Source of the DNA: Balneolaceae bacterium | Lineage (GTDB): Bacteria; Bacteroidota; Rhodothermia; Balneolales; Balneolaceae | Length of the DNA: 44,777 bases | NCBI GenBank assembly: GCA_007134085.1 | Contig: SLLL01000078.1 | Location: 1 to 44,777 of the forward strand | Direction of reading: 5' to 3' | In this document: positions 1-44,777 of the stretch, one piece after another | Position numbering within the stretch: the first letter of the stretch is position 1 | Layout: every line of letters begins with the position of its first letter | Notes under the pieces: generated by a model | The model's database searches: none | Told to the model about the DNA's origin: nothing | Seen by the model: the letters and a program-made list of their open reading frames with translations, nothing else | Made by a program: the position numbers and the translations under genes

Positions 1-555
1 AAATTCACCAAGATTATAAAAAACAGATCCTCTCACAATTTCCAATTCAATAGCCTGTTCACTGTTTAATTCAAGGCTGGATGCCTCATTTAGTTTTTGT
101 GTTGCCAAATCGAGATTACCAACTGCTGCATAATTAACAGCTCCCTGCAGATACATTTCGAAAGATGAAGTGGCTTCAGCTGATCTTACAATATCATATT
201 CTATTGAAGCAATTGGTGTAACTTCCATTCCAAAGTCGTTTGGTGGAAAAGCATTATACAGAACAAGCATACCGGCAATAAGGATAGATGCGGCAACGAG
301 ATAGGGTTTTAAGTTGCTAAGGATACCGGCATGTGCTTGTTCAGTTTCTTTGTTGATTGTATGAACTTTTGGTTTACCTGTTGATGTGAATGCACCTTTG
401 TGCCCCATTGATTGTAGAGAAGCAAGTGTTTCAAGGTATTCGAGTTCATCGGGCCTGCTTAATAGTTCTGCCCATAGTTGATCGATTTGTTTTTCGTTTA
501 GATTACCCTCCAGATACTCATGTATGGTAAACTTTATGTCTTTATTACTGTTCAT
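1..555 (-). CDS. Partial CDS (3' part beyond window): short anti-sigma-like cytoplasmic N-terminus, one TM segment, TPR-like C-terminal part
   Basis: Reverse-strand reading from ATG at 555 stays open to base 1: MNSNKDIKFTIHEYLEGNLNEKQIDQLWAELLSRPDELEYLETLASLQSM...LKPYLVAASILIAGMLVLYNAFPPNDF...; truncated so absent from ORF track. Confidence 0.6.
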   Translation of the reverse strand, partial: MNSNKDIKFTIHEYLEGNLNEKQIDQLWAELLSRPDELEYLETLASLQSMGHKGAFTSTGKPKVHTINKETEQAHAGILSNLKPYLVAASILIAGMLVLYNAFPPNDFGMEVTPIASIEYDIVRSAEATSSFEMYLQGAVNYAAVGNLDLATQKLNEASSLELNSEQAIELEIVRGSVFYNLGEF

Positions 556-565
556 AGGGTATAAG

Positions 566-1174
566 TTAGGCATTATTTCCTTTTTTCATTCTGCTGTCAA
601 TCTCTTCAATTGTTCCGAGCAGGTACTCTTTATTAAATGGTTTTTGTATGTATGCATTAACCCGCGATTCAAGACAAGCTTCTCTTACGTTCGGATACTC
701 ATTTGTTGTAAGCGCGATTATCGGAGTGGACTTATAATTCTCAAGATCTCTGATCTTTTTTATAACATCAAACCCGTCAATGCCTCTGCCAAGGTTTATA
801 TCCATTAAAATGAAATCGTACTGCTTGGACTTGGCTTGTTTTATGGCAACTTCTCCATTTTCCACACTTTCCACATCAAATTCGTTTTTTAAATATATAG
901 AAACAAGCAACCTGATTTGAGCACTATCTTCTACATGCAACATTTTTGGCTTTTTCTTTGCTGTAACCGTCTCGTCTTTTTCCCTGTTGATAATTGACAT
1001 CCTGCGTGATGCCATTCCGTTTTTCACCAGCCTCGGGCCTGAAAAATCACTCAATGTAAGATGCTCTTCATACATAGAGGGAGTTTCAAGCGCGTGAGCT
1101 AAAGAGCCTTCCATGTAATTATATGAGAATGCTTTAGGGAAAAGAACACAAGTTTTCATAAAACCAACTTTCAT
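566..1174 (-). CDS. Response regulator (single REC domain) with ~70 aa N-terminal extension
   Basis: MLHVEDSAQIRLLVSIYL...YDFILMDINLGRGIDGFDVI...STPIIALTTNE...AYIQKPF: acidic residues, phospho-acceptor D, T and K of REC. Confidence 0.85.
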   Translation of the reverse strand: MKVGFMKTCVLFPKAFSYNYMEGSLAHALETPSMYEEHLTLSDFSGPRLVKNGMASRRMSIINREKDETVTAKKKPKMLHVEDSAQIRLLVSIYLKNEFDVESVENGEVAIKQAKSKQYDFILMDINLGRGIDGFDVIKKIRDLENYKSTPIIALTTNEYPNVREACLESRVNAYIQKPFNKEYLLGTIEEIDSRMKKGNNA

Positions 1175-1357
1175 TACAAAAATGCTTATTTGTTTGATTT
1201 GCGGTGTTTATTGTAATGATCCACAACAGCCTGTTTTGTTACACTTTTTTTTAAAAAAAATTTCTCGCTTTGAGAGTTTAACTCACATAATGATGCGCTT
1301 TATCGCCAAAACTGATTAAATTGATTCATTACCTCTTATTTAAAAAACGTTAATCCA

Positions 1358-1834
1358 ATGAAATCAATAGAAGAAGCAGCTCAAGAATTTCTCGCACAAA
1401 AAAGCATAGCGGTTGCAGGTGCATCATCAAAGGGGGATACTGCAGGCAACATCGTTCTAAAAAAGCTAAAGAAATTCGGATACAATTTAAGCGTACTACA
1501 CCCAAATGCTGAAGAGGTTGACGGTGTCAAGAGTTATCCTGACATCACCTCTTTACCGGAGCTGCCAGACGTAGTTTTTATCGCCACTCATCCCGACGTT
1601 ACACCGGATCTGATGCACGAATGCGGAAAGGCAGGCATCAAACGGGTTTGGATACACCGTTCTTTTGGTACAGGCAGCTATCATACTGAAGCTGAAGAGA
1701 TTGCAAATCAATATGGCATAACACTTATCCCCGGGGGTTGCCCAATGATGTTCCTCGAGCCGGATATTGTTCACCGATGCATGCGCTGGTTTCTCTCTGC
1801 TACTGGAAAAGAAGCAAGGCCTGTGATTAACTGA
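1358..1834 (+). CDS. CoA-binding domain protein (YccU-like)
   Basis: SIAVAGASSKGDTAGNIVLKKLKKFGY...PDVVFIATHPDVTPDLMHECGKAGIKRVWIHRSFG. Confidence 0.85.
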   Translation: MKSIEEAAQEFLAQKSIAVAGASSKGDTAGNIVLKKLKKFGYNLSVLHPNAEEVDGVKSYPDITSLPELPDVVFIATHPDVTPDLMHECGKAGIKRVWIHRSFGTGSYHTEAEEIANQYGITLIPGGCPMMFLEPDIVHRCMRWFLSATGKEARPVIN

Positions 1835-1938
1835 AGCAAAGTAATTTATTAATCAATTTAACGCATTACATTTTGAACGGTATTTCCTTTTCTTTGATTT
1901 CATACCATTGATCTCTACCAACATATAAATTCAGTTTT

Positions 1939-2913
1939 TTGAAAAGGCCACTTCTATTTTTCTCATGTTTTGCTGCAATTGTACTCATCCTCTGGATAAC
2001 GTACATGTTTCAGACAGATTCTTGGATTCTTTTCAAAGACAACTGGTTCATGACAGCCACCATGGTGGTTGGTTCATTTATTGCCGGAGCAAGCTCAGAG
2101 GGGGGCGGAGCCATTGCGTACCCGGCTATGACTCTTCTTTTCAATATAGAGCCGGATGTAGCCCGAAATTTCAGTTTTGCGATTCAAAGCTTTGGGATGA
2201 CCTTTGCTGCAATCTGGATATTTCTCTCAAAAATAGAGATCGAAAAAAACTATCTCATCCTGGCCGGGTTTGGCGGTTTTGTGGGAATAATTTTGGGCTC
2301 CTACACCATTGTGCCGCTTATAAAACCTGACTATGCAAAGATGATGTTTGTATCGTTCTGGCTCAGTTTTGGGATAGCTTTATGGGTAGTAAACTTCATC
2401 AGCAAACGTAAAAGCGTACGCAGGCTGCCAGTTTTAACGAATGCTCAAAAAATTGAACTACTCGCTGTTGGTGTAGTTGGCGGCATGTTTAGCTCCGTTC
2501 TTGGTAACGGAATTGATATTTGCACCTTTTCTTATGTAGTACTTAAATATGGCTTATCAGAAAAAGTAGCTACTCCAACTTCTGTAATTTTGATGGCTTC
2601 AAATGCCATTATTGGGTTTATACTCCATCTTTTTGTTCTGGATACTATGCAGCCGGAAGCTATAAATTATCTGCTTGTTTGCATACCGGTGGTTATTTTT
2701 GGAGCCCCTCTGGGCGCATTTGTAATTACCCTGATTGGCAGAAAAACGATCGCATCAATTCTGATCTCAATTATTGTGATCCAGTTTTTTACTGCCTTAT
2801 ATGTGATACGCCCCGGCAGTGAACTCCTTCTCTTCTCATCCATTATTTTCTCTGTTGGCCTGTTAATTTTCTTCGTTCTTACCCGGAAAAATGGGGCCTA
2901 TCAAAAATCATAG
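1939..2913 (+). CDS. TauE/SafE (TSUP/DUF81) family permease
   Basis: Polytopic; GASSEGGGAIAYPAMTLLF and second half-repeat GGMFSSVLGNGIDICTFSY; TTG start. Confidence 0.75.
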   Translation: MKRPLLFFSCFAAIVLILWITYMFQTDSWILFKDNWFMTATMVVGSFIAGASSEGGGAIAYPAMTLLFNIEPDVARNFSFAIQSFGMTFAAIWIFLSKIEIEKNYLILAGFGGFVGIILGSYTIVPLIKPDYAKMMFVSFWLSFGIALWVVNFISKRKSVRRLPVLTNAQKIELLAVGVVGGMFSSVLGNGIDICTFSYVVLKYGLSEKVATPTSVILMASNAIIGFILHLFVLDTMQPEAINYLLVCIPVVIFGAPLGAFVITLIGRKTIASILISIIVIQFFTALYVIRPGSELLLFSSIIFSVGLLIFFVLTRKNGAYQKS

Positions 2914-3714
2914 AATACTCTGCACCATCAAAACCACAATGATTACAATCAGTACAGAAAAACCTAACTGAAGCATCCGTTGTGGTATTTTTTTCCCTGT
3001 CCAGACACCCAGAAATCCCCCGATAAATGCCCCTAATATCAATGGAAGACCTGTACCAAAATCAACATATCCTATTCTGAAATCGGAAATACCTGTAGGA
3101 TTGCCGGCAAAAAATGAATATTGCAGCCAGCCGGAAAGTGATATAAATACAATCGCCAGTGATGAAATGCTAACAGCTTTGGCCATCTTAAGCTTCAGAA
3201 TGAGGTTCATAACCGGCACCATTACAACCCCACCTCCTACTCCTGCAAGTGAGGCCACAAACCCACCAAGGCTTCCTGTGGCTGTAAATGGCAAAAACCC
3301 ACCCCTCTCTCTTTCTGTCTCATCAACATGTTTCTTTTTCCCTCTGCGATAAAAGAGGAATGCCACAAAAAGCAGCAATACCGAAAAAATGGCCACAAAA
3401 ATCTCTTCAGTGTAAACGTCCGAAAGTACTATCCGCTTACCTGCATACACACCTATGCTGCCAAGCAGCCCAACAGTCAACCCCTCCTTCCAGTAAAAAT
3501 TTCGTTGATTACGCTGCTGTATGGAACTGCTAACCGATGCTGTAAAAGTGCAAAACAGTGATGTTGCAATTGCCCAGGTTGCAGGATCTGGCAAAGTTTG
3601 TGCCGTAAAGAGAAGGAACAGGATAGGTGTGAATAACACCCCGCCACCAAGGCCAAACAGCCCGGCAATAACACCCGCCAATATTCCCAGAAGTATAAGC
3701 AGCAGAATAATCAT
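2908..3714 (-). CDS. TauE/SafE (TSUP/DUF81) family permease
   Basis: LAGVIAGLFGLGGGVLFTPILFLLF and second repeat GGFVASLAGVGGGVVMVPVMNLIL. Confidence 0.85.
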   Translation of the reverse strand: MIILLLILLGILAGVIAGLFGLGGGVLFTPILFLLFTAQTLPDPATWAIATSLFCTFTASVSSSIQQRNQRNFYWKEGLTVGLLGSIGVYAGKRIVLSDVYTEEIFVAIFSVLLLFVAFLFYRRGKKKHVDETERERGGFLPFTATGSLGGFVASLAGVGGGVVMVPVMNLILKLKMAKAVSISSLAIVFISLSGWLQYSFFAGNPTGISDFRIGYVDFGTGLPLILGAFIGGFLGVWTGKKIPQRMLQLGFSVLIVIIVVLMVQSIL

Positions 3715-4496
3715 CAGATGGTTATCTCACCGGCCATATAGGTTACAGCTTTGCCGCCAATTTCTACTCTCCCCTCTTTTTGAATGCAGATCAAATCTCC
3801 GCCGCGGGTTGAAATTTGCATTCCCCTAAGCTCATTTTTTCCAAGCCTCTTAGCCCAGAATGGTGTTAGCACGGTATGTGCCGAACCCGTTACAGGGTCT
3901 TCAGGCACTCCAACAGCAGGTGCAAAAAAGCGGCTTACAAAGTCTGTTTGAGGTTCATCAGCAGGGGCGGTAACAATAACGCCCCTAACTTCCATTTTTT
4001 TCAGTAGCGGCATATCCGGTTTGATGTCTCGTACGTCCTGCTCACTTTGTACGAGAACCAGCATGTCGATATTTACACCGGTATAAATTGGAATAATGCC
4101 AATAGCTTCGGGAAGTAGTTTTGGCACCGGAACCGGTTTAGGCGGGTTCGACGGAAAATCCATGATATACATGTCATCCCGCTTCTGTACTGTCAGCTTT
4201 CCGCTTTTTGTGTGAAATGTAATTTCCTTTTTTTGATGGTTGAGCTGCTCAAAAAGTATGTGTGCCGAAGCAAGAGTTGCATGCCCGCAAAGATCTACTT
4301 CGGTTTCAGGAGTGAACCATCTCAGTTGAAACGACCCATCTTCATTTTCAGAAAAATAGGCGGTCTCCGATAAATTATTCTCAGCTGCTATCTGTTGCAG
4401 AGTCCTATCATCGGGCCATTCCTGCAGCGGAATTACAGCTGCCGGATTTCCTTTGAAAACTGTATCTGTAAAAGCATCAACCTGAAAAATGCGCAT
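3714..4496 (-). CDS. PhzF family phenazine biosynthesis-like isomerase
   Basis: MRIFQVDAFTDTVFKGNPAAVIPL...ENNLSETAYF...RWFTPETEVDLCGHATLASAHILF; C-terminal EDPVTGSAHTVL. Confidence 0.9.
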   Translation of the reverse strand: MRIFQVDAFTDTVFKGNPAAVIPLQEWPDDRTLQQIAAENNLSETAYFSENEDGSFQLRWFTPETEVDLCGHATLASAHILFEQLNHQKKEITFHTKSGKLTVQKRDDMYIMDFPSNPPKPVPVPKLLPEAIGIIPIYTGVNIDMLVLVQSEQDVRDIKPDMPLLKKMEVRGVIVTAPADEPQTDFVSRFFAPAVGVPEDPVTGSAHTVLTPFWAKRLGKNELRGMQISTRGGDLICIQKEGRVEIGGKAVTYMAGEITI

Positions 4497-4613
4497 CTGT
4501 TTTTATGTTGAATGTAACGATTCTCTAAGTTGAGATAAATTCAATTTTGGGAAGAGCCCTACCACAATCTTAATCAACTATTTTTTCAATCAAAAGATCA
4601 CGAACTTTCTGCA

Positions 4614-7022
4614 ATGCACACTACCATGATTTTGCACCCTGAGCATTCCTCGTTTAAGATTGGATTCCAATCCGTGAAAGAGGCAGCGCTCCGTAAAGCT
4701 TTTACGCCGTATGGGCGAGAGTACCTTGAGAATTTATATCCATCGGCTAATTTTGACGAAGTTTCAGAACAACTATTCCGGGCATCAGAATGGATGCAAC
4801 TGCTTCAGAGTGGTTCGAATCATCCTCTCTCTGTTGTTGATGATGTACGCGATGCTGTTAAGGAGAGCCGAATTTCAGGCAATTTACTTCCGCTTGATGA
4901 TTTCGTGGTAATACTCCAAAATGCGGCTTTGGCCCGTATCATCAAACAATTTTTCGAAAAAACGGAGGATGAGTACCCTTCTCTCAGAAAAATCACCAAT
5001 CAGCTTATAAACCTTAAGCCGCTTGAAACAGCTATTCAGAGAGTAGTTACAGACAGAGGTGAACTTCGCGATGATGCAAGCCCGGAGCTTAGACGCATAA
5101 GAACACGCATCAACCGCGAGCGAAACCGCCTCAGAAGTACCATTATGCAGGTGATGAGGCGGGCAGCAAAGGACGGGATGACCTCAGACGAGGGCGCCAC
5201 CATACGAAACGGGCGCATGGTAATACCCATTTTGGCTGAATACAAGCGAAAGGTTCAGGGATTTATTCAGGATGTATCATCATCAGGCCAAACCGTTTAC
5301 CTTGAACCGGTTGAGGCGCTGCAGATCAACAATGATATCCGCCAGCTTGAAGCCGAGGAGCAGCGCGAGATTGAAAAGATTATTCGTCAGCTTACCTCGG
5401 AAGTGCGCAAATATGCCGATGGCCTTTTTGAAAATACTATTCACATTGCGCTGTTGGATACTATCCAGTGCCGGGTTCAAACCGGCTTCGATCTCGACGG
5501 CACCATCCCGGTTATTTCAAAAGAGAGCAACCTTGATCTGATTCGGGCACGAAATCCAAATTTGTTGCTAAAAAACAGAACCATCAAAAATGCCGAACCG
5601 GTTGTGCCGCTCGATCTGAAGCTGGCCGATGATGAGCTTGGACTGATTATCACCGGGCCGAATGCCGGTGGAAAATCGGTAGCCATGAAAACTGTCGGAA
5701 TGCTCAGCTTGATGCTTCAAAGCGGCTATCCCATTCCCGTTCAGCCCGATTCTGTTTTGCCAATCATCAGCAGCCTGTTTCTTGATGTGGGCGACGATCA
5801 ATCCATAGAAAATGATTTGAGTACGTTTTCATCACGGCTTCACTGGATGAAGCAGACCCTTGATCAGTTGCAACCCGGAGCACTTATATTGATAGATGAG
5901 GCGGGATCAGGTACGGACCCCGAAGAGGGAGGCGCACTTTTTCAGGCTTTTGTTGAGGAGGTTATCAGCCGAAATTGCAGAGTAATTGTAACCACTCATC
6001 ACGGTTCGCTGAAGGTTTTTGCGCACGAACATCCTAATGTTGTAAACGGTGCGATGGAGTTCAACCAGGAAAACCTATCCCCCACCTACAAATTCAAAAA
6101 AGGGATACCCGGAAGCAGCTACGCATTCGAAATTGCCGAGCGGATGCATCTGCCGGCTAATCTGATGAAAAAAGCGAGAGGGCTTCTTGGTGAAAACCGG
6201 GATAAAATGGGCGAACTGCTGGTAAGCCTCGAAAAAAAAATGCAGGAATCGGAAGAGCTTACGCACGAATATTCTCGCAGGTTGCGGGAGATTGAAAAAC
6301 GTGAACGAATCTACAGAGAACAGGCAGATAACACCGATCAAAAGCGAAAAAAAATCCTCGAAAAAGCGTACAAAGATGCCGGTGATATTATGCGGGATGC
6401 AAACCGGCGAATTGAAGAAGCCGTTGAGAAAGTTGTGCAGGAAGGCCGCGAGAATAAAGAAAAAATAAAAGAAGCCCGGAAAGAGCTGGCCGGTGCGAAA
6501 AAAGAGATCTCGGAAAAACAGCAACATTTCGAAGAAGAAACCGAAGAGGAGATATTCAGAAGTAAAGACAAGCCAACAGTGGGTGATTATGTGCTAATTG
6601 GCGACAGCAACACGCGCGGAGAGCTTGTGGAAATTTCCGGCAAGCAGGCAACGGTACTTATGAACGGGATGCGGGTAAAATCAAAACTGAATAAACTCAC
6701 CAAAACTAATCCACCAAAAAAAGAGAAGGCATCAAGATTTTCGCGTTCTTACAGCACATCAAACGACCTTGACCTTTCGGTTAAGCCATCCCTCGATCTT
6801 CGCGGAAAACGGGGTGATGAAGCAATCACCGAATTGACGCTTTATCTCGACAAGGCGATTGCACGCGGCCTGAAACAGGTTGAAATTATCCATGGCAAGG
6901 GCGAGGGTATTCTGCACAAACTGGTAAATGAATATCTTGAAAACCGCCCCGAGGTAGAATCTTTCGAAATCGCCCCATGGGAAAGCGGCGGCACAGGGTG
7001 CACAGTTGCCAATCTTACATAA
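4614..7022 (+). CDS. mutS2: Endonuclease MutS2
   Basis: Walker A GPNAGGKSVAMKTVG, ILIDEAGSGTDPEEGGAL, C-terminal Smr domain LDLRGKRGDEAI...IIHGKGEGILH. Confidence 0.95.
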   Translation: MHTTMILHPEHSSFKIGFQSVKEAALRKAFTPYGREYLENLYPSANFDEVSEQLFRASEWMQLLQSGSNHPLSVVDDVRDAVKESRISGNLLPLDDFVVILQNAALARIIKQFFEKTEDEYPSLRKITNQLINLKPLETAIQRVVTDRGELRDDASPELRRIRTRINRERNRLRSTIMQVMRRAAKDGMTSDEGATIRNGRMVIPILAEYKRKVQGFIQDVSSSGQTVYLEPVEALQINNDIRQLEAEEQREIEKIIRQLTSEVRKYADGLFENTIHIALLDTIQCRVQTGFDLDGTIPVISKESNLDLIRARNPNLLLKNRTIKNAEPVVPLDLKLADDELGLIITGPNAGGKSVAMKTVGMLSLMLQSGYPIPVQPDSVLPIISSLFLDVGDDQSIENDLSTFSSRLHWMKQTLDQLQPGALILIDEAGSGTDPEEGGALFQAFVEEVISRNCRVIVTTHHGSLKVFAHEHPNVVNGAMEFNQENLSPTYKFKKGIPGSSYAFEIAERMHLPANLMKKARGLLGENRDKMGELLVSLEKKMQESEELTHEYSRRLREIEKRERIYREQADNTDQKRKKILEKAYKDAGDIMRDANRRIEEAVEKVVQEGRENKEKIKEARKELAGAKKEISEKQQHFEEETEEEIFRSKDKPTVGDYVLIGDSNTRGELVEISGKQATVLMNGMRVKSKLNKLTKTNPPKKEKASRFSRSYSTSNDLDLSVKPSLDLRGKRGDEAITELTLYLDKAIARGLKQVEIIHGKGEGILHKLVNEYLENRPEVESFEIAPWESGGTGCTVANLT

Positions 7023-7032
7023 TTATACCTTC

Positions 7033-7929
7033 ATGAAAATTGCTCTGCCTTTTCTGTTTCTTTTTTTGATTTCTGATGTTGCCAGCGCTCAACTCATCAG
7101 CTGGCGCGATCTTGTTGAGGGCGATCTTCCCCAGCCTGATGAACGTTTTCACTATGGCACCTGGGAGCACGCTTTCGGTGAATTATGGCTCCCCGATGAG
7201 GAAGCACACACAGCAGTAATCCTTTTCCATGGCGGCTGCTGGATGGATATTTACCCCGGTGTGGAAATTATGAATCACATGGCAGCGGCATTAAGAGATG
7301 AAGGTTTTGTAGTCTGGAATGTAGAGTACACCCGGCTTGGCCAGGAAAGCGGCGGTTATCCAGGAACGTTTCGCAGTGCAATTTTTGGAGCAGATTCATT
7401 CAATAGGGTTGCAGCAAATCATAACATTCGGACTGACAGAGTTATTGTAGCCGGCCACTCAGCCGGAGGCCACCTCGCCACATGGCTTGCTGCACGACAC
7501 AATCTGCCTGAAGAGAGCGCTCTCAATCTCGATATCTATGGCGAACTGCAACAAAAGATAGAAATTCACGGAGTAATTTCGCTGGCAGGAATAAACGACC
7601 TTGAGCGGTATAACAACTATGGGGCTACACTTTGCGGCCAAAACACCATAGAACGGCTTATTGATTACGAAAACAGAGGCAGTGAAGCCTACTCCGACAC
7701 ATCACCGGCAGAGCTTTTGCCTTTGGGTGTGCCATTTGTGGAAGTATCAGCTGTTTTCGATGCTCCCGTCCCTCCATTTTTCGGGTATCATTTTGCAAAC
7801 AAAGCGAGAGACGCAGGAGATGATGTGACGCATATTGTACAGCAAGATGCTGGACATTTTGAGATGATTGCTCCCTGGAGCGACCAATGGACGGAAATCC
7901 TTAATCTTTTCCTAAACTTGCTGGATTAA
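7033..7929 (+). CDS. Secreted alpha/beta hydrolase (kynurenine formamidase/esterase-like)
   Basis: Signal peptide MKIALPFLFLFLISDVASA; VILFHGGCW and VAGHSAGGHLATWLAA; ORF track start 7006 overlaps mutS2, 7033 preferred. Confidence 0.8.
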   Translation: MKIALPFLFLFLISDVASAQLISWRDLVEGDLPQPDERFHYGTWEHAFGELWLPDEEAHTAVILFHGGCWMDIYPGVEIMNHMAAALRDEGFVVWNVEYTRLGQESGGYPGTFRSAIFGADSFNRVAANHNIRTDRVIVAGHSAGGHLATWLAARHNLPEESALNLDIYGELQQKIEIHGVISLAGINDLERYNNYGATLCGQNTIERLIDYENRGSEAYSDTSPAELLPLGVPFVEVSAVFDAPVPPFFGYHFANKARDAGDDVTHIVQQDAGHFEMIAPWSDQWTEILNLFLNLLD

Positions 7930-7983
7930 ATTCCTTCTCGGGTTATCTTCCGAACAAATAATTATTCATTTTCAGAAATCATC

Positions 7984-8892
7984 ATGAAAAAATATCTGCT
8001 TATTCTGTTCTCAATATTCATCGTTACCGCCTGTGCGGTTGAAGAGGCTACCTGGGATTTTGACCTACAGGGACATCGCGGCGCACGCGGGCTTTTGCCG
8101 GAAAATACCATCCCCAGTTTTTTAATAGCCATTGATCACGGCGTTGACACCATCGAATTTGATCTGGTTGTAACAAAAGATCGTCAAATTCTCATCTCAC
8201 ACGAACCCTGGTTTCATCATCATATCAGCACAAAGCCCGATGGCACACCGGTTACTGAAGATGAGCAGATGCAGTTCAACATTTTTGAAATGACTTATGA
8301 AGAAACGCGTCAGTTTGATGTTGGCAAACGCGGGCACGTAAACTACCCAAATCAACAGCCGCTTGAGATAACCAAGCCGCTGATGAGAGATGCTATTCGA
8401 GCCATTGAAGCCTACACGCAGGAGCTGGAATTGCCACCGGTTGCTTACAATATTGAAACGAAGAGTAACCCCGAACTGTATGATGTGATGTATCCACGGC
8501 CAGAAGAGTTTGCCGCACTGCTTTACGAAGAGCTCACCATGCTACACAAAGAGTTTGATTTGTTCGACAGAGTGATTATTCAATCGTTCGATCCCGCAAC
8601 ACTGATTAAGTTTCGAAAGCTAAACGAAGAGATAGATCAGGCCATTCTTGTTTTTGATGACACCACAATGGATCAGTTTATTGATATTCTTGGATATACC
8701 CCTGAAATATGGAGCCCAAACTTTAACCTTGTGACGGAAGAAATGGTGCAGGAAGCCCATCAACGTGGTATGACTGTAATACCCTGGACTATCAATACCG
8801 TTGCCGAAATGCGAAGACAGCTGGAAATGGGGGTTGACGGCATCATCACTGATTACCCTGATAGTGCAGCTGTTTTAAGGCCTGCTCCATGA
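7984..8892 (+). CDS. Glycerophosphodiester phosphodiesterase, putative lipoprotein
   Basis: Lipobox MKKYLLILFSIFIVTAC; QGHRGARGLLPENTIPSFLIAIDHGVDTIEFDL; WTINTVAEMRRQLEMGVDGIITDYPD. Confidence 0.9.
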   Translation: MKKYLLILFSIFIVTACAVEEATWDFDLQGHRGARGLLPENTIPSFLIAIDHGVDTIEFDLVVTKDRQILISHEPWFHHHISTKPDGTPVTEDEQMQFNIFEMTYEETRQFDVGKRGHVNYPNQQPLEITKPLMRDAIRAIEAYTQELELPPVAYNIETKSNPELYDVMYPRPEEFAALLYEELTMLHKEFDLFDRVIIQSFDPATLIKFRKLNEEIDQAILVFDDTTMDQFIDILGYTPEIWSPNFNLVTEEMVQEAHQRGMTVIPWTINTVAEMRRQLEMGVDGIITDYPDSAAVLRPAP

Positions 8893-9395
8893 TTTCACGC
8901 CAAGAAGAGCTTATCACTAAACTTGGGATGCAGCCACACCCGGAAGGTGGATTCTACGCTGAAACATATCGCAGCGAAGGGGTTCATCAAACAGGATCTG
9001 AACAGTTTCCGAATGGAAGAAACTACAAAACAGGCATTTACTATCTTCTTGGAAGCGGTGATATTTCGCATTTTCATCGAATCAAATCTGATGAGATGTG
9101 GCATCATTACGAAGGTTCACCCATCACCATACACATGATTCATCAGGATGGGCTCTATCGAGCAGCTTATCTTGGAAAGGATTTGGACAATCAGCAGCTG
9201 CCACAGCTTGTAGTACCTGCAAACACGTGGTTTGGCGTAACGGTGGATGATGAAGATAGCTATGCTCTTTGCGGATGCACTGTATCGCCGGGGTTTGACT
9301 TCCGGGACTTTGAAATGGCAGGCAGATATCAAATGCTGCAGGCATTTCCTGAGCATGAAGAGATCATTAAAATGCTTACGAAACCGGCTGTTTAA
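8889..9395 (+). CDS. Cupin, DUF985 family
   Basis: LGMQPHPEGGFYAETYRS...TGIYYLLGSGDISHFHRIKSDEMWHHYEGSPITIH. Confidence 0.85.
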   Translation: MISRQEELITKLGMQPHPEGGFYAETYRSEGVHQTGSEQFPNGRNYKTGIYYLLGSGDISHFHRIKSDEMWHHYEGSPITIHMIHQDGLYRAAYLGKDLDNQQLPQLVVPANTWFGVTVDDEDSYALCGCTVSPGFDFRDFEMAGRYQMLQAFPEHEEIIKMLTKPAV

Positions 9396-9412
9396 GTTTT
9401 ATAGATTTTAAC

Positions 9413-10147
9413 TTACAGATTAGAAATCACTTTCGGCAGCTTACCCCAATCGCCGTTCAGGACAATCACGTCTTTTAATCCTTCTTTCTGAAATTTTCGG
9501 GTTACCCTACCGCCTGCTGCTATTAATTTTAGATTGGCAAAATTCAGATCAGGAAATGCGGTTTGTACCCGAAGAATGGATGACTCATTATGAAAAAGAA
9601 CGGCCGTTAAGGCGGAAATTTGAACCTGTTTTCGATAATCGTCTAACGTTTCGCGATCGAGGCTATCTTCAGAAAAAACCTGAAACTCAGCAAATGGCAT
9701 TTCGAGCTCAATCAAAAGCCCAGGAATTTCATCCGTTTTTTGATCACCTGATGGATACAGAACTGCGCCTTCATGTGAAATACGAAGCAAGAATTCGATC
9801 AAATCGATTGGGCGGGCATCATCTCGTGGTTTGATTGCGGGGATATTGAACTGTTCAAGGTACGTGGCCGTTGGCTGATCCATAACCAAATTGACAAGAT
9901 TTTTTATACGTTCCAGCTGTCCGTATTCTCGTGCCCATCGTAAAAAATAGCGTGCATGCAACCGGCTTCCATAGATTACATACGCAAATGAATCGAGCTG
10001 CCTCTCCACTTCTGCATGCATCTCTTCATCTACAGAATGATCATAGTTTTCGAGAGGAAGGTGTAGCAGAGCGGTTTCAATCGTTAAATCTGATGCGATT
10101 ATCTCTGGTACAATATCAGGATGTGCAGTGAATAAAATTTTCCCCAT
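9413..10147 (-). CDS. hemD: Uroporphyrinogen-III synthase-like
   Basis: ALLHLPLENYD, YVIYGSRLHARYFL, AVLFHNESSILRVQTAFPDLN, LKLIAAGGRVTRKFQKEGL pattern. Confidence 0.7.
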   Translation of the reverse strand: MGKILFTAHPDIVPEIIASDLTIETALLHLPLENYDHSVDEEMHAEVERQLDSFAYVIYGSRLHARYFLRWAREYGQLERIKNLVNLVMDQPTATYLEQFNIPAIKPRDDARPIDLIEFLLRISHEGAVLYPSGDQKTDEIPGLLIELEMPFAEFQVFSEDSLDRETLDDYRKQVQISALTAVLFHNESSILRVQTAFPDLNFANLKLIAAGGRVTRKFQKEGLKDVIVLNGDWGKLPKVISNL

Positions 10148-10164
10148 GTTGCGATGCGATTAGA

Positions 10165-11325
10165 TTAGAATACGTACCCCGCTCCAAAATAAATTCTCCA
10201 CGTTTCATTTGAAAATCCAACATCTCCCCTGATGATTAAATCCGGGTTTAAAAGTGTAAAGGCTGTACCAATCCCAAAAACTTGCTTCCAACCATCAAAA
10301 AAAGCGCCGGAATCGAAATCGGAATAAACACGGCCGGTATCCCAGAAGGTTTGCATGCCAATATCAATTCTATCATCAAATACACTAAAAAGCCATGTAC
10401 GAAGTTCGAGCATGCTAAGTACAGAGCTGTCTCCCCTGAAACGGTTTCTGTGATAACCTCGCAATCCATTTTCGTTTCCTATGATTGGCAGAGACCAGAA
10501 TGGTGCATCGCCAAGGGTATGCTCTGCCACCAATCTGTGAGCTATTGTAATGTTATGTCTAAGAGGAAAATAATGGCGAAAATCACCATTAAGGCTGGTG
10601 AAGCTAAAATTACTAAATAGAACAGAATGGCTTGTATTGAACCCAACTTCGTAACGCACGCCGGTGTTTGGAGAAAATTCGCTGTTTCGGCTGTCTGCAA
10701 TAAATCCAAACCCTGCTTTCACCACTCTTGCAGACCCAAAACCTTCGGGTTCATCACTAAAAAAGAGAGTTTCATCGCCTGTTGAGAGGCCGTTCACTCG
10801 CCAAAACGTCACATCACCAAAAAAATCGAGATTGCCACTTTCACCAAATGCTAAAATTCCCTTGCGTACTATATAGTTTAGGAAAAATTCCCTGTTTTCG
10901 TAAAAGTTGAAGCCATCTTCATATGCCGAATCTGAAAATTCAGAATCATTGCCGATACCAAAGTAGTGCCCCTTTCTTTCTCTCTGCCCAATAAAATCTA
11001 TCCTGCTTCGGATGTCAGACCCGAAAAGCCTCGTACGGTCGTACTCCAGTTTCGAGATTATTTCCCCATTCGTCGAGAAAGTTATATCCGTTTTAAGCAT
11101 GCTCAGAAACGGACGTAGATTTATATCGTAATTTATCCGTTGCAACAAACCACCTCCAATAAATCCCTGATCAGAGTTATACCCTAAAAGAGGCAGAACA
11201 GAGTAATAGCTGCCTATTTTGGCATCGGGTGGCAATGGATCGCGATCGGGTGGAATAACCTGTGCATTAGCATTATTGACAGAGATCAAAAAGAACAGGG
11301 CAAAAAAAAGTGGGAAAAGCCTCAT
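10165..11325 (-). CDS. BamA/Omp85-type (surface antigen D15) outer-membrane barrel protein
   Basis: Signal peptide; ENGLRGYHRNRFRGDSSVLSMLELRTWL; terminal YFGAGYVF. Confidence 0.75.
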   Translation of the reverse strand: MRLFPLFFALFFLISVNNANAQVIPPDRDPLPPDAKIGSYYSVLPLLGYNSDQGFIGGGLLQRINYDINLRPFLSMLKTDITFSTNGEIISKLEYDRTRLFGSDIRSRIDFIGQRERKGHYFGIGNDSEFSDSAYEDGFNFYENREFFLNYIVRKGILAFGESGNLDFFGDVTFWRVNGLSTGDETLFFSDEPEGFGSARVVKAGFGFIADSRNSEFSPNTGVRYEVGFNTSHSVLFSNFSFTSLNGDFRHYFPLRHNITIAHRLVAEHTLGDAPFWSLPIIGNENGLRGYHRNRFRGDSSVLSMLELRTWLFSVFDDRIDIGMQTFWDTGRVYSDFDSGAFFDGWKQVFGIGTAFTLLNPDLIIRGDVGFSNETWRIYFGAGYVF

Positions 11326-11727
11326 TCAGAGTAAACCCTCTTCTTCCAAAATCTCAAGTGTGGTTACTGCGTGCCTGAAGTGTGGAATCACTATGCTGCC
11401 ACCAACCACAAGGGCAACGTTTAACGCATCTACAATCTCTTCTTTGGTTGAGCCGGTTTTTGCGCACTGCTCCAAATGGTAGTCAATACAGTCGTTGCAG
11501 CGGAGCACCGCAGATGCCACCAGGCCAAGCAACTCTTTGGTTTTACTGGGCAAAGCACCGTCTTTGTATGTGTTTGAATCGAGATTAAAAAAACGCTTTA
11601 CACCCAGATGATCCAGCCCTAATACTTTATCGTTAGCAGCCTGTCGGCTTTTTCTGAACTCTTCAAGCCTGTTCGAATTTGTGCTCATAAAACTATTGAT
11701 TGCCAAGGATTCATTTTTCATATTCAA
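11326..11727 (-). CDS. Carboxymuconolactone decarboxylase/AhpD-like protein
   Basis: LPSKTKELLGLVASAVLRCNDCIDYHLEQCAKTGSTKEEIVDALNVALVVGGS, CxxC motif. Confidence 0.85.
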   Translation of the reverse strand: MNMKNESLAINSFMSTNSNRLEEFRKSRQAANDKVLGLDHLGVKRFFNLDSNTYKDGALPSKTKELLGLVASAVLRCNDCIDYHLEQCAKTGSTKEEIVDALNVALVVGGSIVIPHFRHAVTTLEILEEEGLL

Positions 11728-11752
11728 CGCTGAAAGGTAAGAATTATCTCAT

Positions 11753-13258
11753 TTGTTTAGCAGAAGAAGATCATATAAACATAAGCTGGTTGCCATGGGC
11801 GACAGCATGGCTCAGGGGTTCAAAAACGGGGGGATCTATCGCACAGACCTCAGTTTTCCTGCACTTCTTGCGCGGTCTATGGGCAGCTCTGTTCAATTCG
11901 ATCAACCCTCCTTTTCTGCCCAGGCAGGCATCCCGATTAATATTGAGGTTTTGATCAGAGGGCTTGCAGAGAAATATGGCGATGAAATATCCCTGAGAAA
12001 CTCATTACCGGCAGCAAGAGAGATGTATAAAACCCTAAGCCGGATTAAGTCCTATTGGGATGGGCATCTAAAATCGCTTCAGGTTGATCAGCTCACACCC
12101 TACCACAATCAGGCAATCTGGGGATTTTCCATCAGCGATACCATGCTTATCAACGATCACTACAGCCGAAACTACTTAACGAATATGCGGCCACGCTACT
12201 CGGTTTTTAATGTGCTGCCCGATAATGCGATGTACACCACAGCACGGCTTGTGTTAAACCCATCCTTTAACACTGCAACTGAAAATAACACCATGCTGAA
12301 CAATGTTGATCTGCTTCAAAATGATGGTGGAATCGAGAATCTCATTGTTTGCATTGGGCACAATAACATTGTTGGCACTGTAACAAAACTGAGGATAGAC
12401 TTTTCCGAAAAAGAGGACCTGAATAATTACTACGCCGAACGAAAGTGTACGGTATTCAGGCCGGAACATTTCAAAGAGGAACTCTACACACTCTATTCAC
12501 ACATTTCGCGAATGAACGTGAAGAACGTCTTTGTGCCCACTATTCCTTACGTAACCATACCACCGGCAACACGGGGAGTTAACAAAAACGGGCAGCCATC
12601 AAATGGCGCATATTTCGATTATTACGCCCGCTTCTGGATTTGGGATGAGGATTTTGACCCTGAAAAACATCCCCATCTCACAAAAAATGACGCCATTTTG
12701 CTCGATCAGATTGTGGACCAGTATAATGAGATCATCAGGCGGCTGGCTGCTGAGTTTGATTTTAGTGTGGTACCAGTTGCACGCTATGTGAAAGCAGCAG
12801 CAAGGCGAAGGCATCCGAAGCAACACATTGAACCGTACCCATCAGAATTTATTGAGGCGTTAAAGAGAAATGAAAAAACAAACTATTTGGTGAATAATAA
12901 CGGATATCCGCGCATATCTACCGACTATCTCCGCCTTGATGATAAAACCGGCAGGCTCGACCGTGGAGGCATCTTCAGTTTGGATGGCCTTCACCCAACT
13001 ACGATTGGCTATGGGTTAATCGCAAATATGTACCGTATGAGTATGGAAAAACGTGGAGTGAAATTTGAGCACCCATTCGATTGGGATTTTGTAATAGAGA
13101 ACGAAACACTGGTTACAGATCCCCCACCGTTGATGCACGACCTCAGAAATCTTCTGCGCTTCTTAGCGATGACCGGGCAGGAGCGACTTACATTCTTTGG
13201 AAAAAATGTGCTCGAAATTCTTTTGGAAACATTTTCTTCAAGGCCGGAACTCGATTAA
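11753..13258 (+). CDS. SGNH/GDSL-type hydrolase
   Basis: Block I AMGDSMAQG, IGHNN, block V SLDGLHPTTIGYGLIAN; TTG start. Confidence 0.7.
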   Translation: MFSRRRSYKHKLVAMGDSMAQGFKNGGIYRTDLSFPALLARSMGSSVQFDQPSFSAQAGIPINIEVLIRGLAEKYGDEISLRNSLPAAREMYKTLSRIKSYWDGHLKSLQVDQLTPYHNQAIWGFSISDTMLINDHYSRNYLTNMRPRYSVFNVLPDNAMYTTARLVLNPSFNTATENNTMLNNVDLLQNDGGIENLIVCIGHNNIVGTVTKLRIDFSEKEDLNNYYAERKCTVFRPEHFKEELYTLYSHISRMNVKNVFVPTIPYVTIPPATRGVNKNGQPSNGAYFDYYARFWIWDEDFDPEKHPHLTKNDAILLDQIVDQYNEIIRRLAAEFDFSVVPVARYVKAAARRRHPKQHIEPYPSEFIEALKRNEKTNYLVNNNGYPRISTDYLRLDDKTGRLDRGGIFSLDGLHPTTIGYGLIANMYRMSMEKRGVKFEHPFDWDFVIENETLVTDPPPLMHDLRNLLRFLAMTGQERLTFFGKNVLEILLETFSSRPELD

Positions 13259-14601
13259 CCCGAAGCCACTCTGTCTGCCAGTTTCAATCCGTTCAGAATA
13301 CAGTCCGGCACAGAGATACCATGCCTGTAGTTGCCCGCCAAATACAAACCCGGGTTTTGATTTTCAATGGAATCAAATACCTGCAAAATTTCATCGTAGC
13401 CAACATGATATGCAGGTATTGATTTAGGCCAGTAGACGTGATCGATGAATGCAGGCTCACCCTCTGACCCAATAATATCCCTGAGTTCATCAAGTACAAT
13501 GGGCAGCAGCTTTTCGGTTTCAAGAGATCCAAGTTTTGGCTGACGGCCACCACCCACAAATACGGTGAGTAGATGATGCCCTGCAGGTGCTCTTTCCTCA
13601 AAAAGTGTTGATGAAAAGAGCGCACCAAGAACGGATCGGTTCTCTTTCTCAGGAACCAGAAAACCGAATCCGTCAAGCGGATGGCTCACCTGATCCTTCC
13701 TGAATCCAAGGCAAAAAACCGAAAGCGGTGGATAGTAAACTGATTGAATCTTTGCCATCTGCACTTTTTTAATCGACAGTAGTTCGGTGTTCCATTTGTA
13801 GAGCGGCGTATTTAAAACAACGGAATCAAAAGGCCCATACTGCTTTTTGCCTGAAATAAGATGCCAGCCGTCCAGCATTTTTTCGATACTTGATATTTCT
13901 GTGTTGAGATGAACTGTGTCTAACTTTGATGCAAGGATAGTTGGCATCTGGCCAATTCCGTCCCTGAATGAGATCAGTTCTCTTTTAATTCGTCCCGACT
14001 GTTTTCGCTTTTTAGCCCCAGCAAAACTTCCCCAAATAAGCGAACCGTACTCCTGCTCCAGGTTGTGCATCATCGGGAAAGCGTGCCTCAGGGAAAGTGA
14101 ATCAGGGCTGTTTGCAAAAATACCCGCCACAAAGGGGTTTATGGCATAATCAAGTATCTGCTGCCCAAGCCGGCGTTTAGTAAATTCTGCAACGGTTTGA
14201 TCCGGATTCGTACTTTTCGAAATAAACGGTTCTGCAAGCACCCTAAATTTTCCCTTCAGGCTAAAAAGTGGTGTTTTTACTGCGCCGGTTACAGAACCCG
14301 GAAGAGCTTCTAATTTGCCATTTTTTAAAATATATCTTTTTTCAGCAGATGGGTTTGCTGTTACTTTTTGGTCAAGTAGCCCGGTTTCTTCAAGAAACAC
14401 TTTTACAGTTTTGTCCTTCAGCAACATTGTGTTTGGGCCATATTCCACTTGCCAGCTACCACTTTTTACGGTTTTGATGGCGCCTCCCGGCAAGCTGTTT
14501 TTCTCGAACAGATGGCATTCAAAACCCTGTTTTTGCAATGTGTATGCTGTTACTAAACCGGTAATTCCTGCACCTATTATAGCTATTCGCTCTTTACTCA
14601 T
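13255..14601 (-). CDS. hemG: Protoporphyrinogen oxidase
   Basis: IAIIGAGITGLVTAYTLQKQGFECHLFEKNSLPGGAIKT; NPFVAGIFANSPDSLSLRHAFP; C-terminal GLYLAGNYRHGISVPDCILNGLKLADRVA. Confidence 0.9.
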   Translation of the reverse strand: MSKERIAIIGAGITGLVTAYTLQKQGFECHLFEKNSLPGGAIKTVKSGSWQVEYGPNTMLLKDKTVKVFLEETGLLDQKVTANPSAEKRYILKNGKLEALPGSVTGAVKTPLFSLKGKFRVLAEPFISKSTNPDQTVAEFTKRRLGQQILDYAINPFVAGIFANSPDSLSLRHAFPMMHNLEQEYGSLIWGSFAGAKKRKQSGRIKRELISFRDGIGQMPTILASKLDTVHLNTEISSIEKMLDGWHLISGKKQYGPFDSVVLNTPLYKWNTELLSIKKVQMAKIQSVYYPPLSVFCLGFRKDQVSHPLDGFGFLVPEKENRSVLGALFSSTLFEERAPAGHHLLTVFVGGGRQPKLGSLETEKLLPIVLDELRDIIGSEGEPAFIDHVYWPKSIPAYHVGYDEILQVFDSIENQNPGLYLAGNYRHGISVPDCILNGLKLADRVASG

Positions 14602-14644
14602 ACCATATCAAAACATTTTATACATGCTGAAGCAAATTCTCACT

Positions 14645-14663
14645 ATTTAGATATATTCTAAAT
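14645..14663. promoter_or_regulatory. Putative DtxR-type metalloregulator operator ATTTAGA-N5-TCTAAAT
   Basis: Perfect 7-bp arms, 5-bp spacer, in hemG/TonB-receptor intergenic region; extra TCTAAAT copies at 14690-14696 and 14706-14712. Confidence 0.45.
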
Positions 14664-14734
14664 AAGGTTGCCTTTCATTGGTTTTTCTTTCTAAATTGGA
14701 ATCAGTCTAAATAAAGAATTTAACAATTGAGATC

Positions 14735-16978
14735 TTGTCCACATTGTCCTGTTTCAAACTAACCTTCTCTGCACTTATTGGCACGCTAATTTTTTCGGCC
14801 GCTGCATTGGCGAAAGGTTCGCCAACTGCAGAAAGTGATACAACAAAAACCATCGATGAAATAATTCTGGATCGAATAACGGTTGTAGGGGCACCGGTTT
14901 GGATAAATTCCATTCCGGGTGCAGCAAGCTACATCAGCCCGGCTGATCTTCAGAGACAAAACTACACCGATATAAACAGGATTCTGCGAACAGTGAGCGG
15001 GATAAACATCCAGGAAGAAGACGGATTTGGCCTTCGCCCTAATATAGGCATGAGAGGTGCCGGTGTAGAACGCAGCACCAAAATTAACCTGATGGAAGAT
15101 GGTATTCTTGCTGCACCAGCCCCCTACTCTGCCCCTGCGGCATACTACTTTCCCAATATGGGCCGAATTAACTCTGTTGAGGTGAGAAAGGGGTCAGCCC
15201 AAATAAAATATGGGCCAAATACTACCGGTGGGGCTATTAATTTGATCTCTACCCCAATTCCCTCAAGTTTCGCCGGTATGGCTGAGCTAAGTATTGGCGA
15301 GAACAACTCGAACAAAGTTTATACGAACCTAGGCAATCAGCACAAGAATTTTGGATACATGGTAGAAGCGTTGCATATGGGCAATGATGGCTTCAAACAG
15401 TTGGATAACAACGGCAGCACCGGTTTTACAATCAACGATTTTCTCGGAAAGTTTATGGTCCGTACAAATCCTGATGCCCCGATATTTCAGCGGCTTGAGT
15501 TGAAGGCTGGATACAATGACCAATATTCAGACGAAACTTATCTTGGACTCACCCGGGATGATTTCGCCCGAACTCCACTTCGGCGATACGCCGGCTCACA
15601 GGCAGACCGCATGGATACCGAGCATATACAGTTGATGGCGAGACATTTTGCCCTCTTTTCAGATCATGTAGATCTAACCACAACTCTTTACAGAAATACG
15701 TTTTCGCGTGAGTGGTACAAATTGCAATCAGTAAACAATACAGGCCTCGCAAATGTTCTAAACCATCCGGAACAGCATCAATCGGCTTTAGCTGTACTTC
15801 GTGGCTCAGACAGTGATGACAATGCGCTGGTTGTTCGCTCAAACAACCGTACATATTATTCGCAAGGTGTTGAAAGTATTCTTGCCATTTCTTTCGATAC
15901 CGGAGAGATCAGAAATCAGGTTGAATTTGGTGTTCGCTTTCATCAGGATGAGGAAGACAGATTTCAGTTTGAAGACGGATACCGAATGCAAAATGGAGAG
16001 ATGGTACTGACAAGTGCAGGTGTACCCGGTACTCAGGCGAACAGAATTGGTTCGGCCACTGCACTTTCTATCTACTTGAAAGATCAAATTACTTACAACA
16101 GGCTCACTTTTTCACCGGGTATTCGGTTTGAAAATATCTGGTTCACAAACAGAAATTATGGCACTTCAGATGTTGAAAGAACAGGTGTTAATCTTATTGA
16201 AACGGAATACACCATCAGCGAATTTGTACCGGGTGCCGGAGTTACATTTAAATTATCTGATAATTTCACATTAATTTCCGGGGTTCACAGGGGATTTTCC
16301 CCTCCAAGCCCCGGTTCAGCAAGCGATACCCGCTCGGAACAAAGTATAAACTACGAATTAGGTTTCCGTTTTGCGGATAATCTTGTCAGATCTGAATTGA
16401 TTGGTTTTTATAACAACTACAGTAATCTGCTTGGATCTGATCTTGCTGCAGGTGGCGGTGGAGGTACTACTGCTCAGTTCAATGCCGGTAAAGTGAGGGT
16501 TTATGGAGTTGAATTTAGTACAAACACAGATTTTTCTGATCTGTTTGATTTTTCATCAGTTACATTTCCTTTCAACCTAAACTATACTTTCACAAATGCA
16601 ACATTCCGTTCTGATTTTGTGAGTGATTTTGGGCCATGGGGTAGTGTTGTTGCCGGCGATGAGATTCCATACATACCAAGACACCAGCTAAACGCCGCCC
16701 TTGGTTTTGGTAAAGGCGCTTATTCGTTAAATCTTAATACCGTTTTTTCACCACACATCAGAACGGTTGCAGGCAGCGGATCGCCAAATCTGAACGAACG
16801 TACGGACAGATACTTTTTGCTTGATCTGAGTAGTAATTATCAGGCAACATCATCAGTTAATCTTTTTGTGAACGTTAGAAATCTGCTTGATCAAACCTAC
16901 ATCGTATCTGACAGGCCGGCGGGTGTTCGTCCCGGACTGCCCCGCACATTTATGGGAGGCATGCGGTTTACTCTCTAA
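14735..16978 (+). CDS. FecA-like TonB-dependent receptor
   Basis: Plug GLRPNIGMRGAGVERSTKINLMEDGILAAPAPYSAPAAYYFPNMGRINSVEVRKGSAQIKYGPNTTGGAINLIST; barrel ends GMRFTL. Start uncertain: TTG at 14735, or upstream non-ATG codon. Confidence 0.85.
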   Translation: MSTLSCFKLTFSALIGTLIFSAAALAKGSPTAESDTTKTIDEIILDRITVVGAPVWINSIPGAASYISPADLQRQNYTDINRILRTVSGINIQEEDGFGLRPNIGMRGAGVERSTKINLMEDGILAAPAPYSAPAAYYFPNMGRINSVEVRKGSAQIKYGPNTTGGAINLISTPIPSSFAGMAELSIGENNSNKVYTNLGNQHKNFGYMVEALHMGNDGFKQLDNNGSTGFTINDFLGKFMVRTNPDAPIFQRLELKAGYNDQYSDETYLGLTRDDFARTPLRRYAGSQADRMDTEHIQLMARHFALFSDHVDLTTTLYRNTFSREWYKLQSVNNTGLANVLNHPEQHQSALAVLRGSDSDDNALVVRSNNRTYYSQGVESILAISFDTGEIRNQVEFGVRFHQDEEDRFQFEDGYRMQNGEMVLTSAGVPGTQANRIGSATALSIYLKDQITYNRLTFSPGIRFENIWFTNRNYGTSDVERTGVNLIETEYTISEFVPGAGVTFKLSDNFTLISGVHRGFSPPSPGSASDTRSEQSINYELGFRFADNLVRSELIGFYNNYSNLLGSDLAAGGGGGTTAQFNAGKVRVYGVEFSTNTDFSDLFDFSSVTFPFNLNYTFTNATFRSDFVSDFGPWGSVVAGDEIPYIPRHQLNAALGFGKGAYSLNLNTVFSPHIRTVAGSGSPNLNERTDRYFLLDLSSNYQATSSVNLFVNVRNLLDQTYIVSDRPAGVRPGLPRTFMGGMRFTL

Positions 16979-17041
16979 GCAATCGGTATTATCAAAAGCT
17001 GCTTACTCACGATGAGTTTTTATTTTGTACGCCGATCTGTG

Positions 17042-17049
17042 TACCTTTG
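17042..17049 (+). promoter_or_regulatory. Possible Bacteroidota-type -7 element TACCTTTG
   Basis: Exact TAnnTTTG 25 bp before ATG at 17074; upstream TTTG at 17024-17027 but spacing is short (14 nt). Confidence 0.25.
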
Positions 17050-17073
17050 TAGCCGAATTAAGGTATGGAGTTT

Positions 17074-17892
17074 ATGAAAATTTCGGTTTTGGGATGTGGC
17101 TGGCTGGGCTTCCCGCTTGCACAACGCCTGCATTCACACAACTATTCAATAAAGGGTTCAACCACAACAGAGGCAAAGCTACAAACTCTCAGGCAGAACG
17201 GTATTACACCGTTTCTTATCAACTTGCCCAAATCGCTTGATGATGAAGCCATAATTCCGTTTTGGCAGAGTGATGTTCTGATTCTGAATGTACCACCCCG
17301 TTTGGGTAAAGGTGAATCAGCCGGCAGTTTTGTTAAGGCTACAGAACAAATTGTTGAGAAGTGCAGGCAACATAACCTTTCGTGGATCATTTTCACCAGT
17401 TCTACTTCTGTTTACAGTGAAACAGGTGGAATTACCAAAGAAGAAGATGCAGAGCCCGGCAGTGCATCCAGGCCAGCAGGTGAAGAGTTGCTTAAAGCCG
17501 AAGAGATTATCAAAAATTCCGGATTAGACTACACAATTCTTCGTCTTGGGGGTTTATACGGTTATGGAAGGCATCCAATAAAATATTTGAGCGGAAAAAA
17601 AGATCTTGACGGAGCATCAAAACCTGTAAACTTTGTTCATCAAACAGATTGTGTAAATGTAATCTGCGAAATAATCCGCCAGAAAAAGCGAAATGAAATT
17701 TATAATGTGGTTTCAGATGGCCACCCGCCACGTAAAGAATTTTATGAGAGTGCAGCCGAGCATTTCAATCTCCCAAAACCTCACTTTAAAGAATCAAACG
17801 GCAAAGTGTACAGGGTTGTATCGAATCAAAAGCTAAGGGAAGAGCTGCTTTACGATTTTTCCTATCCAAACCCAATGGATCACACACCCTGA
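17074..17892 (+). CDS. NAD(P)-binding SDR/epimerase-like protein (YeeZ-like)
   Basis: MKISVLGCGWLGFPLAQRL; IIFTSSTSVYSETGG; YTILRLGGLYGYGRHPI. Confidence 0.8.
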   Translation: MKISVLGCGWLGFPLAQRLHSHNYSIKGSTTTEAKLQTLRQNGITPFLINLPKSLDDEAIIPFWQSDVLILNVPPRLGKGESAGSFVKATEQIVEKCRQHNLSWIIFTSSTSVYSETGGITKEEDAEPGSASRPAGEELLKAEEIIKNSGLDYTILRLGGLYGYGRHPIKYLSGKKDLDGASKPVNFVHQTDCVNVICEIIRQKKRNEIYNVVSDGHPPRKEFYESAAEHFNLPKPHFKESNGKVYRVVSNQKLREELLYDFSYPNPMDHTP

Positions 17893-17899
17893 GTTATTC

Positions 17900-18571
17900 T
17901 CAGCCATTTTCCTTCTTCATCACAAAAATATCTTGAGCTATTGCAAATCCAATTGTTGTAGCTCTCTCATTCTCGATAGATAACTGAAACGGCCCATCAA
18001 AAGGCTCTTTTTTTGTGATTTTGATTTTCACTCCGGGAATGAGGCCCTGTTCTTCAAGGTATCTAAGCAATTCGGGGTCCTGATTTTTTACCCGTATGAT
18101 GATACTCTCTTCATCCAAAGAAAGCTCTGTAAGGGGCTCAGATTCTATTGCCGGCATAACCCCCTCTTTAGTAGGAATAGGGTCGCCATGAGGATCTACA
18201 ATGGGATTGTTCAGCATTTCAGCAATCTTATCCTCAAACTGCTCAGAAATGTGATGTTCCAGTTTTTCTGCCTCCTCGTGAACTTCATCCCAGGAGTACC
18301 CAAGCATCTCTTTCAGGTAGAGTTCGATTAAGCGATGATGACGAATAATTTCAAGCGCAATTTTTTCGCCTGCAGCAGTGAGAGTGGTACCGTAGTATGA
18401 TTCGTAGTTTACAAGCCCCATCTCAGAAAGCCTCTTGAGCATGTTGGTAACAGATGCATTTGCAACGCCCATCCCCTCTGCCAGGCTAGACGTGGACACC
18501 CCTTTTTCCGAATCCTGCTCGAGCTTATAAATGGTTTTAAGATAATCTTCAACCGACTGGCTGCGGGCCAT
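17900..18571 (-). CDS. DtxR/MntR family metal-dependent regulator with C-terminal FeoA-like domain
   Basis: QSVEDYLKTIYKLEQDSEKGVSTSSLAEGMGVANASVTNMLKRLSEMGLVNYESYYGTTLTAAGEKIALEIIRHHRLIELYL. Confidence 0.93.
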   Translation of the reverse strand: MARSQSVEDYLKTIYKLEQDSEKGVSTSSLAEGMGVANASVTNMLKRLSEMGLVNYESYYGTTLTAAGEKIALEIIRHHRLIELYLKEMLGYSWDEVHEEAEKLEHHISEQFEDKIAEMLNNPIVDPHGDPIPTKEGVMPAIESEPLTELSLDEESIIIRVKNQDPELLRYLEEQGLIPGVKIKITKKEPFDGPFQLSIENERATTIGFAIAQDIFVMKKENG

Positions 18572-18612
18572 AGTATCAAATTCTAAAGTTACTTTTTTCT
18601 TGACATTCAGCT

Positions 18613-19098
18613 CTATCTGTTTTCCCGGTATTCATCAAACGTTTGAGACAAGAATGCATCACTGCCAACAAAACTCAACAGCTGCGAAAAAATTCCTTCA
18701 TCAAGGTATCCGGGTTGTGTTCCAATAATTGAACCTTCATGATTCAGAAAATAGGTGGTAGGCACATTTCTGTTTTGCAGGGCTTGGGCAAACTCTGATT
18801 CAGTCATCTCATTGCCATGAAAGTTCACCATCTCGTCAGACTCAACATTTATCCTGACAAGGATGAAGTACTCATTGATCGCATTTACTACATCGCTGTC
18901 AACATATACTTCGGAGTGCATTCTCTGGCAATATGGGCACCAGGCGGCGTACACATCAACCAGAATTTTTTTCTCCTGTTCGGGTGCCATTTTCAAGGCT
19001 TCTTCAAGTGAAACCGGGGTTACCTGTGCAGATTGGGCATAGATTTTGGCTGGAATAATCACCAGCAACAATACAAAAATGAGGGATAGTTTTTTCAT
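18613..19098 (-). CDS. Exported thioredoxin-fold protein
   Basis: Signal peptide MKKLSLIFVLLLVIIPAKIYA; ILVDVYAAWCPYCQRMHSEV; NVPTTYFLNHEGSIIGTQPGY; ORF track start 19146 overlaps upstream gene. Confidence 0.85.
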   Translation of the reverse strand: MKKLSLIFVLLLVIIPAKIYAQSAQVTPVSLEEALKMAPEQEKKILVDVYAAWCPYCQRMHSEVYVDSDVVNAINEYFILVRINVESDEMVNFHGNEMTESEFAQALQNRNVPTTYFLNHEGSIIGTQPGYLDEGIFSQLLSFVGSDAFLSQTFDEYRENR

Positions 19099-19129
19099 TC
19101 GGAGAAGATAACTGATTTCAGATTGTAAT

Positions 19130-21643
19130 TCACTTCTTCTTGACAACGATCATTGTGAGATCATCGTGTTGATCAAGTTTATCTCCGAACTTATCGAGGT
19201 CCTCTTCCAGCCTTTGAATCAGCTCTAACGATGAGTAGGAATTATACTTTATTATGAGATTATGGAGCCGGTGATCGCCGTAAAGTTTATTGGTTTTGCT
19301 GATTGTTTCAACTACTCCATCCGTAAAGAGAATCAGAATATCTCCTTGATCCATAGTGATCTTATCCTCAGTGATGTGTTTTTCGAAAAGTTCATCATTT
19401 GTCATCCCTACTGCCAGGCCTGAGGGTTGGTATGGATACAATTTTTTATCCCTGCTGTTATAAAAAAGAACCGGATTATGCCCCGCCCTTGAAAAGCGGA
19501 ACCTAGATTTTTTAATGTCCAACACTCCAAATATCAGAGATATAAATGTGCTTTTATTCGCATTTTTTCGAAATAGCTTATTCGTTTTTGTAAGAATTTT
19601 TTTAGGTGATGAGAAATCATTGCACAATGCGTGGAGTACGCCTTTAATGAATGTCATATAAAAAGCAGCCTGAATACCTTTACCGCTCACATCCCCTATG
19701 GTAATTGCAAGTTTCTCGTCAGACAGAGGTATAAAATCAAAATAATCGCCGCCGGTTTCGTACGCGGGTTTACAAATTGCGGCAATATCAAATCCTTCAA
19801 CCTGGGGGCGTGCAACCGGCAGAAACGACTGCTGTACCTGCCTTGCAATCTGCAATTCCTGCTTAATTCGGTCTTCCTGAGCAAGTTCACGAATGTACCC
19901 GGGCACAAAGTCGGGAAGTTCATTCCCGGTTTTTCCTTTATAGATATTAAATGCCCCAATTATATACCCCGCGAATAAAAGCAGAGCAAACGGCAGGAAA
20001 ACCACAATATCAGGCGATGGAGAGAACAACCAGCCCGGAGCTGTGGTAACAACTGAAAAGAAAACAAAAAGGGAAATAAAGGTGGTGATGAAATCATTTT
20101 TCAGATAAATAATACCGAGAACCAAGCCCACAACTCCGGCAGTTAGTAATTCCGGCAGCAACCCGCCCACATCAAACGGGAACGGATAGAATACCGTCAA
20201 CATAACCGCGGGGAGAAAAACAGCCATTATATTCGACTGAAACGTAGACCTGAACTGTCCGAGAAAAATCAGAAAAACCACCTGAACAATGATAAAAGCA
20301 ATCGCAAAATTGCTCAGTATCTCCGCAATGTATGGCAGATAGGTTGTATTCGCGATAAAATTTTCAGGAACGGTAACATACGCACCCGGCACAAAAGCGA
20401 TCGCTAAACACCACACAGCTGACAGAACAAAACCGAGAGATATACCCCGAATAATATTCACGCCAACCGGCACATTGAAAAAGTGGCTGGTTCTTATCAG
20501 GTCGTACGTTCGGAGTTTTTCTACCCAAATCTGCCTGGTTATAGAGTCGGATATTGCTGTTACGGTAAAATATGCTATTGATGTTACAGCAGCGAAAAAA
20601 CCGATGGTAACAAGCATCGGAAGAATAAAAGAGAATGTAATTGTGCCGAACGATGAAATATGGCCGTACAGCTGTTGAAGAGTGATCAAGAAAGGGAAAA
20701 GTAAGCCTGCGAGTACAGCAATAAGTATTGCGGCTTTTGTATCAACAAGCCGAAGCCTGAAGCGGTTGAATAACAGTACAAATATCCAAAAAATGGCAAA
20801 GAGTATTACAATTGCACGGATACCTGATACATAGGGGCTGAAATCTACAGATCCATCTTCCGCGTGCAGAAAACTATGGCTCATCTTAAGAATAGAACCG
20901 TTCTCAAGCACAGTAACTTCTACCTGAACATTCTGGCGCAGCTGATTGGATTGGTAAAGGTACGTAACCATCGCGGCCTGAACCTCATTGATCTCAATCA
21001 TTTCGGTAGATTGATGGCTGAACCTCTCATCCGGCCATCCAGATTCAGTCATGTAAAAGTCAGCCAGCTGCAGAGCTGTGTTTTGATTGAATCCACGGGT
21101 TAGAAACTGCTCGAGCTGTTGATCATCAAGCTCAGGCAGTGAAGTTTCTGTCTCATCCGGAGGCAATAAATCAGCACCTGCCGTACGCGCTGCCGGCATA
21201 AAATCATAATTGTTTTGCAGGCCAATAAACTCTCCCGCTTCATTCAGGATTACTGCTACTATTTGTGCGGCTTCGCTCATAAACCCAAAAACAGCGTCCT
21301 GCTCGAGATCTGCTGCTTTAAGGTTAACCTGCCAGTAAAATGCAGGATAAAGCGACCGGTTAATAGTGTGAGAATAGAATTGATTGACAGAAGTTTGGCT
21401 TTGAAGCGAATCGAGAAAGCTTTGATCTGTCTTGAAACTTGTTATCTCTCTTTCACTGCTTCTGTACCCAAACCGGTTTGCTATCTGTACACCTCTTTCT
21501 GATGCAACTGAGGGGCTCAGGCTGCTATCAGCGGAGCGAAGAGGATGAAAATCTGAATACAGCCAGAAAAACAGAAAGGCCGCTATCAGCCCTGTTATCA
21601 GCAGGATGATATCTTGCTTTGCCGTATCGCTTCCCGGAATCAA
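19130..21643 (-). CDS. SpoIIE/RsbU-type PP2C phosphatase with large polytopic N-terminal region
   Basis: QQSFLPVARPQVEGFDIAAICKPAYETGGDYFDFIPLSDEKLAITIGDVSGKGIQAAFYM...GDILILFTDGVVETI; many TM helices. Confidence 0.88.
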   Translation of the reverse strand: MIPGSDTAKQDIILLITGLIAAFLFFWLYSDFHPLRSADSSLSPSVASERGVQIANRFGYRSSEREITSFKTDQSFLDSLQSQTSVNQFYSHTINRSLYPAFYWQVNLKAADLEQDAVFGFMSEAAQIVAVILNEAGEFIGLQNNYDFMPAARTAGADLLPPDETETSLPELDDQQLEQFLTRGFNQNTALQLADFYMTESGWPDERFSHQSTEMIEINEVQAAMVTYLYQSNQLRQNVQVEVTVLENGSILKMSHSFLHAEDGSVDFSPYVSGIRAIVILFAIFWIFVLLFNRFRLRLVDTKAAILIAVLAGLLFPFLITLQQLYGHISSFGTITFSFILPMLVTIGFFAAVTSIAYFTVTAISDSITRQIWVEKLRTYDLIRTSHFFNVPVGVNIIRGISLGFVLSAVWCLAIAFVPGAYVTVPENFIANTTYLPYIAEILSNFAIAFIIVQVVFLIFLGQFRSTFQSNIMAVFLPAVMLTVFYPFPFDVGGLLPELLTAGVVGLVLGIIYLKNDFITTFISLFVFFSVVTTAPGWLFSPSPDIVVFLPFALLLFAGYIIGAFNIYKGKTGNELPDFVPGYIRELAQEDRIKQELQIARQVQQSFLPVARPQVEGFDIAAICKPAYETGGDYFDFIPLSDEKLAITIGDVSGKGIQAAFYMTFIKGVLHALCNDFSSPKKILTKTNKLFRKNANKSTFISLIFGVLDIKKSRFRFSRAGHNPVLFYNSRDKKLYPYQPSGLAVGMTNDELFEKHITEDKITMDQGDILILFTDGVVETISKTNKLYGDHRLHNLIIKYNSYSSLELIQRLEEDLDKFGDKLDQHDDLTMIVVKKK

Positions 21644-21843
21644 TGTTCTTCTTCTGCTTATTTATGTTTAAAATTTTCTTTTCTGAGGCTTTATATACTA
21701 CACAACTTTTTACTTTTTTGATACAGAAACTAATCACACAGTATTAGTTATTCTATCAGGCGCAAGCTATGTTATAGCTAACTTACAGCGAATAAAAACA
21801 GGCTTTGTTTCAAAATTTCTAATCTTTCTGAATATTTCCACTT

Positions 21844-22608
21844 ATGTGTCTTATCGTTTTTGCAATTCAAGCGCATCCTGATTATCCATTCATTTTAGCA
21901 GGTAACAGAGATGAATTTTACGACAGGCCTGCAGAATCTGCTGCATTTTGGAATACTCAGCCAAAAATTCTCGCCGGAAAAGATGCTAAAGCAGGTGGTA
22001 CCTGGCTAGGTGTTTCTGAAAAGGGACGAATTGCTGCACTCACAAATTTCAGAGACATAAACTCTATAAAGGAAAATGCACCAAGCCGTGGAGATATCGT
22101 GAAGGGCATATTAACAACCACGGCCAGTGTTCCGCAATTTTTCGAACAGCTGATGCATAATGCGCACAACTACAACGGCTTTAACCTGCTGGCAGGCACC
22201 CCTGATGAGTTCTACTACTACTCAAGCGTAAAAAACAGTTATCGAAAACTACTGCCCGGTGTTTACTCAATAAGCAATGCTCATCTGGAATCCAATTGGC
22301 CAAAATCTGATTGGGCTGAAGAGGAATTCACAAAAATCCTGAATACTGATGCCAGAACTAACGAACTCTTTTTTGATATGCTGAAAAACTCAAAAACCTA
22401 CCCCATCGGGATACTGCCAAAAACAGGCTTGCCTGAAAATATGGAGGTTGCAGTTTCTGCAGTTTTTATTAAAACAGAAAATTACGGAACCCGCTGTTCT
22501 ACACTTATAAAAAGAAATTCTTGCGGCACCACTTATTTTGAGGAGAGAACCTATAACCCTGCCGATTCAAGTGTATCGAACCAAGCCATTCACACTTTTT
22601 CCAAATAA
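21844..22608 (+). CDS. NRDE/TANGO2 family protein
   Basis: MCLIVFAIQAHPDYPFILAGNRDEFYDRPAESAAFW...LAGKDAKAGGTWLGVSEKGRIAALTNFRD. Confidence 0.92.
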   Translation: MCLIVFAIQAHPDYPFILAGNRDEFYDRPAESAAFWNTQPKILAGKDAKAGGTWLGVSEKGRIAALTNFRDINSIKENAPSRGDIVKGILTTTASVPQFFEQLMHNAHNYNGFNLLAGTPDEFYYYSSVKNSYRKLLPGVYSISNAHLESNWPKSDWAEEEFTKILNTDARTNELFFDMLKNSKTYPIGILPKTGLPENMEVAVSAVFIKTENYGTRCSTLIKRNSCGTTYFEERTYNPADSSVSNQAIHTFSK

Positions 22609-22645
22609 TTAAGCAGTAATACTTTTCAAGCCGAAACCAATCTTA

Positions 22646-23824
22646 TTATAAATACCGAAGCCGCTCGTTGGCAGCACGTTTGGCATTGGGCGCTGCATTT
22701 TGGTTGGCCGCAAGTTGGTAAAAGTTTTTTGCTGTAGCACTGTCCTGAAGGCGCTCGGCTGCGCGTCCTGCAAAATAGGCAGACAGCGTATGAATATGCC
22801 TCTCTTTAGCTAAAGTAAGGGTATTTCCAAGTTCAACTGATTTTTCAAATGCTTTGAAAGCAGGCTCAATATTTCCCATAAAGTAATTTGCTCTGCCATA
22901 CCAGTAGAGAAGTTCTGATTCTAACAACGCATCAGAAGAGAGCCCATTTTCTTTTCTGTGAGCCATTGTTTCATTATAAAAGCTGATGATATTTCTAAAT
23001 TCATGTAGCTGGCCCAGCGTAACCATGTACTGCCGCCGGTAGTAACTGTTATCAGGATACTGATCAACCAACCTCCTGAAATGCGATTTTGCCTCATCAA
23101 ACTCTTCTTCATAGTTTAACAAAATATTCCCCAAAAAATAGGTGGCTTCAGGCCTTGCAAATATGGCGTCGGTTGATGCCCTTCTTAACGTATTAAGCCC
23201 CTCTTCACGGCTGCCGGCAGGCAAAAACATCGCTGCAGGCCGTAAAAACGGAAACGTTTCAGGAATGTATGCGGAGTAGTAGAGTTTCATCCCCTCCGCA
23301 AAAAGGTTGTCGGGCAATTCGGGGTCAATCTCATTCAACCGTTGATGTGCCTGATATCCCCTTCTGCCAACTTGCACACTTGTTAGCCACTCTTCCCTGT
23401 TTGCATGCAGGCGCGCTATATAACTATTAGACACCGCTCGAATAATCAGTGCATCTTTATGATCCGGCTCTCTGCGTAACAAACGTGAAGCTTCAAAATC
23501 TGCCTCTCTCATCAGGTTGATAAAATCTTCATCGTGGGAGGTATCTACCAAATCCTCCAGAACCTTCCACCAGAGCTCCATTCCATCCCAAAGTAGCCAG
23601 ATGGGATGGCCCGGATAGATCTCTTTCCAGATAAAAAGAATATCCCTTGCTTCCCCATTATCTCTGTTATAGAGTGCGTTGATAGCATTTCGTGCATCTG
23701 CTCCAAACCGTTCATCATCAATCAAAACTTTTGTCTGCGCAGAGGCTATCGGTGTGCCGCCAACCAGGAAGAGCAGTACAAAAAACGCCGGAATGGCGAT
23801 CTTAGAGGCATTTAGCAATGGCAT
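22646..23824 (-). CDS. Exported tetratricopeptide-repeat protein
   Basis: Signal peptide; repeated helical pairs, e.g. ATYFLGNILLNYEEEFDEAKSHFRRLVDQYPDN, YWYGRANYFMGNIEPAFKAFEKSVELG. Confidence 0.7.
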   Translation of the reverse strand: MPLLNASKIAIPAFFVLLFLVGGTPIASAQTKVLIDDERFGADARNAINALYNRDNGEARDILFIWKEIYPGHPIWLLWDGMELWWKVLEDLVDTSHDEDFINLMREADFEASRLLRREPDHKDALIIRAVSNSYIARLHANREEWLTSVQVGRRGYQAHQRLNEIDPELPDNLFAEGMKLYYSAYIPETFPFLRPAAMFLPAGSREEGLNTLRRASTDAIFARPEATYFLGNILLNYEEEFDEAKSHFRRLVDQYPDNSYYRRQYMVTLGQLHEFRNIISFYNETMAHRKENGLSSDALLESELLYWYGRANYFMGNIEPAFKAFEKSVELGNTLTLAKERHIHTLSAYFAGRAAERLQDSATAKNFYQLAANQNAAPNAKRAANERLRYL

Positions 23825-23833
23825 AAAAACATG

Positions 23834-24709
23834 TTATTTCAGATGATCTAAAAACCACCCTTCCGTCAAATCAATCACTTCTTCGAATTCAGGTGGAAAG
23901 TCTTCATCTTCAAACGGATGTGCAACCTGAAAGGTATGTCCCGCATTCTCTATAAGCCGTAACTCTTTTTCATCAGCCGGACATTTTCTATAGAGTGTCT
24001 CGGTATCTAGGCTGGGAACTGCCTCATCCTCTTTCCCGGCTATAAACATGGATGGAATGTAGATATCCTGAATCCGCTTAATGGCTATAAGCTTCTCTGC
24101 ATTTCCCATGCCATCGTCGTACGCAATTTTATCAAGTGGTAAAATTTCGCCGGTTCTGGAGTTTTTTATCTCTGTATATCCCTTGTTTGCCCAATCTTTT
24201 TTAATTGCATCGCTCCATCTTGCGTTGTAATCTGCCACCGCTGACCATGTAACAAGACAATGGATCTCTGAAAATTCAGCGGCGGCTACAACCGCATTAT
24301 GCCCCCCGCGTGAGTGGCCAATAATGCCAATTCTATCTGTATCAAGAATTACTTTGTCGCTGGATATGGTTTTATCCTTTAATGCTGCAATTATCGAACC
24401 TGTATCAGCAAGGTCTTGCGTGAATGTTTGCCTTCGAAAGAGTTCCGGTTCATCAAAATTCAGCATGCTTTCTCCAACACCATTAAGCGACATGTTAAAA
24501 GCAACCACGGCAAATCCTGCCCGGGCAAATTCCTCATACGCATCAGGAAAAGCACCCCAGTCTTTAAAACCTTTAAAGCCATGCAGAAATAATATCACCG
24601 GCAGTATGGTTCCCGCAGGTGCTACCGGAACCAGGAGATCGTAATGAATAGGCAGGTTTTCGGTTGATGGAATCTTACCGCTTATTTTCGAAATACTGCT
24701 GAATCTCAT
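23834..24709 (-). CDS. Alpha/beta hydrolase (dienelactone hydrolase-like)
   Basis: VILFLHGFKGFKDWGAFPDAYEEFARAGFAVVAFNMSLNG; IGIIGHSRGGHNAV; ENAGHTF. Confidence 0.85.
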   Translation of the reverse strand: MRFSSISKISGKIPSTENLPIHYDLLVPVAPAGTILPVILFLHGFKGFKDWGAFPDAYEEFARAGFAVVAFNMSLNGVGESMLNFDEPELFRRQTFTQDLADTGSIIAALKDKTISSDKVILDTDRIGIIGHSRGGHNAVVAAAEFSEIHCLVTWSAVADYNARWSDAIKKDWANKGYTEIKNSRTGEILPLDKIAYDDGMGNAEKLIAIKRIQDIYIPSMFIAGKEDEAVPSLDTETLYRKCPADEKELRLIENAGHTFQVAHPFEDEDFPPEFEEVIDLTEGWFLDHLK

Positions 24710-25596
24710 TTTTCTTCTCTGTTAAAATCTAAAGTTTCTAACTGAACAAGTTTTCGCAGGTCGTTAATTTCTTTTTGCTTCAAATATCTCCATCGCCCCA
24801 TGCGGAGCCCCTTAACATTCAAACCGGCATACCGTGTGCGTTTCAAACTCTCCACATCTGCACCGATGTGGTCAATCATCCGCCTGATCAGATGGTTTCT
24901 CCCCTCAAAAACTGAGATCGTTACTATTGCGGGGTTAATTGGGTCTTGCTTAACCCGCGAAGCTTTTACCGGCCCATCTTCAAGAACAACTTCTCCCCTC
25001 AAATTTTCAACTTCTTGTGGGGTTAAAGGCCGGTTTGCGGTAACTTCGTACGTTTTTTTAACCTTAAAACTTGGATGCATCAACCGGTGCGCAAGGTCTC
25101 CATCGTTCGTGAGTATCAGCAAGCCTGTGGTGTTGCGGTCTAAACGCCCTACGGGATATACCCTGTGGCCTGTAGCATCTTCCACTACATCTATAACGGT
25201 ATTCCGGTCTTTTTCATCACTTGTAGTGCTGATGGTATCGCGCCCTTTATTCAGCAAGATGTAAACAAATGGCTCAAGCGAAAGCTTTTGCTTTTCTACC
25301 TCAACTCGGTCAGTTGGCTTAATCTTAAGGCCAAGCTCTGTAACCACCTGCCCGTTAACCTTCACTTTTCCGTCAGCAATCAGCTCATCAGCCTCCCTGC
25401 GCGAACAGTAGCCTGCATGAGCAATAAATTTATTGATACGGATCTCATCATCCATCACCTGTTTTTGTGATGCAGTTGCCGAGCGGTTTGGATAGTCTTT
25501 TTGCCGGTTTTTTTCCCGGTTTATGACGGGGCGCTTTTTTTTAGCGCCATCTTCACGTTTCGGTTTTTCCGGTCGATTTGGCCTTTTCTTACGCAT
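24706..25596 (-). CDS. RluB/RsuA-type pseudouridine synthase with basic N-terminal tail
   Basis: INKFIAHAGYCSRREADELIADGKVKVNG (S4-like); YPVGRLDRNTTGLLILTNDGDLAHRLMHPSFKVKKTYEV; GRNHLIRRM. Confidence 0.93.
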   Translation of the reverse strand: MRKKRPNRPEKPKREDGAKKKRPVINREKNRQKDYPNRSATASQKQVMDDEIRINKFIAHAGYCSRREADELIADGKVKVNGQVVTELGLKIKPTDRVEVEKQKLSLEPFVYILLNKGRDTISTTSDEKDRNTVIDVVEDATGHRVYPVGRLDRNTTGLLILTNDGDLAHRLMHPSFKVKKTYEVTANRPLTPQEVENLRGEVVLEDGPVKASRVKQDPINPAIVTISVFEGRNHLIRRMIDHIGADVESLKRTRYAGLNVKGLRMGRWRYLKQKEINDLRKLVQLETLDFNREEK

Positions 25597-25693
25597 ACTA
25601 CAGTTTAACCATTTTGATTGAATTTTTTAAAAATGGGCAGGAATTATATCAGATAATCTCAAAGCCAAACTCACTTTTTCTGCATATCAGCTT

Positions 25694-25960
25694 TTATTCT
25701 GCCGATGAATTGTTCTTTTTGGGAACCGGGTCTGCACCGGAAGTTCCCCAGGGATGACACTTGCCGATTCTTTTAATCCCCAGCCAGAACCCCTTCAGAA
25801 AACCCCACTCTTTCACTGCTTCCATCATGTAATTGGAGCATGTAGGGTAGTGCCTGCAGTTACTCCCCAGAAATGGAGAGATAGCAAGCTGGTAGAAACG
25901 AATCAACTTGATCAGCAGCCAGCTTAACGCATTTCCAATATGCTTAGCGATCGATTTCAA
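25694..25960 (-). CDS. yidD: Membrane protein insertion efficiency factor YidD
   Basis: [57 protein letters not shown]. Confidence 0.93.
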
Positions 25961-27455
25961 AACGGGTACCGCCTTTCTCGTCCTTCAGGCGAACGCCAAT
26001 CTGCTGGAGTTCATCCCTGATTTTATCCGATGTGGCAAAGTCTTTATTCTCCCGGGCTTCCTTTCTGATATCTATGAGAAGTTCGATAAGATCTTCGGTG
26101 ATTCCATCATCACCTGATGTATCATCTTTGAGGCCCAGAATAGCATATATAAACTGATCAAACGTTTTAACCAGCTTATTCAGGGCATTTCGTGAAAGAT
26201 CTGTTTTTAACAACTGGCCATTATGAAGCGCATTTATTTTTGATGAGAGGTCAAACAGTGCCGCCAAAACCTGAGCTGTGTTAAAATCATCATTCATGGA
26301 ATGGTGGCAGCGGCCGCATAGCTCAAGTACGGCTTTATCAAGGGAACCTTCCTCTTCAGAAAAATCTCCCGATTCCTTTAGCTCTTTCAACAGTGCAACA
26401 GCTGCCATTAACCGGTGAAACCCTTTTTCTGCTGCGCTAAGGGCATCATTAGAAAAATCGATCTTACTGCGATAATGGGATTGCAGCATCAGAAAGCGAA
26501 CAACCATCGGGCTGTAGCCCTTGGCAAGTTTTTCATGCCTGCCTTCAAACAGTTCATCAAGGTTGATGAAATTTCCGGCTGATTTACTCATCTTAGCCCC
26601 ATCTATGGTAACCATGTTATTGTGAATCCAATAGTTCACGGGATCGTGGCCGTGCGCGCTTCTGCACTGGGCTATTTCAGCTTCATGATGAGGAAACTGC
26701 AGGTCGAGGCCGCCTCCGTGGATATCAAACTTTTTACCAAGATATTTCAGGCTCATTGCGCTGCACTCAAGGTGCCAGCCGGGGTAGCCATCGCCCCAGG
26801 GGGAGTCCCAGCGCATGATATGTGTGGGTGAGGCTTTTTTCCAGAGAGCAAAATCGTGGGGACTCTTCTTTTCATCTAAACCGGCTGTTTCGCGGCTGCC
26901 TGCCTGAAGGTCTTCAAGAATCTTACCCGATAGCTGGCCATAAGGATTATCCTGCCGATACTTTTCAATATCAAAATAGATATTGCCATTCACCTCATAG
27001 CCGTATCCGTTATCGAGAATGGTTTTTATCAATGAAATCTGCTCTATGATATGGCCTGTTGCTGTCGGTTCAATATCGGGGTTTAAGCAGTTTAGTAGCT
27101 CCGTGCCTTTATGATAACTGATAGTATACTTTTGAGCGATCTCCATCGGCTCCACCTGTTCGAGACGGGCTTTCTTTGCAATTTTATCCTCGCCCTGCTC
27201 AGTCTCTTCCTGCTCAAGATGGCCTACATCTGTAATGTTTCGAACATAGCGAACTTTATAGCCGAGAAACTTTAAGTAGCGGTAAACCACATCAAACGTA
27301 ACTGCCGCGCGGGCATGGCCCAAATGCGGATCTCCATAAACTGTGGGCCCACAAACGTAAAGGCCTACAAATGGAGGGTTAATGGGTATAAATTCCTCTT
27401 TCTTACGAGAAAGGCTGTTATAAATAAATAACTTAGATGTGTCTGTCTCTGACAT
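25944..27455 (-). CDS. cysS: Cysteinyl-tRNA synthetase
   Basis: [74 protein letters not shown]. Confidence 0.97.
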
Positions 27456-27485
27456 GGATTTACTTGAACGATAAAATAGTTTGAA

Positions 27486-28205
27486 TTACACTTCGGTTTC
27501 AGCCTGTATGTAATCAATAAACTTCTGTTTTGTCTCCTCTTTCTCAAATTTGCCGCTATACTCTACGGTAACCGTTGTACTCTGCTTGTCTTTAATGCCA
27601 CGGGTGGAAACACACAAATGTTTGCTTTCAATAAATACGGCCACATCTTCAGTTTGCATGGTTTTTTTGAGTTCTTCGGCAATTTGCAAGGTCAACCGTT
27701 CCTGTACTTGCGGGCGGCAAGAGTAATATTCAACAATTCTGTTGATTTTTGAGAGGCCTATCACATTACCCGAACTTATATAAGCAACATGTGCTTTTCC
27801 TAAAAATGGCAAAAAGTGATGTTCGCAAAATGATGTAACATCAATGTTTTTTACAACTACCATATCAGAGTAGTCAAACTTATTGTCGAACTTGCTGGCC
27901 TTGGGCTTATTCTTGGGATTAAGGCCACTAAAAATCTCTTTTACGTACATTTTAGCCACCCTGCGTGGTGTCCCTCTCAAGCTCTCATCATTAAGGTCCA
28001 ATCCAAGAACGTGCATTATATCTGCGAAATGCTCTTCAATTTTCTCAATTTTCTCTTCATCCGTGAGTGAAAAAGCATCGCTTCTAAGGGGAGTATCGAT
28101 GGATGTACCAACGTGATTATCTCCAATTTCTTCAGATATTTCCGGATCAACTTCCAGTGTACCGGCCCTGTTTTTTTCTTCTTTACTCATTAACAGTTTT
28201 TTCAA
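27486..28205 (-). CDS. folE: GTP cyclohydrolase I
   Basis: TPRRVAKMYVKEIFSGLNP...TSFCEHHFLPFLGKAHVAYI...GLSKINRIVEYYSCRPQVQERLTLQIAE...VFIESKHLCVSTRGI. Confidence 0.96.
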   Translation of the reverse strand: MKKLLMSKEEKNRAGTLEVDPEISEEIGDNHVGTSIDTPLRSDAFSLTDEEKIEKIEEHFADIMHVLGLDLNDESLRGTPRRVAKMYVKEIFSGLNPKNKPKASKFDNKFDYSDMVVVKNIDVTSFCEHHFLPFLGKAHVAYISSGNVIGLSKINRIVEYYSCRPQVQERLTLQIAEELKKTMQTEDVAVFIESKHLCVSTRGIKDKQSTTVTVEYSGKFEKEETKQKFIDYIQAETEV

Positions 28206-28481
28206 ATAGTTTTAAAAAATTCACAGACCTTAAAAATAAGGCTTCCATCAGCAATATCATAATAGTGGCAATATCGCTTAGCTTCGGTTATTGTCAATAT
28301 GGATAGTACTTTTTCATCACTTATCAGCAAAAAGTGATATAAAAATTCTTAAACATTTTTTGAGATTTTATCGGTCACAACAAGAATTAAAAACATGGTT
28401 CCATAGGTAATGTTCAATATGAGGCAGTGTGCTTTTCAGGCAAATATTTCGTTTATTACTAAGTGATAAATATCTTTTACC

Positions 28482-28775
28482 ATGAATTATAAACAGCTGA
28501 TAGACAAACTTTCTGATAAAACCGGAAACTCAAAGGTAAAAACCAAAGAGCTTCTTCAGGATACCGTAGACGTACTCACCAAACAACTGTGTGACGGAAA
28601 AGGTGTATCAATCCCCGATTTGGGTACATTCAGCACAAAAGTTAGCGATGAGAAAAAAGTCTATAACCCCCACTACGATGCTTACATGATGGTACCGCCA
28701 AAGCGTGTAGTTGAATTCAGCCCTGCCGCCGGGCTTAAAGAAGAAATTAAGTTTTTGGAAACCGGAAATGAGTGA
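28482..28775 (+). CDS. HU-family DNA-binding protein
   Basis: MNYKQLIDKLSDKTGNSKVKTKELLQDTVDVLTKQLCDGKGVSIPDLGTFSTKV..., HU fold pattern. Confidence 0.8.
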   Translation: MNYKQLIDKLSDKTGNSKVKTKELLQDTVDVLTKQLCDGKGVSIPDLGTFSTKVSDEKKVYNPHYDAYMMVPPKRVVEFSPAAGLKEEIKFLETGNE

Positions 28776-30018
28776 AAAAATCACCTTTAAGGAGCTGGTT
28801 GAACAAATTTCCAGCCAATCGAACCAGAGCCAAAGCTCAACAAATAGCTTTATACACGAACTGGTTCAGATTATTGAGGGTGGGCTGAAAAAAAGCGGTT
28901 CAGTCAGTATTTCCGGTTTTGGTAAATTCGAGCTCCGGTGGATGAATGAACGTACCGGTACAAATCCCCAAACAGGCGAAGAAATTGTTATACCGGGACA
29001 GAATAAAGTTGTTTTTAAGCCTTATAAAGCTTTAAGAGAGGATGTTAACAAACCATTTGCAAGCCTTAAAGCAACTGTTCTCGGAGGCGCTGCATCTAAA
29101 CCAACGGAAGAAAAAGCAGAACCTGCACCTGAGCCTCAAGAATCAGAAGAGAGCGAAACAATAGAAATTCCTTTTATTGCTGCAAAAGCCAAAGAGGTTA
29201 GAAGAACATCGGTACCCGTTGACGAACTTTTGATAGAACACGACAACCCTCACTTCCCAGAAAGCGGCCCTTTTGCCGCTTTAGTTGCAGATGAAGAAGA
29301 CGCTGAAGCTGCCATTCCGGCAATTCTCCCTAATGAAGAGAAAGTTGCCAAAGAGGTACAGAAATCCGGTTCATTTAAATGGTCATACGCAGCAGCGGTT
29401 ATCATCGCACTCATCGCATTCATTATTCTATTTCTGATGTTTCAGAGAATGGGTGATACGTCGGCACCGGCAACCGCTGATCAAACTGAGCAAGTTTTAA
29501 CACCTGTGGAACCACGAGTAGTACCTGATACAGATGCAACGACAGAACCCGGTGCCACTTCCGCTACAGAATCCGATGTTACCCCTACGATCGAATCTGA
29601 TCCTGCCGCCGTAACAGGGCCCGATCCTGCTCCGCAACTGCAGACAGAATTTGAAACACAAAGCCACACTGTTGCACCCGGTGAATCATTATGGTCTATT
29701 GCAGAGGCAAACCTTGGCAATCCATATTTATGGCCAATTATTTACCAGCTGAATGGAGATATTATCACAAACCCTAATCAGTTGCCTGCAGTAGCTGAGC
29801 TTAACATACCAGTCATTTCTGATCCGGAAAACCTCAACGAGTTTGAAAGAGAGCAGGTAGCACTTGGTTATTTTGCGTTATATGATTGGAACAGAGAAAA
29901 CAGCCCGGAAGACGCCCGTTTTTTCCTTTGGGCAGTAGGGGTATTTTCGCCCGAACTTCTGGAGGAACCCCCCTCAGAGGTTGACCCGGACGATCTGGCA
30001 TTTGCCCTGAACAGATAG
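28768..30018 (+). CDS. HU/IHF domain - TM segment - LysM fusion protein
   Basis: ITFKELVEQISSQS...SVSISGFGKFELRWMNERTGTNPQTGEEIVIPGQNKVVFKPYKALREDVN; TM WSYAAAVIIALIAFIILFLMF; LysM SHTVAPGESLWSIAEANLGNPYLWPIIYQLN. Start 28768 chosen (8-bp overlap with preceding HU). Confidence 0.87.
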   Translation: MSEKITFKELVEQISSQSNQSQSSTNSFIHELVQIIEGGLKKSGSVSISGFGKFELRWMNERTGTNPQTGEEIVIPGQNKVVFKPYKALREDVNKPFASLKATVLGGAASKPTEEKAEPAPEPQESEESETIEIPFIAAKAKEVRRTSVPVDELLIEHDNPHFPESGPFAALVADEEDAEAAIPAILPNEEKVAKEVQKSGSFKWSYAAAVIIALIAFIILFLMFQRMGDTSAPATADQTEQVLTPVEPRVVPDTDATTEPGATSATESDVTPTIESDPAAVTGPDPAPQLQTEFETQSHTVAPGESLWSIAEANLGNPYLWPIIYQLNGDIITNPNQLPAVAELNIPVISDPENLNEFEREQVALGYFALYDWNRENSPEDARFFLWAVGVFSPELLEEPPSEVDPDDLAFALNR

Positions 30019-30059
30019 GCCACATCTAAATAAAACCTTTTTAAAATACGGAGAAAACT

Positions 30060-30371
30060 ATGATACGCCATATCGTAATGTGGAAACTTAAAGAACAAGC
30101 AGCAGGAGCTACTAAGCAAAAAAATGCTGAAAAATTGAAACTTATACTTGAAGGCTTGCGCACTAATATTGATGAAATAAAAGCTGTAGAGGTTGGCATA
30201 CAGATCAATCAAGATGAAAATGAGGCTTACGATGTAGTTCTCATCATGGATTTTGAAACAGATCTTGATTTCCAGATGTACACCAGAAATCCGCACCATA
30301 AAAAAGCGATGGATTTCATAGAGCAAACTACCGAAAAGCGCCGATTTGTTGATTATAAAGTAGATCTTTGA
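30060..30371 (+). CDS. Dabb (stress-responsive A/B barrel) domain protein
   Basis: MIRHIVMWKLKEQAAG...NIDEIKAVEVGIQIN...AYDVVLIMDFETDLDFQMYTRNPHHKKAMDFI. Confidence 0.88.
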   Translation: MIRHIVMWKLKEQAAGATKQKNAEKLKLILEGLRTNIDEIKAVEVGIQINQDENEAYDVVLIMDFETDLDFQMYTRNPHHKKAMDFIEQTTEKRRFVDYKVDL

Positions 30372-31252
30372 TGCCCTACTCATTACTACCAGTAGATGGT
30401 TCATCAAATTTTGATTGCAACCGCACATTTGGATTAATCTGTGAAGAGCTTTTTGGGTTTATAGAGCTGCGCAAAGAAAACCCTGTTGAGGCAACTCATC
30501 AAAGCAGGAAAAAGCTGAAGCTATTAAGGGCGTTTGCTAAACTGATTAAACCTGCCAGAAATGATGCAGATTACAAAGTGGCGAATATTTTGTTAAGAGA
30601 CTGGGGAAGGGCCTTTTCTGGCCTGAGGGATGCTCATGTGAGAAGTATTCTTTTAAATGATCTTTACATCAACCCCGGTTTTGAAGATCAAAATCAAGTG
30701 ATTGGTGAATTACAGAAACGAAATCAGAAAGTAGTTTCCTCTCTTGAAAAAAGCACGTTACACAGCTTTGACGAATTTGCATTACTTGAGAAAAATCTAA
30801 AACAGAACTTAGAAGTTCGCCATTACTTTTCTGAGCCTGCTGATACAGATTTAGTCACTAAAGGTTTTGAAACCAGTTTCTTAAAAAGTAAGAAAGCTTT
30901 TTCTTGTGCATTCGCTTCCGTGGACGCAGACGACGTACACGAATGGCGAAAACGCGCAAAAGATATACAGTACCAAACCGAATTGCTGATGCCTACAACT
31001 GAAGAAGGCACCGTATTAAGATTTCACACCCAAATATCAGATATTTGTGAACACCTGGGGAATGCTAACGACTTTCATATGCTCTATGTTTGGGCAGAAA
31101 AAAACGTGGTATTAAATAATACTGAAGGCCATTCTGCATTGTTGAAAAAAATTGACGATGCCAACAAAAGCGCATTAAATATAGCTGAAGAGAGCGGAAA
31201 ACACTTTTATGATGACTATGCAGAGCCTGTTTCTACACTAATCAACAAATAA
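30371..31252 (+). CDS. CHAD domain protein
   Basis: NPVEATHQSRKKLKLLRAFAKLIKPA...LLRDWGRAFSGLRDAHV; second half DVHEWRKRAKDIQYQTELL; ATG at 30371. Confidence 0.82.
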   Translation: MPYSLLPVDGSSNFDCNRTFGLICEELFGFIELRKENPVEATHQSRKKLKLLRAFAKLIKPARNDADYKVANILLRDWGRAFSGLRDAHVRSILLNDLYINPGFEDQNQVIGELQKRNQKVVSSLEKSTLHSFDEFALLEKNLKQNLEVRHYFSEPADTDLVTKGFETSFLKSKKAFSCAFASVDADDVHEWRKRAKDIQYQTELLMPTTEEGTVLRFHTQISDICEHLGNANDFHMLYVWAEKNVVLNNTEGHSALLKKIDDANKSALNIAEESGKHFYDDYAEPVSTLINK

Positions 31253-31260
31253 GTTTTGAT

Positions 31261-31563
31261 ATGGATCACGAAGAGCCGGAGCACATTGAAATAAATGGTG
31301 TTCTTGATCTGCACCCCTTTCGCCCGCAGGATCTCTCCACGCTGATTGATGAGTATATCTACGCGTGCCTGGAGAAAGAGATCTACTCAGTTCGGTTCAT
31401 CCACGGGAAAGGAATTGGCAACATCAGGCGCAGTGTACATGCCCTGCTTGACCGAAACCCTCATGTATCCGGATACCAGCTTGCCGATCAAAGCGGCGGC
31501 GGATGGGGAGCAACCATTGCAAACCTTATTCCTGCAAAATCAGGCAAAAAAAAAGAGGCCTAA
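31261..31563 (+). CDS. Stand-alone Smr domain protein
   Basis: LDLHPFRPQDLSTLIDEYIYACLEKEIYSVRFIHGKGIGNIRRSVHALLDRNPHVSGYQLADQSGGGWGATIANL. Confidence 0.9.
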   Translation: MDHEEPEHIEINGVLDLHPFRPQDLSTLIDEYIYACLEKEIYSVRFIHGKGIGNIRRSVHALLDRNPHVSGYQLADQSGGGWGATIANLIPAKSGKKKEA

Positions 31564-31575
31564 AAGAGGCCTCTT
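31553..31575. terminator. Rho-independent-like (possibly bidirectional) terminator
   Basis: AAGAGGCC-TAAAAGA-GGCCTCTT, perfect 8-bp stem, preceded by A tract, followed by AATTT, between convergent genes. Confidence 0.8.
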
Positions 31576-31608
31576 AATTTGAAGTTGAGATTGGTTACCG
31601 ATACTGCC

Positions 31609-34536
31609 TTAGTTCAGGAACTGATCAAACGTGAACGAAACATAGTAGATCGCTCCGAGATTTGGCCCGCCGTAGTTTAGGAAGTGCCTGTTGTTGGTGA
31701 TGTTTGACCCACCAAGCTTTACCACTGAGCGAAGGTTAGGCACTCTGTAAGAAACTTGCGCGTCCAGAGTTGAAATTGCAGGCACGGTACCATCTGCGAA
31801 AGATGATGTCCAGTCAAACTCATCTTGCCATCTGAAGGTGAGGTTGAAGCCTAAATTATTGGTTAGCCTTCTGTTACCGAGTGAAACATTCACTTTGTGC
31901 TCTGGCGTATTAAAATCAAAAATAAAGCCCCCATCCTGATCTGTAATCAGCTGATTCCAGTTATAATTGGCGGATAACAGGAAGTTTCTTGGAAGGCTAT
32001 AATCAAACCCAAACACAGCACCGTGCGAGCGTACAGTTTCATCCAGATTGGTGTAGAGCTGGAAGGTGTTTTCAGCAGTACCAGAAAGCAGTGAGCCTGC
32101 AATCTGCTGATCAACCACCGGGTCACCAGTAAAAGGCGCTGCTGCCCTTCGAACTCTAAACTGAGCGATAAAATCGTTGTAAATGTTGTGGTAGTATGCT
32201 GCATCAATTAACAAACGATTTCCAAGCAATCCTTTATAGCCAACTTCGAATGACTGAATCTGCTCTGGTTTCACTTCATTGAAGTTAGTAAATGGCACGA
32301 GCTGCTGCGCTGCTGCAGGGTTGCCTGCGAGTAATTGCTCAGTAAAACGCTCTACTGATTGCAGTGTAAATGCATTTTCAGTTACGTTGTAGGGGGCAAC
32401 TGTCTGATTCAAACCGCCCAGCAACCTTGCAGTAAGAACATCAAGGTCAATAAACTGGCCCTGAGTGGTTGGGTTTCTGAAACCGGTTTGATACGAAGCA
32501 CGGATGTTCTGGCTGTCTGCAACGCGAATAACGGATGAAATTCTTGGGTTAATCTGCCCTTCAAAGTTCTCGTTCTTGTCATAACGGAGTGAACCTGTTA
32601 GGCGAAGCCTGTCGTCAAGCAGAGATCGGGAAGCCTGTATGTAACCACCATACTCATTGATATCGATGCCGCCATCAGCATCAGCGAAAATAGTTCCATT
32701 AGAACGCAACTGATATTGACGGAAGCTCAGGCCTACCTGAAGGTCAACAAAATCGATTTCGTTTTTGAAATCGTACTGCCCTTCAACATGAATAAATCGG
32801 GATTGATCATCAAATCTTGCTCCTCTTGGAACAACACCATCCAGAGCTACCTGCTTTGCATTTTCAAACTCAGGTGTGCCCGGCTCAAACCGGTTCACAT
32901 CAGCTGCAGCTCTGGCCGCATTGTGCAGATTATTTAATATGGATGGATTGCTCAGTATAGCTTCGATAGTAGCAGGATTGAACGCAGGGTTGCCTTGAAC
33001 CTGGTTTGCTGCCTGCAACATACCACCTGCAAATGCTGCTGCATACTGGCCAAACCATTGGGTTGTAGGCATATATTGATCATTGATTGAGAAGCCAACA
33101 AAATCTGCAATGTAAGAATCACCCGAATCTTCGAAAGTACCATAAGCGCGTACCATGAAGTTGTCCCCTTCAAACTCAAGTTTGTGTTGTGCAATGCTGA
33201 AGTTGCTTAAGCTATACCGTTGTGCACCACTATATACCGATGTTCCATATCCATAATTAAATGTATAGCTGGCTTCCAGATTGTCTGTAATCCTGTAGTG
33301 GAGAGAAGTACCAAGTTTTAGGTTTTTCGCGTCGCTATCTACTAAAAACTCTTCTCTGTATCCTGTTCTTGCTACAGGCTGTACAGGAAGCGCAGAAAGA
33401 TACTGCTCAGCGAGGCCTACAGGTATTCCGGCAGCCTGAGCAAGGCCTTGTGCCACCTGAGTTCTGTTCGGGCCCGGAAGGCCTAAAAGAGCAATATTAA
33501 AGGTTCCATCATCACCATAGAGGTGTACACCGTCAAAGGCGGGATTTACATCAACGCCTGCAGGTGCAAGAGAAGCATTTTTATCACGAAAGTTAATACC
33601 TACCCAGTCATCCGCCTGCATGTAGCTGAAGTTTACTTTAAAAGCGAAACGGTCACCAATCACATCGGCATAACGTAATGATGTTTCGAACATAGGGCGT
33701 GGGTTGCCCGGCTCGCCGAGTGCAGAATTACCATCTATATGGTTCACGCCGTTTTGAACATGCACACTCAGGCCCGGATAGCGGAATGGGTTCTTGCTGT
33801 TCACCAAAAGAATACCGTTGAAAGCATTCGGCCCATACAGAGCTGAGGATGCACCCGGAAGAAATTCAACGCTCTCAACATCCAGAACAGAGGGGCCGTT
33901 AAGGTTACCAATCGGGAAGTTCAGTGCGGGAGCTTGCGTATCCATACCATCTGTAAGCTGCACCATTCGGGTATTACCGGTAGAGTTAAAGCCTCTGGCA
34001 TTGATAATCTGGAAGTTGATACTGCTTGTGGTCATATCAACACCTTTCAGGTTTGCCAAACCCATATAGTAGCTTGGTGCAGGTGTTTGATTCACAGCAA
34101 TAATATCCATCTTTTCAATGGATACAGGAGCATCCAGAATGCTCTCTTCAACCCTCGAAGCGGAAACTACGACATCGGTTCCAAGAAATGTCTCTTCACT
34201 CAACTCAATGCGAAGATCGCTTACGTTTTGTTCTGTAATTTCAAGCCTTTGAGTTGTGTAGCCAATTATAGATACGGAAACCGTGATTGGGGGTGTACCA
34301 TTGTAACGTAGGCTAAACTCTCCACGAGCATTTGTAGCAACACCAACCATGCTGCCCACTACAACAACATTAACACCAGCTAAAGTTTGGCCTGTAGCAG
34401 CATCAACTACAACGCCTGATATTGTCATTCTGTCGTCATCAGCATTTTCAGCTGCTTGAGAGTGCAGCGGCATCATCAGACAAAAAGCAACGAAAAGACA
34501 TAGCAATTTCCCGGTGGAATTGTAATTTATTTTCAT
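31609..34536 (-). CDS. TonB-dependent receptor with N-terminal carboxypeptidase-D-like regulatory domain
   Basis: TISGVVVDAATGQTLAGVNVVVVGSMVGVATNARGEFSL; plug YYMGLANLKGVDMTTSSINFQIINARGFNSTGNTRMVQLTDGMD; barrel ends YYVSFTFDQFLN. Confidence 0.93.
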   Translation of the reverse strand: MKINYNSTGKLLCLFVAFCLMMPLHSQAAENADDDRMTISGVVVDAATGQTLAGVNVVVVGSMVGVATNARGEFSLRYNGTPPITVSVSIIGYTTQRLEITEQNVSDLRIELSEETFLGTDVVVSASRVEESILDAPVSIEKMDIIAVNQTPAPSYYMGLANLKGVDMTTSSINFQIINARGFNSTGNTRMVQLTDGMDTQAPALNFPIGNLNGPSVLDVESVEFLPGASSALYGPNAFNGILLVNSKNPFRYPGLSVHVQNGVNHIDGNSALGEPGNPRPMFETSLRYADVIGDRFAFKVNFSYMQADDWVGINFRDKNASLAPAGVDVNPAFDGVHLYGDDGTFNIALLGLPGPNRTQVAQGLAQAAGIPVGLAEQYLSALPVQPVARTGYREEFLVDSDAKNLKLGTSLHYRITDNLEASYTFNYGYGTSVYSGAQRYSLSNFSIAQHKLEFEGDNFMVRAYGTFEDSGDSYIADFVGFSINDQYMPTTQWFGQYAAAFAGGMLQAANQVQGNPAFNPATIEAILSNPSILNNLHNAARAAADVNRFEPGTPEFENAKQVALDGVVPRGARFDDQSRFIHVEGQYDFKNEIDFVDLQVGLSFRQYQLRSNGTIFADADGGIDINEYGGYIQASRSLLDDRLRLTGSLRYDKNENFEGQINPRISSVIRVADSQNIRASYQTGFRNPTTQGQFIDLDVLTARLLGGLNQTVAPYNVTENAFTLQSVERFTEQLLAGNPAAAQQLVPFTNFNEVKPEQIQSFEVGYKGLLGNRLLIDAAYYHNIYNDFIAQFRVRRAAAPFTGDPVVDQQIAGSLLSGTAENTFQLYTNLDETVRSHGAVFGFDYSLPRNFLLSANYNWNQLITDQDGGFIFDFNTPEHKVNVSLGNRRLTNNLGFNLTFRWQDEFDWTSSFADGTVPAISTLDAQVSYRVPNLRSVVKLGGSNITNNRHFLNYGGPNLGAIYYVSFTFDQFLN

Positions 34537-34629
34537 CTTAAGGTAGTTTGATTCGAGTTTTTTTTAGCAGAGCAGCTTCTATCCTTTTGAACCTACTTGA
34601 TGTGAAAATAACCGCCATTTTATACGATA

Positions 34630-34643
34630 TGCAAGCGCTTCCA
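34630..34643. promoter_or_regulatory. Putative LacI-family/cre-like operator TGCAAGCGCTTCCA
   Basis: Central AAGCGCTT is a perfect palindrome; resembles TGWAANCGNTNWCA with two mismatches; lies between TonB receptor (-) and SIMPL gene (+). Confidence 0.4.
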
Positions 34644-34743
34644 CATTTTTTTTTGCAATTTGTTAATATTCAATACTTTATTGATCATAATTTCTTTACA
34701 AATAGCGTTACTAATTAAATCAAAAATACAAATCACACGCTCT

Positions 34744-35424
34744 ATGAATAAGCCTCTTGTAGCCCTCTCAATCATTTTGTTGATGTTCCCGGCCTTTTTG
34801 GCAGCATCGGCCAATACCATCACCATACAAGCCTCCGGTGAAGTAAATGTAACCGCTGATTTAATTCTGTTTAATGTGAACATTACAGAATTCAACACAG
34901 ATGCCAGAGAGGCATTTACAGAGCATAAGAAGCAGGAAGCCTACCTGACCTCACTTTTAATTGAGGAAGGCATTGAAGAGCGGTATATCTCAGCCAACCC
35001 CGTGAACATCTCATCTGTAAGGCGGGGCAATAACGTATCCGGATTCGAAACACGACAGCAAGTTCAAATTGTGCTTCATGATGTAACACAGTTTGAATCG
35101 ATGCAGGTTGCTTTGATTGAAAATGGGTTTGTGTCATTTTCCGGTACTTTTTCATCCAGTAAGATTGATGACGCTCGAAAAGAAGCCCTTAAAAAAGCGG
35201 TTGAAAAAGCCCGAGGAAAAGCAGAACTGCTTGCTGATGCAGCAGGATTAAGAATAACAGGAGTACAAAATATTTTATATGGCTCAAGTGATGGATACAG
35301 CCCCAGGTTAAGAGGCGTTTCGATGGCAATGGAGATGGATAGCAGCGGCTCGTTATTACAATTTGAACGAACCATACCGGTTAGGGAGTCAGTCAATATT
35401 GTTTTTGGTACCGAAAGCTTGTAG
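34744..35424 (+). CDS. SIMPL domain (DUF541) exported protein
   Basis: Signal peptide; TITIQASGEVNVTADLILFNVNITEFNTDAREAF; KKAVEKARGKAELLADAAGLRITGVQNI. Confidence 0.9.
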   Translation: MNKPLVALSIILLMFPAFLAASANTITIQASGEVNVTADLILFNVNITEFNTDAREAFTEHKKQEAYLTSLLIEEGIEERYISANPVNISSVRRGNNVSGFETRQQVQIVLHDVTQFESMQVALIENGFVSFSGTFSSSKIDDARKEALKKAVEKARGKAELLADAAGLRITGVQNILYGSSDGYSPRLRGVSMAMEMDSSGSLLQFERTIPVRESVNIVFGTESL

Positions 35425-35426
35425 AT

Positions 35427-36044
35427 CTATAAAACCGGCAGAAGATAATTCCACAGGTTTTCTGCCAATATTTTATGGCCTTCTTCAGTTGGGTGAATGC
35501 CATCAGGAAGATTTAGCTCGGGCTCACCGGCAACTCCATCAAGTATAAAGGGCATAAAAACTACATCATACTGTTCGTAAAGCTCGGCGAAGATTTGCCT
35601 GAAACGCTCGGTATAGTCACTACCCATATTCGGCGGGGCCTCCATTCCGGTAAGAACAATAGTGGCATCAGGATATTTTTCTGCCACTATATCCATAATA
35701 CCTGCAAGATTTTCCTTTGTATTTTCCGGATTTAAACCTCTAAGGCCATCATTTCCTCCAAGCCCCAACACAAACAGGTCGATATGTTGCTGTAAAATCC
35801 AATCAACCCGCCGTAACCCACCGGCTGATGTCTCACCGCTAAGCCCTGCATTCACAACTCTGTAGTTAAGGCCTTCTTCATCAATTTTTCTCTGTATCAC
35901 TGCCGGGAAAGCATCTTCTTCATCAATACCATAACCGGCAGTTATGCTGTCTCCAAAAAACAGGATGGTTTTTGCATCCTGCGCAGCTGTTGTAGTGGCA
36001 AAAAACAGTGCGAGTAAAAAAGTTGTAACTTTAAGGATATCCAT
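35427..36044 (-). CDS. tesA: SGNH arylesterase/lysophospholipase (TesA-like), exported
   Basis: ILFFGDSITAGYGIDEEDAFPAVIQRKI; VLGLGGNDGLRGL; LPDGIHPTEEGHKILAENL. Confidence 0.92.
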   Translation of the reverse strand: MDILKVTTFLLALFFATTTAAQDAKTILFFGDSITAGYGIDEEDAFPAVIQRKIDEEGLNYRVVNAGLSGETSAGGLRRVDWILQQHIDLFVLGLGGNDGLRGLNPENTKENLAGIMDIVAEKYPDATIVLTGMEAPPNMGSDYTERFRQIFAELYEQYDVVFMPFILDGVAGEPELNLPDGIHPTEEGHKILAENLWNYLLPVL

Positions 36045-36132
36045 TCGTTTTATTCCAAATTAAATTCTTTCTCAGGAATGGTTTACAGCCAATCCGTTGT
36101 TTCGTTATATCGATTATAAATTAATTATTACG

Positions 36133-36864
36133 ATGAATCAGAGTGCTATTTTAGAAGTTCAGAACCTCACGAAAACGTTTACTAACGCCGGACATTCGTT
36201 AACGGTTTTGCACGGGGTTTCGTTTTCAATTGAAAAGGGAATAACCTGTGCTATTGTTGGCCCTTCGGGCAGTGGCAAAACTACTCTGCTTGGCCTGTGC
36301 GCCGGGCTTGACAAACCAACTTCCGGCTCAGTTTCTCTGAATAATCAAAAAATATCCGACTACAGCGAAGCTAATCTATCCAAGATAAGAAACGAGCAGA
36401 TTGGATTTGTGTTCCAGTCTTTTCAACTTATTCCCACACTCACTGCTCTCGAAAATGTTATGGTTCCAATTGAACTGCGCGGTGTGCCTTATCATAAGGT
36501 AGAAAAAAGTGCTCTGGAATTACTTGAAAGCGTTGGCCTGAAAAACCGTGCAGGCCACTACCCTACTCAGTTATCGGGTGGAGAGCAGCAGCGGGTAGGT
36601 ATTGCAAGGGCATTCATCCATCAACCGGAAATTCTGTTTGCTGATGAACCTACCGGAAACCTTGATGGTGAGACAGGTGCTCAGGTGGAAGAGATTCTAT
36701 TTAACCTGAACAAAGAGAAAGGAACCACACTGATTATTGTAACTCATGATATCGAGCTTGCCTCCAAATGCGACAGAATCATAGAGCTGAAAAACGGACA
36801 CATCCATAAGGATACATACACCACAGCAACAGAACCGGAAGCTATTCAAATGGATGCACTCTGA
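36133..36864 (+). CDS. ABC transporter ATP-binding protein (YbbA/LolD-type)
   Basis: IVGPSGSGKTTLLGLCAGLDKPTSG; QLSGGEQQRVGIARAFIHQPEILFADEPTGNLD. Confidence 0.96.
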   Translation: MNQSAILEVQNLTKTFTNAGHSLTVLHGVSFSIEKGITCAIVGPSGSGKTTLLGLCAGLDKPTSGSVSLNNQKISDYSEANLSKIRNEQIGFVFQSFQLIPTLTALENVMVPIELRGVPYHKVEKSALELLESVGLKNRAGHYPTQLSGGEQQRVGIARAFIHQPEILFADEPTGNLDGETGAQVEEILFNLNKEKGTTLIIVTHDIELASKCDRIIELKNGHIHKDTYTTATEPEAIQMDAL

Positions 36865-39416
36865 TGAATTTTTTCCGGGAACTCTTTTCACCTTATAGCT
36901 GGAAGCTTGCATACAGGGATTCAAAATCTCAGTGGAGAAGCCTTATCATCTACACATCGTCCGTAGTAGCCGGTGTCGCAGCTTTGGTAGCGATTCTCTC
37001 CTTTCGAAATGATGTATTACTTACAGTTGATGGCCAATCACGTGAGCTGTTAGGTGCCGATCTGGAATTGCGGTCAACACAGCCGTTTCATGAAGATGTC
37101 ATTGCTTTTATCGACTCTACAGGCGGAAGTGATGCCACAGCCTGGGAGTTTAATTCCATGGTGCTTTTTAATGAAGCCGGTGCTACAAGGCTTTCTCAGA
37201 TACGGGCTATAGATGGCCCATTCCCGCTCTATGGTGAACTATCAACAGAACCTGCTGAAGCTGCTTTAAATTACCAGAAAAATAATAGTGCACTTGTGGA
37301 GCAGTCTGCCATGAGCCAGTTTAACATCTCTGTGGGCGATACCATCCGGGTTGGCAACAGAAACCTTGCGGTTGAAGGAGCTCTTTTAAGTGTACCCGGA
37401 GAAGCTGCCGCGTTTTCGCTTGTGGGGCCGAGAGTGTATCTCCCAAAAAGTGCTATAGAAGGAACCGGGCTGCTGGACAGGGGCAGCCGTGTGGAATACA
37501 AGCACTATTTCCAGTTTGATGATGCTGAGAGCCTCATAGCCTTTACTGAAGCTTTCAGGCCTTTGGGACGTGAGCATCAGGTACGTACGGAAACCGTAGA
37601 GAGCCGAATTGCAACATTCGAAGTTATTGTTAATAATCTTACACGGTTTTTAGGATTGATCGCCTTCATCGCTCTCCTACTTGGCGGGCTTGGTGTTGGC
37701 AGTGCGATTTATGTTTACATCAAACGAAAAACAGCAACCGTTGCCACATTACGGTGCCTGGGCATGACGAAGGAGAAGATACTTGCTGTTTTTGCAATTC
37801 AGGTTGCAGTGCTTGGTTTTATGGGGGCACTTTCCGGTACCGGTATTGGCCTCATTTTGCAGTTTTATATCCCCACACTATTTGCTGATTTGCTTCCTTT
37901 TCAGATAATTCAAGCCCTCTCGTTTGAGGCCATTTCTCTTGGGCTATTTACGGGTGTTCTGATTAGTGTGATATTTTCCCTGCTGCCACTCGCATCAGTC
38001 TCTGCCATTTCGCCGCTATTAACACTGCGAAGTACAGATTTTTCTCCGATAGGCTCTCTCCCAAAAAAAGTGAAATTCATCACACTCTCCATATCACTGG
38101 CAGTATTGATATTTATTGTTGGCCTTTTGACAGAGAGTTATATCGCTTCTCTGGTATTTACGCTAAGCCTGCTTCTTTTTGTGTTGCTTCTCTGGGGCGT
38201 GGCTGCATTTCTTATTGCCGCGGTAAAATCCCTTCGGCTCAAGTCGTTTTCTTACACTGTTCGGCAGGGCATGGCAAATCTATTCAGGCCAAATAATCAG
38301 ACATCCATGCTGATGACAACCCTTGGTATGGGCATGCTTTTGATTGGGACACTCTATCTTTCGCAGGATATGCTTCTTCAGCGGATAAACCTGGAAACCG
38401 GTGATGACACCCCTGATTTGGTTTTCTACGACATACAAATGGACCAAAATGACAGGCTAAATGAAATAATTACCGAAGAAGGTGCCAAAGTGATTCAAAA
38501 TGTACCAATAGTTTCTATGCGCCTCTCTTCCCGGAAAGGGCAATCTGTACAGGAGATGCGGCGGGATACAACCGTATCCATAAGCAACTGGGTGCTTTCG
38601 CGGGAGTACAGGGTTACCTATCGAGAAGAGCTGAATGAAGCAGAAACGATACTAAGAGGTGAATGGATTGGCCAGGCAGAAGGCCTGAGTTCTGTAATAC
38701 CGATATCCATTTCAACTCAAATTGAGGATGAACTCCAACTTCAGATTGGAGATACCCTCGGCTTTAATGTGCAGGGTGTGCCTATTACAACTACTGTTGC
38801 GAGTGTGCGTGAAGTGGATTTTCAGCGGCCTGAACCAAACTTTTTCGTGGTATTTCCTGCAGGTGTTCTTGAACAGGCACCACAGTTTTTTGCATCAACA
38901 GTAAAAACTAACGACGATGCACAATCAGCAAGGCTGCAAAGCGCCGTTGTGAATGAACTGCCTAACGTATCTGCAATAGATATATCTGTTGCGCTGGCAA
39001 GCGTTCGGGAGTTTCTCGATAAGGTTTCGATGGCTGTACAATTTATGGCACTCTTCAGCATCTTTACCGGCTTTATAGTCCTTGCAAGTTCCATAGCAAT
39101 CAGCCGGCGGCAGCGTACAAAAGAATCTGTACTGTTGCGCACGTTGGGAGCAAATAACAGCCAGGTTGGTTCCATTCAAACCATTGAGTATGCACTGCTT
39201 GGGCTGCTGTCTAGCCTTACGGGTTTGTTGCTTGCTATAGCAGCAAGCTGGGGGCTTGCTTACTTCTACTTTGATCTTGCCTTTATACCGAACTTCATCA
39301 CGCTAACGGCCATCACTCTTTTCATCATGCTCCTTGCAATACTGATTGGCTGGAGCGGGAGCAGGCACATTTTCAAGCATTCACCACTCGAAATATTGAG
39401 GCTGCAAACAAACTGA
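36864..39416 (+). CDS. FtsX-like ABC transporter permease (YbbP-type)
   Basis: 850 aa with two FtsX-like TM blocks: GGLGVGSAIYVYIKRKTATVATLRCLGMTKEKIL and ISRRQRTKESVLLRTLGANNSQVGSIQTIEYALLG. Confidence 0.93.
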   Translation: MNFFRELFSPYSWKLAYRDSKSQWRSLIIYTSSVVAGVAALVAILSFRNDVLLTVDGQSRELLGADLELRSTQPFHEDVIAFIDSTGGSDATAWEFNSMVLFNEAGATRLSQIRAIDGPFPLYGELSTEPAEAALNYQKNNSALVEQSAMSQFNISVGDTIRVGNRNLAVEGALLSVPGEAAAFSLVGPRVYLPKSAIEGTGLLDRGSRVEYKHYFQFDDAESLIAFTEAFRPLGREHQVRTETVESRIATFEVIVNNLTRFLGLIAFIALLLGGLGVGSAIYVYIKRKTATVATLRCLGMTKEKILAVFAIQVAVLGFMGALSGTGIGLILQFYIPTLFADLLPFQIIQALSFEAISLGLFTGVLISVIFSLLPLASVSAISPLLTLRSTDFSPIGSLPKKVKFITLSISLAVLIFIVGLLTESYIASLVFTLSLLLFVLLLWGVAAFLIAAVKSLRLKSFSYTVRQGMANLFRPNNQTSMLMTTLGMGMLLIGTLYLSQDMLLQRINLETGDDTPDLVFYDIQMDQNDRLNEIITEEGAKVIQNVPIVSMRLSSRKGQSVQEMRRDTTVSISNWVLSREYRVTYREELNEAETILRGEWIGQAEGLSSVIPISISTQIEDELQLQIGDTLGFNVQGVPITTTVASVREVDFQRPEPNFFVVFPAGVLEQAPQFFASTVKTNDDAQSARLQSAVVNELPNVSAIDISVALASVREFLDKVSMAVQFMALFSIFTGFIVLASSIAISRRQRTKESVLLRTLGANNSQVGSIQTIEYALLGLLSSLTGLLLAIAASWGLAYFYFDLAFIPNFITLTAITLFIMLLAILIGWSGSRHIFKHSPLEILRLQTN

Positions 39417-39426
39417 AGCAACTGTG

Positions 39427-39597
39427 ATGACAAATCGAAAAGTCTGGATTGTATCCGGCGTAACACTGATTGCCTGCATAATTCTTACAGTTTTTCTCTA
39501 TATCCGAACCGGAAACTTATTCATCGCTATACTTATCGCACCTCCAATTATTTATTACGCCCTTAAATACAAAGGGAGAAAAGGGCTCTCAGATTGA
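39427..39597 (+). CDS. Small (56 aa) predicted two-TM membrane protein
   Basis: MTNRKVWIVSGVTLIACIILTVFLYIRTGNLFIAILIAPPIIYYALKYKGRKGLSD; below the ORF-track cutoff; 10 bp after the permease. Confidence 0.6.
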   Translation: MTNRKVWIVSGVTLIACIILTVFLYIRTGNLFIAILIAPPIIYYALKYKGRKGLSD

Positions 39598-39715
39598 GGT
39601 TTTACGAAATTTGATAATTAAGACAACTTTATCTGTTTACGTTTTACCCTTTTTTGAGCAAATTGTAAGAAAGAGCATAAAGTGATGTTAACCATAAACT
39701 AAAAACAGGATTATT

Positions 39716-40585
39716 ATGAAGATTCTCGTCCCTATTGACTTTTCTGACCGCAGCAAGAAAGCACTTGAAGTAGCAGCTACATTTGCCAAACTGTTTAATG
39801 GTATGGTTACACCGTTTTATTCTCATCTACCTATTTCTGAGTTGGATGAGCCCTACGCATTAGGCATGGGAAGCAAAATGTACCAGAAATTTGATGAACT
39901 TGAAGACACATTGCTCAACCGTGTTAAGGAGATTTCGGAACAGCTTGTGCAGGCTGAAAATCTCACCAATCCTGTTGTTGTTTTGGGCAATGCCGCGCAA
40001 AGTATCATTGATGCATCAGATAACTACGATTATGTAATCATGAGCAGCCACGGGCGAACAGGATTTTCAAGGTTTCTGCTTGGTTCGGTTGCTGAAAAGG
40101 TGCTGCGCCTTTCGCACACACCTGTTATGATTGTTGAAAACGAATCAGATGTGGGAAATTTTGAAAATATTCTGGTTACAACTGACTTTTCCGATAATGC
40201 AGCAGAAGCATACCCTCATGCCATAAATATTGCGAAGCAAACAGGCGGAACAATTGATCTGGTACATATCCTTAGCTTTGATCAGTTTGATGAAAAAGAA
40301 AAAGATCTCTCTCTAAGGAAAATAAGGGAAGAGCGCCTCAAAATTCTGAAAAAAGAGTATTTCCATGAGATATCAGATCAGGTAAACCAGCAAGTAATCA
40401 TCTCTCAAAATACCCCGCATGAAGCTATTTTTAAGCATGTAACTGAGAACCCATACAATTTGGTAATTATGGCTACAGTGGGCAGAACCGGTATCAACTA
40501 CCTAATGATGGGCAGTACAACTGCAAATGTTGTAAGGCATGTAAAATCTGCCGTGCTTAGTGTAAATCCCAAAATGAGTGGTTAA
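39716..40585 (+). CDS. Universal stress protein, tandem UspA domains
   Basis: MKILVPIDFSDRSKKALEVAATFAKLF; VIMSSHGRTGFSRFLLGSVAEKVLRLSHTPVMIV; second copy NILVTTDFSDNAAEAYPHA...VIMATVGRTGINYLMMGSTTANVVRHVKSAVLSV. Confidence 0.95.
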   Translation: MKILVPIDFSDRSKKALEVAATFAKLFNGMVTPFYSHLPISELDEPYALGMGSKMYQKFDELEDTLLNRVKEISEQLVQAENLTNPVVVLGNAAQSIIDASDNYDYVIMSSHGRTGFSRFLLGSVAEKVLRLSHTPVMIVENESDVGNFENILVTTDFSDNAAEAYPHAINIAKQTGGTIDLVHILSFDQFDEKEKDLSLRKIREERLKILKKEYFHEISDQVNQQVIISQNTPHEAIFKHVTENPYNLVIMATVGRTGINYLMMGSTTANVVRHVKSAVLSVNPKMSG

Positions 40586-40597
40586 ATTATATCAAAA

Positions 40598-40627
40598 AAA
40601 GAGCCTGATGTTCAAATCAGACTCTTT
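40598..40627. terminator. Rho-independent-like terminator between convergent genes
   Basis: AAAGAGcCTGAT-loop-ATCAGaCTCTTT with one internal mismatch, flanked by A run and TTTAATT. Confidence 0.75.
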
Positions 40628-40652
40628 AATTAATGTTGGGGTATTATTATGT

Positions 40653-42194
40653 TTAAAAATTGAATCGGAGAGTACTGAGCAACTGCCATCTATCAACAGA
40701 ACGTGTTGCTTCTTCTGAGCGGAAAGTTATACCCGGAGGGTCATCGGGCAGTAAAGAATAATCATACGATGCGTAATCGTAAACCGCAGAAACCTCTTCC
40801 CAGTTTGCATATTGCGCTGCAAATTCGAGCCTCAGATTTGGGGTGATTGAAAAACCCGCTCCAAGTGCGTACACATCTCTGTCATTTGAAATATCCGCAT
40901 ACCTGCCGGGTAACCGGCTGTAGCCTGCTCTTAGTGTAAATTCCAGAGTAATATCATACGCAATTCCAGCTCTGAAGCTCCAAACTGACCTGAAATTATC
41001 TTCAATAAAATCGTTTTCAATAAGTTGATCCTCAAACAAACTACTTTCTCTGAAATCTATTCGGGTGGCTGAATAATCAACATATTCTGCAGAAACCGAA
41101 GCTGACAAGCCATTTATGTTCTGCATACCAAAACCTAAAGCTGTCCTTGCCGGATATTTCACTCTGTAAGAGAACTCACTATCTGTAAAATCAGAAAATT
41201 CAACACCGTTATTAAATGTAGTTCTTAAATCTGCATTGAAGGTTTCATCTACATCAATTGTTGTTGGGAAAGTGTAACTAACTCCTATATTAAACTGATC
41301 TGAAATTTTGTAGAGCAACCCTGCCCGTGCTCGAAAACCGGAAAACTGGCTTCTGAGCCCATCATCAAGAATCAGGTTATCAACATCGGTATCGCCAAAA
41401 CCATCACCGTTGCTATCAATTATAGTGCTGGAATAGTCGTTGAATTCATCAATTTCCTGGAATATCCGGTTGTAGTTGTATCTGCCCGATAGTAGCCCGA
41501 TACTAGCACCAATCAGAAAATTTTCCTGAAATTCTGTGGCAAAGAACATGGAATATTCGCCACTGTATCCGCGTTGTATAATTTCACCTTGTTGCCTTAG
41601 GCCAAGAAAGTCACCAAACCGATCAAACCCAACCCTGAAAATAGACTCATCCCAGTCCTCAAACTCATCACCGAAGTCTGTTGCGAACGTATTGAATGCG
41701 ATCTCCTGATATGGGGACCCGTCAAACTTAAACTTATCAGTTATGGTACTGTTCTCGTTGCGTGCGCGGAATCCAAGCGCCCGGTTGTAAACAGAGTGTT
41801 GAGCATAACCAGCACCAATCACAAAACTCCCCTGAACTGTTGGGAAGGAATACAAGAAACCAAAATTCGAAACTCCGTTCTGGCTGTTGTCAAGAGTACG
41901 GCTCTGGCCAAGATATATGGCGTCTTCCTCAACAGAACGGTATGAAAGGCCAAATTCACCAAAGCTTTTATTGTGAAGCGCCATACTTGCCGGATTATCC
42001 ATAAAGCTCCCAAACCCGGATTTAAAAGCAGTGCCTGGCATAATGATGGAAATAGGGTCATTTGCAGCTCCCTGCTCTCCGAATAGCGTAGCCTGATAAC
42101 TATATAAAAGTGCGTTATTAGGGTTTTGAGCAGTCAGGCTGTTAAAGCCCGTCAAAACAATTAACGTGAAAAGTAAGGGCATCTTTTTAAACAT
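40653..42194 (-). CDS. OMPP1/FadL/TodX-type outer-membrane protein
   Basis: Signal peptide; MDNPASMALHNKSFGEFGLSYRS; GVSYTFPTTIDVD; C-terminal RWQLLSTLRFNF. Confidence 0.8.
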   Translation of the reverse strand: MFKKMPLLFTLIVLTGFNSLTAQNPNNALLYSYQATLFGEQGAANDPISIIMPGTAFKSGFGSFMDNPASMALHNKSFGEFGLSYRSVEEDAIYLGQSRTLDNSQNGVSNFGFLYSFPTVQGSFVIGAGYAQHSVYNRALGFRARNENSTITDKFKFDGSPYQEIAFNTFATDFGDEFEDWDESIFRVGFDRFGDFLGLRQQGEIIQRGYSGEYSMFFATEFQENFLIGASIGLLSGRYNYNRIFQEIDEFNDYSSTIIDSNGDGFGDTDVDNLILDDGLRSQFSGFRARAGLLYKISDQFNIGVSYTFPTTIDVDETFNADLRTTFNNGVEFSDFTDSEFSYRVKYPARTALGFGMQNINGLSASVSAEYVDYSATRIDFRESSLFEDQLIENDFIEDNFRSVWSFRAGIAYDITLEFTLRAGYSRLPGRYADISNDRDVYALGAGFSITPNLRLEFAAQYANWEEVSAVYDYASYDYSLLPDDPPGITFRSEEATRSVDRWQLLSTLRFNF

Positions 42195-42278
42195 AATTCT
42201 CCTATGGTAGATAAATATCTGTGATCATCTTTTGTTTGCAGAGAAAAAACGAAACGTACTTGAGTATGCAGCTATAAA

Positions 42279-43844
42279 TTAATTTCTGCTGCCCCTGTTA
42301 CTGCTTGAGCGTGAGCTTGAGGCCCGGCTGTTTGAACTACTGGATGAAGAACGTACTGTAGATCGATTATTTGATGAGCTAGAGCTTCTGTTAACAGTGG
42401 ATCTGTTTGTGCTTCTGTTGTTAGTTGATCTTACTGTAGATCGATTATTCACTGCACGGTTTACTGTACTTGAAGTAACGGCACTTGAAGCACCACGTAA
42501 TACCTCTCTTGCAATTGCACTTCGGCGAGATTGAGTATTGTTGTTTGCTCTGTTATTAACATTTACCGTTTGGGTTGTGGTAACTCGGTTTCTCACAGAT
42601 TGAACAGCCTGCTGCTGTCTTGTAGCAGGCCTTTGTACACTTACAGCATTTCTTTGCTGATTCTGAGACGAAGAAACAGAGCCTCTGTTCACAGTTGTTG
42701 AAGAATTTCTAACAGAAGAGCTTGTATTCCTGTTTGTTGTTGATCTGTTTACAGAAGAGTTCGTATTTCGGTTGTTTGTACTTCTGTTAACGGTGCTTCT
42801 ATTTGTATTTGTGGAACTGTTTCTGTTAACTGTACTACGGTTAGTATTTGATGAGTTGTTACGATTTACAGTACTTCTGTTATTGCTTGAGGAATTATTG
42901 CGGTTTACAGTACCTCTATTGGTATTGGATGAATTATTCCGGTTTACAGTACCACGGTTAGTACTTCCGGAATTGTTTCGGTTTACAGTACCTCTATTGG
43001 TACTGCCTGAGTTGTTTCGGTTTACGGTTCCACGGTTTGTGTTTCCTGAGTTACTTCTTGTTACCGCACCTCTGTTAGTTGTTCCGCTGTTGTTCCGGTT
43101 AACGATTCCTCTGTTTACCTGCTGGGTTCTCGCAGTGGAGCGGACATCTGTCCGGTTTCTGACATTCGCAGTTGTACGAGCATCTGCGCGTGTATTTCTG
43201 TTCAATGTTTGGGTGCCACGTGATGTAAGTGCTGTACTTCTTGGCCCATAGTTTACAGCTCTGGTTGAACGGCTTGTATGATAATAGACTGTTGCAAAGT
43301 GTGGCCTGTGGTAATAATTCCAGCCCCAATAACTTCCGTAATAGGGGAAATAACCCGGGTAAGCATAATATGAATAGAATCCAAAGTGGTATGGGCGATG
43401 CCAGCCACTATGAAATGCTAAACTAAATCTCCAGCTCGGGTATCTGTAGAACAGAAATGGGCTGTGATAAAAAGAATAAAAATGTGGATGATAAAAGCCA
43501 CCAAAGCCGAAGTGATGATGATGTACAACTGATCTTCTGAACTGAGGAGAATGAGTCAAAGTTGCACCATAGTTCAAATACCAGTCCCTTGTAGCATAGT
43601 CAACGAAATAGTACGCTTCGGCATCTTCCCAGCCGTCTTCATAGCCCAGAACGTAATCATCTTCATTCACAATTTGTGATGATCTTTCCTGCACAGAAGC
43701 CTGCGTTGAAGCTGCGCGATCTACAGGAAGCCTCTCAGATGGCAAAGGTGCCCGCTCAACAGTTTGGAGCTGTGTGTAGCAACCGGTAAAAAAAAGTGCT
43801 GCTACTGTTAAGATGATGGCGTGTAATGTTTTTGAAGATTTCAT
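42279..43844 (-). CDS. Lipoprotein with His/aromatic-rich domain and R/N/S/T low-complexity tandem-repeat region
   Basis: Lipobox MKSSKTLHAIILTVAALFFTGC; HHHHFGFGGFYHPHFYSFYHSPFLFYRYPSWRF; repeated NRGTVNRNNSGST. Confidence 0.8.
   Translation of the reverse strand: MKSSKTLHAIILTVAALFFTGCYTQLQTVERAPLPSERLPVDRAASTQASVQERSSQIVNEDDYVLGYEDGWEDAEAYYFVDYATRDWYLNYGATLTHSPQFRRSVVHHHHFGFGGFYHPHFYSFYHSPFLFYRYPSWRFSLAFHSGWHRPYHFGFYSYYAYPGYFPYYGSYWGWNYYHRPHFATVYYHTSRSTRAVNYGPRSTALTSRGTQTLNRNTRADARTTANVRNRTDVRSTARTQQVNRGIVNRNNSGTTNRGAVTRSNSGNTNRGTVNRNNSGSTNRGTVNRNNSGSTNRGTVNRNNSSNTNRGTVNRNNSSSNNRSTVNRNNSSNTNRSTVNRNSSTNTNRSTVNRSTNNRNTNSSVNRSTTNRNTSSSVRNSSTTVNRGSVSSSQNQQRNAVSVQRPATRQQQAVQSVRNRVTTTQTVNVNNRANNNTQSRRSAIAREVLRGASSAVTSSTVNRAVNNRSTVRSTNNRSTNRSTVNRSSSSSNNRSTVRSSSSSSNSRASSSRSSSNRGSRN
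42784..43095. repeat. Eight-unit 39-bp coding tandem repeat (13-aa period)
   Basis: Units at 42784, 42823, 42862, 42901, 42940, 42979, 43018, 43057; e.g. CGGTTTACAGTACCTCTATTGGTACTGCCTGAGTTGTTT. Confidence 0.85.
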
Positions 43845-44287
43845 GACTTACTCCAGACTTTAAGTATTTACCTTATCCACTTATAAGATACGCTAAATGT
43901 TTCATAATCAATATCACATAACCATGTGATGCCATTAACATCGTAGCTGTTTAACAAACATTTCTAAAAATTTAACGTGACAATATTTTGTTTTGTTCCT
44001 CATAATAGCTCGTAATTTTGGCTACTGACTGGGCAACATTCACGGATTTTGGCATGTTTTCATTTACTACGTACAAACACGTACAATAGTTTCTGTTATT
44101 TGAACTGATTCCTCAGAAAAGTGTAGCCTGATTGGTATCAAGAAATGAATTATAGGATTAACCATCTGTGAACTAGCAGAATGACTCCAAAAGTGTAGTT
44201 ATAAAAACACCAGAAAATATTGTGAGATTTTCATTCCATAAACCCTAAATGTAACTTCACAGATTAATCCGCTTGATCCCGAATGGT

Positions 44288-44777
44288 CTAACTACTGCCA
44301 CGGCTTGAAGAACCCTGGCTTGACGGCCTGCTGTTGCCCGAAGGCCTTGCTGCACTACTGCTTGTGTTACCCCTGTTAGAAGTCCCTCTAAATGAACTAT
44401 TTCCTGTAGATCTCATGGTTCCTGCTCTGTAAAACGTGGATTGGGATCGGGTAGCATTAGTTCTTGCCCTGTTGTGTGTAGAGTTTCTGTTCTGTGCTGC
44501 ACTGTTATAATCTAATCTATTATCATATGTGTACCAACCAACTAGAGGCGGCCTCATAAACTGATCTCTTTCGAAACTTCTTTGGTACTGAGCATATCTC
44601 CTCTCGCGCAGGTTCTGCTGCCTTTCGTTAACCACCACACGCTCAGCAGACGGGAGATTTATCTGATACCTTATGCTGGTAGTAGCAAGACTTTCTCCCC
44701 GGCCCACAAATGTGTTGTTTACATGCCTGGTTCTATTCCTGGATTCATTATCCACGCCTCCACCTGAAAGCCCTGTT
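44288..44777 (-). CDS. Partial CDS (5' part beyond window): R/N/S-rich low-complexity protein
   Basis: Frame stays open to window edge (..TGLSGGGVDNESRNRTRHVNNTF); C-terminus NRGNTSSSAARPSGNSRPSSQGSSSRGSS resembles neighbour's tail. Confidence 0.65.
   Translation of the reverse strand, partial: TGLSGGGVDNESRNRTRHVNNTFVGRGESLATTSIRYQINLPSAERVVVNERQQNLRERRYAQYQRSFERDQFMRPPLVGWYTYDNRLDYNSAAQNRNSTHNRARTNATRSQSTFYRAGTMRSTGNSSFRGTSNRGNTSSSAARPSGNSRPSSQGSSSRGSS

Follow-up and report, generated by a model that had tools for sequence, protein, structure and literature searches.

A possible two-subunit, membrane-anchored HU protein with a LysM-like domain in Balneolaceae, Bacteroidales and some gammaproteobacteria

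Two overlapping genes in the window, by which we mean the 44,777-nucleotide stretch of Balneolaceae DNA analysed here, encode a small HU-type protein, HUa, and a second HU protein, HUb, that carries a predicted membrane helix and a LysM-like domain. On balance we lean toward HUa-HUb as the functional unit of the locus, a two-subunit membrane-anchored HU that would tether the nucleoid to the cell wall. Direct links between nucleoid and wall have been under discussion for decades, and to our knowledge candidate proteins for them are few.

Five genes and their boundaries

Five plus-strand open reading frames lie between 28482 and 31563 in the order HU, HU-TM-LysM, Dabb, CHAD and Smr, and the first-pass annotation had described them as co-directional genes with these domains and with junctions that, in order, overlap by 8 nt, leave 41 nt, overlap by 1 nt and leave 8 nt; the ORFs give the same values, and Pfam backs the HU, Dabb, CHAD and Smr domains above their cut-offs and LysM slightly below its own. 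HUa (28482-28775, plus strand, 97 aa) scores 74.2 bits against PF00216, cut-off 22.4, a match to the HU/IHF superfamily, and HUb (28768-30018, plus strand, 416 aa) scores 84.8 bits against the same profile, as expected of a regular HU domain. They are followed on the same strand by a Dabb-domain protein of 103 aa (30060-30371; PF07876, 80.0 bits), a CHAD protein of 293 aa (30371-31252; PF05235, 75.7 bits) and a stand-alone Smr-domain protein of 100 aa (31261-31563; PF01713, 64.2 bits, cut-off 25.7) in which the LDLH, HGKG and GGWGAT motifs are all present. The HUa stop and HUb start share 8 nt of the plus strand, ATGAGTGA (28768-28775), and translational coupling of the two genes is likely.

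The cluster had also been said to end at a perfect 8-bp hairpin terminator. A hairpin is indeed found at 31553-31575, with a perfect stem of 9 bp, but its run of seven T residues is on the minus strand and the plus strand reads on as AATTTGAAG. Because of the strand of the T tract the hairpin fits the convergent TonB-receptor gene (31609-34536) better than the HU-to-Smr genes; it is probably the terminator of the former, and we rejected it as that of the latter. Elsewhere in the window, a MutS2-like protein (4614-7022) ends in an Smr-like motif, so that the window holds two Smr-type proteins, and a lipoprotein-like ORF on the minus strand (42279-43844) contains tandem repeats rich in Asn, Arg, Ser and Thr, with a similar ORF at 44288-44755.

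Architecture of the two HU proteins

The AlphaFold2 model of HUb places an HU domain at residues 7-94, a disordered linker of ∼100 residues, a transmembrane helix at 205-228, a second disordered linker, a LysM-like unit at 297-348 and C-terminal helices. The HU, membrane-helix and LysM-like portions are all modelled confidently, with pLDDT values above 94 for the LysM-like unit and the C-terminal helices, and the HU part matches HU and IHF structures in Foldseek. Residues 297-301, 308-316, 319-328 and 344-348 of the LysM-like unit form, respectively, a strand, two helices and a strand, giving a beta-alpha-alpha-beta arrangement. By profile the assignment is close to threshold: LysM (PF01476) reaches 19.4 bits in the window protein, slightly below the cut-off of 20.9, and 21.4 bits in a gammaproteobacterial HUb (L159), and NCBIfam PRK11198 matches the window protein at 28.6 bits, under its own cut-off. 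In the Pfam scan LysM went undetected in several Bacteroidales HUb proteins, and none of the HUb proteins scanned matched SPOR, the place of which is occupied by LysM. Of the 71 HUb proteins, 69 have one predicted transmembrane segment. The cytosolic linkers at two loci carry short repeats (VEA and VQEVQG; L100:7962-8408 and L096:8279-9412), the contig of L100 stopping inside the repeat.

The DNA-binding arms of the two proteins have fared differently. In HUb the arm motif R-x-G-x-NPQTGE and its relatives, together with I-P and F-x-P, is kept in Balneolaceae and gammaproteobacteria, the tip reading NPQTG in most Balneolaceae and NV/NI-TGE in Bacteroidales. The HUa arm of the window protein, YNPHYDAYMMVPPK, is non-canonical; in an alignment for which what we take to be the E. 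coli HU sequence served as yardstick, the arm is changed in Balneolaceae (YNPHY...VPPK) and mostly lost in some gammaproteobacteria, and DNA binding by HUa is uncertain because of these alterations. Median isoelectric points also vary, being 6.1 (slightly acidic) for HUa of Balneolaceae, 9.9 for that of Bacteroidales and 10.2 for that of gammaproteobacteria, with corresponding values of 8.9, 6.7 (near neutral) and 10.2 for the HU domain of HUb. These differences in charge between groups suit a division of labor within a heterodimer, without proving one.

They would also suit a reading in which chance and vertical inheritance account for the adjacency of the five genes, HUb no longer binds DNA and HUa-HUb is a protein scaffold at the envelope. 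The eroded or altered HUa arms and the shifting charges speak for such a scaffold, as does the protein-interaction role that Burroughs, Kaur, Zhang and Aravind (Cell Cycle, 2017) reportedly proposed for the HU domains of eukaryotic CCDC81 proteins. Against it stand the arm motif and basic charge that HUb keeps in Balneolaceae and gammaproteobacteria and its regular HU profile score, and we regard a scaffold as unlikely, though it is the strongest of the competing explanations.

In the tether that we prefer, HUa and HUb would be co-translated as the subunits of an HU-type complex of their own, in all likelihood a heterodimer, the HU body of which would bind and bend DNA in the cytoplasm. From there HUb would extend through its long flexible cytosolic linker to the single membrane helix and on through the periplasmic linker to LysM, seated on peptidoglycan. 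We infer both kinds of binding in vivo, as well as the role at the nucleoid, where the tether would probably position, spread or segregate the chromosome. Weighing against it are the low or missing LysM matches, the altered HUa arms, the acidic Balneolaceae HUa and near-neutral Bacteroidales HUb domains, and the patchy occurrence of the pair.

Pairing, distribution and shared history

HUa is directly upstream of HUb on the same strand at each of the 71 distinct loci that let us read both, 44 of them of Balneolaceae type, 18 from Bacteroidales and 9 from gammaproteobacteria; two stretches, L056 and its copy L079, stop at a contig edge at that point. The HUb start was taken to be the ATG nearest the HUa stop (GTG in L097), and the M that is invariant in the first column of the alignment backs this choice. 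On that footing 64 of the 71 loci have the two genes overlapping, by 1-11 nt, and the other 7 have them 2-17 nt apart.

A maximum-likelihood tree puts 46 HUa sequences in one clade (support 100/99) and 47 HUb sequences in another (100/98), both apart from 7 ordinary HU proteins, in an alignment of ∼100 columns with few outgroups and with the long-branch rows L174_a and L002_can omitted; the HUb sequences had been chosen by profile, and their grouping is therefore partly a matter of choice, while those of HUa had been chosen for their position next to HUb together with a weak match to the profile. Distance matrices for HUa and HUb correlate with r = 0.916 over the 71 loci, as compared with a permutation maximum of 0.187, a value of which much would be expected from the species history common to both genes alone. 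From these comparisons HUa and HUb appear to be old, distinct subunits.

A scan of named genomes, together with whole-genome searches, showed that most Balneolaceae genera and part of Bacteroidales encode HUb-like HU-TM-LysM proteins, as do 9 genomes out of 54 in one gammaproteobacterial order. The whole-genome searches did not find the pair in other families of the order that includes Balneolaceae, a result to be read as a lower bound on occurrence. With few candidates scored per genome and strict thresholds, the pair is present in at least 11 of 395 Bacteroidia genomes and at least 1 of 399 Pseudomonadota genomes, the sole carrier in the latter set being the query center itself. We considered whether the gammaproteobacterial matches are stray contigs and dismissed the idea, as they come from several genomes of one order with a common local gene order around the pair. 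The pair is patchy and has been lost in some Balneolaceae, and hence is not universally required. In one genus (g3, genome G029; L185:5853-6281) acn and Dabb remain in place with neither HU gene between them, a joint loss.

What lies beside the pair changes from group to group, and includes Dabb, CHAD and Smr, or hemW, in Balneolaceae; ftsY-rimO before and MoxR/Bat after it in Bacteroidales; elsewhere rho or ppk1; and a ParA/MinD-like ATPase, a TRAP transporter or leuC/leuD in gammaproteobacteria. The ATPase gene (L159:8868-9536, and likewise in L164 and L165) is convergent with the pair in three gammaproteobacterial genomes, and the polyphosphate kinase gene ppk1 (L167:8659-10746) is divergent from it in one Bacteroidales genome. 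This variety bears on an alternative to the structural tether, in which HUb would sense DNA or act as a regulator from the membrane, for envelope-stress signalling or for DNA uptake. The layout, like that of a single-pass receptor with one end for DNA and the other for the wall, is what such a protein might have, and the patchy distribution is in keeping with it, but genes for signalling or uptake are not found repeatedly next to HUb across the groups and HU is a DNA-architecture fold that comes here with no effector domain. We judge a sensor improbable, more so than the scaffold.

Neighboring genes and known relatives

The first-pass annotation had proposed that the locus might couple DNA, polyphosphate and the cell wall. 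Spelled out, the five genes would form one operon in which the nucleoid, anchored by HU, receives polyphosphate granules through CHAD, and Smr processes nucleic acid. The short spacings in the window favor this, as do the properties of the CHAD protein itself: residues H43, R46 and K50 are invariant in 15 orthologues and are the counterparts of His253, Arg256 and Arg260 of CtCHAD (PMC6537752), and the model (mean pLDDT 91.5) matches the CHAD-polyphosphate structure 6qva, and also 3e0s. Alone, then, CHAD is a sound candidate for polyphosphate binding. No ppk or ppx gene was seen by eye among the ORFs of the window; PPK1 is encoded in the same genome, on another contig, and the divergent ppk1 of the Bacteroidales locus is a further point in favor of the five-gene proposal.

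Conservation of the neighborhood is where the proposal falters. Across 28 stretches taken from related genomes, the genus of the window retains the order HUa, HUb, Dabb, (CHAD), Smr, but it also retains the surrounding cysS, folE, rluB, TonB-receptor and ABC-system genes. Among 21 loci with enough DNA, Dabb and Smr adjoin the pair at every one (Smr of L042 being read by direct translation), the TonB receptor at 19 and CHAD at 15, and folE does so at 15 of 19; since CHAD falls below the TonB receptor its linkage does not exceed local synteny. At the HU-pair locus CHAD is limited to a single Rhodohalobacter-like genus of Balneolaceae. It is absent even there from five genomes (G003, G007, G013, G014 and G018), some of whose assemblies are incomplete, and in all five the locus is contiguous without it; none was found in any other Balneolaceae genus sampled, and the three CHAD genes met with elsewhere in the order, in other families, have unrelated contexts. 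The Dabb-CHAD spacing ranges from an overlap to several hundred nt. PPK1 occurs in 49 of 59 related genomes, with CHAD present or not, and we saw no clear link between loss of CHAD and loss of PPK1.

Beyond the genus the locus contracts to acn-HUa-HUb-Dabb(-Smr) and then to HUa-HUb alone beside hemW, the latter arrangement, free of Dabb, CHAD and Smr, being that of Balneola and Gracilimonas relatives. Dabb is kept as neighbor in part of Balneolaceae only, and Smr is gone beyond close genera. The survey of gene neighborhoods that the first-pass annotation had suggested as a check thus separates the two halves of its idea: conservation of CHAD and Smr does not reach past close relatives, whereas the HU pair is conserved widely. 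What survives is a DNA-to-wall connection through HU-TM-LysM as a two-gene unit; the five-gene polyphosphate module, with CHAD confined to one genus, is largely refuted, and we consider it very improbable. In the tether reading Dabb, CHAD and Smr would be neighbors by local synteny, with CHAD probably a separate polyphosphate-granule protein.

The nearest described relatives of HUb are reportedly the HU-CCDC81 proteins of Bacteroidota, to which the same 2017 paper is said to ascribe an HU-TM-SPOR layout and a predicted role in chromosome partition. HUb resembles them in its N-terminal HU-superfamily region, transmembrane helix and putative C-terminal peptidoglycan-binding domain, and differs in having a regular PF00216 HU domain, in carrying LysM where they have SPOR, and in being accompanied by an HU partner gene that looks obligate. 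Membership of HUb in the CCDC81 family was rejected on score: against PF18175 (cut-off 35) HUa and HUb reach 17.2 and 14.1 bits, and against PF18174 (cut-off 26) HUa reaches 13.3 bits. A separate membrane-anchored HU-SPOR protein, which matches CCDC81 weakly but has a clear SPOR domain, is encoded in the same genome (contig C185; L183:2763-3884) next to ExbB/TolQ-like and TonB-like genes, and for this reason two sorts of connection between DNA and wall, HUa-HUb and HU-SPOR, probably exist in this organism.

Other comparisons are more distant. The HU parts score 38.4 and 28.0 bits against HU-HIG (PF18291), and no wHTH, Ig or glycine-rich partner was found. HU-alpha/beta and IHF-alpha/beta likewise consist of two paralogous PF00216 subunits of HU fold, and the best NCBIfam matches of our pair are IHF-alpha and HU, at scores under the curated cut-offs; unlike those heterodimers, HUa and HUb are encoded by overlapping genes of one operon, and HUb is membrane-anchored with LysM. 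The CHAD protein of the locus shares with phosins (CtCHAD, 6qva; PMC6537752) the fold and the H-xx-R-xxx-R/K polyphosphate motif, but it is a single copy located away from polyphosphate-metabolising genes and, among the Balneolaceae sampled, is found at the locus in this genus only. AlgP of Pseudomonas aeruginosa is presented in PMC9239181 as a histone H1-like protein that spaces polyphosphate granules, and is similar insofar as a DNA-associated protein influences granule placement; the abstract describes no HU-TM-LysM layout. For B. thetaiotaomicron, a table in PMC10434189 contains HU as well as LysM proteins without linking them, and none of the papers covered by our literature search joins 'HU domain' with 'LysM domain'.

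Whether HUa-HUb is an unrecognised class of nucleoid protein across Balneolota, Bacteroidota and some gammaproteobacteria, existing beside HU-SPOR, is a suggestion that we make tentatively and hold with somewhat less conviction than the tether itself. The claim to novelty for the HU-LysM fusion is limited in that the HU-CCDC81 paper may already list HU-LysM proteins. The experimental target is corrected, from the polyphosphate and Smr neighbors to the HU pair. Cultured bacteria with the pair include Rhodohalobacter sulfatireducens, which also has CHAD, R. halophilus, which lacks it, Gracilimonas mengyeensis and Aliifodinibius salipaludis; as Rhodohalobacter and Gracilimonas carriers are in culture and Bacteroidales have the pair too, the idea of a tether between nucleoid and wall is directly testable.
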